Source: a virus. From it: DNA of 42,595 bases. Under the pieces are notes generated by a model that worked only from the letters and a program-made list of their open reading frames with translations, did not search any database and had not been told where the DNA came from. The DNA lies in IMG/VR virus record IMGVR_UViG_3300013233_000087, positions 1 through 42,595 of that record. One strand, given 5' to 3'. A program made the translations under genes and the position numbers. Positions 1 to 42,595 of the stretch are shown here, piece after piece. Each line of letters begins with the position of its first letter. Position 1 is the stretch's first letter.

Positions 1-68
1 GGATGACACCAATCAACTTCGCATTCTACGAGAATAAAATTCAAAAATTAGTTATGGGATTGGAGTAA
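1..68 (+). CDS. 3' end of DNA polymerase gene (partial, duplicate of right end)
   Basis: These bases are identical to 42289-42356 and encode the last residues of the family B DNA polymerase, ending in TAA at 66-68. The full gene lies at the right end of the window, so this is the contig overlap expected from a circular or terminally redundant assembly, not a second gene. The final codons carry a GGAG Shine-Dalgarno motif used by the next gene. Confidence 0.93.
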   Translation, partial: MTPINFAFYENKIQKLVMGLE

Positions 69-71
69 TTT

Positions 72-299
72 ATGTCAGCAAAAGAAAGGCAAGTGGGCGG
101 ATCACACTATAAAGACATGTCAGTTGAGCCTTGGGACGTGATCGATGCGTGGCCGAAGGAGCAGCAAGTGGGGGCGTACCGAGCAGGTGCGTTGAAGTAT
201 CTCATGCGAATGGGTTCTAAAGATGAGCAGTTACAAGAGGTGATGAAGGCAGGTCACTATGTTGATAAATTAATCGAAGTGATGGGTGAATATAAGTGA
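72..299 (+). CDS. DUF3310 family protein (T7 gp1.7-like domain)
   Basis: 75 aa. The N-terminus has the family signature QVGGSHYKDM followed by EPWDVIDAW, and a C-terminal half with the typical ALKYLMRMGSKD helix and GHYVDKLIE. DUF3310 is a small phage domain; in T7 gp1.7 it is part of a nucleotide kinase, but this short version has no separate kinase motif I can see, so the activity is uncertain. GGAG lies six bases before the ATG, inside the polymerase stop region, and the stop overlaps the GTG start of the nuclease gene by four bases (GTGA), implying translational coupling. The gene is present here but missing from the otherwise identical copy of this region at the right end of the window. 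Confidence 0.88.
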   Translation: MSAKERQVGGSHYKDMSVEPWDVIDAWPKEQQVGAYRAGALKYLMRMGSKDEQLQEVMKAGHYVDKLIEVMGEYK

Positions 300-709
300 C
301 AATAATAAGAAGTTTAACACCAGAGAATCAGAAGGTGTGGTTAGAAAAGAAGGTTGAAGGTGAAGGTTGTAAACTGGCAAAGACACTAGGTGGAATTGCT
401 TACAAGTTCACATCACCACAACGCAGAGCGGTACCTGACAGACTCGTGCTGCTACCTTTCCGAGCAGGGTTCTTCATTGAGTACAAACGGTGGGGCAAGA
501 AGCCTACACCGGCTCAGCTAAGAGAGGGTCATAAGCTGATTAGGATGGGCCAGTACGTGTACTACGTTGATAATGTTAATGACGCTGAGTACATTATCCG
601 TCGATGGGCAATCTGCGATCGACCCGACATGATTGAGTACTCACTTCCCGACTCAAAGATTAAGGCGATGGTGACATCAGCACTACAAGGCGAAGAATGC
701 GATGCTTAA
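296..709 (+). CDS. VRR-NUC domain endonuclease
   Basis: 137 aa. It is recognisable as a stand-alone VRR-NUC (PD-(D/E)XK superfamily) nuclease: residues 47-70 contain PDRLVLLP, a hydrophobic strand, FIEYKRWGKKPTPAQ, in which D, E and K form the expected metal-binding/catalytic set, followed by the usual helix with REGHKLIRMGQYVYYVD. Such proteins are nearly always next to an SNF2-type helicase in phages, as here, and probably act in recombination or in resolving branched replication DNA. The start is GTG at 296 in this copy; in the right-end copy the same gene begins with ATG at 42356. The end overlaps the helicase start by eight bases. Confidence 0.88.
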   Translation: MTIIRSLTPENQKVWLEKKVEGEGCKLAKTLGGIAYKFTSPQRRAVPDRLVLLPFRAGFFIEYKRWGKKPTPAQLREGHKLIRMGQYVYYVDNVNDAEYIIRRWAICDRPDMIEYSLPDSKIKAMVTSALQGEECDA

Positions 710-3700
710 CCCTGAACAACTCCACGGATACCAGAAGACAGCTATCGAGCTGCAGTGCAGTTCACCCTCATCAATGATGTGGCTGGATGTCGGGCTTGGT
801 AAACTGCAACCTAACAGCGAACCTGTTCTCACACCTAATGGGTGGGTCAACATGGGCGACATCAAAGTAGGTATGTACGTTGTCGGCTCAGATGGTCAGC
901 CCACAGAAGTGCTCGGCGTATTCCCTCAAGGTGAACAATCTGTTGTCAGAGTCACATTGTCTGACGGCTCATGGTGTCGAGTGGGCTGGGATCACCTGTG
1001 GTATGTACAGACACGAAACCAACGCACTCGCGATCAAGTGGGCCATGTGATGACTACTCGACAGATAGTGGACAAAGGTATCTGTAGACAGTTCGGTAAG
1101 CGAGAGCTTTATGACTTCTGTATTCCAATGGTGGAGCCTGTTAATTATCAATCATCACCAGTGCAACTCGACCCTTATATATTGGGTGTGATTCTGGGTG
1201 ACGGGACAACAAGTCCGTCAGGTGATGTGACAGTATGCACAGACAGAGACATTATTAATAGCAGCGACATGCTCAGGTATCTGAGAGACCATAAGACCTG
1301 TGACTATGTGGGCTATGGATCATTACCGGGAAAACAATCAATCATCAAGAGTCTGGGTCTCAACGGTAAGCGTAGTTGGGAAAAGTTTATCCCAAGTAAT
1401 TACATGACAGCGCAGATTAATGATCGCTTAGCAATGGTGCAAGGGTTGATGGATAGTGACGGCAGCCCTATTGATAAAGGAGGTGCTGAATTCTCATCAA
1501 CATCAGAACAACTGACTGACGGACTTGTTGAATTGGTTGAGTCGTTGGGCGGTAATGCCAGGAAGAAAGGACCACGCATAACCCGTTATCAAAACGGTGA
1601 AGGTCGTCCATCTTGGCGCGTTAATGTGAAACTCCCATCATCGATGGAACCGTTCAGACTGCAGCGCAAATTAGACAAGTGGGTTCGCCCAACCAAGTAT
1701 CAACCTATGCGGTACATTGTCGATGCTGTTGACGAAGGGGTTGAGGAATCCACCTGTATCAAGGTGGCTGCGAAGGACTCACTCTATGTGACTCGACACC
1801 ATGTTGTCACACACAATACTTCAGTGGCCCTCACAAGCATCGCACACCTCATTGACACAGGATGGCTTGACGCAGTGTTCGTTGTCGCTCCCATCCGTGT
1901 ATGCAGGCTCGTGTGGGCTAAGGAAGCATCTAAGTGGAGTCACACCAACCATCTCAAGTTCTCAATGGTGATGGGCACCAAAGATCAGAGACTCAGAGCA
2001 CTTCACCAGAAGGCAGATGTATATCTCATCAACTATGAAAATCTCAGATGGTTAATGAAAACCCTTAAGCAGTATTATGTAGATAAGGGAAAACCCTTAC
2101 CTGCTAACGGGATTGTTTGGGATGAGATTTCCAAGATGAAGAATAGCAGCACTCAACGTGTCAAAGCTGTGCGTCACATGCTCAAACATTTCAAATGGTT
2201 CACAGGATTGACAGCAACCCCTGCCAGTAACGGATACAAAGACCTGCATGGTCAGTTCTTGGTGGTGGATCAGGGTCAGCGATTAGGTACAGCAAAGAGT
2301 CAATTTGAAGGCGCATACTTTAAGAAGGTGGGCTATAAGTTGGTGCCTCATGAGGATGCCAAGGAAGCCATCCACGCCAAGATCAGTGACATCACGCTTG
2401 AGATGAGTGCTGCCGATTACAATCCTTTACCTGACATGATTGTGAATGATATTGAAGTGGAGCTACCACCGAGTACCAGGCTCCAATACGATCAACTGGA
2501 AAAGGACTACTTCACAAAGCTGGACACGGGCGAAGGCGTTGAGGTGTTCAATGCTGCGTCACTCACCAACAAGCTGCTGCAGATGAGTAATGGTTGTGTG
2601 TATCCGATACCCGGCGCACCTATGTACCAACCTGTGCATGACGCAAAATTAGACGCATTAGAAGACCTGGTTGAAGAACTGTCAGGTCAGCAACTCTTGT
2701 TGTCGTACGCTTACCGAAGCGATGCTGATCGAATAATGAGATTGTTTAATAAGGTGTTGAAGGATTCCCCTCCCATCAACTTAACAGAGTGCAAGACTGA
2801 GAGGTCACTGAAGCAGGCGATGTTAAGGTGGGACACTGGTGATTGCCCGTTGATGATCGGCCATCCTGCATGCCTACACCCAATGACTCAAGTGTTGACT
2901 GAATTGTATGGGTGGATTAGTCTGATCGACGTGAGCACCAGTGACAAAGTGTTCGATGGTGTCGAGTTTGTGTCACATGACGGATGCTCTTATTCGGGCT
3001 ATAAAGATGTGATCGATGTGTTCGGCATCACAATGACGCAGAACCACAAACTTTTAATAAACAATAATTGGGTGGAGGCTCACAATGTTGGAGATAGTGA
3101 AGCAGTTAGACGAGAAGCATTATACGAATACAAAGGCTATGACGATGGTGTTGGTGAAATGTTTGAGATGCGGGACGACATCGAAAATTATCAAACAGAA
3201 CTTCACCAAGCACAACCTGACCAAGAGAGAATATTGTCAGCACTGTGTTCAGGACAGATACCACAATACGACTGGGACTCGTATTTGGAGAATCTGGCAA
3301 GGGATGACAGCAGACGAGGCGATGAAAGACGCGACGGACTCACCTTACGGAAAAGGGAAGCGAGCAACACAAAAACGCATGTCTACGATCTCGTAAACTG
3401 TGGGCCACGTAACAGGTTCATCATCCGAAACGGTGATGGTGAGGCTTTCATCTCACATAATTCAATGGGACACGGAATAGACGGGTTACAAGATGCAGGG
3501 CATAATCTATGCTGGTTTGGTATGAATTGGAGTTTGGATTTCTACGAACAGTTCAATGGTAGGCTCCGTCGTCAAGGCCAAGGCGCGCCCGTTAAGTGTC
3601 ATCGAATCATTGCGCCTGACACTATGGACATGGCGCAGATAGAAGCGTTAAACATTAAGTCGTCCGACCAAGCATCACTGAGGAAAGCTGTAGCAACATA

Positions 3701-3719
3701 CCGTAACAGTCGTCGCTAG
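702..3719 (+). CDS. SNF2-type DEAD/DEAH-like helicase interrupted by two inteins
   Basis: 1005 aa precursor; removal of the two inteins (804-1817 and 2871-3461) leaves 470 aa, the usual size of phage SNF2-type helicases. Extein motifs: Q/I region HGYQKTAIEL, Walker A GLGK|TS (split by intein 1 between K and T), DE-containing motif II in WDEISKMKN near residue 473, motif III TGLTATP near 507, motif V HPA|SMGHGIDGLQ (split by intein 2 after Ala) and motif VI QFNGRLRRQGQ near 950. The protein should be an ATP-driven DNA translocase or branch-remodelling helicase acting with the VRR nuclease encoded just upstream. Both inteins sit in conserved ATPase motifs, so the unspliced protein should be inactive. 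The stop overlaps the convergent endolysin stop in CTAG. Confidence 0.93.
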   Translation: MLNPEQLHGYQKTAIELQCSSPSSMMWLDVGLGKLQPNSEPVLTPNGWVNMGDIKVGMYVVGSDGQPTEVLGVFPQGEQSVVRVTLSDGSWCRVGWDHLWYVQTRNQRTRDQVGHVMTTRQIVDKGICRQFGKRELYDFCIPMVEPVNYQSSPVQLDPYILGVILGDGTTSPSGDVTVCTDRDIINSSDMLRYLRDHKTCDYVGYGSLPGKQSIIKSLGLNGKRSWEKFIPSNYMTAQINDRLAMVQGLMDSDGSPIDKGGAEFSSTSEQLTDGLVELVESLGGNARKKGPRITRYQNGEGRPSWRVNVKLPSSMEPFRLQRKLDKWVRPTKYQPMRYIVDAVDEGVEESTCIKVAAKDSLYVTRHHVVTHNTSVALTSIAHLIDTGWLDAVFVVAPIRVCRLVWAKEASKWSHTNHLKFSMVMGTKDQRLRALHQKADVYLINYENLRWLMKTLKQYYVDKGKPLPANGIVWDEISKMKNSSTQRVKAVRHMLKHFKWFTGLTATPASNGYKDLHGQFLVVDQGQRLGTAKSQFEGAYFKKVGYKLVPHEDAKEAIHAKISDITLEMSAADYNPLPDMIVNDIEVELPPSTRLQYDQLEKDYFTKLDTGEGVEVFNAASLTNKLLQMSNGCVYPIPGAPMYQPVHDAKLDALEDLVEELSGQQLLLSYAYRSDADRIMRLFNKVLKDSPPINLTECKTERSLKQAMLRWDTGDCPLMIGHPACLHPMTQVLTELYGWISLIDVSTSDKVFDGVEFVSHDGCSYSGYKDVIDVFGITMTQNHKLLINNNWVEAHNVGDSEAVRREALYEYKGYDDGVGEMFEMRDDIENYQTELHQAQPDQERILSALCSGQIPQYDWDSYLENLARDDSRRGDERRDGLTLRKREASNTKTHVYDLVNCGPRNRFIIRNGDGEAFISHNSMGHGIDGLQDAGHNLCWFGMNWSLDFYEQFNGRLRRQGQGAPVKCHRIIAPDTMDMAQIEALNIKSSDQASLRKAVATYRNSRR
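804..1817 (+). mobile_element. Intein 1: class 3-type intein with LAGLIDADG endonuclease, in Walker A
   Basis: 338 aa inserted between Lys34 and Thr of the helicase GKT motif. The N-terminal residue is Leu, not Cys/Ser. The features fit a class 3 intein with the WCT set: block B has H-L-W (WDHLWYV), block F has the Cys of STCIKV, and block G ends VVTHN with Thr before His; the +1 extein residue is Thr. Two dodecapeptide-like motifs, YILGVILGDG and MVQGLMDSDG, show a LAGLIDADG homing endonuclease domain, so the element may be mobile. Boundaries are set by restoring GLGK-TSVAL and by the terminal HN. Confidence 0.9.
2871..3461 (+). mobile_element. Intein 2: class 1-type intein in helicase motif V, hosting a nested ORF
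   Basis: 197 aa inserted after Ala of HPA-SMGHGI. It begins with Cys (CLHPMTQVLTE), has block B TQNH (ITMTQNHKLL), a WVEAHNVGD element typical of the Hint fold, block F VYDLVNCGPRNRF and ends SHN before Ser+1, the classical class 1 layout. No LAGLIDADG motif is seen in this frame. Between the NVGD element and block F the intein frame has an odd, charged, low-quality composition, while the +1 frame there reads as a convincing zinc-finger protein (3085-3396). Splicing should restore motif V of the helicase. Confidence 0.9.
3085..3396 (+). CDS. Nested zinc-finger ORF in alternative frame inside intein 2 (candidate homing endonuclease or remnant)
   Basis: 103 aa in the +1 frame relative to the helicase/intein. 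ATG at 3085 is preceded by GGAGG (3074-3078) at six bases, an ideal Shine-Dalgarno arrangement lying inside the intein codons for WVEAH. The protein has a CxxC...CxxC zinc-ribbon-like module (KCLRCGTTSK then REYCQHC, about residues 26-55) and a C-terminal segment RIWQGMTADEAMKDA...YGKGKRATQKR that resembles DNA-binding tails of phage HNH-type endonucleases. No complete catalytic motif is evident. It starts at the last conserved element before the endonuclease insertion point and stops just before block F. It could be a free-standing gene, the product of a frameshift, or the remnant of an in-frame domain. Confidence 0.62.
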   Translation: MLEIVKQLDEKHYTNTKAMTMVLVKCLRCGTTSKIIKQNFTKHNLTKREYCQHCVQDRYHNTTGTRIWRIWQGMTADEAMKDATDSPYGKGKRATQKRMSTIS

Positions 3720-4084
3720 TAAGTCCACATCCAAGGTCTGGGGCGACTTGGGCTAGCAGGGGCGTCATCCATGTGAACCTGCCATCTACCTGACTTCTGC
3801 TTCACTCCGATACCAGTAAACCCACAGAGCATGGCTAACTTGACGAAAGCGTACATGTCCTGGCGAGCAATCATTGGATCGATCCCCATGCCCAACGGGT
3901 GAGCACCTTTACTGTTATCATAATCAGGGCAACGGTAGCCACCACCTTTAGCAATGGTGTAAGGCTTCCCCCACCGATCACGTAACTCTTGGTTACGGTT
4001 GAGTGTGGATTGGTTCATCTTTACTTCACCACAACAAGGACAAGCAAACTCTGCTTCAGTAAAATTCTTAGTTAGTTGTGTCAT
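3716..4084 (-). CDS. Peptidase M15-type endolysin (D-Ala-D-Ala carboxypeptidase-like)
   Basis: 122 aa from the chosen start; an in-frame ATG 15 bases earlier is possible, but the ATG at 4084 has GGAAGA seven bases upstream and an ATGA overlap with the preceding stop. The zinc-ligand pattern of M15 peptidases is visible: SKGAHPLGMGID (HxxxxxxD) and a later WQVHMD with the third ligand His. The N-terminus has TEAEFACPCCGEVKM, a Cys-rich lead found in phage M15_3 endolysins. It should cleave the peptide part of peptidoglycan at lysis. It is the last gene of the leftward late operon and converges on the helicase. Confidence 0.85.
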   Translation of the reverse strand: MTQLTKNFTEAEFACPCCGEVKMNQSTLNRNQELRDRWGKPYTIAKGGGYRCPDYDNSKGAHPLGMGIDPMIARQDMYAFVKLAMLCGFTGIGVKQKSGRWQVHMDDAPASPSRPRPWMWTY

Positions 4085-4410
4085 TTTTTCATCTTCCATT
4101 TAGCCCATTGATTAACACCCCATACCATGCCGTTAATACGCCATTGCGGAAGTCCGAACCTGTACAAGTCTACTTCAAATTTAATATTCGATGTTCTCCA
4201 GCCTAGCTTTTGCTGTAAATTCCAATCATGTAACACACCAGCACCGAAAGCTCGACCAAGAGGAGGGAATAACCAGCGAAAGCCAAAAGGGATAGAAAGT
4301 CCGTCCGTGATAAAGCCTTTTTTAACATCGTAATAATCTTCATCTATTCTAAACTTATCCCTTTGCCACCATCTTTCACGTGGAATTAATGTCATGCTTG
4401 GCTGTTTCAT
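4081..4410 (-). CDS. DUF1353 family protein
   Basis: 109 aa. The signature is clear: GFITDGLSIPFGFRWLFPPLGRAFGAGVLHDW (TDGxSIP, then AxVLHDW), as in DUF1353 proteins commonly found beside phage endolysins and holins. The biochemical role of the family is not established; the position between a membrane protein gene and the endolysin suggests a part in lysis or late envelope functions. Its ATG overlaps the preceding stop (ATGA) and its own stop overlaps the endolysin start, so the three genes are coupled. Confidence 0.85.
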   Translation of the reverse strand: MKQPSMTLIPRERWWQRDKFRIDEDYYDVKKGFITDGLSIPFGFRWLFPPLGRAFGAGVLHDWNLQQKLGWRTSNIKFEVDLYRFGLPQWRINGMVWGVNQWAKWKMKK

Positions 4411-4772
4411 TTATCTTTTTTCACGTTGGCGTAGTTCACTCCAAAGGATGCTGAAACTATGGTCGTCCAAGCTCCAGTTATTGGAAGGAAGAGTCCTGTC
4501 ATAGCCTCGATAGCTTCCTTGGACTGTACGGGGTCTCCTACGGTAAACGAGTGCATGACTATCAATACGGTAGTAGCCATCAAATAGAAGCCGTAAGAGA
4601 TGGAAGCAAAGCGGGATAGTTCTCGCCTCATTCCCCCGTTCGGGTCGAGTACTTTGACGAATAAAGCTTTGGCCTCTGCTGACTCTTTATCTGTTTCGAT
4701 AGCTTCACTAGCAATGCGCTCAATAGAGCCGACGATCCCAGAGCCAAATAAGTTTGTTAAAAAACTGAACAT
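4407..4772 (-). CDS. Small two-TM membrane protein, probable holin
   Basis: 121 aa from ATG 4772, chosen because GGGAG lies six bases upstream and the start overlaps the preceding stop as TAATG; a longer frame to 4841 lacks this. An amphipathic N-terminal half (FLTNLFGSGIVGSIERIA, then a charged helix with ETDKESAEAKALF) is followed by two hydrophobic segments, about 60-80 (ISYGFYLMATTVLIVMHSF) and 95-117. It ends in KKDK. Size, topology and position just before DUF1353 and the endolysin suggest a holin, similar in plan to 3TM gene-transfer-agent holins, but sequence identity to a known holin family is not certain. Confidence 0.6.
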   Translation of the reverse strand: MFSFLTNLFGSGIVGSIERIASEAIETDKESAEAKALFVKVLDPNGGMRRELSRFASISYGFYLMATTVLIVMHSFTVGDPVQSKEAIEAMTGLFLPITGAWTTIVSASFGVNYANVKKDK

Positions 4773-5173
4773 TAAATACTCCCTATTGCGATACCTAAAC
4801 CGCCTGATGCCATTACACCGATAGCAAGGAAAAAAATACACTTCTTTTGATTTAAGCTGTAAAGAGTGCCTATTAGTCTAGATGTTCCATGTGCGACAAC
4901 TAACACGGGGATAATTGTTAGCCACTTATTTTCTAGGAACCATGGGTTGTAGTGCATGTGAATTGGTGCGGTCATTGTTGCTGCCAACCAAAAAGACCGA
5001 TGCAATACCCAACCTATGCCAATCTCTAAGGCTGACTTGAGTATGCATCTTGTTCCTTCTGTAAGATGGTTTTTATAGAGTGAAATCCCCGCTGTGATAA
5101 CGACAAGGCTCTCCGCCGCAATCAAAATTAGATTGCCAGCGTTAATAAACAGGGTATTAATTTCAATGTCCAT
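4772..5173 (-). CDS. Polytopic membrane protein of the lysis region, function unknown
   Basis: 133 aa with about four hydrophobic segments: 10-30 (AGNLILIAAESLVVITAGISL), roughly 45-65, 83-105 (WLTIIPVLVVAHG) and 112-131 (CIFFLAIGVMASGGLGIAIG). I do not recognise the family. The start overlaps the preceding small gene by 11 bases and the stop overlaps the holin-like gene (TAATG). It may be an alternative holin, antiholin or accessory membrane protein. Confidence 0.65.
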   Translation of the reverse strand: MDIEINTLFINAGNLILIAAESLVVITAGISLYKNHLTEGTRCILKSALEIGIGWVLHRSFWLAATMTAPIHMHYNPWFLENKWLTIIPVLVVAHGTSRLIGTLYSLNQKKCIFFLAIGVMASGGLGIAIGSI

Positions 5174-5330
5174 GTGCTTCCTTATTTAGTATCTCGTCCA
5201 CTAATGAGTTTAGCTTTTCCGCTCTTGATTTTGCAACTGCTCTGGCCATTCTATATTCGTGGAATACGGTAGAGTGGTTTCTATCGCTATTCAGCCTCTT
5301 CTTTGTTTTGAGGCTATCAAAAAGCCACAT
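5163..5330 (-). CDS. Small basic protein (55 aa) between two membrane genes
   Basis: ATG at 5330, TGA at 5163. The peptide begins MWLFDSLKTKKRLNSD and is helical and charged, with many Lys/Arg/Glu and no membrane segment. GGAG lies eight bases before the ATG, and the ATG overlaps the preceding stop (TAATG). The tight overlaps on both sides support it as a real gene of the lysis operon. I do not recognise it. Confidence 0.68.
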   Translation of the reverse strand: MWLFDSLKTKKRLNSDRNHSTVFHEYRMARAVAKSRAEKLNSLVDEILNKEAHGH

Positions 5331-5569
5331 TATTTCCGCTCCATAATAAAACCCTGAATAAGGTCTGTTGTCTTTTCAATACTCCGTGATAACTCATTAA
5401 CCGAATCTGTATATCTTAGTGCTTGTTCGGCTTTCTCTTCTCGAAGTTTTTCTATGAGATCATCTCTCTTGCCAAGCCTAACCCACAGTCCTGTTACGGC
5501 GGCCACCAGCAAGAAGCTTGCAAAGTACCCACCATTAACAGCATCGCCTATTTCATTTGGTGAAATCAT
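5330..5569 (-). CDS. Single-TM protein with coiled coil, holin-like (BhlA-type plan)
   Basis: 79 aa. A hydrophobic segment at about 14-32 (GYFASFLLVAAVTGLWV) is followed by a Lys/Arg/Glu-rich coiled coil (KRDDLIEKLREEKAEQA onward). Positive charge directly after the membrane segment predicts an outside N-terminus and cytoplasmic C-terminus, which argues against an inner-membrane spanin and fits small holin-like proteins such as BhlA/UviB. GAGAG is seven bases before the start. Function is inferred from plan and context only. Confidence 0.6.
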   Translation of the reverse strand: MISPNEIGDAVNGGYFASFLLVAAVTGLWVRLGKRDDLIEKLREEKAEQALRYTDSVNELSRSIEKTTDLIQGFIMERK

Positions 5570-5595
5570 CTAGTAACTCTCAGCGCCTTCGATGT

Positions 5596-5916
5596 TCATT
5601 TGTGAAATACGCCGTGGTGTGCGTGTCTTACTTCATACGAAACAATCTCTTTCCAGTGTTCAATATGGCCTTGCTTTAATTCTGGTATCCAAATATCGAC
5701 CTTCTTTGAATCTGTAATCCAGTAAGCACAACCCTCTCTATTTCTCAGCCCTGTTACGTTCTCGCAAATTAGTTTTATCTGCTCATAACTACGGACGTGG
5801 AAATTAACTGTGAAATCATTCCAATGGTGCGTTTTAACCAGAGGCTCATGTATAGCGCAGCCACTAACTACCAATAAGCTACCAATAACTAACAAATTGG
5901 TAGTTCGCCTTACCAC
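5596..5916 (-). CDS. Lipoprotein with metallopeptidase-like C-terminus
   Basis: 106 aa from GTG 5916. An N-terminal signal, MVRRTTN plus a hydrophobic stretch ending LVVSGC, gives a lipobox with predicted lipidated Cys20, so export and outer-membrane anchoring in a Gram-negative host is likely. The C-terminus has EVRHAHHGVFH after a GHIEHWKEIVSY helix, which resembles a metal-binding ExxH..HG..H pattern, but it is not a canonical HExxH zinc site. AAGGGG lies seven bases before GTG; a seven-base overlap with the preceding gene is present. It could be an outer-membrane spanin-like or host-surface protein; neither is proven. Confidence 0.65.
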   Translation of the reverse strand: MVRRTTNLLVIGSLLVVSGCAIHEPLVKTHHWNDFTVNFHVRSYEQIKLICENVTGLRNREGCAYWITDSKKVDIWIPELKQGHIEHWKEIVSYEVRHAHHGVFHK

Positions 5917-6413
5917 GCCTCTGCCCCTTCTTGCGTAGCAGGGTTAAGATTCTTAGCAGGGATAACACCAAACTCATCGGCTACAGGCTCAGCGACAAAG
6001 TTTGCATAAGCCGTTCTATCTAACGCTGTGTGGACATTAACCGCCGTTACCTGAGCCATTACATCAGAACCACCTTTATCGACGTAAGCTACCTCCATAA
6101 GAGGCGTACCTTCTACGTTAAATTGAGGCAGCCTAGTCTTTGTCTGTGCTGCGAAGATAGACCAAGGCGTAGCTAAAACGGCCGTTAATCCTACGGATAT
6201 AATACCGAGTACATCTGCCATCCCTTCCATGCTGTCCATTTCTAAACCGATCAACTTCTCATTGTTGTAATCAATGGTGCCGGGTAAGCGAGATAAGCTA
6301 GTAATGCCCAACGCTTTAATCATCGCGCTAAACATAGGCGATAGATTTTCTAAACCAATGATAGCGGGTATCTTTAAAATTACTTGGTAGTCGTTCACGG
6401 GTGCTTGCTCCAT
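5910..6413 (-). CDS. Unrecognised protein downstream of tail fibre
   Basis: 167 aa if started at ATG 6413 (MEQAPVNDYQVILKIPAI); a frame to 6449 adds a basic stretch that overlaps more of the tail fibre gene. GAAGAA lies close before the start. The middle has a hydrophobic stretch (ADVLGIISVGLTAVLATPWSIFAA, about 65-88) that may be membrane-active or a buried helix, and the C-terminus is rich in Ala/Val/Asn. I do not recognise a family. Its place between the tail fibre and the lipoprotein leaves a structural or lysis-accessory role open. Confidence 0.6.
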   Translation of the reverse strand: MEQAPVNDYQVILKIPAIIGLENLSPMFSAMIKALGITSLSRLPGTIDYNNEKLIGLEMDSMEGMADVLGIISVGLTAVLATPWSIFAAQTKTRLPQFNVEGTPLMEVAYVDKGGSDVMAQVTAVNVHTALDRTAYANFVAEPVADEFGVIPAKNLNPATQEGAEAW

Positions 6414-8197
6414 ATTTCTTCGTCTGTGAGAATAGAGCCATAGCCCCATAGGTTATGTATTAGATTGCCAAAGGCGTTACCGTAGAAGAGTCTAGCGATT
6501 CCATCAGAAGGGAAATAACCCCTGTAGCTAACTGCCGCACCATCAGTAAATGACGTTTCGCCTAGTGTTAGGTTAGCGTAGCCTATTAATATATGCGTAC
6601 CAGCTGCGCCAAGCTCATCAACCGCAGATGATGCGGTGACTCTGAATCGATACTTGCTTGTTCCATCAGCCGTAAATGCTACTGTAGCGGTGTTAGTGCC
6701 ATCTAGTGACTTCAATGTCGCATCTTTAGAGATAACACTGCTTGCACTCGCGTCTATTCCAAATATTCCCGCCAATGTCGTGTCAGCACTAGGAGTAACA
6801 TCAACAATAGTCGTATTCTCTAGCTGATTGAATTCGTTGTATGAGGCTTTGACTCGTTGGAGTGATATGTTGTCGAATCTTCCATCAACACCAGAGTTAT
6901 CTCTGATAATAAATCTAGTGCTAGAGGCTACGGTTATAACACCTGTTAATATGCCTGAACCTGAATCAGGGAAGGTTAAAATGCCGCTAGGACTGCCCGT
7001 ATTTTCACCCACATGACAGCCTGCTCCATTCGACGTTATCTCATAATCAACCGATATATAATAAACTGCGCCGACCTCAAGTATGTCCTGATAAGCAAAC
7101 ACCTCAGTAACACTTGATAGAATCAGCTCGCCTCCCGTGATTGATGCGCCTGTTGATTTAACCCATCCTGTATCACTATCAAACCCACCATTAACAACCA
7201 ACTCAACCCCATCGCCATCAACACCAAAGCCCGCTTCTTGCGTCATAGCAAATTGATAGTCTGTAGCGTTGCGGGTTACTGTACTTAAATCCGTAGGTAT
7301 GGGGTTAGTTTCTTTTTCGGTTTCAACTTGAATAAAATCAGGCGACCCTGTTACTGTAAAATCAACCGTTCCTGCCGCTGTCACAACTAAAGTATTACTA
7401 ACGCCATCACTAGCCGCGCCGTACCCTGTTGCAGTTGCTGTACCTGCGCTTGATAATAACGACCCTGTACCGTGCATACTTAAAACATAAGTACCTATTG
7501 CTAGTGAAATAGATTGTGTTGATAATCCTAAAAACAAATTAGTAGCATCCGGCACCTGAGCAATAGACGTTTCTAAAGCAGCACCTGTACCGAATGTGAC
7601 TACTCCTGCAAGCGATACACTGTTACCCGAGGCATCGTTTTCTAGCTGTGCGAATCCGTCTGAACCGTCAACCCCTACCGAGTGGTAGTCTGGTGTATAT
7701 CCAGCACTTAATCCCGTTACCTCAACTAACTCAATGTCTGTTATTGAGCCTGTAATCGTAACAGTCAATGATGTTGTTGTAGCTGTTTTAGCTGTGCCAT
7801 TCGGGAAGCTTAAAGGATTTACACCGTCACCAGTCAAAGTGCCTGTGAATGCTCCTGAGCATACCGCAGTCGCGCCAACAGCCGAACCCGCGCCAATCAT
7901 CAGAAGATAATCTTTGCCGCTTGTTACTGTAATAGTTTGAGTGGTAGGTAATGCAGTGCTATCAGTTGCAGGCCATAAGTTCTGCTCAACTCTAGCGCCC
8001 TTCTTAACCAGTTTAATCGGAGGACGATAAACATATCGACTATAAGCGTCTAGCTCCCACACGCCCGATGTTGATACGTTGGTGAAGTTTTGGAGGGATA
8101 GGATAGCTTGGCGCAAGCATGCAGACGAAATGCCGCCAACAGCAGGACGAGTCACACATCGGCATGAGCCTCGTGTCGATGAGTGTGTGACTCCCAT
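6395..8197 (-). CDS. Large beta-rich tail protein, probable receptor-binding tail fibre/spike
   Basis: 600 aa. After a Cys-containing N-terminus the protein is dominated by Gly/Thr/Ser/Val beta-strand sequence. About residues 325-445 look like a carbohydrate-binding jelly-roll: ELVVNGGFDSDTGWVKS, then GGELILSS, then a W/Y-poor strand array, as in galactose-binding-like domains of phage tail proteins. The C-terminus ends with YGNAFGNLIHNLWGYGSIL, a possible tip. AGGAGA is five bases upstream of the ATG. Context (after the T7-like fibre and small structural genes) supports a virion adhesin. A 10-bp inverted repeat begins just after the start codon. Confidence 0.7.
   Translation of the reverse strand: MGVTHSSTRGSCRCVTRPAVGGISSACLRQAILSLQNFTNVSTSGVWELDAYSRYVYRPPIKLVKKGARVEQNLWPATDSTALPTTQTITVTSGKDYLLMIGAGSAVGATAVCSGAFTGTLTGDGVNPLSFPNGTAKTATTTSLTVTITGSITDIELVEVTGLSAGYTPDYHSVGVDGSDGFAQLENDASGNSVSLAGVVTFGTGAALETSIAQVPDATNLFLGLSTQSISLAIGTYVLSMHGTGSLLSSAGTATATGYGAASDGVSNTLVVTAAGTVDFTVTGSPDFIQVETEKETNPIPTDLSTVTRNATDYQFAMTQEAGFGVDGDGVELVVNGGFDSDTGWVKSTGASITGGELILSSVTEVFAYQDILEVGAVYYISVDYEITSNGAGCHVGENTGSPSGILTFPDSGSGILTGVITVASSTRFIIRDNSGVDGRFDNISLQRVKASYNEFNQLENTTIVDVTPSADTTLAGIFGIDASASSVISKDATLKSLDGTNTATVAFTADGTSKYRFRVTASSAVDELGAAGTHILIGYANLTLGETSFTDGAAVSYRGYFPSDGIARLFYGNAFGNLIHNLWGYGSILTDEEIWSKHP
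8149..8193 (-). repeat. 10-bp inverted repeat at the start of the tail protein gene
   Basis: Arms GAGTCACACA (8149-8158) and TGTGTGACTC (8184-8193) are perfect reverse complements separated by 25 bases. In the leftward mRNA the hairpin begins two bases after the AUG (8197-8195), so it could affect ribosome loading on this gene. Confidence 0.6.
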
Positions 8198-8206
8198 AGC
8201 AATCTC

Positions 8207-8497
8207 CTAGTACGTTACACCAGTGATTCGAGCGTACACCCCTGTAGGCGAGCCAGTCACCTGTAACCGCAGAGTCATGGCACCGAGTTCAAAGTTGCCT
8301 ATACCATCGGCAGTCATCGTAGTGTCCGCACCCACATCCACCCAAGTGACATTATCTGAAGCTAATGCCTGCAGAGTCAGTGTCGCGCTACTAAATGTGC
8401 CTGTAGCAATCAGCGTACCTAACCCGCCGGGCCAGACTATATTACTACTTGTCGCAGACCCGTTCTCTAATACATCAATACTAGCTGTTGTTCCCAT
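8207..8497 (-). CDS. Small beta-rich structural protein
   Basis: 96 aa, Thr/Ala/Gly-rich, with a repeated strand plan (ATGTFSSATLTLQALASDN and MTLRLQVTGSPTGVYARITGV) typical of small beta-sandwich virion or tail-associated domains. AGGA lies seven bases before the ATG. It sits between the two tail protein genes. No family is assigned. Confidence 0.65.
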   Translation of the reverse strand: MGTTASIDVLENGSATSSNIVWPGGLGTLIATGTFSSATLTLQALASDNVTWVDVGADTTMTADGIGNFELGAMTLRLQVTGSPTGVYARITGVTY

Positions 8498-8506
8498 GAT
8501 GAAGTC

Positions 8507-8839
8507 CTATGTTGGGTAAATTACATTTTCTGGAAGTGTACCATCTAGTTCTGCCCGATTGCCAATCGCTACGACTGAATTAATCCAAGCGTTAATAACA
8601 TCTAACTCATCGAGTCTTGGGTTTGTCGAGTCAAGTCTTGATAGTGTCGCGTACTCTGCGAGCATTAAAGATTGCTTACCTTGTGGGTATCTTGCGTAAA
8701 TGTAGGAAGATGTTTTAGCGTCTATTGATGCTACACGCCTAACTTCGCTGCCTGCCAAATAAAGGTCGTCAATCGCTTTTTGTTCAACCAATTCTTCCGA
8801 TGTCATTTTAATCAACTTACCGTTAACTATTTTTTTCAT
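8507..8839 (-). CDS. Unrecognised protein downstream of tail fibre, possible fibre assembly factor
   Basis: 110 aa, mixed helical, starting MKKIVNGKLIKMTSEE. It has the size and position of tail-fibre assembly or small tail proteins that follow fibre genes, and a start that resembles 'K.V.NG..i.mt.eE', common in phage DUF4376-like and tail assembly proteins. AGGG lies seven bases upstream. The role is inferred from position. Confidence 0.62.
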   Translation of the reverse strand: MKKIVNGKLIKMTSEELVEQKAIDDLYLAGSEVRRVASIDAKTSSYIYARYPQGKQSLMLAEYATLSRLDSTNPRLDELDVINAWINSVVAIGNRAELDGTLPENVIYPT

Positions 8840-8841
8840 TT

Positions 8842-10065
8842 TTAAACCCTAACCCCGTAAATAAAGACTCGTCCCCGCGTTGCCGCATTTGTACCTAAGA
8901 AGCTTCCAGTCATGGGTGTTATTTTTACTTCATCCCAAATCTCAGCCCAAGAAGCATACGCAGTCCTATGACGGCTTTTTTTAGATTGTTTAGTCATGGC
9001 ATCGGGGCTGATAGCCAGCACAGACCCCGTTGTACTCTGGATGCTGATCACTTTCTCCTGCGAATTATTTAAATTAACAACTTCAATGCTGAATCCGATA
9101 GGAAGGTTGTTCAATAATGTTTTTTGGGTAATTAAACCAGTGTCTCGCCAAGTACCACCAGCAGACCGTCCTGAAATTTGGAATCCTGTTAGATCCGCCA
9201 CACTCAAAACACCTACAATAAAGACACTTGAGTATTCGCTAAGTCCTGTCCAAGAAATATTAGCGACATCTACTATAGGTTGATCGTTAAAAATCAACAC
9301 CCTCGTTGGCAAATTAACCAAATTCGAACCATCCAGTGGCGGGAGCAACCCAAGAGGAGCCTTCACTATCGTTGCATCAGCAGGCTCACCACCGATGTTA
9401 GCCAAGGATGTAGCTGCACTAGCCACATTAGACAGGTTATCAGCTCGCAACATGTCACCACCGGACGTAGACATCCAGACCGAGCCGTTCCAGAATTTCA
9501 AATCACTCACGCTTGTGTCATACCAAAGCGGGTAAACTGTTTCATCAGGAGCCACAGCGTTCACATAGATCACATTGGAATCTACAGTGAGATTAGTTAG
9601 AGCATCTTCAGCAGTGTTCCATCCGATCACATGCCCTGCAGCGGGTGATGGTAATTCAGTATCAACACCCAACGAAGACGCAGACAATCGCACAGATTTA
9701 CCAACGGTCTCACTGACCTGTTGAGTAATCATGGTGAGAAGATCAAGCGCCTTCTCATGTGTCTCTGCAGGAAACGCATCGCCTGTGACGTAATCAGTTT
9801 CTTGAGTCATTGGTACAACTCTGTGAATATATAATTTCTCACCAGACGGGACAGCAGTTACCATAACCACGGTGCCACCAGATGAGTTACCCATCCCAGT
9901 AACTGAGTAATGTGTAGTGAGCGTCAGAACAGTTTCAACACCTGCAGCACTGATCTGAATAACCTCAAGATGAGTGTCTTCAAAGAACAATGAAGGGAAG
10001 CTGAATGACGTGGTTACATCATTACCGTTGTATTTTATTTCTGAGATGATGCTGCTAATTGTCAT
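8842..10065 (-). CDS. Tail fibre protein with T7 gp17-like N-terminal domain
   Basis: 407 aa. The N-terminus matches the T7 tail fibre attachment domain: YNGNDVTTSFSFPSLFFEDTHLEV, then an HYSVTG strand, GGTVVMVTAVPSGEKLYIHR, PMTQETDY, and AETHEKALDLLTMITQQ. This part should bind the tail tube. The remainder contains a DLKFWNGSVWMST module and a beta-rich C-terminal domain. GGGGA is nine bases upstream and the start overlaps the preceding stop (ATGA). Confidence 0.85.
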   Translation of the reverse strand: MTISSIISEIKYNGNDVTTSFSFPSLFFEDTHLEVIQISAAGVETVLTLTTHYSVTGMGNSSGGTVVMVTAVPSGEKLYIHRVVPMTQETDYVTGDAFPAETHEKALDLLTMITQQVSETVGKSVRLSASSLGVDTELPSPAAGHVIGWNTAEDALTNLTVDSNVIYVNAVAPDETVYPLWYDTSVSDLKFWNGSVWMSTSGGDMLRADNLSNVASAATSLANIGGEPADATIVKAPLGLLPPLDGSNLVNLPTRVLIFNDQPIVDVANISWTGLSEYSSVFIVGVLSVADLTGFQISGRSAGGTWRDTGLITQKTLLNNLPIGFSIEVVNLNNSQEKVISIQSTTGSVLAISPDAMTKQSKKSRHRTAYASWAEIWDEVKITPMTGSFLGTNAATRGRVFIYGVRV

Positions 10066-12719
10066 TTTGATAAATCCCCAATTAATGTTGATCGCTTGCT
10101 AGGGGCTGACCAATAGCCCTGACCCGTGTTTGCTGTGTGTCGCTGTTCCATTCTATCCATGTACCCAGGATTCGCAGCTTCCGTCAATGACTGAAGAATA
10201 GCGTAATCCACCACCGCGCGAGCTACAGGATGGTTCTGATAAGGTGTATGGCTCACAACAGTTTTTAAGACTTCATCAGGCAGTTTATCAAACTCACCTC
10301 TTGTGATAGCACCCACAATATCATACATGTCTTGAACCGTACCACCTAAAGGCCCTATACCGCTTGCTAAAGGGTTGTGTCCGTATCTATCGTTCATGGT
10401 CTCACCGATCAACCAATCGCCTAATATACCCAACCCACCACCCTGCAGTGCTGACCTTGCCATTATCTTACCATCGAACTCATCGTCCCAAGGCATTATA
10501 GGGTCTTTACCCCTAGCTACATCCTTCAATGTGAGTGACGCATACCCCATAACAGACATGCCAGCAACGAGTGACATCACCCCCGCAAGCTCACCATTCT
10601 CACCATCTTTAAGAGCCTTGATGAAGTTACTGCCCACACCGCGTGTCGGATCGTAGACGTACCCTTTACCGAACACCTCCTCACCAATGGACTTCTGCAC
10701 AATCGCCACACCGAAGGACTTTAGAAGCCCTACATGTCGAGCTATCTCACCCTCGACCGTTCCTCGTTGATGGTGTTTCTGCATGTAAAAATTCGTTTTA
10801 GCATCAGGGTTAAGTACTGCAGACTCAGCAGAATCGACGTAATACCCACGCAACTTAGTCTCAAGTTCTTCTTTCGCTAATCGTATATTACGGTCATTAA
10901 CCTTCCGATTCTGTGACTTAATGTATTTCCCAATAACTTCATCGTCCAGCTCAGCGATTCGTTCAGGGTAAAGCACTCGATTACCATTGAAGTCTTCTAA
11001 CTGTGACTTGCTGATTGCTTGCCATTCTGCGTCATCAATACCTGACTTCTTGAGTGCTCGTGCTAGATTACCCATCTCAGCAAATGACTTACCCGCAGCA
11101 TCTCCCACATCGTTAGCGAACATGGTGACAGCACCCATACGCATAGCATCAGTCCACCAAGCAGCAAGGTTGAACTTCATAAAGGTGTTGACGGAGTTCT
11201 GTAAGAACCCTGACAAGTCACGATCAGCACCGAACCTGGCACCCACCGACTGAATCATTGCATCATGGAATACACCAAGTCTCTGAGCAGATCGACGTTT
11301 CTCAGCAGGCGTGCCACCGATAGACTCGATCAAACCACCTACCGACCTTCCCATACCATTAAACCATCCTCTATCGGATCGGTTCTTTGCCGCACTAGCG
11401 AATAACGCTGTGTCTGAGACCATCGAGAAGATCATCCCACCCAACTTGGACATCAGCACTGTAGCTCGGTACATTGCTCCCGCATGAGCGGCAATAGTGC
11501 CTGCACGCGAAGGATTGATGCTGTTAGCCGTGCCGTCCACAATATCCAACATCTTCGTGAATCGGCCCTTCTGAGGATCGAAGCCGTTAGCAAGACTCTT
11601 GATCTGAGTGGCGTACTTTGTCTGATCTAGCTTGGTCAGATGATCTTTGTACATTTTCGCGGCTTTTTCAAGGTTCATCCGAGCGTTAGGCCCGAAAGCC
11701 CTCATCATAGCCGTGTCGTTAGCCGACTTCATCAACCCTGCAGTGTACGCTTGGCGCATCGTTTTAGCGCCAAATGCGTCATTGTATTCGTACCAAGCGT
11801 CTGCATCTTTGAAATGAAGCACACGCTCAGAAGAGGCAGATCGACCAATGTTCTTAAAACCTGTCAACGCAATGCGTGGGCCACTTTTTGAACTGCTCGC
11901 CTGGTGATCGCCTGTGATGAGGTTGTCATACACTTTCGACAAGAACTTGTCAGGATCAGCGTTACCGAATGTCTGCTTATGATCGAGTCGTGCCTTGATG
12001 TACTCAACCCAATCAGACTTAATCTCACCTTCAGTACGCGCATCCGACCCTTTACGACCACGCACCAACAGTGATGGATCATGTGATTGAGCCACCACAT
12101 AGTCATCAATCTTACCCACATAAGCGCCCGCATTGTTGGCGTCTAATCGTGCAACCTCTTGGTACTTCCTCATCACCTTAGCAAGTTCAACAATGTCAGG
12201 ATGAATAGATGATGTGTCGATCCCTCTACCTAATGAGAACATCGCGCGAGTTATCTGCAGGTCAGTCTCAGGGTCACTCTTCATCATCAACTCACGAAGC
12301 TCAGGACGCTTCTCAAGGTCTTCTTGAAATGCACCAAGGTACTTGCGGTTCAGACCATCCATGCGTCGCTCAACCGAGTCGCGAGACCCTTTAGCAACGG
12401 ATTGTGACCCCACAATCAGCGAATCGAATCCTCGCTGAGGATCGTTAGGCCAGTGCTCATTGATGAATCTGTAAATTGAACTGGTAGCAACAGAGTTCAG
12501 CATCGCTTGACGCTTCTTGATCTTCGCTAGAATCTCAGTCTTTTTGGTGATTTCCCGCAGTGACTCGACAAGCACCTCATCTGTCAGCTCGCCCTTCTCA
12601 AACTTTTCTAACACATCGTCAACATCTTTTGATGCTATTGATGCTACATCGTCCCCATCTTTAATGGAGGCTTTTATAGATGCTCTGACTTGTTTTATAC
12701 ATTTTGTTAATGTTGTCAT
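10062..12719 (-). CDS. Large internal virion (ejection) protein
   Basis: 885 aa, mainly helical and charged, with long amphipathic stretches in the first 350 residues and hydrophobic patches around 400-430 (HAGAMYRATVLMSKLGGMIFSMV) and 700-720 (LAGVMSLVAGMSVMGYASL). Size, position after the gp14-like and other core genes and before the tail fibre match the DNA-ejection core proteins of T7-like phages (gp15/gp16 group). The start is coupled to the upstream gene through TAATG. With the preceding 587-aa gene it gives a combined length close to a single T7 gp16, so it may be the C-terminal half of a split gp16-like protein. Confidence 0.72.
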   Translation of the reverse strand: MTTLTKCIKQVRASIKASIKDGDDVASIASKDVDDVLEKFEKGELTDEVLVESLREITKKTEILAKIKKRQAMLNSVATSSIYRFINEHWPNDPQRGFDSLIVGSQSVAKGSRDSVERRMDGLNRKYLGAFQEDLEKRPELRELMMKSDPETDLQITRAMFSLGRGIDTSSIHPDIVELAKVMRKYQEVARLDANNAGAYVGKIDDYVVAQSHDPSLLVRGRKGSDARTEGEIKSDWVEYIKARLDHKQTFGNADPDKFLSKVYDNLITGDHQASSSKSGPRIALTGFKNIGRSASSERVLHFKDADAWYEYNDAFGAKTMRQAYTAGLMKSANDTAMMRAFGPNARMNLEKAAKMYKDHLTKLDQTKYATQIKSLANGFDPQKGRFTKMLDIVDGTANSINPSRAGTIAAHAGAMYRATVLMSKLGGMIFSMVSDTALFASAAKNRSDRGWFNGMGRSVGGLIESIGGTPAEKRRSAQRLGVFHDAMIQSVGARFGADRDLSGFLQNSVNTFMKFNLAAWWTDAMRMGAVTMFANDVGDAAGKSFAEMGNLARALKKSGIDDAEWQAISKSQLEDFNGNRVLYPERIAELDDEVIGKYIKSQNRKVNDRNIRLAKEELETKLRGYYVDSAESAVLNPDAKTNFYMQKHHQRGTVEGEIARHVGLLKSFGVAIVQKSIGEEVFGKGYVYDPTRGVGSNFIKALKDGENGELAGVMSLVAGMSVMGYASLTLKDVARGKDPIMPWDDEFDGKIMARSALQGGGLGILGDWLIGETMNDRYGHNPLASGIGPLGGTVQDMYDIVGAITRGEFDKLPDEVLKTVVSHTPYQNHPVARAVVDYAILQSLTEAANPGYMDRMEQRHTANTGQGYWSAPSKRSTLIGDLSK

Positions 12720-14482
12720 TAGCTCACTCTACAGGTAATCAGGTCTTCGATATGTTTCATCACCACACTGGTGCTCTCAGTCACATCATCTAATGCTTTG
12801 TTCATATTAACAGTTTCAGCTTCGTTCAGGTTCATCTTAATTTCTTCATCAATCACTGACATCTCAGCATCAAGCATTGACTCCTCATCTGAAGCCTTTG
12901 CCACCTGAGCGTCCATCTCTAAAGACTCTTCAGCAGCTTTAGGGTTTTTGGACTTGTTACCTGCGTCAATTTTGGTGACGGCAGGTTGAGCTTCCGATAG
13001 CAACTCAGAACGAATAAGCTGAGCCTCACCTAGCACATCACTTTGCAACTTGCCCGATTCGATGTCTGCCATCATACGATTAAGCTCAACTCTCGCACGG
13101 GTTAACTCTTTATTGTCATCGAGCACTTTACGCATCTCGCTGACATCATCTTTAATTTCATTAATCTTAGCTTTGATGCCTTTATCTTGCTTTACAATCG
13201 CCCACTGAGCATCATTCCCTTTAACGGCACCAATGTCTTTCTGAAGCGCCTCTCGTTGTTTGATGAGGTCTGAGATTTTACGCTTCATACGCTCCATTCC
13301 CTGACCAATATCTTTACGATCAGCGCGACTAATGGCGCGAGTGTTAGCTGTCGCTAGCGTGTTCTCAACCTCATCGGCAACATCGCTAACAACCTTATTC
13401 ACTATTGTCGAAATATCGTCGTTACTGAAACCTCGCGTCAATGCTTTGACAGACGGGTCAGCATTGAGAATGTCTAGCACGTCAATTCGCTTACCTTGCA
13501 TCACCTGATTCACCGCAGCGCGGATCACAGCTTCACGAGTCTGCGCGTCTGCCGCTCGCATCTGTTTAACGACAAGCGACTTCAGTGCGGGTTGTTCTGC
13601 AGACTTGATATTGATCTTGAACGTGCCGTCAGCGACCACGTTCTCAACAAGTGATGATCTGATCGTGTCAGCCTTCATCATCTGGCGATCAAACTCAGCC
13701 ACCTTTTTAGCATCGAACTCAGCCAGAATATGTTTGTCAGCAAGCGGGCCAGTTAGTGCACGAAGCGTTCCACCAAAGACAGCACCAGACGCAACATTGA
13801 GTAGCGCAGTCTCAGCACCATAGTCAGCATCTTCCTGACTCAATATTGCGTAAGTGAACGGTTCAATAAGTGTCGCGCCAACAAAACCTTCAGCAGCACC
13901 GATCTTAGCTCTGACAGCGATGCGACCTAGGGCACCTCCCGCTTGACCTATCATGCGAGCGTATCTTGATGGGCCTACAACAGGAATAAATGATGTTAAT
14001 ATATTAACAGGGTCTTTAGCCATAGCGAACAAACCCACACCTAACGTCGAGGCGTAGAATGCTGCGTCATGCTCTGCGCGACCCATCGTGTTCTCACGCT
14101 TTTCTTTTGTGACAACGACTTCAACCATAGACTTCCAGTAGTCACGACTATGACCTTCCTCAAAAGGTAATCTCCCCGTGTCGGACAATCCTGACAGTTC
14201 TGCAATTTCTAGCACATCCTGCTCATCTACCACAGGCTTGCGCTCACGGAATGATACCCTGCCCGAACGGAAGACTGCCGCATCACCATCAGGCTTGACC
14301 TCGCCCTGCTTGTAGAAGTCTAAAAGGTCTCTCTCACGTCTACGAATCTCGGACGTGACAATGTTCTCATCAGAAATGTAATCGTACATCACCCTCATCG
14401 CAGATGAGTAAGGTTCGGTCACATCATTGATACTGTAGTCGTCGCGTCTACCTGTGAGATTGCCTGTGTAGAATATTCCCAT
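12719..14482 (-). CDS. Internal virion protein with hydrophobic and coiled-coil regions
   Basis: 587 aa. A hydrophobic, Gly-rich region at about 135-220 (LGVGLFAMAKDPVNILTSFI, then GGALGRIAVRAKIGAAEG) is followed by long coiled coil (about 385-500, KRKISDLIKQREALQKDI and similar) and an acidic tail. Membrane-active and coiled-coil parts are expected in proteins that are ejected to form the trans-envelope channel. It is coupled by TAATG to both neighbours. No lysozyme-type catalytic motif was recognised. Confidence 0.7.
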   Translation of the reverse strand: MGIFYTGNLTGRRDDYSINDVTEPYSSAMRVMYDYISDENIVTSEIRRRERDLLDFYKQGEVKPDGDAAVFRSGRVSFRERKPVVDEQDVLEIAELSGLSDTGRLPFEEGHSRDYWKSMVEVVVTKEKRENTMGRAEHDAAFYASTLGVGLFAMAKDPVNILTSFIPVVGPSRYARMIGQAGGALGRIAVRAKIGAAEGFVGATLIEPFTYAILSQEDADYGAETALLNVASGAVFGGTLRALTGPLADKHILAEFDAKKVAEFDRQMMKADTIRSSLVENVVADGTFKINIKSAEQPALKSLVVKQMRAADAQTREAVIRAAVNQVMQGKRIDVLDILNADPSVKALTRGFSNDDISTIVNKVVSDVADEVENTLATANTRAISRADRKDIGQGMERMKRKISDLIKQREALQKDIGAVKGNDAQWAIVKQDKGIKAKINEIKDDVSEMRKVLDDNKELTRARVELNRMMADIESGKLQSDVLGEAQLIRSELLSEAQPAVTKIDAGNKSKNPKAAEESLEMDAQVAKASDEESMLDAEMSVIDEEIKMNLNEAETVNMNKALDDVTESTSVVMKHIEDLITCRVS

Positions 14483-16659
14483 TAGTCAAATATCGTCCCT
14501 GAGGAATTCACCTCTTCATAAAACCATCCACCATCCGAGTCTCTCACCATCTTATGCGTCCCTTTAGGTGGGGTCTTGCTCAATTTACCATGGTTACGAA
14601 CCTCAAGGTCTTCGTATTTGAACACAACATCCTCTCGTCGAGAATTACCTTTGTCGTCAACAACAGTCTTTTGAAGTATCGCCCAGTCACCATTTGATAA
14701 CTCGAACCTTAACTTACCTTCATTATCTGCACCATCATTAATCAACACACCTGTGTCACTGATCGCACGAATCATCGCAGCACGGTTATCATCCCCGCCC
14801 ACAACGTAGAAATCCATACTGTTCAGATTGCGCTTAACATTCTTCAAACCAGAGTTTATCAACTCAGCGTTGTATCCTTCAGGCACCACAAAAGTATCTG
14901 AGTATTTATATTTACCAAACACATCAGCAACCGCTTTATCCTCAGCAGCACTGGCGTTCATATTACCTGATGTGATGTAATTTGCAGCCAACCTTGTTGC
15001 AGCATCCACCTTACCGACGAACGACTTAGCGCCAAGTGATCCTCCCGCATATACTTTGGCAGCATCCTTCGCTTTTGTGTGTATGTTGAAACTAACCTGT
15101 CTAGCCTTCTTACTATCACCACCAAACAAGTCTTCAGTGCTTGTACTGGATAACGATAGCAGTGTGGTGACGGCAGTGGTACCAACCATGTCCAAAGCAA
15201 CAAGTGCTTCAGAAGGTATCTTGTCAGCAATTTGCCGATACACGCGAGGCCAATGGTCATCATATCTGTCCTGTAATGCTGTAATTTTATCAGCAGCGGC
15301 TTTCGGATCAGCGATAATACCTTTGAATTCAGCCTCAATCTTATCAACATCGTCGGGCGGCAACAGTAGCGCAGCACCTTTTGATATATTTTGTTCAACT
15401 TGAGCAGCAACTAGCGTATCGTAATGATCCATCCGCATATCGTTCAACTGATCTTCTGTGTAAATTCCTGACGATTCAGCATTACTCAAACGCTCAGCAG
15501 ACCCTTTCACTTCCTCACTATTGCGCCTCACGAAAGTCAGCGAATCAGCTTCAAGGTCTTTATTTCGCTTAGCATTCAGTCGTATCGCAGACATCGCAAC
15601 AGCCGTGTCGAATTTAGTACCATTCTTAGCAGTCTCCATCATGTCATTGACTACCGCGGCGGCTGACTCAGGTGTACCGCTGTTGATAGTGTCCGTTAAG
15701 ACGCCCATTTTACGAGCAGCACTGACTTGCGCAGTCAACCGCTCACGCTTAGCAGGAGTTTTACCCAACACATTGATCGCAGCATTCAGACCTGAATCAG
15801 CCTCGCCACCCATAGAAAGTCGAGCAATCGAATCCTCAACAATAGTTCTCGCATATTGAGTGTTCTTAGTCTTGAGTGTTTCTTGCTTTGACTCAGCACC
15901 CGCTATCATCTTGGTGACTTGAGATGGGGTCAGGTCATTCTTAACTCGCTCATCTGTTTTCAAATCCTTAATGAAAGCAGCAGCATCACTAACACTGTTA
16001 ATATCAGTGTACAAGGCTGTGTATTTTGCTGTGGTCAGATGCGCTTTATATTCATTGGTAAACGCTGAGCGGTTAGAACCTTTCTCAGCACCAGGGTAGT
16101 CAGCAACCGTTTCGTCAGCTTTCGCATACATCTCATCATACAAAGCAGGACTCGACGTGACTAAGTTTGACGCATAATCCATATTTTGCTTGACGGTTTC
16201 AACATTCCGACTGACACGTTCTCGTGCGATAAATGTCTGCTCTTGACCGAATATCTGAAGCCCTGTTTTCTGAGCATCAAAGTCCACTTCAGCCATCGCC
16301 TTGTCGGATATGCCAAGTTCTTTCGCTTCTGCGCGAAACCCTTCAATGAACCCTTTCTGAGACCTGTCAGCAAAGGTGTTAAGGTCAGCATCACGATTGT
16401 CAGGATTAGCCTCATCGATCTGTCGAGCTTCTTGACCCTTAATGTAATCAGTCTGATGCTTGAGTAGCAGATTCTTAGCTTTAAGGCGATCAGCCTTATC
16501 TCTCTCGACTCTCATGTCAGCACTGATAGCACCAAAGGTTGATCCCAGCCCCTTCAGCGCATCACCAATGCCACCGCCCATCGCTGCAGCACTTACCGTG
16601 GTGCGATCAAATGATGGGGACGGACGAGTCTTCTGTTCAATTATTGGAATATTAGGCAT
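14482..16659 (-). CDS. Internal virion protein, gp15-like by size and position
   Basis: 725 aa, close to T7 gp15 (747 aa). It starts with a Pro-rich segment, a Gly/Ala patch (AAAMGGGIGDALKGLGSTFG) and then long charged helices (DKADRLKAKNLLLKHQ and onward), ending in a beta-rich domain. It follows the gp14-like gene directly in the leftward operon, the standard order. Only a weak Shine-Dalgarno motif is visible before ATG 16659. The assignment rests on size, composition and order. Confidence 0.72.
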   Translation of the reverse strand: MPNIPIIEQKTRPSPSFDRTTVSAAAMGGGIGDALKGLGSTFGAISADMRVERDKADRLKAKNLLLKHQTDYIKGQEARQIDEANPDNRDADLNTFADRSQKGFIEGFRAEAKELGISDKAMAEVDFDAQKTGLQIFGQEQTFIARERVSRNVETVKQNMDYASNLVTSSPALYDEMYAKADETVADYPGAEKGSNRSAFTNEYKAHLTTAKYTALYTDINSVSDAAAFIKDLKTDERVKNDLTPSQVTKMIAGAESKQETLKTKNTQYARTIVEDSIARLSMGGEADSGLNAAINVLGKTPAKRERLTAQVSAARKMGVLTDTINSGTPESAAAVVNDMMETAKNGTKFDTAVAMSAIRLNAKRNKDLEADSLTFVRRNSEEVKGSAERLSNAESSGIYTEDQLNDMRMDHYDTLVAAQVEQNISKGAALLLPPDDVDKIEAEFKGIIADPKAAADKITALQDRYDDHWPRVYRQIADKIPSEALVALDMVGTTAVTTLLSLSSTSTEDLFGGDSKKARQVSFNIHTKAKDAAKVYAGGSLGAKSFVGKVDAATRLAANYITSGNMNASAAEDKAVADVFGKYKYSDTFVVPEGYNAELINSGLKNVKRNLNSMDFYVVGGDDNRAAMIRAISDTGVLINDGADNEGKLRFELSNGDWAILQKTVVDDKGNSRREDVVFKYEDLEVRNHGKLSKTPPKGTHKMVRDSDGGWFYEEVNSSGTIFD

Positions 16660-16664
16660 TGTTA

Positions 16665-17105
16665 TCAGCTCTTATAGTAGTTGTAGGCACCACCCGCTAA
16701 CGTACCTGCAGCACTAATGTACCCAGACCGTTTAGCGTTCGCACCTTCTGCTCGTGACACATTAGCTTGGTTTAGGAAGCTTGTCGATTGCTGAGCACCC
16801 TCAAGACGAGCGTTCATTGCATCGACTTCCGAGTTATAAACAGACTCTTCAACCACGTCCAGAATCGATCCTGTGGCCGTCACACCGGACTTACCGATCC
16901 TTGTCCGCAATGTACCCATCTCTTTCTCAGAGGCGCGGCGGCGGCGAGACTCTTCAGCTTCAGAAGATGCTCGTGCTATTGCCGCGTTATTCTCAGCAAT
17001 CTGAGCATTCGCGTTCGCAGCAGCTTGTGCCGACTTGCCCTGTTGAATAGCCCCCATTGCCGAAAAAGCAGAAGACGCTATCAATCCTATAATAACCGGA
17101 CCCAT
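16665..17105 (-). CDS. T7 gp14-like internal virion protein
   Basis: 146 aa. A hydrophobic start (GPVIIGLIASSAFSAMGAIQ) is followed by an Ala/Asn/Gln helix (QAAANANAQIAENNAAIARA), the RRRRASEK basic patch, and a conserved GTLRTRIGKSGVTATGSILD motif seen in small core proteins of podoviruses. It likely inserts into the host outer membrane at DNA ejection. The ATG overlaps the upstream stop (TAATG). Confidence 0.82.
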   Translation of the reverse strand: MGPVIIGLIASSAFSAMGAIQQGKSAQAAANANAQIAENNAAIARASSEAEESRRRRASEKEMGTLRTRIGKSGVTATGSILDVVEESVYNSEVDAMNARLEGAQQSTSFLNQANVSRAEGANAKRSGYISAAGTLAGGAYNYYKS

Positions 17106-17524
17106 TACTTAATCCTCGCCCAAAGTGTAGCATCGCCACGGGTGGTGTAAGATTTCATCACACATTCCTTTTCAAAATTTAATATTTCCAACCAACGCTC
17201 CGCTGCATCAAAACCTACATCTGTCTGCGCCTCCATTCGTCTATAAGGGAAGTCGTCGAGGAATTTGCGCACTCTTCGTGTCAATGACAGCATGTGATGA
17301 CGAGCATCTTTGGACAACAATGTCCACGCAGACGCCCTGCCGTCACCCAAAGGTGTTAGACCCACTATAGCAATGATCCGACCAGCATGCTCAGCAACGC
17401 ACGAGGTTGTCGAATTAACGAGTGCTTTTCGATAACTATCATCTGCATACAGCATGAAATGAGCCTGACGCTCCTGAATCATCAATTTATCAATATCATC
17501 TTCACGAATTGATCTAAATATCAT
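17105..17524 (-). CDS. GNAT-fold T7 gp13-like protein
   Basis: 139 aa from ATG 17524, which overlaps the tail tubular B stop as ATGA; a longer frame to 17632 runs into that gene. The sequence MIFRSIREDDIDKLMIQE, then CVAEHAGRIIAIVGLTPLGDG, then AERWLEILNFEKE has the plan of N-acetyltransferase-like phage proteins related to T7 gp13 (needed for virion assembly, not a proven enzyme). Its place between tail tube B and the gp14-like gene agrees. Confidence 0.75.
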   Translation of the reverse strand: MIFRSIREDDIDKLMIQERQAHFMLYADDSYRKALVNSTTSCVAEHAGRIIAIVGLTPLGDGRASAWTLLSKDARHHMLSLTRRVRKFLDDFPYRRMEAQTDVGFDAAERWLEILNFEKECVMKSYTTRGDATLWARIK

Positions 17525-19941
17525 CGCTGATCCTGTGTCACAACCTGCGGGATGATAGCCAATAAGGTGCACGGCAATGGTGTTGCGTGTCTTATGTGAA
17601 CAGTCTCGTTCTGGGAATATCGACCACCCCACGAGACAGTATCTGTGTCACCCGTGAATAAAGGAACAGGCGCATCCATTAAATCGTTCGACTTGCGAGA
17701 AGGTATTTTAAAATAAGTATCACCATCTCCATACTCAATACCTGCACCAGTATCCAACAGCTTCACTACAATATCAGTTATGCGCTGTGTTTTACCTTGA
17801 GAGGTTCCGTCGCGCGCACCACCGTTTAATCTATTGAGACCTAACACACCACTCACTGTGTATCCTGCAGACACTTTAGAGGCGGCTGTTGTCAGCGTTA
17901 TCTCACCGCCTACAACTGTCTTGTCAGCTATGACAGCACCATCAGCAAGCACATTAACAGTCTCACCTTCCATATGATGTAACCCACCGACTGTGGTTGT
18001 GGATACGCCACTATACTTCACACCACAGTCGGTGAAGTGAGCATCATTAATATCACCCCCGACAGCAAAGGTGTCGTCAAGTCTTTCAATATATCGCTTT
18101 GTGACACCATTGATTGTTCTGGACACGATCACCCATAATTGATCTATAGACTCGTTTGCGTCAGGCATCGATTCGTGCGACTCAACAACCACATCAGCAC
18201 CGCCGATGTCGAAATTCATCCACCCAATAACCTCTTGGGTACGATCGTACACTACTGAAACTAACCCGCCCGCTGCAGTAACTCCCCATATTAGTTGGTG
18301 AGGTTCCTGCTGATAAGTGATCTCAACAAGACCAGGACTCGTTATGCCTTCAGCAAACAATGTCATATCACCCGCTTCATAGCGATCAATCGAATATTCA
18401 TAAATGTACTCACGCAACTTCAAGCCTTTACGCTGCACAAAGATGACACTTGCACCAATCGCCAACGGCTGTAAATGCTTCGATCCGTGGGTAGTTTCTC
18501 TATTAATCTTTATCGACGTGGGGGTGATCGGCTCATCACGAGTATTACCAGATGCGGTGAACTCACCACCACTAGACCCTATGTGCAGAATCTTACTCGG
18601 ACTAATCCATTCAATCACATTCACATCATCTGTATTGATGGTGTATCGAAGACCGTCATCATCGACAGTACCGCCTTCATGGTCTTCAAAACTATTCGTC
18701 TTTGATGCGGATAATGTCTGCGGTTCTGCAGCACTACCACCCCACCACAAACGAGTCTCGTAGAAGCCCACGGTGCGAGGGTAGCCACGATGATCTGACC
18801 AAGCACCCTCATTCCACCTGAACGTGCCCAGTAAAGCAGACTCAGGGAGTCTTGATTTCACAGTCACGCTAATTACAGTAGAGGATGTAAACCCTGTAAT
18901 CTCAGCGTAGCCCGATCCCGAGTGCATATACAACCAATCGACATTACCTGTGCCATCATTCTCTGTTCCGACAAGGTGTACAGGCGGGTTAGTGCCTGAT
19001 GTTCCCGCTGTCGTAACTTTGTATACGTTGCCGTTGTAACGAGAGAAATCACCTAAAGAATAAGCTTTAGCGCCTTCCCATAATTCAACAGTAGACTCAG
19101 GGAGTTCGGCTATTCTGACATGACTACCCACCATAGCAGCATCAAAATAAGCACTCGATGCGGTTATTGTTGTGGTGCCTGTCACAGCCCCTGCCATTAT
19201 GGTTAATGTATCATCCACATTTTCATCCATGAAAGCTGGCCAATCGAATGCGACATCAGTTAATGTAAATGTTGTTGGTGTGGTTCTCGATAGTTTGGCA
19301 GGTGCGTGATCCGGATGCGCCATGTACATCACATCAGCAGACTGAGCGACATGAATATCACGAAGTTCAGTTTCAGCATAAGTGGTCACTACCTCAAAAA
19401 CCTTATAAGCATTACCACCGGACGTATAAGAAGTGAAGCCAGAAGTATCAATCGCGTCACCGAACAGGTCATCCATCTCAAACGTGTTCGTGGTACTTGC
19501 TCTCACAATGACTCGTCGATCATTCAACTCAGTCATTCCGACAATATCTTCCATCTCGATCTCATCACCATCAGAGTACCCATGACCTGTCGCAGTGACT
19601 ATACCACTGACAGCACTGGTGATTCCGCTGACAACAACCGCTGTCTCAAAGATCGACCCATTTGCTGTATGAAATCTGATGTAATTTTCCCCCATCTCCA
19701 TCAAGTAGATGGCATCCACACCCACCTTGAATTTCTTCAGGATGGTTAACTTAGATGAATCCTTAACCTCAGCATGATGGATGGTGCCACTACGCTTAAC
19801 AGCAGCACCCATGACCGTCACAATGTAATTGCTCAGCGTCTTACATGATGTCAGATACTTAGCGAGATCGACACGACCAAGGCTGCGAGGACTAATAACG
19901 CCCCCATTGAAGTTAGTCTGAATTAGCGATACCTGACTCAT
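17521..19941 (-). CDS. Tail tubular protein B (T7 gp12-like nozzle protein)
   Basis: 806 aa. The N-terminus has the conserved pattern QTNFNGGVISPRSLGRVDL, then a YLTSCKTLSNYIV stretch and a 'VKRSGT' motif, matching tail tubular protein B/phage stabilisation proteins of podoviruses. The rest is a large beta-propeller-like protein. The length is close to T7 gp12 (794 aa). I prefer ATG 19941 over a TTG at 19950: it overlaps the gp11-like stop (ATGA) and has GAGG upstream. Confidence 0.88.
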   Translation of the reverse strand: MSQVSLIQTNFNGGVISPRSLGRVDLAKYLTSCKTLSNYIVTVMGAAVKRSGTIHHAEVKDSSKLTILKKFKVGVDAIYLMEMGENYIRFHTANGSIFETAVVVSGITSAVSGIVTATGHGYSDGDEIEMEDIVGMTELNDRRVIVRASTTNTFEMDDLFGDAIDTSGFTSYTSGGNAYKVFEVVTTYAETELRDIHVAQSADVMYMAHPDHAPAKLSRTTPTTFTLTDVAFDWPAFMDENVDDTLTIMAGAVTGTTTITASSAYFDAAMVGSHVRIAELPESTVELWEGAKAYSLGDFSRYNGNVYKVTTAGTSGTNPPVHLVGTENDGTGNVDWLYMHSGSGYAEITGFTSSTVISVTVKSRLPESALLGTFRWNEGAWSDHRGYPRTVGFYETRLWWGGSAAEPQTLSASKTNSFEDHEGGTVDDDGLRYTINTDDVNVIEWISPSKILHIGSSGGEFTASGNTRDEPITPTSIKINRETTHGSKHLQPLAIGASVIFVQRKGLKLREYIYEYSIDRYEAGDMTLFAEGITSPGLVEITYQQEPHQLIWGVTAAGGLVSVVYDRTQEVIGWMNFDIGGADVVVESHESMPDANESIDQLWVIVSRTINGVTKRYIERLDDTFAVGGDINDAHFTDCGVKYSGVSTTTVGGLHHMEGETVNVLADGAVIADKTVVGGEITLTTAASKVSAGYTVSGVLGLNRLNGGARDGTSQGKTQRITDIVVKLLDTGAGIEYGDGDTYFKIPSRKSNDLMDAPVPLFTGDTDTVSWGGRYSQNETVHIRHATPLPCTLLAIIPQVVTQDQR

Positions 19942-20528
19942 ACTGCCCAATCCTCAAAACCTGACCCAGCGTTTCTTGATGTGACCCAATCATCTTCGAC
20001 CATGTGAGGTGTTGAACCTTCCTGAGCATCTGTGCGAGCAGCGCGACTCATGTTCAGGCGAAGCTCCTCAATCAGCAACTGCTTCTTACTGGCCGACTGA
20101 CTGAGCGTGTCACTGATCTCAACCGCCAATGCTGATGACACAATCTCTCTCAGGCGAACATCCCACTGAGCAGGATCGGCAATCACCTTAACGTAACGAA
20201 TTATCAAGGCACTAGACTCATCACTCAAAATGGTTCTCCCCTCAACACGCCACTGCGCTGAGCTGTTAACACTCAACACCCTCGCGCAATCGGGAGGTAC
20301 TTGATAGGCCGTCGCATAATCTTCAGTAACAGGCGTTGTGCTCAATGGCGATAATGACACCCGTGAAATCAAACAATTCCACGGGTGCATGCTAAATACA
20401 TTGTCCCTTACGGACTCATAAGAGAGATTACAAGCATTCGACTCGGCAGTGCCTTCCGTCAGGTCAGTGATCGATCTTGACCCAACCTTGGCAAGTGCCC
20501 TGTTACAAATATTAACTACGGATGACAT
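19938..20528 (-). CDS. Tail tubular protein A (T7 gp11-like adaptor)
   Basis: 196 aa, the same size as T7 gp11. Conserved features: NICNRALAKVGSRSITDL at the N-terminus, a DNVFSMHPWNCLISR motif and YQVPPDCARVL. It forms the ring joining the connector to the nozzle. AGGAGAG lies seven bases upstream of the ATG. It is the first gene after the terminator at 20544-20572, so it needs readthrough or its own promoter. Confidence 0.9.
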   Translation of the reverse strand: MSSVVNICNRALAKVGSRSITDLTEGTAESNACNLSYESVRDNVFSMHPWNCLISRVSLSPLSTTPVTEDYATAYQVPPDCARVLSVNSSAQWRVEGRTILSDESSALIIRYVKVIADPAQWDVRLREIVSSALAVEISDTLSQSASKKQLLIEELRLNMSRAARTDAQEGSTPHMVEDDWVTSRNAGSGFEDWAV

Positions 20529-20543
20529 ACAATCTCTCCTAAC

Positions 20544-20572
20544 AAAAACGGGAGCAATAAGCCCCCGTTTTT
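20544..20572 (-). terminator. Intrinsic terminator after capsid/decoration genes
   Basis: AAAAACGGG and CCCGTTTTT form a nine-base stem with a short inner GC pair and an AATAA loop. In the leftward direction the GC stem is followed by a run of T. It lies between the decoration-like gene and tail tubular protein A. It likely gives partial termination and higher expression of head genes. The symmetric A and T tracts would allow action in both directions. Confidence 0.85.
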
Positions 20573-20597
20573 AAGTTCAACTTAACAAAAGTTTAGA

Positions 20598-21089
20598 TTA
20601 CTTTTCAGCAACATAAACCAAGTAACCTACAGCACTATCATTGTTCTTGATAGCCGTATCAGTCGATGTCAGTCGAATACCTACGCCCGCTTTGGACTCG
20701 AACAGCATGGTGCCGCCAGTGGCAGTCAATGCTGAACCGAAGCTAACCGAAGCTGCAGTTTCAACATCAACACCATCGTCGATACCATTCACACTTGCAG
20801 CAACCGCATCACCATCAATATCAGTGTAAGCATCGAAGCCTACATCTAACTTGGCAGTAGCAGTAGTCCAGTTCACGTACGCATTACACATCGCACCAAT
20901 CAGACGCACACGACCTGGTGGAAGTTGAGCAACCAACACAGATGAACCTGCATCGCCCGCACCTGACTGAACCGTGGTGAAGTAAGCGATACTTGTCTTA
21001 CCACCTAACTCATGCTGTCGCAGCATGTCGGTGTTATTTGATAGCGGTGACTTAGCGTATTCCGCACTTTCTTGAGTAGTTGTAGCCAT
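20598..21089 (-). CDS. Probable head decoration/minor structural protein
   Basis: 163 aa, beta-rich, beginning with a polar N-terminus (TTTQESAEYAKSPLSNN) followed by Val/Gly/Ala strand sequence (SSVLVAQLPPGRVRLIG...) and a C-terminal GYLVYVAEK strand. It follows the major capsid gene with a strong AGGAGA and precedes a terminator, the usual setting of a highly expressed head accessory protein. No family was recognised. Confidence 0.72.
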   Translation of the reverse strand: MATTTQESAEYAKSPLSNNTDMLRQHELGGKTSIAYFTTVQSGAGDAGSSVLVAQLPPGRVRLIGAMCNAYVNWTTATAKLDVGFDAYTDIDGDAVAASVNGIDDGVDVETAASVSFGSALTATGGTMLFESKAGVGIRLTSTDTAIKNNDSAVGYLVYVAEK

Positions 21090-21131
21090 TTAATTTTCTC
21101 CTAGCTATTTAATTTTGGAATGCGTTAGCTG

Positions 21132-22001
21132 TTATTCAGCACAAAGAATTTCGACCACTTTGCCTTCTTGGGTACGACTTGCATCGATAGTACCTTTACA
21201 GAAGATTTGAGTGATGTATTTCTTATCAGGACGCTCATCAATACGAGTGGTAAGACCACGCCATTGACCCATTACGATACCGCCTTCAGCCCATGCGATA
21301 CAACGGCGAGCCGCTGAACCATCAACACCCAAACGAGTGTTCAACACGAACTTGAAGCCTGCGAAAGTGTCTACTTCGCCGTTCACTAACGCTTTGACTG
21401 TGTTGTAATCAGCACTGGTCACTTCGGTAGTGTTCAGCAAGTTAGTCAACTGCTTAGGCGTGTAGGCCATGTACAAAGGTGTAGACTCATCAACATCGTT
21501 CATCAATAAGATTTCACGAGTTTGAAGAAGCTTAGCCTTAGTCATGCCAGTACCACCTGCAGCAATTTGCTGATTGGTGGTGTCAAACGATGTACTTACG
21601 CTACCGTTCTTGCCTGTCTTATTCACACCCAATGCGCCGTCACGGATCGTATCGTTCATACGACGCGCCCATGCTGCCCGCATCGCTTGTGCGTAAGCTG
21701 ACTGTGGCGAGTTAAGCATGCGGAGTTCATCTTCAGAATCGATTGGCAATGCCAAGTCGTAATCTGTAGGGAACATCCAGCGTTGCTTGTGAGCTAGATC
21801 AGAGAACTCAGTATCGCCGTTGCGAGTCTGTTTCTCTTGGAACTCAACCTCACCGAACTGCTTGACCATCTGAGCAGCTTCACCTTGGTATGATTTAACC
21901 ATAACGCCCTGAAGCATTACAGGTTTTGTTTGTTGTAACAACAGTTCCACGTTAGTCGTGAACTGTTTGTTATAATGTTGGGGAATATCAAAATCAGCCA
22001 T
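21132..22001 (-). CDS. Major capsid protein
   Basis: 289 aa. The N-terminus (FDIPQHYNKQFTTNVELLLQQ) and the segment FPTDYDLALPIDSEDELRML, then an AMRAAWARRMNDTI helix and a GFKFVLNTRL strand match the coat proteins of podoviruses with an HK97-type fold. AGGAGG lies eight bases before the ATG, the strongest Shine-Dalgarno of the late region, fitting the highest expression. It follows the scaffold gene in the usual order. Confidence 0.9.
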   Translation of the reverse strand: MADFDIPQHYNKQFTTNVELLLQQTKPVMLQGVMVKSYQGEAAQMVKQFGEVEFQEKQTRNGDTEFSDLAHKQRWMFPTDYDLALPIDSEDELRMLNSPQSAYAQAMRAAWARRMNDTIRDGALGVNKTGKNGSVSTSFDTTNQQIAAGGTGMTKAKLLQTREILLMNDVDESTPLYMAYTPKQLTNLLNTTEVTSADYNTVKALVNGEVDTFAGFKFVLNTRLGVDGSAARRCIAWAEGGIVMGQWRGLTTRIDERPDKKYITQIFCKGTIDASRTQEGKVVEILCAE

Positions 22002-22124
22002 TTGCCGATCCTCCTAAAAGTAAAATCAAAGTAAAAGTTTGTGGTTTTATCCCATTAAGGGAACCTGATCATGCTTAACCTTTACCCTGATTTCAGGAGG
22101 TCTTTTCCTGATTATAACGTTAAA

Positions 22125-22949
22125 TCAGAAACCCGCAATAACTTCTTGCAATTTTGTCACTTGTGCTACAGCACTCGCGTCACCGCTAAGGTATCGATCA
22201 CGGAAGTCAGTACGACCCATCAAGCTGTCATATTCACCCTGGGCCTGACCTGCCGACATACCAAAGTTAGTGTTCGTGTCACCATCCATGAAGCCCGGCT
22301 CACCGATCTTCACACCCACCTGATGTGCCATCTTGAACGTCGCGGCTGTGCCGATGACCTTCTCAATGCCAGCAACCTGCTCTTGTGACAGACCTAACGC
22401 AGCGATACCTGACTTACCTGTATTGATATTGTCTTCGTACTTACCGCCCCACTCAGTCTTCAGCTCATTCATCTGATTCACATTATCTGTCTCAGACGTA
22501 GCATCCATATCACCCATCAACTGCTGATCGCGCTCAATACGCATACCTGCCAACTTAGATGCCTGCGCCTGACTCAAACCTAGTTCGTGAGATACCCCAC
22601 GGAACCACTCGATTTCATCGGCACTATGACCTTCTGGCAACTCACCAAACTCATAACCTGCTGCCTCTTCTGGACGACCTAGTTTGCCGTAAAGGTTAGT
22701 CCAACCCTCAGCGTCATCCGCTTCAGGTACAGACAATTTACCACCCACCATCTTCTCAAGGTTTGTGTAGTTGTCCATGGCTGTGACAGGATTGTTCCAA
22801 CCCTTCTTCTCAGCCATCGCCACATGATCTGCGGTAGCGCCCTCACCCATCCACGCATAACTCTCAGGCACCGCATAAGGTGCTACCGCTTCTGGTGCCG
22901 CTTCTGGTGCCGCTTCTGGTGTTCCTAACGCTTCTGCTGCTTCATTCAT
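22125..22949 (-). CDS. Scaffolding protein
   Basis: 274 aa, acidic, helical, with an Ala/Pro/Glu N-terminus (repeats of PEAA), a conserved KKGWNNPVTAMDNYTNLEK motif and EELPEGHS-like region, then a long C-terminal helical domain (FRDRYLSGDASAVAQVTKL). This is the classical plan of podovirus capsid assembly scaffolds, and it lies between the connector and the major capsid gene. AAAGGA is eight bases upstream of the start. Confidence 0.88.
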   Translation of the reverse strand: MNEAAEALGTPEAAPEAAPEAVAPYAVPESYAWMGEGATADHVAMAEKKGWNNPVTAMDNYTNLEKMVGGKLSVPEADDAEGWTNLYGKLGRPEEAAGYEFGELPEGHSADEIEWFRGVSHELGLSQAQASKLAGMRIERDQQLMGDMDATSETDNVNQMNELKTEWGGKYEDNINTGKSGIAALGLSQEQVAGIEKVIGTAATFKMAHQVGVKIGEPGFMDGDTNTNFGMSAGQAQGEYDSLMGRTDFRDRYLSGDASAVAQVTKLQEVIAGF

Positions 22950-23208
22950 TGTGTGTATCCTTTATTTGCTGTTTTAGCATTTCAGTAATCTGATCCTCAG
23001 TTAATCCGAGGAATTCTTTTATTCGTAGGTAAACTTCGCGCCTACCTTCGCGGTACGCAGACAGTCGCCCATTAGGGTCATCTGCCTCGAATGTGGGCTT
23101 GTTAGCACGGCAGAACAATGCGAGGTCTTCTAACACAATCGCACCATTGGGGTTGTCAAAGACATCCCTGTACGCTCTGCGGCGCTTATCTAATATTTGT
23201 AACTTCAT
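22942..23208 (-). CDS. Bbp19-like phage protein
   Basis: 88 aa. The sequence AYRDVFDNPNGAIVLEDLALFC, then EGRREVYLRIKEFLGLTEDQI fits the Bbp19-like domain found between portal and scaffold genes in podoviruses. It has no known enzymatic role and is presumed to act in head assembly. Start and stop overlap its neighbours (ATGA at the start, eight bases at the end). Confidence 0.82.
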   Translation of the reverse strand: MKLQILDKRRRAYRDVFDNPNGAIVLEDLALFCRANKPTFEADDPNGRLSAYREGRREVYLRIKEFLGLTEDQITEMLKQQIKDTHNE

Positions 23209-24836
23209 AGTTCAGACTGCAACTTCTGAGCCTGTGCAATATCCTTCATTGCCCCCGCCACAGGTGCCGCAGAGTCGAGCATCTGTTGCTGTTGCTGCGC
23301 CTCAGCCTCAGCCGCATTCTCTTCAGCCACACGCTCAGGACTTTTGACAATGATAGCTGGGGCACCATTGATGCGAGCTGTAAGTCGTGCAATCTCTTCA
23401 TAGTCAAATATCTTGACTACACTAGGATCATACTGAGCCAACGGAGTAATCATTTCCATAGTGCGCTGAATACCTACCAATTCCTCACTGTCCTGCATTC
23501 GATCAAGCGGTGACTGATAGCTAATATCATACTCACCCTTCGCTTCGATCATTGCGGGTGTCAGTGGAGGCATTACACCACCACGGGTCAGTAAGTCCAT
23601 CTCACGCTCAATGCAGGGCGTGTGCACTTGGTAACGCTGGCGCTCAATGGTAGGTGATAGCAACATTCCCTTCTCTTGAGCACGTATCAACGCTTCTGTT
23701 GCTGTCATCTCAGGTGTTTCAATCAGTATCTGGAATAATGTCACAAGGAACGCATCTTTAATCACCATGCGTCGAGATTCAATCATCTCTTCACCAATAC
23801 CCGGATTAGCGCCCATATTCAGCGGCACCACCAGTGGTCTACCCTGATCGTTCACAGCACCGTAGTTCACAGCGTCAGGTCGTACATCAACGCTCATACT
23901 GCCCGCGCCTAATATACCATCATCATGTGCCAAGAGTGGGGGCGCTACCGCACGATGCCCTGCACGAATAACCGTACGACTCATCTCATTGACCATGTTG
24001 ATGTCACCAAGCACTGTCATTGCAGGGCCTCGACCGTAGTCTTCACCCGGCGCAACGTCTTCTCGACCAAAGATGTAAGGGAATGATGTGTAACCACCCT
24101 CCTCCAACATGGTCTTATGTTCAACACCAATGTAGTAACTGGCGAACGGCTTACCTTTCACATCCGCTCGCTCAGGTGAATAATCTTCTTGTGACCCGAC
24201 ACTGTGGATAATCTCTTTCAGTGTCTCAGGATTCTTCTTCATCTCCTCAAGCCACTTCTCAGGCATCAGTTCTTCACCGAAACGCTGCTTGATTTTACGC
24301 AATGTCCACTTGAACGTGCGACGAACCTTATCCACCTCACCTAAGTAATTTACCTCGATGAAAGTGGAAGCGATGCTACAAGGGATGTAACGGTTGATAC
24401 CATCAATGCGGTCAACGAAGAATACCCCATTACCGAACGCGCCCTGCGCCTTATACGTTCCCCACACGGTTGTGCTGAACCGAGATCGAGGATTATACCG
24501 CTCACGGAACATGATATTAGTCGCGTCATCGAACCACATTGCTGTGTCGCGATCCTTCATCAGCTCACTGTTATTTGACCCCAGCACATGCCATTTCTGG
24601 TTACTAGGGTTAAGCATTGACTCTTTCACCGATGCGTACCGATCAAGAGCTAGCGCCGCTGTGGCATCGTACACTTTCGCGTTGCGACGCTCACCGGGCG
24701 TTTGAGTCCCACCAAAGAACGACCCACTCATTGCAGGATAAATGCGTGAAGCTATCTGCTCCCATTCATTCTCCCACACCGAGCGATCACCTCGTGATTT
24801 CTCAAACCCACCAATCTCTTGTTCAGCAATATTCAT
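23205..24836 (-). CDS. Head-to-tail connector (portal) protein, T7 gp8-like
   Basis: 543 aa, matching T7 gp8 (536 aa). Recognisable parts: WENEWEQIASRIYP near the N-terminus, the KVYDATAALALDRYAS motif, an AFGNGVFFVDRI segment, an ALIRAQEKGMLLSPT helix and a C-terminal Gln/Ala-rich coil. It forms the dodecameric portal and is the docking site for the terminase. It directly follows a 57-codon gene with a one-base gap. Confidence 0.92.
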   Translation of the reverse strand: MNIAEQEIGGFEKSRGDRSVWENEWEQIASRIYPAMSGSFFGGTQTPGERRNAKVYDATAALALDRYASVKESMLNPSNQKWHVLGSNNSELMKDRDTAMWFDDATNIMFRERYNPRSRFSTTVWGTYKAQGAFGNGVFFVDRIDGINRYIPCSIASTFIEVNYLGEVDKVRRTFKWTLRKIKQRFGEELMPEKWLEEMKKNPETLKEIIHSVGSQEDYSPERADVKGKPFASYYIGVEHKTMLEEGGYTSFPYIFGREDVAPGEDYGRGPAMTVLGDINMVNEMSRTVIRAGHRAVAPPLLAHDDGILGAGSMSVDVRPDAVNYGAVNDQGRPLVVPLNMGANPGIGEEMIESRRMVIKDAFLVTLFQILIETPEMTATEALIRAQEKGMLLSPTIERQRYQVHTPCIEREMDLLTRGGVMPPLTPAMIEAKGEYDISYQSPLDRMQDSEELVGIQRTMEMITPLAQYDPSVVKIFDYEEIARLTARINGAPAIIVKSPERVAEENAAEAEAQQQQQMLDSAAPVAGAMKDIAQAQKLQSEL

Positions 24837-24837
24837 T

Positions 24838-25011
24838 TTAGTGACCTGTTAGTTGTTTCGCCGCACTGTTCGTATTCTGAGACACCAGCATTGTCGATGC
24901 TCGCGTTACCCCAGGGTTACGTCTACGAGCATCAGCCGCTTTGACCTCAGCCGCTTTCGTATCGATCTTTACAGGGGGTGGTGTTATCTGTGGTGCAGGA
25001 CTTCCGCCCAT
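24838..25011 (-). CDS. Small Pro/Ala-rich phage protein between terminase and portal
   Basis: 57 aa, ATG 25011 to TAA 24838, preceded by GAGG at eight bases. It begins MGGSPAPQITPPPVKID and continues with ADARRRNPGVTRASTMLV. The 'ADARRR...G.ASTxL' pattern is recurrent in short ORFs placed before portal genes in podoviruses. The function is unknown; a minor head or connector-associated role is likely. Confidence 0.8.
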   Translation of the reverse strand: MGGSPAPQITPPPVKIDTKAAEVKAADARRRNPGVTRASTMLVSQNTNSAAKQLTGH

Positions 25012-25065
25012 GGTGAGTACCTCGATTCGTTAATGATTTGTCGTAAGTATAGCCTTATACCACAC

Positions 25066-26595
25066 TCAAGCAAACTCGTCATACTCACTCTTTGCGGATC
25101 GCCCCCTTCCATGACGACTCATCGGCAGATCACGACGTGCAATGTTCTTAGAGAATGTCAGTGACAACGCATCACCATCATCCGGTGACTTCAACCCTCG
25201 CTTCTTCATATCCTTCTTCGATTCCAACTTGATCTTGTTACCGTTGTAGTCGTATTCAGGGCCTGTCAGGTCGATCAATAATTCCATGTCATCATTCAGA
25301 CAACCTGTTTCTAACCAATCACGCATACGCCCCCAACACTCAGCCCGATGGTTAAGGTACTTCTCACCATCGATAGCCCCTGCACCGAACTGCACATCAT
25401 TGACACGGAACCTCATCTGCGCGAGTCGATCAACCACACCCCCACCGACACCACCACCATCAACATTCACCCCATCAGGTCTGAACCGATTAATCAACTC
25501 AGCCACCTTATCTGCCAACTCCATCGTGTTCAAACCCTTGTACCGGAAGATAGGGTATGTCCTAGAGTCACGCCCACGTCTGAACCGTATCACCGAGTCA
25601 TCATCACCGAAACGCGCCACATCGACACCCATTATCAGCGGCTCAGCGTCATTATGACCTAACTCACGCAACTGAGCATCCATCACCATCTCACGCCCAA
25701 TGAACTGAGATGATCCCGTTTTAGGGAACTTCCCACGCACTTCAGTACGGGCCACATCCGAATCCTCACCATGCTTCTTAACAATCCTGTCATAAACAGC
25801 ATTATCAAGACCCTCAACGGTACGTGAATCGATTGTCCGGGTATTCCAGAATGACTCACCCTTAAGCGGATTAAAAGCATCGTAGAAGGCCCCTGTGTTG
25901 CGTCGAGGGTTCGAGATGGTGAACCAGATACGAACAGCAGCCAGATCGGTAAAGAACCCCTCAGTGACATTCCAGATCGGCTCAGGGACACCCGACGCCT
26001 CATCGAATGTCACACACATGCCGATCATGCTGTGCGCCCCCGCGAACGCATCAGGGTTCTCCTCAGACCAAGACTGACCTTCACAGTAGTAATACTGCGT
26101 GTCCATCTTCATCTGCTCATTCAACAGTTGCGCGTACCATTGTTGTGGGCGCAGTGCCATGGATGACTTCTCGAACCAATGCGAGTTAATACTCATCGTG
26201 TGCCACTTACCCAGCTCAGCCATCGTTCTTGATCGCAACTGTGTCTCGGTGTTCGCGGTCACGATAGCGGTCGCGCCCGGCCAACAGCTCATTATCCAGT
26301 AGTTCATCATGGCGATCATGGCAGACTTACCAATACCACGGCCACTGCTTATGGCCGAATAGTACACCCTGCTCGGCAACCCGATAGCTGCTCGACCTCG
26401 ATCTAACCTCAGATGATCCCGCAACCGCTCTAACTCCTGACGCTGCCATTTACGCGGCCCTGTCATGCGCTCCAACGGTGTACGCTCTTGTCCCCAAGGG
26501 AAAGCATACATAACAAACCCTAACGGATCATGCTGGAAGCTCAGTATGTCCTCAAGTAACTCTTGCTCTTTAGCCGAAGGCTTCGTTCTAGCCAT
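25066..26595 (-). CDS. terL: Terminase large subunit
   Basis: 509 aa. ATPase motifs: Walker A SSGRGIGKS at about 83-91, and an acidic Walker B in MCVTFDEASG near residue 190. Nuclease domain: MGVDVARFGDDDS near 325 supplies the first acidic ligands, with further Asp residues in VDGGGVGGGVVDRL and near the C-terminus DDGDALSLTF. It packages DNA through the portal and cuts concatemers. The start overlaps the zinc-ribbon gene end by eight bases. Confidence 0.94.
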   Translation of the reverse strand: MARTKPSAKEQELLEDILSFQHDPLGFVMYAFPWGQERTPLERMTGPRKWQRQELERLRDHLRLDRGRAAIGLPSRVYYSAISSGRGIGKSAMIAMMNYWIMSCWPGATAIVTANTETQLRSRTMAELGKWHTMSINSHWFEKSSMALRPQQWYAQLLNEQMKMDTQYYYCEGQSWSEENPDAFAGAHSMIGMCVTFDEASGVPEPIWNVTEGFFTDLAAVRIWFTISNPRRNTGAFYDAFNPLKGESFWNTRTIDSRTVEGLDNAVYDRIVKKHGEDSDVARTEVRGKFPKTGSSQFIGREMVMDAQLRELGHNDAEPLIMGVDVARFGDDDSVIRFRRGRDSRTYPIFRYKGLNTMELADKVAELINRFRPDGVNVDGGGVGGGVVDRLAQMRFRVNDVQFGAGAIDGEKYLNHRAECWGRMRDWLETGCLNDDMELLIDLTGPEYDYNGNKIKLESKKDMKKRGLKSPDDGDALSLTFSKNIARRDLPMSRHGRGRSAKSEYDEFA

Positions 26596-26800
26596 AGGTC
26601 ATCCACACAGTAACAGCGACCATGATAGCGATCATCACCAAGGCTACAGGCACCAACTCACACAGCTTCAGATCACAAGAGGCGTAGTTGGGGTTATGCA
26701 CAGGTGCATACAGATCAGCTTCACACTGTTCACACCACCCTTCATACGCCACCAACTCGTGCTCATCTAGCTCACCACCACAGTTACCGCACTTAATCAT
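26588..26800 (-). CDS. Zinc-ribbon membrane protein between terminase subunits
   Basis: 70 aa. An N-terminal CxxC pair (IKCGNCGGEL) and a second pair (GWCEQCEADL) make a zinc ribbon, followed by a hydrophobic C-terminal helix (VPVALVMIAIMVAVTVWM). GGGGAAGG lies before the ATG. It overlaps both terS (eight bases) and terL (eight bases). The combination of zinc ribbon and membrane anchor inside a packaging operon is unusual and I do not recognise a family. Confidence 0.75.
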   Translation of the reverse strand: MIKCGNCGGELDEHELVAYEGWCEQCEADLYAPVHNPNYASCDLKLCELVPVALVMIAIMVAVTVWMTYG

Positions 26801-27296
26801 CTACCTTCCCCTCAATCGTTATACCAGACCTAGCCCTAGCCTTGTCCATCGCGTCACCAATGTTGATATTAACCGCCACATCTTGCTTAGTCTCACCATA
26901 ACGCTCCTTGTTCCAATGCGCCGCTACCCACTTGTAGGAGTTCACCCGCAATGTTGATCGCTGCACATCCTCCATGATCTCTTCACCATTCTCGTCCTTA
27001 CCCTCAGCCGCCATAAGAATCCCTCTCTCGACAACAATCTCAGTCCCCACCTTCCGCGCCTGATGGTATTCAGCTAACCACTTCTCATTCCCTTTAGCAT
27101 GGATGAAACGTAACAGTTGCGAATACTCAGGCATATGGTCATCACGACATACATTTGTCAGATACTCAGCACCACTCAGCCTTGTCAGCACCTCATCCCA
27201 TGTTTGTTCAGTGTAAGGCGAGCCACGGTAACGCTTCTTAGGCTGCAACCATCCAGGAATCCCTGTCTCTGAGATCAGGTTCTTGATATTAGACAT
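26793..27296 (-). CDS. terS: Terminase small subunit
   Basis: 167 aa. The plan fits small terminases: an N-terminal helix-turn-helix-type region (CRDDHMPEYSQLLRFIHAKG with a preceding helix), a long helical oligomerisation part (WLAEYHQARKVGTEIVVERG) and a DVQRSTLRVNSYKWVAAHWN motif typical of Sf6-type TerS. It should recognise the packaging site. GAGG precedes the ATG at seven bases. It lies upstream of terL in the leftward operon. Confidence 0.85.
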   Translation of the reverse strand: MSNIKNLISETGIPGWLQPKKRYRGSPYTEQTWDEVLTRLSGAEYLTNVCRDDHMPEYSQLLRFIHAKGNEKWLAEYHQARKVGTEIVVERGILMAAEGKDENGEEIMEDVQRSTLRVNSYKWVAAHWNKERYGETKQDVAVNINIGDAMDKARARSGITIEGKVDD

Positions 27297-27334
27297 TCAT
27301 CAACCTCACCACCACCGCCACCATCACTACTACC

Positions 27335-27895
27335 CTAATCACGTAACGCATCATTCACCGCCTCCTTCATCACATCATACCCGAACATGCTCGCAACCGG
27401 ATTGCCTCGAATACGATTAGGCAACATCCCTAACTTGCTCGCCTCACCATTGTACACAATGGCAGCATCTGCTGGCGTCACATAGGCACCAAGGAACTCC
27501 GCATTAATCACCGCAATGTATTCACCTTCATGGTAATGCACCCCCACATAGTTGTGCTCGATGGGCGGGGGCGTCACTTTGATAACAGGTGCGTGATTCG
27601 ATTGGTAATCCGTCGGCTTCAAGTTCTCGATCCGTGTGTTAGTCACATCACCATCGATCGTTGTCAAATATCCATCAGCCCACTCACCCTTATGCAAAGC
27701 CCACACCAAGTGGTTCAGCTTCGTACGGTATCCACACACCATCACCTGAACCGACCCATCCTGAAGCTTAGTACCAATGGGTCTGTCCTTTGTTGCTTGT
27801 GACATGTTGACACCACCATTGCGATACACCATGCCTGACTCCTGATCGTAACGGTATCTGTCGATGATGTGATTCACTGGGGGCTGCGGTTTCAT
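27335..27895 (-). CDS. HNH-like endonuclease with altered catalytic motif
   Basis: 186 aa from ATG 27895, chosen because AGGA is seven bases upstream; ATGs further up at 27931 and 27955 have no Shine-Dalgarno. The middle has the homing-endonuclease signature LNHLVWALHKGEWADGY followed by TTIDGDVTNTRIENLKP. Canonical members read 'DHIDGD..NNRIENLR'; here the DH is replaced by TT, and the central Asn by Thr, so the active site looks damaged or changed. A C-terminal AP2-like strand set (NYVGVHYHEGEYIAVI) may bind DNA. It is the first gene of the late operon, next to terS, a frequent site for HNH genes involved in packaging. Confidence 0.8.
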   Translation of the reverse strand: MKPQPPVNHIIDRYRYDQESGMVYRNGGVNMSQATKDRPIGTKLQDGSVQVMVCGYRTKLNHLVWALHKGEWADGYLTTIDGDVTNTRIENLKPTDYQSNHAPVIKVTPPPIEHNYVGVHYHEGEYIAVINAEFLGAYVTPADAAIVYNGEASKLGMLPNRIRGNPVASMFGYDVMKEAVNDALRD

Positions 27896-27954
27896 GGAAC
27901 TGTCCTGCGGTTGAGCGTTTCGATGTTTCATAGTGTAGCAGGTCTGTGAATTCA

Positions 27955-28040
27955 TTTGTATAAATTTTTGTATTTATTATTAGATTTATCGATTTATGGG
28001 TTTGTATAAATTTTTGTATTTATTATTAGATTTATCGATT
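27955..28040. repeat. 40-bp direct repeat, two tandem copies (period 46)
   Basis: Identical copies at 27955-27994 and 28001-28040, separated by TATGGG. Each is AT-rich, starts TTTGTATAAATTTTTGTATT and ends with a TTTATCGATT segment. The pair lies 60 bases upstream of the HNH-like gene start, in the leader of the late operon. It may be a binding site for an activator or replication protein. Confidence 0.9.
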
Positions 28041-28084
28041 CTTTGATTCGGGGGTACCTTATACAATTCGCGCGCCCAGAAAAG

Positions 28085-28101
28085 CCCCCCTCCCCCCTCC
28101 C
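28085..28101 (-). other. G-rich tract with quadruplex potential on the minus strand
   Basis: The plus strand reads C6-T-C6-T-C3; the minus strand therefore has three G runs of 3, 6 and 6 separated by single A bases, with a further GGG 11 bases on. This could fold as a quadruplex. It is conspicuous in an otherwise AT-rich leader of the late operon. Confidence 0.5.
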
Positions 28102-28179
28102 TTTACCGAATAATAAAGGAATCGCCCACAAAGCCTTATAGATACAGGGATTGTGTGTCTAGGGCGTGTCTCAACTTCG

Positions 28180-28195
28180 CATAATGTACATTATG
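28180..28195. promoter_or_regulatory. Perfect 16-bp palindrome, operator-like
   Basis: CATAATGTACATTATG is its own reverse complement. It lies mid-way in the control region, surrounded by AT-rich sequence. Such perfect dyads are typical of dimeric repressor sites; the HTH (31314-31541) or RHH (35576-35764) proteins are possible binders, but this is inference. Confidence 0.6.
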
Positions 28196-28577
28196 TTAAA
28201 ATACAATGATGAGTAGAATCAATAGGTTAGCGTATAATTGGTGATTATTAAGGTTTATTAAGTGCGTATATACATGGCTAAGTGATTGATTCCATTAAAG
28301 ATAGTGCCATTAAAACACACCTATTCTCGAATAACCTTAATAGAATCAATAGCTTACACGCATAAAATACCATTATGAGCTGTCACTACTGACGCGATTA
28401 CTTTTGATTTTAATAAAAATTAATTACAATCATTGAATTTGAAACTACTTTCCCAGATCCGCCCCTCCACTGACCAAAGTCAGCAATTATGTCACACCCT
28501 TATAGTCATTCTGAACCATTCAGCAACACAAACAGTAAATGATTGCACTAATATTAGTAAAACAGTGAAATAATGAG

Positions 28578-28642
28578 AATTACAATTAATTAACCATCTA
28601 TATAAGGAACAAACTACAATCATTGGCAATTTAATTGTAATT
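28578..28642. repeat. 12-bp inverted repeat just upstream of the early promoter
   Basis: AATTACAATTAA (28578-28589) and TTAATTGTAATT (28631-28642) are exact reverse complements 41 bases apart. The right arm ends five bases before the -35 box at 28648, so a protein bound here could control the early promoter. Confidence 0.6.
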
Positions 28643-28647
28643 AAGTA

Positions 28648-28676
28648 TTGACATATAGTTCATGTTGACCTATCAT
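28648..28676 (+). promoter_or_regulatory. Early sigma70-type promoter
   Basis: TTGACA at 28648-28653 (perfect -35), a 17-base spacer, and TATCAT at 28671-28676 (-10). It points right toward the first early gene at 28715. This is the strongest host-type promoter I can see in the window. Confidence 0.82.
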
Positions 28677-28714
28677 TCAGTTATCAACTAAACAACAACA
28701 AAGAGAGTAAACAG

Positions 28715-28951
28715 ATGAGAAGTACATCAACTACTTATAACGCGCATGATTACACTTATATTGTATGGGACAACGCTTTAGCGAGCTTGTTAGATAGCAC
28801 GGGTTCTGAAGTTATGGAATATCAGGCACCAAACACAATGGACGAATACGGGTACTTTATTATCAATGGTGAGGTGGTAGATAGTCATCATGAAAATGAT
28901 TATGAGGTTGATTGCAGATTATTAGCAGCTATTTATGAGGCGAACCAATGA
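28715..28951 (+). CDS. Early protein, unknown
   Basis: 78 aa, acidic and Tyr-rich (NAHDYTYIVWDNALASLLDS, then GYFIINGEVVDS). It is the first gene after the early promoter; an AGAGAG element precedes the ATG by eight bases. Its stop overlaps the next start (ATGA). I do not recognise it; small acidic early proteins in phages often act on host enzymes, but nothing in the sequence shows that here. Confidence 0.7.
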   Translation: MRSTSTTYNAHDYTYIVWDNALASLLDSTGSEVMEYQAPNTMDEYGYFIINGEVVDSHHENDYEVDCRLLAAIYEANQ

Positions 28952-29157
28952 GAATCATTAAAAACCTAAGCGCTAAGCGTGTTCAGTACGTAACAGTTAC
29001 CAACGAATTACTAGAAGCGTTTCTTATAGAAAGAGGCTCTGCATCAATGGTGCTGCTGGTGTGGGGGACGGGGTTTGAAACATTCGAGTGTAAAGAATGG
29101 AACGCGCTGTTATGTGGAGCTAGACGCACTAAGAATCAAATAATAATCAACTGGTAA
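28948..29157 (+). CDS. Early protein, unknown
   Basis: 69 aa, starting MRIIKNLSAKRVQYVTVTNE, mixed alpha/beta with a hydrophobic SMVLLVWGTG strand. GAGG lies seven bases upstream and the start overlaps the preceding stop by four bases. No family recognised. Confidence 0.66.
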   Translation: MRIIKNLSAKRVQYVTVTNELLEAFLIERGSASMVLLVWGTGFETFECKEWNALLCGARRTKNQIIINW

Positions 29158-29158
29158 C

Positions 29159-29174
29159 AATTGGAGTTAGAACA
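29159..29174 (+). repeat. Orphan copy of the early-gene leader
   Basis: AATTGGAGTTAGAACA is identical to the Shine-Dalgarno leader of the cassettes at 29577 and 30547, but it is followed by ATCGCT rather than an ATG gene start and lacks the stem-loop. It looks like the scar of a lost gene cassette. Confidence 0.7.
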
Positions 29175-29217
29175 TCGCTACTAATAACCTTTTTACATTC
29201 TTTAGGAAAATTTAAAC

Positions 29218-29547
29218 ATGAAAACATTAATCAAGAAAGACGGCCCTTTATCTTTTTATTTTGAGCCAGTAGAAGAAAGTATGCAATTAAGCGAGCTATT
29301 TCCAGAAGAAACCCAGAGACAGTTAAGTGCGCTTAATCGCTCATTGGAAAAGGGGCATTCTGTTTTATTTGTTGCGGCTGTTATTGCGGAACACGAAAAA
29401 ACGGGAATCGAATTAGGCTCTGATTATTTAGGTGGCTGTTTTTATAAGTCATATCAAGACTTCATAGATAATAGCGAATATATTCCAGACATGATAAATA
29501 GCGCCCGCTTAGAAGCGGCTAAAACTTTGAAGCTTCTAGGGGCATAG
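29218..29547 (+). CDS. Early protein, unknown
   Basis: 109 aa, mainly helical (MQLSELFPEETQRQLSALNR), with a central hydrophobic SVLFVAAVIAEHEK segment and ELGSDYLGGCFYKSYQDF. AGGA lies nine bases before the ATG. The gene ends just before stem-loop cassette A. No family recognised. Confidence 0.7.
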   Translation: MKTLIKKDGPLSFYFEPVEESMQLSELFPEETQRQLSALNRSLEKGHSVLFVAAVIAEHEKTGIELGSDYLGGCFYKSYQDFIDNSEYIPDMINSARLEAAKTLKLLGA

Positions 29548-29576
29548 CTTGCTTATAAATTATAGACAATACCGGG

Positions 29577-29633
29577 GCCCCTTGATTGGGGCTTTTTGGG
29601 TGAAACTATTAATAATTAATTGGAGTTAGAACA
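29577..29633 (+). promoter_or_regulatory. Stem-loop/leader cassette A
   Basis: 57 bases identical to 30547-30603. The first part is a terminator-like hairpin (GCCCC-TTGATT-GGGGC then TTTTT); the second part is an AT-rich stretch, GGGTGAAACTATTAATAATT, and a GGAG Shine-Dalgarno leader ending exactly at the next ATG. TATTAA could serve as a -10 box, but no clear -35 is present at the right distance. The unit both ends one gene and begins the next. Confidence 0.85.
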
Positions 29634-29990
29634 ATGAAATACTTAACAATGTATGAAAACTTTATTATGGACACTATTACAGAAGATTCGCGAGGTAATG
29701 ACATTAGTCAAGCGGGGTTTGTTGTTAAGTTTGAGTATCTACAACGCCGTTTTTGGGGTGAGTATGGACACGAAGTGGCTCGTAGTGGAATGACTAACGC
29801 CTGTTTAAACTGGCTACAAGGCTCGGCGCTGGGTATTGAATTTACAAACCATGACATCGTACAACTACTACATAAAGAGGGCGTTGTAGCCGACGTGTAC
29901 GCACTGACTGATGATGAATTTACAGACGTTGTAAACATGTACTGGGAATCGATGGCGCGCGCACTTAAAACTATTTTGGAGAATGGATAA
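29634..29990 (+). CDS. Early protein, unknown (cassette A gene)
   Basis: 118 aa, helical, with many aromatic residues (MKYLTMYENFIMDTI, YLQRRFWGEYGHEVA) and a C-terminal MYWESMARALKTILEN helix. It begins directly behind cassette A with GGAG eight bases upstream. Its end overlaps an in-frame ATG of the next gene. No family recognised. Confidence 0.72.
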   Translation: MKYLTMYENFIMDTITEDSRGNDISQAGFVVKFEYLQRRFWGEYGHEVARSGMTNACLNWLQGSALGIEFTNHDIVQLLHKEGVVADVYALTDDEFTDVVNMYWESMARALKTILENG

Positions 29991-29991
29991 T

Positions 29992-30258
29992 ATGAATTTT
30001 AACAACTATGAAGAAATAGATGGCGTCGAGCTGTGGGCGGAAGATAATCACCTGATTCAGTCAGAGGAGGAATTGAGCGAGAGATTCGATCAGGAAATAG
30101 CATCAATGGTAATAGATCAGTATGGCGATGAAGACGGTCCGGCGATGCGTGAAGCGTTCAATAATTGGAGCGACATGTTATGCAAAGATGGCGAACTGCA
30201 TTCTTTACAGTATTCCAACTACTGTTACGTGGGGAAGTATGAAGCGTCGCATTTTTGA
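29992..30258 (+). CDS. Early acidic protein, unknown
   Basis: 88 aa from ATG 29992; an ATG at 29983 is also possible, but it is too close to the GGAG at 29978. Strongly acidic (EEIDGVELWAEDNHLIQSEE, DQYGDEDGPAM) with a Tyr-rich end. Acidic, DNA-mimic-like composition is common in phage anti-host proteins, but this is only a compositional remark. Confidence 0.66.
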   Translation: MNFNNYEEIDGVELWAEDNHLIQSEEELSERFDQEIASMVIDQYGDEDGPAMREAFNNWSDMLCKDGELHSLQYSNYCYVGKYEASHF

Positions 30259-30278
30259 ACTAATAAAGAGGCTTAACA

Positions 30279-30524
30279 ATGCAAAAAACAATTAAAGAGG
30301 CTAGGAAATACGCGGCACAAATTAACCATAAATTAGCGGATACTTGTCTTGATGATGATTTTGGTTTTGCTTCACATGTCACGCATCAAGACAAATTAGA
30401 CTATCAACTAAAAGAAAGAGTACATGCCTTAGAGATTGAACAAGGCATACACGACCATAATTTTACAATATGGCAGAGAATGAATTATTACATGACCGGC
30501 GAAACAGTCGCATTTTTGAACTAA
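30279..30524 (+). CDS. Early protein, unknown
   Basis: 81 aa, helical and charged (IKEARKYAAQINHKLADT, DKLDYQLKERVHALEIEQ). AGAGG is eight bases before the ATG. It precedes cassette B, whose hairpin probably terminates it. No family recognised. Confidence 0.68.
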   Translation: MQKTIKEARKYAAQINHKLADTCLDDDFGFASHVTHQDKLDYQLKERVHALEIEQGIHDHNFTIWQRMNYYMTGETVAFLN

Positions 30525-30546
30525 CAACCTAATAACCTGAATAACA

Positions 30547-30603
30547 GCCCCTTGATTGGGGCTTTTTGGGTGAAACTATTAATAATTAATTGGAGTTAGA
30601 ACA
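30547..30603 (+). promoter_or_regulatory. Stem-loop/leader cassette B
   Basis: 57 bases identical to cassette A (29577-29633): hairpin GCCCC-TTGATT-GGGGC with T5, AT-rich core, and GGAG leader ending immediately before ATG 30604. An A-T pair extends the stem here. Its position before a single gene repeats the plan of cassette A. Confidence 0.87.
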
Positions 30604-31230
30604 ATGAAAAAGATCAACCTAGAAAGAAAGGCATTAGAATTTTGCAAATTGGCAATGGCTAAGAAAGATATTCGTTATTATTTGAACGCTTTATGTATTG
30701 AATTGAATGGTGACAAAGCCCGCTTCATCTCTACAGATGGCCATCGGCTTAATACGTGCGTACATGATATTGAGAATGAAGGCGTTGACGTGTTAATTAT
30801 TGATAGGGATATAATCCTAAGCGTATTAAGACTGCACGATAAGAAAGTCAAAACGCTAGAGTTAGTTATTGACCATGATTATTACAGTCTAGGTGGTGTG
30901 GTGTTCGTGCCAATGTCTGCAAGGTTCCCTGATTGGCGCAGAGTGGTTCCGGATGATCTGAGCGGTGAAGCGGGGCAATTCAATCCTAACTATCTGCTAG
31001 ACGCCCAGAAGAGTTTGGCAGTATGGCATGATTCGACACCTACAAAATTCCATAAGTATAATATTAGTCACAATGGCATAGGTGGCGCTGCGATTATGCG
31101 CGGCAATGATGATAATGCTTTTGTTGTCATTATGGGAATGCGACCGAGTGCTGGTGACAGCAACGACCCTTACGCTTTCCCAGTAATAGACAAGCCCGTC
31201 ATTGAGAGCATCGCAGATAATCGCGGATAA
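30604..31230 (+). CDS. Shortened DNA polymerase III beta clamp-like protein
   Basis: 208 aa. Sliding-clamp motifs are visible: ARFISTDGHRLNTC (about 39-52, the 'atDghRLa' motif of DnaN), PMSARFPDWRRVVPDD (about 102-117, the 'G.FPdy..viP' motif) and GQFNPNYLLDAQKSL (about 125-139, the start of a third clamp domain). Bacterial DnaN is about 366 aa with three domains, so this version has lost roughly one domain. It may serve the phage family B polymerase as a processivity factor, or compete for host clamp partners. It sits alone behind cassette B. Confidence 0.72.
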   Translation: MKKINLERKALEFCKLAMAKKDIRYYLNALCIELNGDKARFISTDGHRLNTCVHDIENEGVDVLIIDRDIILSVLRLHDKKVKTLELVIDHDYYSLGGVVFVPMSARFPDWRRVVPDDLSGEAGQFNPNYLLDAQKSLAVWHDSTPTKFHKYNISHNGIGGAAIMRGNDDNAFVVIMGMRPSAGDSNDPYAFPVIDKPVIESIADNRG

Positions 31231-31253
31231 AGCACCACTGCACCCGTAAACAA

Positions 31254-31305
31254 GGCCCGCCTAGTGTGGGCTTTTTGGGTGAAACTATTAATAATTAATT
31301 GGAGT
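31254..31305 (+). promoter_or_regulatory. Stem-loop/leader cassette C (variant stem)
   Basis: The hairpin is different in sequence (GCCCGC-CTAGT-GTGGGC with one G-T pair) but the following 37 bases, from GGGCTTTTTGGG through the ATTGGAGT leader, match cassettes A and B. Conservation of the fold despite changed stem bases argues for function. It precedes the HTH gene. Confidence 0.84.
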
Positions 31306-31313
31306 GTAATAAA

Positions 31314-31541
31314 ATGATTAGAACACCATTAGCCTTAAAAGTGTGGCGCAAAGAATTAAAATTATCACAAATGAATATGGCACTTAAGCTCTGTATCAGT
31401 CTATCCACGTATAAACGCATAGAGTCAGGTAATACACTGATACCCCCTAATCACTTTCTATTGATCAATCTTGTCCAACAAGCATTGGAAAATAATCTGC
31501 CTATACCTCAATATTCAGGGGTAGATTTTAATGACCTATAA
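31314..31541 (+). CDS. HTH (Cro/XRE-type) transcriptional regulator
   Basis: 75 aa from ATG 31314; a TTG five codons upstream is less likely. The sequence ALKVWRKELKLSQMNMALKL, then STYKRIESGN, is a clear XRE helix-turn-helix (helices 2 and 3 with the 'S...Y..iE.G' pattern). It probably represses or modulates early or late transcription; the palindromes in 27896-28714 are candidate sites. It overlaps the next gene by 11 bases. Confidence 0.82.
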   Translation: MIRTPLALKVWRKELKLSQMNMALKLCISLSTYKRIESGNTLIPPNHFLLINLVQQALENNLPIPQYSGVDFNDL

Positions 31542-31707
31542 AGACCATTCCATGAAATGCGACTGCATAAAAGAAGCGGTTGCAGAATACGACTACTTAC
31601 TAGAACAAGATAATCTGTATTCTGCGTCAATCGTTCGTGTGGGTAAAAGTACGGACTATGACAACAACGATATTCTATTGGTATGGGTAACTAAACATGA
31701 CACTTAA
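31531..31707 (+). CDS. Small early protein (58 aa), unknown
   Basis: ATG 31531 to TAA 31705-31707: MTYKDHSMKCDCIKEAVAEY, then a beta-strand-rich second half ending VWVTKHDT. It overlaps the HTH gene by 11 bases and the next gene by 11 bases. A Cys-x-Cys pair is present near the N-terminus. No family recognised. Confidence 0.6.
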   Translation: MTYKDHSMKCDCIKEAVAEYDYLLEQDNLYSASIVRVGKSTDYDNNDILLVWVTKHDT

Positions 31708-31849
31708 CAATATGACAGATGAAGAATTACTAACAGCAGCAGCTAACCATGATGGTGATATGGTGTACGAATTAGCTAAGCGATTAGCTGAAAGTATTGA
31801 CGAGCGCGACGGGTTGATTGAAGAATTAGAAGACAGTGGTCATGAGTAA
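31697..31849 (+). CDS. Small acidic early protein (50 aa), unknown
   Basis: ATG 31697 to TAA 31847-31849: MTLNNMTDEELLTAAANHDG, then a charged helix (YELAKRLAESIDERD) and EELEDSGHE. The 'MTdeELl..a...' start and amphipathic helix are common in small phage proteins. It overlaps both neighbours. No family recognised. Confidence 0.6.
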   Translation: MTLNNMTDEELLTAAANHDGDMVYELAKRLAESIDERDGLIEELEDSGHE

Positions 31850-31913
31850 CCACGACTTAAGAGACTTGATCATACTGGTGCTAGTATTCGCCGCTTGTAT
31901 GATGGTTTGGTAA
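31842..31913 (+). CDS. Very small membrane peptide (23 aa)
   Basis: ATG 31842 to TAA 31911-31913, starting MSNHDLRD and continuing with a hydrophobic helix (LIILVLVFAACMMVW). Its ATG overlaps the preceding stop in CATGAGTAA. Coding status is supported by the overlap and by the clear membrane segment, but the length leaves doubt. Confidence 0.45.
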   Translation: MSNHDLRDLIILVLVFAACMMVW

Positions 31914-31945
31914 AACGACGACAACTAAAATTATGAGGAATTGAA

Positions 31946-32236
31946 ATGGTAATATTTAGATCAAAGAAAAAAGAAGTGACGAACCCCTCCTTTGAATACA
32001 GAGATGAGTTTTATGAAAAACAAGCTGAGTGCGATGCTTGCGGGAATTTTGAAAACACAGGGTTCTGCTTTGTCGAAAGTGGTGTTTGCTGTTCTAAATG
32101 CGGAAAGGAACAGTTTACGATGGTGACTACTGTTCGGGAACATAGGCGTAGATTGTTTGTAAACCCATTGTCGCCGCCTGAACACAGTGAGTGGGAATTC
32201 GTTAAACATAGAAAAGTCACAATAAACGACGACTAA
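31946..32236 (+). CDS. Zinc-ribbon early protein, unknown
   Basis: 96 aa. Two CxxC pairs, ECDACGNFEN and CCSKCGKEQF, form a zinc-ribbon-like fold between about 29 and 55, followed by a basic patch (REHRRRLF). The leader GAGGAATTGAA directly before the ATG is repeated at the next two genes. The binding partner is not evident. Confidence 0.72.
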   Translation: MVIFRSKKKEVTNPSFEYRDEFYEKQAECDACGNFENTGFCFVESGVCCSKCGKEQFTMVTTVREHRRRLFVNPLSPPEHSEWEFVKHRKVTINDD

Positions 32237-32248
32237 GGTGAATTGAAA

Positions 32249-32518
32249 ATGAGTGACGTACTTTTTGTAGGTGGTCCGATTGCGGGTCAAGTTAGGAATG
32301 TTACAGATGGAATGGACAGATTTAATGCGCTGACTAATCAATGTCCCACACTAACATCGTTTAATCCAAAAAAGCCGCACAAGCGACTTGAACCATTAGT
32401 GGTGTATGAGCGGGTTGATCTGTTTGAGAATGAGAAAAGGATGTCTGTGTTTTTCTTACCGGATGGTGATGAGCAGATAATATCTCACTTACTTAACGCT
32501 TATGCAAACAACGACTAA
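32249..32518 (+). CDS. Early protein, unknown
   Basis: 89 aa from ATG 32249 (a TTG two codons upstream is part of the repeated leader). It starts MSDVLFVGGPIAGQVRNV, a pattern seen in small phage proteins of unknown role, and has a LVVYERVDLF strand and a C-terminal helix. GGTGAATTGAAA precedes the ATG. Confidence 0.68.
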   Translation: MSDVLFVGGPIAGQVRNVTDGMDRFNALTNQCPTLTSFNPKKPHKRLEPLVVYERVDLFENEKRMSVFFLPDGDEQIISHLLNAYANND

Positions 32519-32529
32519 GAGGAATTGAA

Positions 32530-32706
32530 ATGCAAAATTTAACGATTGAAAATGTAGATGTTGATCTACTAATGGAACAATTTCACCAACTAGAGATGAT
32601 GCCGCCAGTCATGCTGACTTTTAAACAACAAGAAGCTATTCAAGGACTGCTTAACATGAGAGACGCGATAAGCGACTCTCTGCAAACGACGACAACTAAA
32701 AGTTAA
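32530..32706 (+). CDS. Small early protein (58 aa), unknown
   Basis: ATG 32530 to TAA 32704-32706: MQNLTIENVDVDLLMEQFHQ, then a helix with LLNMRDAISDSLQ. GAGGAATTGAA precedes the ATG. Its stop overlaps the convergent stop of the primase gene in TTAA. Confidence 0.66.
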   Translation: MQNLTIENVDVDLLMEQFHQLEMMPPVMLTFKQQEAIQGLLNMRDAISDSLQTTTTKS

Positions 32707-35234
32707 CCAGCGTTGTCAGCCTCGTAACCCTTAGCGAATCTGCGGGGTATTCTTCCCCCGGATGTCTCGCGCAGGTTGTCCAACACTTCCTGTTGTTCTG
32801 CGATAATCCTAACCCGTTGCTCTGCGTACACCTGACTCGGTTTAGGGTTGATTGCCCACACCCAATGTGAACGACGACTATCTGATTCTAATGCAATCAT
32901 TTGCACCCATCCTGAAAGCTCCATCCCACTGAGCAGCGAGTTGATTATCTGCGTTTTCTCATGGGGTTTGGTGTGCTTGTCCCATAAACGACGACTAGAG
33001 CTGATAATATCAGACGTGGTGAGTTTATCATTAAGGCCCGATGCCACTAAGATATGACGACGCACCCATGCTTCAATGCTGTTAGTCTTGTCTGGTGTTA
33101 GCTCGTTCACCACATATTTGAGTGATGACATGAAATAATCTGCATATAAGTCGCAGGCATTCGCCATAAGCTCCCCTGACACCTCTATGTTCCAAGGTGA
33201 CTCAATCATGTGCATGACCAAAGCTAAACGCCCCACCGTGCCTTCAGACTTGCCTAATGCGGATGTGATCAGGCGGGACGAACGGTAAAGACGTTCCTTG
33301 TTGATGTAGTCAAGATACCAATCTTGAAACCGATCGAACACCTTCTGTGCGCTGGGTGATAATTTGTAAGCCATAGGGGGCATGGATGCAATGCCGCGCA
33401 GCATACGATTCCATTGAGCCTCATGGCTCAGCATGGGTGGTATAGGTTTAGGTTTGCGCGTGTGTGTAGGTCGTAGCACCCCGAACAAAAACCGCTGCAT
33501 CATCCCGTCTTCACTCAATGACTCGAGCGCCTTTGCTAGTACAGGAGGCTGCACGTTACCGTAGATATTAAGCGCGAAGTGGTCGAGAATCTTCTCCCCT
33601 GTGGTAATCCTGTCCATGCGGTAATGTGATGCCTCGTACCCTGCAATCCATGTGCCTCGGTTCTCACCTGATCGCACATCGCCTAACCGAGTGATCCAGT
33701 GGTTCATCTCATCGAGCAGCAGCATCATCCCTTGAGGGCGATGCTCACACACATGAATCAGCTTCTGTGAGGTGACATCTTCGACAATGTAACGTAAGGG
33801 TTGAGGTTTGTGCGGTAGATCAGTCACAAGAGGCGGTAGTACGTTACCTAGCTGATGCTCGATGTTACTCATGGTGTCAATGTAGTTTATATGGTCGGTC
33901 TTGTGTTTAGCTTCGACACCTTCCCACTCAAGCATGCGCTTCTGTTGGTTGGGGCGATCATCAACCTCAATAGCAGTAAGCTCCTTGAACATAGGTCGAG
34001 AACCTGGCGACTTCTTATCTGACGGCTCCCCCACGGTGGCTATCCATAACACAGGAGGGACTTTGAAACCTTCCAACAGTGTCAGTCTACTGCGAGCATC
34101 GACCACAGCACACACAGCACTTAGCCCAGCCAACACTGGCACCACACAATCACAGCCCACGGATGTCGAGACCTCTTGTGCCCTGATCTTGAGTATTTCA
34201 GGAAGTAAGTCAACGTCCATGATCGGGGGTGGTACTTGGTTGGTGCTGAAGATGTCCATGTTAGCCATCTCAGATGTCGGGTCGTTATTGACGCGAGTGA
34301 ATAGTCCTTCGACATTAATCTCAGGCTTCCATCCTTGCTCTTTGGCGTAATGGAATAGAGTGCCTATGGTCTTGACGTTTGCTTTAGTTGAGTCGAATGA
34401 TCGCCAAGCGTTGTTTAAATCTTTGGTGTTGTACTTCTCTGACTCACGACTCCACTCATCCCACAAGATGTGCATCTGATCGACCTGATCTGTCTGAGTG
34501 CCCGCATCATGCAGTGCCATACCGATGTGAACCCATGAGTCACGATCAATCGATGGGTCGATGGAATAGAGGGCCGACTCGACATCTTGAAGTGAGCATA
34601 AGGGCTTGTTATCTGATCTGACAGTAATCACAGCATCGTTGTTGATGAGTGACTGCCAGTAGTTGCGTAGGATGTCTGGTATCAGTGGTAAATTCTTCCA
34701 ATCACCTTCCCATGTATACGGTACGCGGGTTGTGGGATGTATTGTTGGAGGTAGCAGGTCTTGAATACTCTTATCATCCACAGTGGCGCAGCGAAAGTCG
34801 ATGTAATTGAACTTCTCAGCCACATTATTGACAACACGCTTCTCAATCAGCTTCTTCGAGAGCATGGGTGCGTCAAGTCGATAGATCAGCTTAGCGTGTC
34901 CGGGATTGCCTGAATGTATCTTCACAGCCGTCGGATCATTGTAAAGTTCAGCAAGATCAATCCCCTGCTCAGCCAGCTTTATAACGGCAGTATCCCACCC
35001 ATCAATGTCAATGGAGCAAGTGCCGGAGTAAGCATGTAGCAGTCCCACACCGTAGTTAAGAGGGAGTTTGTCAGCATCATTGAGCGCGTTCTCGACGAGA
35101 TTCCACCCTCGATGAGTCGGCCCTTTGGTGTTAGGTGGTATAGGTGTCAGCTTGAACCCGTGACGGATGTACGCGTTAATTGACGCAGGGTGTGGTGCAG
35201 TGGTCGAATCTATAGTAGTATCCAAGTCAGACAC
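32703..35234 (-). CDS. PrimPol / PriCT-2 / DUF3987 primase-helicase
   Basis: 843 aa. Domains in order: N-terminal bifunctional primase/polymerase region (about 15-190) with GVGLLHAYSGTCSIDIDG carrying the catalytic Asp pair; a PriCT-2-like helical domain at about 210-300 (DSWVHIGMALHDAGT ... NNAWRSF); and a DUF3987 P-loop ATPase with GEPSDKKSP near 400 and LLLDEMNHW near 507. It should lay primers and unwind DNA for the family B polymerase. The GTG start at 35234 is only one base from a GAGGA motif; a TTG at 35225 has a better distance, so the start is uncertain. It is read against its early neighbours. Confidence 0.87.
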   Translation of the reverse strand: MSDLDTTIDSTTAPHPASINAYIRHGFKLTPIPPNTKGPTHRGWNLVENALNDADKLPLNYGVGLLHAYSGTCSIDIDGWDTAVIKLAEQGIDLAELYNDPTAVKIHSGNPGHAKLIYRLDAPMLSKKLIEKRVVNNVAEKFNYIDFRCATVDDKSIQDLLPPTIHPTTRVPYTWEGDWKNLPLIPDILRNYWQSLINNDAVITVRSDNKPLCSLQDVESALYSIDPSIDRDSWVHIGMALHDAGTQTDQVDQMHILWDEWSRESEKYNTKDLNNAWRSFDSTKANVKTIGTLFHYAKEQGWKPEINVEGLFTRVNNDPTSEMANMDIFSTNQVPPPIMDVDLLPEILKIRAQEVSTSVGCDCVVPVLAGLSAVCAVVDARSRLTLLEGFKVPPVLWIATVGEPSDKKSPGSRPMFKELTAIEVDDRPNQQKRMLEWEGVEAKHKTDHINYIDTMSNIEHQLGNVLPPLVTDLPHKPQPLRYIVEDVTSQKLIHVCEHRPQGMMLLLDEMNHWITRLGDVRSGENRGTWIAGYEASHYRMDRITTGEKILDHFALNIYGNVQPPVLAKALESLSEDGMMQRFLFGVLRPTHTRKPKPIPPMLSHEAQWNRMLRGIASMPPMAYKLSPSAQKVFDRFQDWYLDYINKERLYRSSRLITSALGKSEGTVGRLALVMHMIESPWNIEVSGELMANACDLYADYFMSSLKYVVNELTPDKTNSIEAWVRRHILVASGLNDKLTTSDIISSSRRLWDKHTKPHEKTQIINSLLSGMELSGWVQMIALESDSRRSHWVWAINPKPSQVYAEQRVRIIAEQQEVLDNLRETSGGRIPRRFAKGYEADNAG

Positions 35235-35271
35235 TCCTCTTATGGTCTATTTTGGTTGATTTTGATTTATT

Positions 35272-35308
35272 TACCCCGACTCTGTTCACGCAGATCGGGG
35301 TATTTTTT
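35272..35308 (+). terminator. Stem-loop with T-tract between primase and the small basic gene
   Basis: TACCCCGA (35272-35279) and TCGGGGTA (35295-35302) pair perfectly, with a partly paired loop, followed by TTTTTT on the plus strand (35303-35308). As a terminator it points right, although the genes on either side are leftward. It could stop antisense transcription into the next region, or act as an mRNA structure in the primase leader. Confidence 0.62.
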
Positions 35309-35314
35309 CGTCTG

Positions 35315-35488
35315 TTACTTTTTCTTAGCCGATTCTCTATTCTTTTTCTCAAGTCGGCCTTTAACCATATCACCTTTTTCATAAGTTATTAACTTCGCCA
35401 CACGCTTGACCTCATCAATACACATCTTATCGTCGGGTACATCGACCGTGATTCTCTTCATGTGAGCGGGCAGTTTTGTTGCTGACAT
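35315..35488 (-). CDS. Small basic protein (57 aa) upstream of primase
   Basis: ATG 35488 to TAA 35315, with GGAG six bases upstream: MSATKLPAHMKRITVDVPDD, then VKRVAKLITYEKGDMVKGRL and a Lys-rich tail. The short strand 'KRITVDVPDD' followed by helices resembles a ribbon-helix-helix-like DNA-binding plan, but the fit is weak. It is divergent from the RHH gene at 35576 and shares its promoter region. Confidence 0.7.
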   Translation of the reverse strand: MSATKLPAHMKRITVDVPDDKMCIDEVKRVAKLITYEKGDMVKGRLEKKNRESAKKK

Positions 35489-35502
35489 TTTATTCTCCTA
35501 TT

Positions 35503-35544
35503 TGTTTACAAAGTGTTTGACAAACTGTTTACGTGGCATATACT
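35503..35544 (+). promoter_or_regulatory. Promoter with overlapping operator repeats
   Basis: TTGACA (35517-35522), 16-base spacer and TATACT (35539-35544) form a strong sigma70-type promoter. Three TGTTT(A/G) repeats begin at 35503, 35514 and 35526, about one helical turn apart, and GTTTG-A-CAAAC (35515-35525) is a dyad covering the -35 box. This layout suits repression by a small RHH protein, such as the one encoded directly downstream. Confidence 0.78.
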
Positions 35545-35575
35545 AGCACCACACTGCAACGAAGGATAGTGAATT

Positions 35576-35764
35576 ATGAATACTGAAAATATTGCGGTGA
35601 GGATTGATCCTAAGATCAAAAAGCGTTTCAACAAGAAGGCTGCTAAGTTAGGTGCGGCGTCGGATGTACACCGTGAGTTAATCACGGCGTTTGTTGAAGA
35701 TCGTTTAACTGTTACAGCACCTCACCAACAGCAGCACAAATTGGAGAAATTATATGAGTCTTGA
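35576..35764 (+). CDS. Ribbon-helix-helix-type regulator, probable autorepressor
   Basis: 62 aa. The start NTENIAVRIDPKIKKRFNKK is a typical RHH strand and first helix (alternating 'iavRiD..ik.rf'), followed by a second helix DVHRELITAFVEDRL. It should dimerise and bind tandem or dyad repeats like those overlapping the promoter at 35503-35544. AAGGA is nine bases before the ATG. It overlaps the next gene by 11 bases. Confidence 0.75.
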   Translation: MNTENIAVRIDPKIKKRFNKKAAKLGAASDVHRELITAFVEDRLTVTAPHQQQHKLEKLYES

Positions 35765-36242
35765 AAATGAGTTAAAGAAAAACACCGCAGCACTCGTTGC
35801 ATTAACTGAAGCGTTAGGTCAGTCAAGCGGTGCAGCCACTACTGCAGCACCTGTAGCACCACCAGTAACCGTGGTTGAAGCACCTGTAGCACCACCAGTA
35901 ACCGTGGTTGAAGCACCTGTAGCACCACCAGTAACCGTGGTTGAAGCACCTGTGGCAACGTCTGCGCCAATCCCAACAGCACCCGTTGCAATGCCGGGCT
36001 TTACGCCCCCAGCACCCGTTGCATCGGCACCCGTCCCACTCGGTAAAGCACCGTTCAATGATGCTGTCACCATGGTGAACTACGTCAGTGGTGTGTATCA
36101 AGAGATCGGTGCCACACATGGTGAAGCACTCCAAGCGGTGATGATCGACCTGAAGGTGACTAACATCAATGATGTTGCTGCCGATCAGTACGACGCACTA
36201 TACGCAGCTATTGAGGCTGTGAAGGCTCAGGCTAATGGCTAA
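35754..36242 (+). CDS. Repeat-linker protein with C-terminal conserved helical domain, unknown
   Basis: 162 aa. An N-terminal helix (SLENELKKNTAALVALTEAL) is followed by a Pro/Val/Ala linker with three exact repeats of APVAPPVTVVE (about 32-64), further Pro-rich sequence and a compact C-terminal domain (FNDAVTMVNYVSGVYQEIGA ... YAAIEAVKAQ). The plan is that of a two-domain adaptor held by a flexible linker. GGAG is seven bases upstream. It lies in the replication operon before the DUF2800 nuclease; the role is unknown. Confidence 0.75.
   Translation: MSLENELKKNTAALVALTEALGQSSGAATTAAPVAPPVTVVEAPVAPPVTVVEAPVAPPVTVVEAPVATSAPIPTAPVAMPGFTPPAPVASAPVPLGKAPFNDAVTMVNYVSGVYQEIGATHGEALQAVMIDLKVTNINDVAADQYDALYAAIEAVKAQANG
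35847..35945 (+). repeat. 33-bp tandem repeat, three perfect copies
   Basis: Copies at 35847-35879, 35880-35912 and 35913-35945 are identical; a partial fourth begins at 35946. The unit length is a multiple of three, so each copy adds 11 residues without changing frame. Perfect identity suggests recent expansion. Confidence 0.95.
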
Positions 36243-36429
36243 GGCTCTCAACGGTTGGCAGAAGACATCACGCAGCAAAGAGATACATTACGAGGCCACA
36301 GTAGATCGTGCACCCTCTAACCGACGTGACACCGCTGACTATAAGTTCTGCCATGATCGCCTTGCAGTGGATCGACTACTGGACGAGAAGGCAGAGAGAT
36401 TAAACGATAAGGAGGTGTGGGATGAGTGA
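36235..36429 (+). CDS. Small basic protein, unknown
   Basis: 64 aa, starting MAKALNGWQKTSRSKEIHYE, charged, with RAPSNRRDTADYKF and a C-terminal helix. The ATG overlaps the preceding stop and its own end overlaps the DUF2800 start by eight bases. AAGG lies upstream. No family recognised. Confidence 0.7.
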   Translation: MAKALNGWQKTSRSKEIHYEATVDRAPSNRRDTADYKFCHDRLAVDRLLDEKAERLNDKEVWDE

Positions 36430-37693
36430 CCACGCTATATTAAGTCCAAGTGCTGCTGATCGGTGGATGTCATGTCCAGGATCAGTGCGTGAGGCGAAGA
36501 AGTTTGAAGACACGAGCGGTGCAGCGGCCATTGATGGTACGCACACACACTCGTTGGTTGAGGCCTGCATTGTTGCAGACCTTGATAGTCCGATGATGTA
36601 TATAGGCAACACATTGACAGACCATGAAGGTGAGTTTGTTGTTGATGAGGCTCGTGCAGAACGTGCGAAGGTGATGATCGATTACATCACTTTGCGTGTG
36701 AATCAGATGGCAGGCCTTGTAGCGGTACGTGCTGAGACTAAAGTTGACCCCGGCGCACCATTAGGTCGTGATGACATGCACGGCACATCTGACTGCATAT
36801 TGGTAGGTTCCGAAGAGATCGAGATCATTGACTACAAAGATGGTTATCGCTATGTGGCACCTAGCTCTAAGCAGAATCATCTTTACGCCTGTGGTGTGTT
36901 GGATCAGTACGGTTGGAAAGGGTTCGGTAAAGTTAAGATGACAATCATCCAGCCTAACAACCGTCACAAAGGTCTCGATGCGATCAGCTCGTTTGATACC
37001 ACCATCAGTGAACTTGAGACCTGGCTAGATGAAGAGGTTCGTCCTGCCGCGGCGGCTACTGACAGACCTGACGCACCACTGAGTGCAGGTGAGAAACAAT
37101 GCCTGTGGTGTCCTGCTCGTCATGGCTGCACTACGCTGCTCAACCACACCATGTCTGAGTGTGGTCTCAGTTTCCCTAAGCTAAGCGAAGAGGCAGCTAC
37201 TGAAGACCCTGTAGGGTATTCGGATGCTGAGCTTCTGAAGTTTATGGAAGCGGCACCACTACTGAAGCTACTCATCAGTGCTGTGGAAGAAGAAGCAGCT
37301 AATCGAATGGTGAAGAAGAACATCAACATCGATGGGCTGAAGGTTATCCGTGGCCGTGGTGGTCGTAGTTGGGAGTCATCTAATGAGGATGATGTCATCT
37401 CACTATTAACCAAGTGCGGTGTTCCTAAGTCTCAGTGCAAGACTGTGAAGTTGCTAAGCCCTGCACAGGCTGAGAAGCTGGCATGGCATGCTAAGAAAGC
37501 GGGCAAGGATGTTATGAAGTCGTTGAGTGTGAACCAACTCAAACGATTGAAAGGTTACATTGTTAAAACAGAAGGTTCATTGAAAGTCGTGCTTGAGAGT
37601 GATCCCGGTAAGGCAATCGAAGTCGTTGAAACTAGTCAGTTCGACTCAGTGGCGGCACCTAGTATCCCAGATTGGCTAAAGCCAAAGGAGTAG
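36422..37693 (+). CDS. DUF2800 family nuclease (RecB/Cas4-like PD-(D/E)XK)
   Basis: 423 aa. Family hallmarks: LSPSAADRWMSCPGSV at the N-terminus, GTHTHSLVEACIV, then AETKVDPGAPLGRDDMHGTSDCIL and EEIEIIDYKDGYRYV, giving the GTSD...E-x-K-type nuclease core at about 100-140. A C-terminal pair of Cys motifs (KQCLWCPARHGC), with the early SCPGS Cys, is the pattern of the iron-sulfur cluster seen in Cas4/AddB-like nucleases. It is probably a recombination or replication exonuclease, acting with the DUF2815 protein encoded three bases downstream. GGAGG is six bases upstream. Confidence 0.9.
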   Translation: MSDHAILSPSAADRWMSCPGSVREAKKFEDTSGAAAIDGTHTHSLVEACIVADLDSPMMYIGNTLTDHEGEFVVDEARAERAKVMIDYITLRVNQMAGLVAVRAETKVDPGAPLGRDDMHGTSDCILVGSEEIEIIDYKDGYRYVAPSSKQNHLYACGVLDQYGWKGFGKVKMTIIQPNNRHKGLDAISSFDTTISELETWLDEEVRPAAAATDRPDAPLSAGEKQCLWCPARHGCTTLLNHTMSECGLSFPKLSEEAATEDPVGYSDAELLKFMEAAPLLKLLISAVEEEAANRMVKKNINIDGLKVIRGRGGRSWESSNEDDVISLLTKCGVPKSQCKTVKLLSPAQAEKLAWHAKKAGKDVMKSLSVNQLKRLKGYIVKTEGSLKVVLESDPGKAIEVVETSQFDSVAAPSIPDWLKPKE

Positions 37694-37696
37694 TTC

Positions 37697-38470
37697 ATGT
37701 CACAAATAATGTTCACAAATGTACGTGTTAGTTTCCCTAACCTGATTGAAGCGCGGCAAACTAACGCACAGAACCCTGCTAAGTATTACGGGTTAGACAT
37801 GTTGTTTCAACAAGATAACCCTGCGTTTGCTCAGTTCTGGGCCGCGTACCAAGAGTTAGCGGTTGCTAAGTGGAAAGATCAAGCTGAGGCGGTGATGGGT
37901 ATGATCGGTCAAGACCGTAAAAAGCGTTGCTATGGTCAAGGTGAAGAACGTATGAGCCAGAAGACTATGCAAGTGTTGGATGGTTATCATGGTCAGTTTT
38001 ACATCTCAGCAAAAGAGAAGGAAGAACGCGGTCGCCCAATGATTGTTGATGCAGATGGTGTACCAATCGATAAAGCTAACACCATGGCAGAGGTCGCAGA
38101 AGCGCGTCGCGTCTATGGTGGGTGCTACGCTAATGTATTGGTATCTCCTTGGTTATGGGATAACGATAACGGTAAGGGTGTTAGCTGCAATTTACTTGCC
38201 GTGCAGTTCAGCTCAGATGGCGAACCGTTTGGTGAGAATACATCTATTGACACCAGTGCGTTTGGTGCTGTTGCTGCCGCTCCTGTTGCTGCCGCTCCTG
38301 TTGCTGCCGCTCCTGTTGCTGCCGCTCCTGTTGCTGCCGCTCCTGTTGCTGCCGCTCCTGTTGCTGCCGCTCCTGTTGCTGCCGCTCCTGTTGCTGCCGC
38401 TCCTGTTGCTGCCGCTCCTGTTGCTGCCGCTCCTGGAGGCATGCCACCTTTACCCACATTTATCCAATGA
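37697..38470 (+). CDS. DUF2815 ssDNA-binding-like protein with VAAAP repeat tail
   Basis: 257 aa. The N-terminal 190 residues match DUF2815 (SQIMFTNVRVSFPNLIEA, AKYYGLDMLF, DGYHGQFYISAKEKEERGRP, GCYANVLVSPWLWDN), a T7 gp2.5-like OB-fold family always found beside DUF2800 nucleases. The C-terminal part is a linker of 11 exact VAAAP units followed by GGMPPLPTFIQ. A long flexible linker ending in a short hydrophobic tip recalls SSB proteins, whose tail recruits partners, although no acidic tail is present. GGAG is seven bases upstream. Confidence 0.88.
   Translation: MSQIMFTNVRVSFPNLIEARQTNAQNPAKYYGLDMLFQQDNPAFAQFWAAYQELAVAKWKDQAEAVMGMIGQDRKKRCYGQGEERMSQKTMQVLDGYHGQFYISAKEKEERGRPMIVDADGVPIDKANTMAEVAEARRVYGGCYANVLVSPWLWDNDNGKGVSCNLLAVQFSSDGEPFGENTSIDTSAFGAVAAAPVAAAPVAAAPVAAAPVAAAPVAAAPVAAAPVAAAPVAAAPVAAAPVAAAPGGMPPLPTFIQ
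38270..38434 (+). repeat. 15-bp tandem repeat, 11 perfect copies (VAAAP)
   Basis: GTTGCTGCCGCTCCT is repeated 11 times without a single base change over 165 bases. Every copy uses the same codons, although Ala and Pro have four choices each, which points to recent slippage rather than protein-level selection. The frame is kept because the unit is five codons long. Confidence 0.97.
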
Positions 38471-38495
38471 TAGCTGACATCACACTCTGATTCAC

Positions 38496-38536
38496 AAGCC
38501 CCTTGATTGGGGCTTTTTGGGTGAAACTATTAATAA
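38496..38536 (+). promoter_or_regulatory. Stem-loop cassette D (hairpin and core, leader replaced)
   Basis: The hairpin AAGCCCC-TTGATT-GGGGCTT and the following TTTGGGTGAAACTATTAATAA match cassettes A and B, but after 38536 the leader differs (AACGTAGCGAGG). It ends the replication transcript after the DUF2815 gene and precedes a tiny membrane gene. Confidence 0.85.
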
Positions 38537-38555
38537 AACGTAGCGAGGTTTATCT

Positions 38556-38633
38556 ATGATCTATGAAACAACAATATTAATCTGCGCCGCGATTCTATAC
38601 GCAGCGGGAAAATGGGAGTGGCTGAAGTTATGA
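38556..38633 (+). CDS. Very small membrane peptide (25 aa)
   Basis: ATG 38556 to TGA 38631-38633: MIYETTILICAAILYAAGKW then EWLKL. A single hydrophobic helix spans most of the peptide. AGCGAGG lies eight bases upstream, and the stop overlaps the next ATG (ATGA). It is similar in plan to the 23-aa peptide at 31842, although the sequences are not related. Confidence 0.5.
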   Translation: MIYETTILICAAILYAAGKWEWLKL

Positions 38634-39043
38634 AACGTAAAGTGATTAGTACGAAGACACCTAAAGAAATAGCGATTGATATTTTAAACGGTGAAGAGTA
38701 TTTCACAGTACAAGGGGAGGAAGTTTTATTTGATAAGCTTAAATTTAAATTCATAGCTTTCCCTAGGAATCGACCAATGCATGAATTATTAACGCATAAC
38801 TTCCCCCTTCACCAACTAATCGAATACGACTTCCGTGATGACATGGAAGACGACGAAACCCAATGGTGCTTGGTTAGTGACAACGAGGAGCCTACTTTGA
38901 GCAATGGAAGTATTGCCCGCCAAATAGTCAAGCAAAAGCATCATGAGCTAAATTATAAAGATAATGGCGGTACTGGTGGTATTGGCTGGAGATACGCAAC
39001 ACCTATAAACATCACAGAAAAGGGATTAGCGAGTGACTACTGA
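38630..39043 (+). CDS. Accessory protein, unknown
   Basis: 137 aa from ATG 38630 (ATGA overlap with the previous stop); an in-frame ATG at 38612 is possible. The sequence MKRKVISTKTPKEIAIDILN, then GEEYFTVQGEEVLFDKLKFK, is alpha/beta and resembles small phage proteins that bind modified or specific nucleic-acid targets only superficially. I do not recognise a family. It ends with WRYATPINITEKG. Confidence 0.68.
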   Translation: MKRKVISTKTPKEIAIDILNGEEYFTVQGEEVLFDKLKFKFIAFPRNRPMHELLTHNFPLHQLIEYDFRDDMEDDETQWCLVSDNEEPTLSNGSIARQIVKQKHHELNYKDNGGTGGIGWRYATPINITEKGLASDY

Positions 39044-39164
39044 AATTAAACAATTAGATTATACCCTTGGTGTAATACGCTATGATTTTGAGGCCAACTT
39101 TAAAGATAGGCAAGACACTATTGATTACGACAATACACAGCGAGCTCAGGAGAACATGAAATGA
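39033..39164 (+). CDS. Small accessory protein (43 aa), unknown
   Basis: GTG 39033 to TGA 39162-39164: MTTEIKQLDYTLGVIRYDFE, then a polar C-terminus ending RAQENMK. It overlaps the previous gene by 11 bases and the next by four (ATGA), the pattern of translational coupling seen throughout. Short and with a GTG start, so moderately supported. Confidence 0.5.
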   Translation: MTTEIKQLDYTLGVIRYDFEANFKDRQDTIDYDNTQRAQENMK

Positions 39165-39862
39165 AAAAATTTGAATTAACTAACGAAACAACAGAATACC
39201 TAGGTAAAAAATTGTATCGAATCAAGGCACTTCGCTCGTTCGGCTCTATTGAAGAAGGTGAGCTTGGCGGTTTTGTCGCCAAAGAATCGAACTTAGATCA
39301 AGAAGGCGATGCTTGGGTATCTGGCGATGCTCAGGTATTTGAAGATGCTCGGGTATATGGTGAAGCTCGGGTATCTGGTGAAGCTCGGGTATTTGGTGAA
39401 GCTTGGGTATTTGGTGATGCTCAGGTATCTGGTGATGCTCAGGTATTTGGTAATGCTGAGATATTTGGTGATGCTCAGGTATTTGGTGATGCTTGGGTAT
39501 CTGGTAATGCTCAGGTATCTGGTGATGCTCATGTATCTGGTAATGCTCAGGTATTTGGTAATTCTCAGGTATTTGGTTGTGATAGATCTAAAGGAAAATC
39601 AAAAGTAATTAGGATGGCTGATTCATCTGGAGATTCATTTCATGATACCCCATTAAGCCTGCTACAAGAAGCAATCAAAGACATAACAGAAGACCGCAGC
39701 AACTTAGCTAGGTGTAATAAACTTCTAATTCTTGGCCTCAATACAGAAGATGACATGTTCGATGTAAGTTTCATGCAGGCAAGGATGAGAATGAGCGAAT
39801 GCGTTACACTGTGTACTGCAGCAAACACAATCTTTTTAAGAGAGATGGGGTATGCCCAATGA
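39161..39862 (+). CDS. Beta-helix (hexapeptide-like) repeat protein
   Basis: 233 aa. After a 45-residue domain (FELTNETTEYLGKKLYRIKA, ELGGFVAKESNL) there are about 16 tandem six-residue units of the form GDAQVF/GDAWVS/GEARVF (about 49-140), the signature of a left-handed or pseudo beta-helix. A C-terminal helical domain (about 165-233) follows. Proteins of this kind occur in phages and bacteria without clear function; a right-angled, stiff helix could mimic DNA or bind a partner. AGGAG lies nine bases before the ATG. The underlying 18-base repeats are near-identical. Confidence 0.8.
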   Translation: MKKFELTNETTEYLGKKLYRIKALRSFGSIEEGELGGFVAKESNLDQEGDAWVSGDAQVFEDARVYGEARVSGEARVFGEAWVFGDAQVSGDAQVFGNAEIFGDAQVFGDAWVSGNAQVSGDAHVSGNAQVFGNSQVFGCDRSKGKSKVIRMADSSGDSFHDTPLSLLQEAIKDITEDRSNLARCNKLLILGLNTEDDMFDVSFMQARMRMSECVTLCTAANTIFLREMGYAQ

Positions 39863-40086
39863 GTATGAATAAATCAGAAATCAAACCTTGCCCGTTCTGT
39901 GGCGGTAAGGCAGTAACAAGTACATACTATATTGAGTGCGAGTCTTGCGAAGTTGCGCCCATTATTGATTGGCATCACATGGATAAATTCGAGGCTATCA
40001 AGGATTGGAACAAACGTCCAGACACCACTCAGCAATTTATACAAGGCGGGGCTATGAGTGAACCAAGCATCGATGAAAGGAGTTAG
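39859..40086 (+). CDS. Lar-family restriction alleviation protein
   Basis: 75 aa from ATG 39859, which overlaps the preceding stop (ATGA). The sequence IKPCPFCGGKAV, then YYIECESCEVAP and EAIKDWNKRP matches the Lar family: an N-terminal CPFCG zinc knuckle, a second CxxC, and a terminal 'eAi..WN.R'. Lar of the Rac prophage modulates type I restriction-modification in E. coli, so this may protect phage DNA. Many phage Lar-like proteins are untested. Confidence 0.8.
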   Translation: MSMNKSEIKPCPFCGGKAVTSTYYIECESCEVAPIIDWHHMDKFEAIKDWNKRPDTTQQFIQGGAMSEPSIDERS

Positions 40087-40090
40087 TTAG

Positions 40091-40288
40091 ATGGACGTTA
40101 AAGACTCAATAATAAACAGATTAAAGGTTTCATATTACGAAAAATGGAAGCCAGAAGAGTACACCTATATGGTTTTAGAACCTCACACACAAGAAATATA
40201 TTTTTCTAATCACTTGGCTTGCGATGGAAACCCTTACTTTTGCTATAAGTCATTTTTGACAGTAATTGCAAAATGGGAGGGTAATTAA
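40091..40288 (+). CDS. Small accessory protein, unknown
   Basis: 65 aa with many Tyr/Phe residues (SIINRLKVSYYEKWKPEEYT, YFSNHLACDGNPYFCYKSF). AAAGGAG precedes the ATG at nine bases. No family recognised. It is followed at once by the 37-codon gene. Confidence 0.62.
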   Translation: MDVKDSIINRLKVSYYEKWKPEEYTYMVLEPHTQEIYFSNHLACDGNPYFCYKSFLTVIAKWEGN

Positions 40289-40402
40289 ATGATAGGCAAC
40301 TTTTTATTTGCAAAGAAATTCCACATAGTAGACCTGTGTGCAGTCAGTTTAATTACTCACTACTTCTTGTCTCCAATGGTGATGCGACTTATTGAGGATT
40401 GA
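40289..40402 (+). CDS. Small hydrophobic protein (37 aa)
   Basis: ATG 40289 to TGA 40400-40402, with GGGAGGG eight bases upstream, a strong Shine-Dalgarno. MIGNFLFAKKFHIVDLCAVS then LITHYFLSPMVMRLIED. A hydrophobic central helix suggests membrane association. It directly precedes the polymerase start with one base between stop and ATG, and its last codons contain the polymerase's GAGGA. Confidence 0.6.
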   Translation: MIGNFLFAKKFHIVDLCAVSLITHYFLSPMVMRLIED

Positions 40403-40403
40403 T

Positions 40404-42356
40404 ATGGCACAAGTGTACGATTTAGAAACATACCCGAACTTCTTCCTCGCGTGTATTGAGGCAGATGACACAGGTCAGAGATGGGAATTTGTGTGTGATG
40501 ACACGCGCAATGATTGGCCTGAATTCTTAAGTTGGTTAACCTTGTGGGGGAGCACTCGCGCGGTGATGACAGGGTTTAATAGTGTAGGGTTCGACTATCC
40601 TGTGCTGCACCATCTACTCAAGCTGGACACATCGGAAGCCACAGGTGTTCAGATAGCCAATGCTGCGTATGCGAAAGCAATGCAGATAATCCAAACACCA
40701 TGGGATCAACGCTTCAGTAACCGCATCTGGGACACTGACTGTATGGTGAAACAGCGCGATCTATTCATCATCAATCACTTCGACAACCCTGCTAAGTCAA
40801 CATCGCTGAAGCAGATTGAGTTCAACATGCGAATGATGAACGTGCAAGAGTTACCGATCCCTGTCGGTACAGAGAACCTGACACCACAGGATAAGCAGAT
40901 CATCATTGATTACTGTTGGAATGATATGGAAGCAACAATGGCGTTTAACAACTCGTGTCGTGATGATGTTGAGTTCCGAGAACACTTACGACTTGAGTAT
41001 GGTAGCGACTTCACCAACATGAACGATGCTAAAGTGGGTGGTCAGATAATGATCAACCGACTCAAAGATGCGGGGGTTGAGTGTTATGAGTACATCAATA
41101 AAAAGAAGACAGTCAGACAAACTAAGCGTGGTCGCATCAACTTAGGTGATGTCATCTTCCCTTACATCCAGTTCAGATCACCAGAGTTCAATGCGCTGCT
41201 CGACAAGTTCAGGAGCATTACCATTAAGGATACTCGCAAGGCCCCTGAGGTGGATGGCATGCACGTCATCTATAAAGGGTTCAAGTACGACTACGGTCTT
41301 GGTGGGATACATGGATCAGTGGAGTCACAGATCATCAGAGCCACCAACACTCGTATGATACTCGACATCGATGTCACAGGCTTTTATCCGTCATTAGGTA
41401 TCGCTAACAGCCTGTATCCTGAGCACCTTGGTATCGAGTTCTGTGATATATCGAACGATGTTAAGACTGAGCGAGCACAGTATTCAAAAGGAACATCACA
41501 GAACTTAGCAATGAAGATGGCAGGCAATGCCACCTACGGTAACTCGAACAACCAGTACAGCCCGTTCTTTGACTCGAAGTACACCATGTCGATCACCATC
41601 AATGGTCAACTACTGCTCACCATGCTTGCTGAGTGGTTAGGTGACGTTCATTCGCTGAGAACCATACAAGCGAACACCGATGGTCTGACCATTGAGGTTG
41701 ATCGCGATCAATACGACGCAGTGATGGAGCGATGCGATGCTTGGTGTGACTACACTAAGTTAGAACTTGAATACGCTGAATACGACATCATGCCGATACG
41801 CGATGTTAATAATTACATGGCCCGCACAGTCGATGGGAAGATCAAACGTAAAGGAGCATATGAATGGAATAAGCTGCATCATCAGGATCAATCATTCCTA
41901 GTGGTCGCTAAGATCACTGAGAAGGTGCTGCTCGATGACGCCCCCATCACTGACACACTCAAATCATGGCCCGATGTGTTCGATTTCATGGGCCGCACTA
42001 AGGTTCCTAAGAGTGGACGGTTGATGATTGATGACGGTCACGACAGAACACAAGTGCAGAACTTGAGTCGCTATCTGGTGACTGAAGAGGGTGGTAAAAT
42101 GATTAAGATACTACCACCACTGTGCGCTAACCGTGAAGAAGCTGAGCTACGGATTAAGAAGTTGAAGAACCAGCCGAAGGATGCGCAGGCTTATGAGGAT
42201 CGAGTGATGACCCTGCTGTCTGAGCGCGAGACTGTAATGGCGTCGGGAAACAACGTAACCATTTGCAACAACATGAGCGAGATTGCTTGGATGACACCAA
42301 TCAACTTCGCATTCTACGAGAATAAAATTCAAAAATTAGTTATGGGATTGGAGTAA
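40404..42356 (+). CDS. Family B DNA polymerase with 3'-5' exonuclease
   Basis: 650 aa from ATG 40404, with GAGG six bases upstream. Exonuclease: Exo I VYDLETYP (Asp6, Glu8), Exo II TGFNSVGFDYPVL near 60, Exo III DYCWNDMEAT near 170. Polymerase: motif A DIDVTGFYPSL near 320, motif B NLAMKMAGNATYGN near 370 and motif C ANTDGLTIEV near 423, where the usual DTD is NTD. This is a short family B enzyme rather than the T7-type family A polymerase, although the virion is T7-like. Its terminal TAA shares one base with the next ATG (TAATG) at the right end, whereas at the left end the DUF3310 gene intervenes. Confidence 0.9.
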   Translation: MAQVYDLETYPNFFLACIEADDTGQRWEFVCDDTRNDWPEFLSWLTLWGSTRAVMTGFNSVGFDYPVLHHLLKLDTSEATGVQIANAAYAKAMQIIQTPWDQRFSNRIWDTDCMVKQRDLFIINHFDNPAKSTSLKQIEFNMRMMNVQELPIPVGTENLTPQDKQIIIDYCWNDMEATMAFNNSCRDDVEFREHLRLEYGSDFTNMNDAKVGGQIMINRLKDAGVECYEYINKKKTVRQTKRGRINLGDVIFPYIQFRSPEFNALLDKFRSITIKDTRKAPEVDGMHVIYKGFKYDYGLGGIHGSVESQIIRATNTRMILDIDVTGFYPSLGIANSLYPEHLGIEFCDISNDVKTERAQYSKGTSQNLAMKMAGNATYGNSNNQYSPFFDSKYTMSITINGQLLLTMLAEWLGDVHSLRTIQANTDGLTIEVDRDQYDAVMERCDAWCDYTKLELEYAEYDIMPIRDVNNYMARTVDGKIKRKGAYEWNKLHHQDQSFLVVAKITEKVLLDDAPITDTLKSWPDVFDFMGRTKVPKSGRLMIDDGHDRTQVQNLSRYLVTEEGGKMIKILPPLCANREEAELRIKKLKNQPKDAQAYEDRVMTLLSERETVMASGNNVTICNNMSEIAWMTPINFAFYENKIQKLVMGLE

Positions 42357-42595
42357 TGACAATAATAAGAAGTTTAACACCAGAGAATCAGAAGGTGTGG
42401 TTAGAAAAGAAGGTTGAAGGTGAAGGTTGTAAACTGGCAAAGACACTAGGTGGAATTGCTTACAAGTTCACATCACCACAACGCAGAGCGGTACCTGACA
42501 GACTCGTGCTGCTACCTTTCCGAGCAGGGTTCTTCATTGAGTACAAACGGTGGGGCAAGAAGCCTACACCGGCTCAGCTAAGAGAGGGTCATAAG
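42289..42595. repeat. Terminal overlap with the left end, lacking one gene
   Basis: 42289-42356 equals 1-68, and 42357-42595 equals 297-535, without a mismatch that I can see. Bases 69-296 (228 bases, the DUF3310 gene) are absent here. The overlap shows circular or redundant genome ends; the missing segment shows two variants in the source population. Confidence 0.96.
42356..42595 (+). CDS. VRR-NUC endonuclease, 5' part (partial, second copy)
   Basis: 80 codons identical to the beginning of the gene at 296-709 apart from the start codon, which is ATG here and GTG there. It runs off the right edge. The ATG shares an A with the polymerase stop, so this version is coupled directly to the polymerase. 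Confidence 0.93.
   Translation, partial: MTIIRSLTPENQKVWLEKKVEGEGCKLAKTLGGIAYKFTSPQRRAVPDRLVLLPFRAGFFIEYKRWGKKPTPAQLREGHK

Follow-up and report, generated by a model that had tools for sequence, protein, structure and literature searches.

The helicase gene of IMG/VR virus record IMGVR_UViG_3300013233_000087 (positions 1 to 42,595, the whole stretch analysed here and called the window) contains an intein with a second, out-of-frame coding sequence of unusual position. Canonical inteins carry their homing endonuclease (LAGLIDADG or HNH) in frame, as part of the polypeptide that is spliced out. Here a zinc-finger ORF lies in another frame, with a ribosome-site-like sequence of its own, and the question is what such a gene does inside an intein and how it came to be there. 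The first-pass annotation of this DNA had offered two explanations, a free-standing DNA-binding or homing gene overprinted on the intein, and an in-frame domain displaced by two compensating frameshifts. Our preferred answer, to which we assign a probability of roughly 0.87, is a two-frame intein with a separate HNH-family endonuclease, of which the window ORF would be a core-deleted, probably inactive remnant.

The window has an exact terminal repeat of at least 51 nt (positions 1–51 equal 42289–42339), which suggests a complete genome with redundant ends. It also contains 15-nt tandem repeats (APVAA) at 38268–38450, near the end of ORF 37697–38470, and 18-nt tandem repeats (a hexapeptide, e.g. 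VSGDAQ/VFGDAQ) at 39255–39631, in ORF 39161–39862. The helicase ORF and the features of intein 2 described below lie on the plus strand.

Intein 2 and its second reading frame

The host gene, ORF 702–3719, encodes in frame 0 an SNF2-type SF2 helicase with two inteins and matches Pfam SNF2-rel_dom (E=1.5e-11) and the PHROG DNA helicase family phrog_62 (E=1.8e-106). Intein 1 (804–1817) sits in Walker A (GLGK|T) and has Leu, not Cys/Ser, as its first residue. With DHLW, a block F Cys (STC) and a T before HN it resembles class 3 inteins, and it matches LAGLIDADG_3; one helicase therefore holds two intein classes and two endonuclease types. Intein 2 (2871–3461, 197 aa) is inserted in helicase motif V (HPA|SMGHGID). 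Its boundaries, set by aligning 28 relatives, run from C1 (CLHPMTQ) to the HN preceding the extein S+1 (SMGHGID). The class 1 Hint motifs C1, TMTQNH, HN and S+1 are all there, and C1, block B T/H, block F/G and HN are invariant over 28–30 aligned inteins.

The predicted structure of intein 2 is a Hint fold. The model has a pLDDT of 91–98 over residues 1–100 and 171–197, reaching 96–97 from residue 171 in the C-terminal Hint part with blocks F and G (3381–3461), and is disordered at residues 106–132 and 144–160. Its best VIA matches are inteins without exception, with Z up to 15.3; among them is the gp41-1 intein (Z 15.3, rmsd 2.0, 111 residues). Motifs and model together point to a class 1 Hint intein that would excise itself from the helicase. 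Both halves lie on one continuous host ORF, as expected of an intein that is not split. Intein-free (empty) helicase alleles that read uninterrupted over the junction are common among phage records: a joined-extein query was covered to at least 80% in one place by 1453 of them, mostly as a single piece across the junction. Pfam and NCBIfam held no useful family for the intein proteins or the nested proteins, a PDB sequence search gave weak matches for the intein and was uninformative for the nested family, and a viral-contig search with the window intein as query returned no relatives.

Inside intein 2, a 103-codon ORF (3085–3396) occupies the +1 frame of the helicase ORF, as the first-pass annotation had it. 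Its further description was also accurate in most respects. A GGAGG Shine-Dalgarno-like site (3074–3078) stands six bases 5' of the ATG at 3085; two CxxC pairs, CLRC (3160–3171) and CQHC (3235–3246), delimit a zinc-finger segment (3160–3246) whose cysteines are conserved in the nested alignment; the C-terminus is basic; and the ORF begins inside the Hint element WVEAHNVGD. Its end had been placed just before block F and lies instead within it, the TAA (3394–3396) overlapping the 'LVN' codons of VYDLVNCGP at the start of the C-terminal Hint part. The intein frame across the overlap had been called an odd charged linker, which is apt for part of it; however, host residues up to ~103 belong to a confidently predicted Hint fold. 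The first ~30 nested codons overlap these residues, and both frames are therefore constrained there.

Taken by itself, the 103-aa product is hard to name. Residues 13–52, in the zinc-finger region, match ROS_MUCR weakly (E=1.3e-4), and membership was rejected because the score is under the family's gathering score. A phage search with the ORF gave only insignificant HNH matches (E about 2), because the core is missing, as described below. Permuting synonymous codons without changing the intein protein produced an open stretch as long as this one in either other frame in 191 of 20,000 permutations (0.96%), which for the window alone is only moderate evidence.

Full-length relatives and the deleted core

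Comparison with relatives provides the decisive evidence against chance: a shared start, a shared zinc finger and substitutions that follow the nested frame. A viral-contig search with the nested ORF as query found two IMG/VR contigs (L002 and L003) in which this intein, at an identical helicase site, carries a 222-aa +1 ORF, and the window nested protein is 64% identical to theirs. Nested proteins from 28/28 non-window loci at this site share one start position in the alignment as well as the zinc finger, and the full-length product is a zinc-finger/HNH-family protein of ~220 aa. In the alignment the zinc finger is followed by TRIWxIWxGMK, YGGRGI, W..F..FY.DM and LTIERIDVNxxYSKENCRW, and the C-terminal part reads HLAELCR..GxSK...RLNRGM.

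The nested proteins match PHROG HNH endonuclease families (phrog_3377, E=4e-43; phrog_374, E=4e-33). An AlphaFold2 model of a nested HNH protein has a mean pLDDT of 87.7, and its best VIA match is the HNH enzyme PacI over nested residues 67–153 (rmsd 2.5, 76 residues), with a Z of 6.8, in a range that can be coincidental. Together, the PHROG families and the PacI match place an HNH core in the full-length relatives. None of the Pfam HNH models matched the nested proteins and Foldseek of the model against the PDB returned nothing significant, for which reason the name HNH rests mainly on the PHROG families.

The nested start is conserved beyond the demands of the host protein sequence at that point. 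It is ATG in 27/28 relatives and GTG in 1/28, at a constant alignment position, and a purine-rich site lies upstream in 29/29 cases, window included. The host residues at this position vary (N/D/H/G, then V/A), yet 23/23 representatives have T as the host wobble base; host codon usage gives this a log10 P of about -10, without correction for relatedness. Substitutions were counted by host codon position between related inteins in disjoint pairs. In the flanking Hint regions, counts at positions 1/2/3 were 84/56/225 for the +1 families and 7/2/15 for the +2 families; in the overlap they were 648/283/243 and 20/68/30, respectively. The fastest position in the overlap is the nested wobble base, i.e. 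host position 1 in +1 cases and position 2 in +2 cases. Such a peak is expected neither from host-frame coding alone nor from the absence of coding, and selection has therefore acted on the nested gene. The alignment of relatives thus bears out the first of the two initial explanations, a homing-type DNA-binding gene with its own start, overprinted on the intein where an endonuclease domain normally sits.

The alignment shows that the window ORF is no small zinc-finger gene complete in itself; it is an internally deleted form of the ~220-aa HNH-family gene. Window DNA 3282–3320 joins two sites that are 318 nt apart in most relatives (315–330 nt overall). The junction lies at 3299–3307, within AAGGGATGA, and about 318 nt of the relatives are missing there; its left side corresponds to their IWRIWQG site and its right side to their GMTADEA site, and GG-ATG is common to both. 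The lost segment comprises the HNH core and a helix-turn-helix-like part, while the zinc finger and the tail stay joined in frame; the window ORF accordingly has no HNH catalytic core. Recombination between the two GG-ATG repeats would account for the loss. The two repeats share one nested frame, so that a multiple of three nucleotides was removed; the host frame therefore stayed open and splicing can go on. The 15 most conserved zinc-finger columns show no deviation in the window, which points to a recent loss or to a finger that continues to be used. In all probability the window holds an immobile remnant: its ORF was probably truncated recently and is probably inactive, and the intein would be heading to an immobile mini-intein. 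The window is a degenerate member of a class of inteins with an out-of-frame HNH gene.

In the mechanism that we propose, one DNA segment gives two products in this intein subfamily. Frame 0 would provide the Hint splicing domain and a disordered linker, which excise themselves from the helicase, and frame +1 would provide a separate zinc-finger/HNH-family endonuclease, translated from its own ribosome site and ATG. Judged by its family and by the arrangement, the endonuclease would cut intein-free helicase alleles and so allow the intein to spread.

Distribution of the arrangement and competing explanations

The occurrence of the arrangement was surveyed with a search seeded by the Hint N-terminal part only (the splicing domain), using a five-row alignment with all rows from HNH carriers; the query was not picked by HNH presence. 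The best 80 of 336 matches were used. The search gave 79 distinct viral loci plus five genome loci; both ends were found in 71 viral inteins, 66 of them at least 250 aa long. Within the same best 80 of 336, HNH was out of frame in all 66 full-length inteins (56 in +1, 10 in +2, none in frame), and with near copies removed and genome loci added, the numbers were 51 in +1, 9 in +2 and 3 with none detected. Out-of-frame HNH thus appears to be the rule within this subfamily. The architecture had been described as unusual, which is correct as a departure from in-frame fusion, but it is no one-off. Among the insertion sites are several in DNA polymerase I as well as several helicase sites. Since the nested gene is found in +1 in some inteins and in +2 in others, the arrangement probably arose or was re-registered more than once; on the Hint tree, in which many forks are weak, the frame label takes three changes and the full/mini state six. 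The minis L041, L045, L052 and L061 retain fragments in the nested frame and L086 has none, and the shorter inteins with fragments appear to represent several independent losses.

Among cultured phages, the nested gene is annotated in APSE-1 and SO-1 and unannotated in SFCi1, LP31, VT223, RLK and EBPR siphovirus 2. The host frame is broken or shifted in the intein region of L040 (1267–2126) and of L093 (4001–4945, an Arsenophonus genome contig), copies that are possibly decaying. In five loci (L036, L055, L058, L076 and L089), a second HNH-family ORF lies near the intein-containing gene. It is likely, on this survey, that the division of splicing and homing by overprinting defines a widespread class of phage inteins, with +1 and +2 forms at many polymerase and helicase sites and decay by deletions after which both frames are still open.

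The alternatives differ in which of these observations they would explain. A truncated 103-aa protein that is still produced and serves a purpose, for example as a zinc-finger binder of the old homing site or as a repressor of its own message, is unlikely. The start codon, the ribosome site, the four zinc cysteines and the 15 most conserved finger positions are intact in the window, and the ORF is still open as far as its stop in block F; yet a recent deletion would leave the same picture, the ORF lacks the HNH core and the helix-turn-helix-like segment, and the truncation is found in no relative, other short inteins keeping broken fragments only. A different proposal denies the endonuclease an independent start: ribosomes would shift frame in a programmed manner from the helicase frame, and the product would be fused to the N-extein and the N-terminal part of Hint. 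Most families have their nested frame in +1, a shift for which programmed frameshifting is known, but ATG or GTG at one position and the upstream purine-rich site are kept in 29/29 loci, even where the host residues differ. Moreover, only one or two codons are open before the nested ATG at some loci (L020), and +1 and +2 arrangements both occur. Conservation of the start codon and of the site upstream of it favours independent initiation, and frameshifting seems improbable.

The remaining explanations fare worse. A group I (RNA) intron in place of an intein might be suggested by the annotation of Sodalis phage SO-1 gp38/gp39 with a type I self-splicing intron, but no Rfam group I match was obtained at the gathering threshold in seven loci (the window region and six relatives), and frame 0 is open across the insertion in nearly all loci and has both the invariant Hint motifs and a model with intein-like fold; we rejected this very improbable reading on the absence of an Rfam core and on the motifs and fold of frame 0. 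An artefact, in which sequencing or assembly indels displaced an in-frame domain, could be entertained for a window that is a single virus record without reads. It is refuted by the relatives and has scarcely any probability left: the arrangement recurs across 63 non-redundant loci, in both frames, and in the cultured phages APSE-1, SO-1, SFCi1 and LP31, and the substitution spectra show coding in both frames. The second initial explanation, two compensating frameshifts, falls with it, as dozens of independently assembled relatives show the same arrangement. Least probable of all, to a negligible degree, is an ORF that arose by chance and resembles a zinc finger by accident. Open stretches of that length do turn up in about 1% of permutations, but the identity to L002/L003, the shared start, the HNH-family continuation and the substitution pattern refute it. 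A two-frame intein with a separate HNH-family endonuclease remains the preferred reading.

Known systems and significance

Parts of this arrangement are already known, as isolated annotations (APSE-1 P46, SO-1 gp39) and as out-of-frame HNH without a splicing domain (ShiLan). In APSE-1, a Hamiltonella phage, the P45 DNA polymerase and P46 likewise combine a Hint intein with an HNH-family gene in +1, and the overlap is annotated; it differs from the window in its polymerase host and full-length nested gene, and P46 is annotated as 140 aa only. We found no discussion of P46 as an intein-nested gene in the literature, the mention in PMC549080 being a reference only. SO-1 gp38/gp39 and Jerseyvirus polymerases (e.g. 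Salmonella phage LP31) also have an HNH-family gene out of frame in an intein, but in the +2 frame and with another N-terminal arrangement; in LP31 and VT223 the nested gene is unannotated. The SO-1 region annotated as the type I intron (L005, 1597–4785) is by sequence a Hint intein with a nested +2 HNH.

The ShiLan domain of actinobacteriophage methylases similarly hides a zinc-finger/HNH endonuclease out of frame in an insertion through which the host gene stays open, and its authors detected neither a splicing domain nor a ribosome site (PMC11855218). The full-length relatives described here share the out-of-frame HNH ORF in a host-open insertion, of which the window is a truncated form, whereas their host frame is a detectable Hint intein and a ribosome-site-like sequence precedes the nested start. 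Overlapping frames are called frequent in actinobacteriophages in the same paper, which cites Gosselin, Arsenault and Gogarten 2025 and Gorbalenya 1998 (PMC11855218), and the Felix O1 genome paper took out-of-frame HNH genes as ruling out inteins (PMC3185647). In the literature other than the Gosselin preprint and Gorbalenya 1998, we found no description of an out-of-frame-HNH class in inteins. The former, on bioRxiv (10.1101/2025.01.02.630785), reportedly deals with actinobacteriophage inteins of 'non-canonical architecture' and may describe related arrangements; the latter is said to concern 'Non-canonical inteins'.

In canonical inteins, the endonuclease likewise lies between Hint blocks B and F and has the same proposed homing role, but it belongs to the spliced polypeptide, whereas here a different frame is predicted to yield it as a product of its own. 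Split inteins whose halves flank a free-standing endonuclease gene, reportedly described by Dassa in 2009, also place splicing and homing on separate polypeptides at one locus; here, in contrast, the intein is unsplit and the genes overlap.

A whole intein subfamily breaks the rule of the in-frame endonuclease, and even in well-sequenced phages most of its nested genes lack annotation. The subfamily offers a natural system for overlapping genes, in which flanking Hint, +1 overlap and +2 overlap each have a different fast codon position. The homing cycle is caught at several stages, from inteins with an intact nested gene, through the core-deleted form of the window and those with fragments, to inteins with none.

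Follow-up and report, generated by a model that had tools for sequence, protein, structure and literature searches.

Near the start of a viral contig (IMG/VR record IMGVR_UViG_3300013233_000087), a gene for a phage helicase seems to be interrupted by two inteins of different types. What kinds of inteins are these, did they arrive separately, and how does each of them spread? We considered these questions for the window, by which we mean the whole stretch of DNA that was analyzed (42,595 nucleotides), and for related genes from other phages. Our best explanation, to which we give a probability of about 0.88, is that the second intein (intein 2) is a class 1-type intein with a homing endonuclease gene lying out of frame over it, that this gene has suffered a deletion in the window, and that the first intein (intein 1) is independent.

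Two inteins interrupt a phage helicase

The precursor gene and its two insertions are:

702 to 3719, + strand: open reading frame (ORF) for a SNF2-type phage helicase precursor, 1005 amino acids (Pfam SNF2-rel_dom, 1.5e-11; PHROG 62, DNA helicase, 1.8e-106)
804 to 1817, + strand: intein 1, 338 amino acids, inserted at GLGK/T in Walker A, class 3 WCT layout (the site is empty in L001 and L006)
2871 to 3461, + strand: intein 2, 197 amino acids, inserted at GHPA/S in helicase motif V, class 1 layout (the site is empty in L001 and L006)

The helicase ORF is unbroken across both inteins, both in the window and in the intact relatives described below. The initial annotation had placed two inteins of different sequence class within the ATPase motifs of this gene, starting at 804 and ending at 3461. 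Both inteins are present, the two endpoints are exact, and one intein does lie in Walker A and the other in motif V; the difference in class is upheld by invariant splicing residues. The intein-free helicases of L001 (a viral contig) and L006 (phage DSL-LC05), which are 65% identical to the exteins from the window, have uninterrupted GLGK-T and GHPA-S at the two sites. Because these homologs read straight through both sites, they support both intein junctions.

The initial annotation also proposed that the two inteins arrived independently, and their distribution agrees. Intein 2 is found alone in L004 and other relatives, a Walker A intein is found alone in the related helicase of Salmonella phage Ent1, both inteins are found in L037 (a viral contig with a related helicase), and neither is found in L001 or L006. 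At L037:1296-4718, the Walker A intein is of class 3 type (Glu1 and the WCT set), and the motif V intein 2 has an intact endonuclease gene in the +1 frame.

The pairing of class 3 and class 1 inteins in one helicase is already known: in DnaB from Mycobacterium smegmatis, a class 3 intein interrupts the P-loop, and another ATPase motif holds a class 1 intein (PMC6195587). As in the window, the Ser/Thr of the P-loop is the +1 residue of the class 3 intein. However, DnaB is hexameric, while the window encodes a SNF2-type helicase; of the two DnaB inteins (DnaBi1 and DnaBi2), it is the class 1 intein that contains the endonuclease, and the class 3 intein is a mini-intein. Also, no out-of-frame gene is described there (PMC6195587). 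A class 3 intein in a Snf2 protein from Deinococcus is in the literature as well (a reference within PMC7765530).

Directly upstream of the helicase, at 296-709 of the window, is a short endonuclease-like ORF (PHROG 93, 3.5e-23); PHROG 93 is also weakly matched by the N-terminal block of intein 2 (1.4e-5). The phage collection contains no near-identical match to the window's DNA.

Intein 1 has an in-frame LAGLIDADG domain

Class 3 inteins are defined by the WCT set: Trp in block B, Cys at F:4, and Thr at G:5 (PMC5050341). The corresponding features of intein 1 are:

999 to 1001, + strand: Trp of WCT, W66 (block B, H-L-W), invariant in four phage inteins
1176 to 1205, + strand: LAGLIDADG motif 1, YILGVILGDG (from the alignment and a match to PF14528)
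1434 to 1463, + strand: LAGLIDADG motif 2, MVQGLMDSDG (from the alignment)
1755 to 1757, + strand: Cys318 in block F, the expected class 3 nucleophile, invariant in four phage inteins
1809 to 1820, + strand: C-terminus, T336-H337-N338, with Thr+1 (from the four-intein alignment)

The initial annotation had assigned intein 1 to class 3 from its Leu1, the H-L-W of block B, the block F Cys, the Thr that precedes the terminal HN, and Thr+1, and we agree. We aligned intein 1 to the related inteins from L037, L002, and mycobacteriophage Pinkcreek. W66, C318, T336, the His of block B, and the terminal HN are invariant, and there is no nucleophile at position 1, which is Leu in the window and Glu in L037. 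That one of the two inteins has a LAGLIDADG endonuclease was likewise confirmed: it is intein 1, which matches PF14528 with 26.7 bits (the cutoff is 22.5). The LAGLIDADG module is in frame, and its acidic residues D133 and D219 are invariant across the four inteins. By its sequence, then, intein 1 is of class 3 type, is independent of intein 2, and contains a LAGLIDADG domain in the standard in-frame arrangement. Inteins related to it are found in 769 phage records; the matches listed include helicases, terminases, and other proteins.

The helicase intein of Ent1 (L064:576-1619) is at the same Walker A site and begins with Cys, unlike the class 3-type intein in the window, so one Walker A site may be used by inteins of different layout. 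The annotated end of the Ent1 intein takes in the +1 Thr.

Intein 2 is a class 1-type intein in the host frame

The splicing residues of intein 2 are:

2871 to 2873, + strand: Cys1, invariant in 19 relatives
3036 to 3047, + strand: TxxH of block B (TQNH), with T56 and H59 invariant
3456 to 3464, + strand: C-terminal H-N with Ser+1 (from the host-frame alignment)

These residues bear out the class 1 layout that had been proposed for intein 2 from its Cys1, terminal HN, and Ser+1. Block B reads T-Q-N-H and the terminus reads SHN; C1, T56, H59, H196, and N197 are invariant in 19 relatives. The AlphaFold model has pLDDT mostly above 90, except for a disordered middle (residues 103-163). The model has the Hint fold, and when it was compared to solved inteins with Foldseek, the probability was 1.00 and the best E value was 1.4e-3. 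Because Cys1, TxxH, and HN/Ser are invariant and the model matches solved inteins, we consider intein 2 to be a class 1-type intein by layout and predicted fold. Between blocks B and F, the host-frame linker is predicted to be disordered and is poorly conserved; only part of the stretch that is overlapped by the nested gene (see below) is disordered.

A probable homing endonuclease gene is nested out of frame within intein 2

For the mobility of intein 2, the initial annotation had offered a different module from that of intein 1, or none. A different module is present, as a decayed gene for an HNH-type endonuclease; what was not foreseen is that it sits in another reading frame. The features of the nested gene are:

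3074 to 3078, + strand: GGAGG, a Shine-Dalgarno-like site 6 nucleotides before the nested ATG and within the W-V-E-A codons, conserved in the family
3085 to 3396, + strand: nested ORF in the +1 frame, 103 amino acids, remnant of a gene for an HNH-type homing endonuclease (61-64% identical to the intact L004 gene)
3301 to 3306, + strand: GGGATG, junction of a 318-bp (106-codon) deletion (from the alignment with L036 and L004)

With the nested protein from the window as the query, we found viral contigs L004 and L005, which have the same intein at the same site, with a 222-residue ORF in the +1 frame. A search with the host-frame alignment identified 28 loci. In 16 distinct viral contigs among these, the motif V intein contains a full-length nested ORF of about 205-219 residues; it is always in the +1 frame, and both frames are open.

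Relative to L036 and L004, the copy in the window has lost 106 codons (318 bp) from between a pair of GGGATG repeats, and both frames stay open across the deletion. The nested ORF retains an N-terminal zinc-finger-like region and the C-terminal tail. The deleted segment is the nuclease core: it holds 13 of the 14 residues that are invariant in the endonuclease alignment, leaving only H67. Since the core is gone, the copy of intein 2 in the window should not be able to home by its own enzyme and is probably immobile, and the remaining mini-intein should still be able to splice. The loss of the core also explains why a tblastn search with the nested ORF from the window had no match in the phage collection, while the intact copy from L004 matched hundreds of loci. 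In the first 80 codons of the nested ORF, the substitution counts are like those between intact copies. Because this pattern is still visible, the loss was probably recent.

In two other mini versions of intein 2 (L054:3501-3947 and L056:3501-3953), the nested gene is wholly lost. Together with the copy in the window, these form a decay series.

The nested gene has a conserved start

The nested gene begins with ATG (once GTG) at a fixed distance past block B, and its stop codon is at or inside block F. GGAG or GAGG precedes 14 of 17 nested starts, as compared to 5.7% of the remaining ATG triplets in these helicase genes. More specifically, most copies in the helicase family have GGAGG or GAGG 6 nucleotides ahead of the endonuclease's start; L004 has only a weak GAAG at this position. 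Because the Shine-Dalgarno-like site lies in the codons for Trp-Val-Glu-Ala, it is partly forced by the intein. Within these codons, GAG is used rather than GAA in 14 of 16 cases, which is weakly significant (P = 0.03). The simplest reading is that translation of the nested gene begins internally; frameshifting seems less likely.

DNA polymerase inteins have nested genes in two frames

Distant relatives of intein 2 in DNA polymerases have the same kind of nested gene: we found an HNH-type ORF in 18 of the 19 loci that we inspected. The nested gene is in the +1 frame in APSE phages, Caulobacter phages, Shewanella phage SFCi1, and Streptococcus phage Javan113, and it is in the +2 frame in Dhillonvirus, in Jerseyvirus and relatives, and in EBPR siphovirus 2. 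A related polymerase intein is present in over 140 Salmonella phage records.

Among the records that we inspected, the nested gene is annotated separately only as P46 of APSE-1 and gp39 of Sodalis phage SO-1; in the records for Ent1 and SETP3, it is left unannotated. APSE-1 P45/P46 and SO-1 gp38/gp39 have the same architecture as the helicase family, with overlapping ORFs for the host protein and the HNH protein that are annotated as overlapping genes, but the host gene is a DNA polymerase and the GenBank records do not label the insertion as an intein. The pair gp38/gp39 (L017:597-3785) is labeled "type I self-splicing intron," and its sequence is that of an intein with an out-of-frame HNH gene.

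Both reading frames are under selection

In the codons of the exteins, substitutions are most frequent at the third position of the host frame. Within the overlap, they are instead most frequent at host position 1 (for the +1 group) or host position 2 (for the +2 group), which in either case is the third position of the nested codons. Between the window and L004, for example, the substitutions at host positions 1, 2, and 3 number 51, 27, and 24 in the overlap and 171, 130, and 270 in the exteins (P = 1.5e-5). In the polymerase group, the shift between SO-1 and VSe103 has P = 1e-20. These counts compare a small number of related pairs rather than fitting a full overlapping-gene codon model. The peak at nested third positions implies that the nested reading frame is constrained.

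The host frame leaves its mark on the nested genes as well. When we shuffled the synonymous codons of the 16 intact nested genes, the mean number of stop codons expected in the host frame was 4.8-12.1; in the actual genes, none was observed (P ≤ 0.003 for each). The polymerase group likewise avoids host-frame stops. Thus, the choice of nested codons is adapted to avoid closing the host frame.

The nested proteins belong to HNH endonuclease families

All six nested proteins that we tested matched HNH endonuclease families in PHROG, with best E values of 7e-32 to 1e-59. The nested protein from L004 matches PHROG 3377 (4e-43) and PHROG 374 (4e-33); it also matches hundreds of phage loci, many of which are annotated as HNH endonucleases and which include free-standing homologs. 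Other comparisons gave less. A search of Pfam found no HNH match, the PDB sequences yielded only a weak match to I-HmuI (E = 0.11), and Foldseek returned nothing useful for the nested protein. The structural model for the L004 protein has a mean pLDDT of 86.5, and the best alignment of its middle part is to the HNH restriction enzyme PacI (3ldy; Z = 7.0 over 77 residues, 2.4 Å), while most other rows have Z below 4. Because this Z score is middling, the match to PacI supports the fold without proving it. In the nested endonuclease family (L004:2107-2772), the usual first His of HNH is Arg, and there is a conserved E/D-R, which recalls the active sites of PacI-like enzymes. Given the Arg at this position, putative cleavage rests on the family annotation together with the PacI-like match.

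Intein 2 is patchily distributed: a minimum of three changes is needed to explain its presence on the helicase tree, and there are sister helicases with and without it (L040 has it and L006 does not; L051 has it and L001 does not). The tree of the endonucleases has three well-supported groups, which follow the host gene and the frame. A single origin of all of the nested genes is not rejected by the tree (p-AU = 0.255), so despite the differing frames, we do not claim independent origins.

A proposed mechanism and its alternatives

From the sequences, we infer internal initiation, cleavage of empty sites, and homing. In the intact relatives, a ribosome in the host frame would make a helicase-Hint-helicase precursor, from which the Hint domain would splice itself out; in this frame, the stretch between blocks B and F would be disordered filler. 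A second ribosome would enter at the Shine-Dalgarno site in the W-V-E-A codons, begin at the ATG or GTG, and translate the +1 frame into an HNH-type (PacI-like) endonuclease that is a protein of its own, about 205-219 residues long. As suggested by its family, the architecture, and the patchy distribution, this enzyme would cut intein-free alleles, and the element would be copied in. In the window, the deletion between the GGGATG repeats would have left a mini-intein that splices and does not home by its own enzyme.

Could the nested ORF simply be a chance open frame that stays open because the host-frame linker is conserved? Other overlapping ORFs of about 100 amino acids do occur by chance in the window, but the linker is disordered and poorly conserved, nested third positions vary the most, and relatives of the ORF match HNH endonuclease PHROGs down to 1e-59. 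The homology to free-standing phage endonucleases refutes this idea, to which we give almost no credence. We are just as skeptical of the reading suggested by the GenBank record for SO-1 gp38/gp39, in which the insertion would be a group I intron that encodes the HNH gene and the host frame would be open by accident. In Rfam, neither ten relatives (at the gathering score) nor the window (up to E = 1) matched such an intron; no intact copy has a closed host frame, contrary to what shuffling would predict; and Cys1, TxxH, HN, and Ser+1 are invariant in a protein with a predicted Hint fold. Given the blank result from Rfam and the conflict with the Hint domain, we rejected a group I intron for intein 2. 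Programmed ribosomal frameshifting, which would join the two frames and fuse the endonuclease to the N-terminal splicing domain, is improbable. Most copies from the +1 group do have a few open nested-frame codons ahead of the start, but the frame is closed just beyond (by a stop at 3058-3060 in the window), and in most copies the start codon and the Shine-Dalgarno-like site have constant spacing.

Two other alternatives concern function. The 103-amino-acid remnant in the window might still be made and be useful, for instance by binding DNA to cover the insertion site or to regulate the gene. It retains the zinc-finger-like region, an exact GGAGG site, and intact-like substitution counts over its first 80 codons. 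However, a recent deletion would leave the identical pattern, the deleted part had 13 of the 14 invariant endonuclease residues, and L054 and L056 do without the nested gene altogether, so a useful remnant seems unlikely, with perhaps an outside chance of being correct. The initial annotation raised the idea that the pair of inteins could serve as a switch regulating the helicase's activity. There is a precedent in that a DnaB intein from M. smegmatis responds to oxidative stress (PMC6195587), but related phages lack one or both inteins, and such patchy presence fits selfish elements; we think a switch is very unlikely.

Comparison to known mobile elements

In textbook homing inteins such as PI-SceI, the endonuclease is translated as an in-frame fusion with the intein (PMC3943268). 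Intein 2 resembles these inteins in having a Hint splicing domain with the endonuclease between blocks B and F, but in the intein 2 family, the endonuclease is in a shifted frame.

Of the out-of-frame HNH genes that have been described, the closest is the ShiLan domain, a hidden endonuclease in mycobacteriophage methylases (PMC11855218). It too is an HNH gene in another frame of a phage gene, with an open host frame and a patchy, mobile distribution. However, its authors found no intein splicing domain, intron, or ribosome-binding site (PMC11855218). The genes of the intein 2 family lie inside bona fide inteins, and most copies in the helicase family have a Shine-Dalgarno-like site. A ShiLan-type element was ruled out for intein 2, which has a Hint domain and all of the class 1 splicing residues.

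The fractured genes of Dassa et al. 2009 reportedly combine split inteins with a free-standing endonuclease, so that, as in intein 2, the endonuclease is encoded apart from the splicing domain. In those systems the host gene is said to be in two parts, while the host ORF of intein 2 is continuous and overlaps the endonuclease gene. This continuity rules out a fractured gene or split intein for intein 2.

We consider the out-of-frame endonuclease gene of intein 2, which is decayed here and intact in many relatives, to be a new variant of mobile intein. In the literature that we searched, which did not cover several intein papers, we found no true intein described as having its endonuclease out of frame, so priority is uncertain. 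It is fairly likely that these elements are a recurrent and previously undescribed kind of mobile intein, with a separate out-of-frame endonuclease, an internal ribosome-binding site in conserved codons, two frames, at least three well-supported clades, and mostly no annotation.

In such an intein, splicing and mobility are encoded by the same DNA in different frames and are uncoupled. Therefore, the endonuclease could in principle reach a different level than the host protein, and it could decay without breaking splicing; the copy in the window and the two mini-inteins illustrate such decay. An internal Shine-Dalgarno start would be a testable answer to a question that was left open for hidden HNH genes (PMC11855218). 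These inteins also give, in common phages, a clean natural example of genes that overlap while selection acts on both frames, and they indicate that endonucleases nested in inteins are missed by annotation.

Other related loci

In the gene at L055:88-2452, a stop within intein 2 ends the host ORF, which resumes in another frame, while the endonuclease ORF is open; this is a frameshift or a sequencing error. Another gene (L059:3501-4558) encodes an intein-like N-terminal block with an HNH-type ORF of 286 residues in the +2 frame. The window's own DNA polymerase (40392-42356; PHROG 1252, 7e-155) has no long insert, although the polymerases of other phages carry related inteins. In a metagenome-assembled genome from the Alphaproteobacteria, a scan of the one genome found a single polymerase intein with no obvious nested gene. 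Finally, downstream of the polymerase gene of APSE-1 (L016:3221-3425), the C4 antisense RNA, its targets, and an isrK-like RNA are found at Rfam gathering scores.
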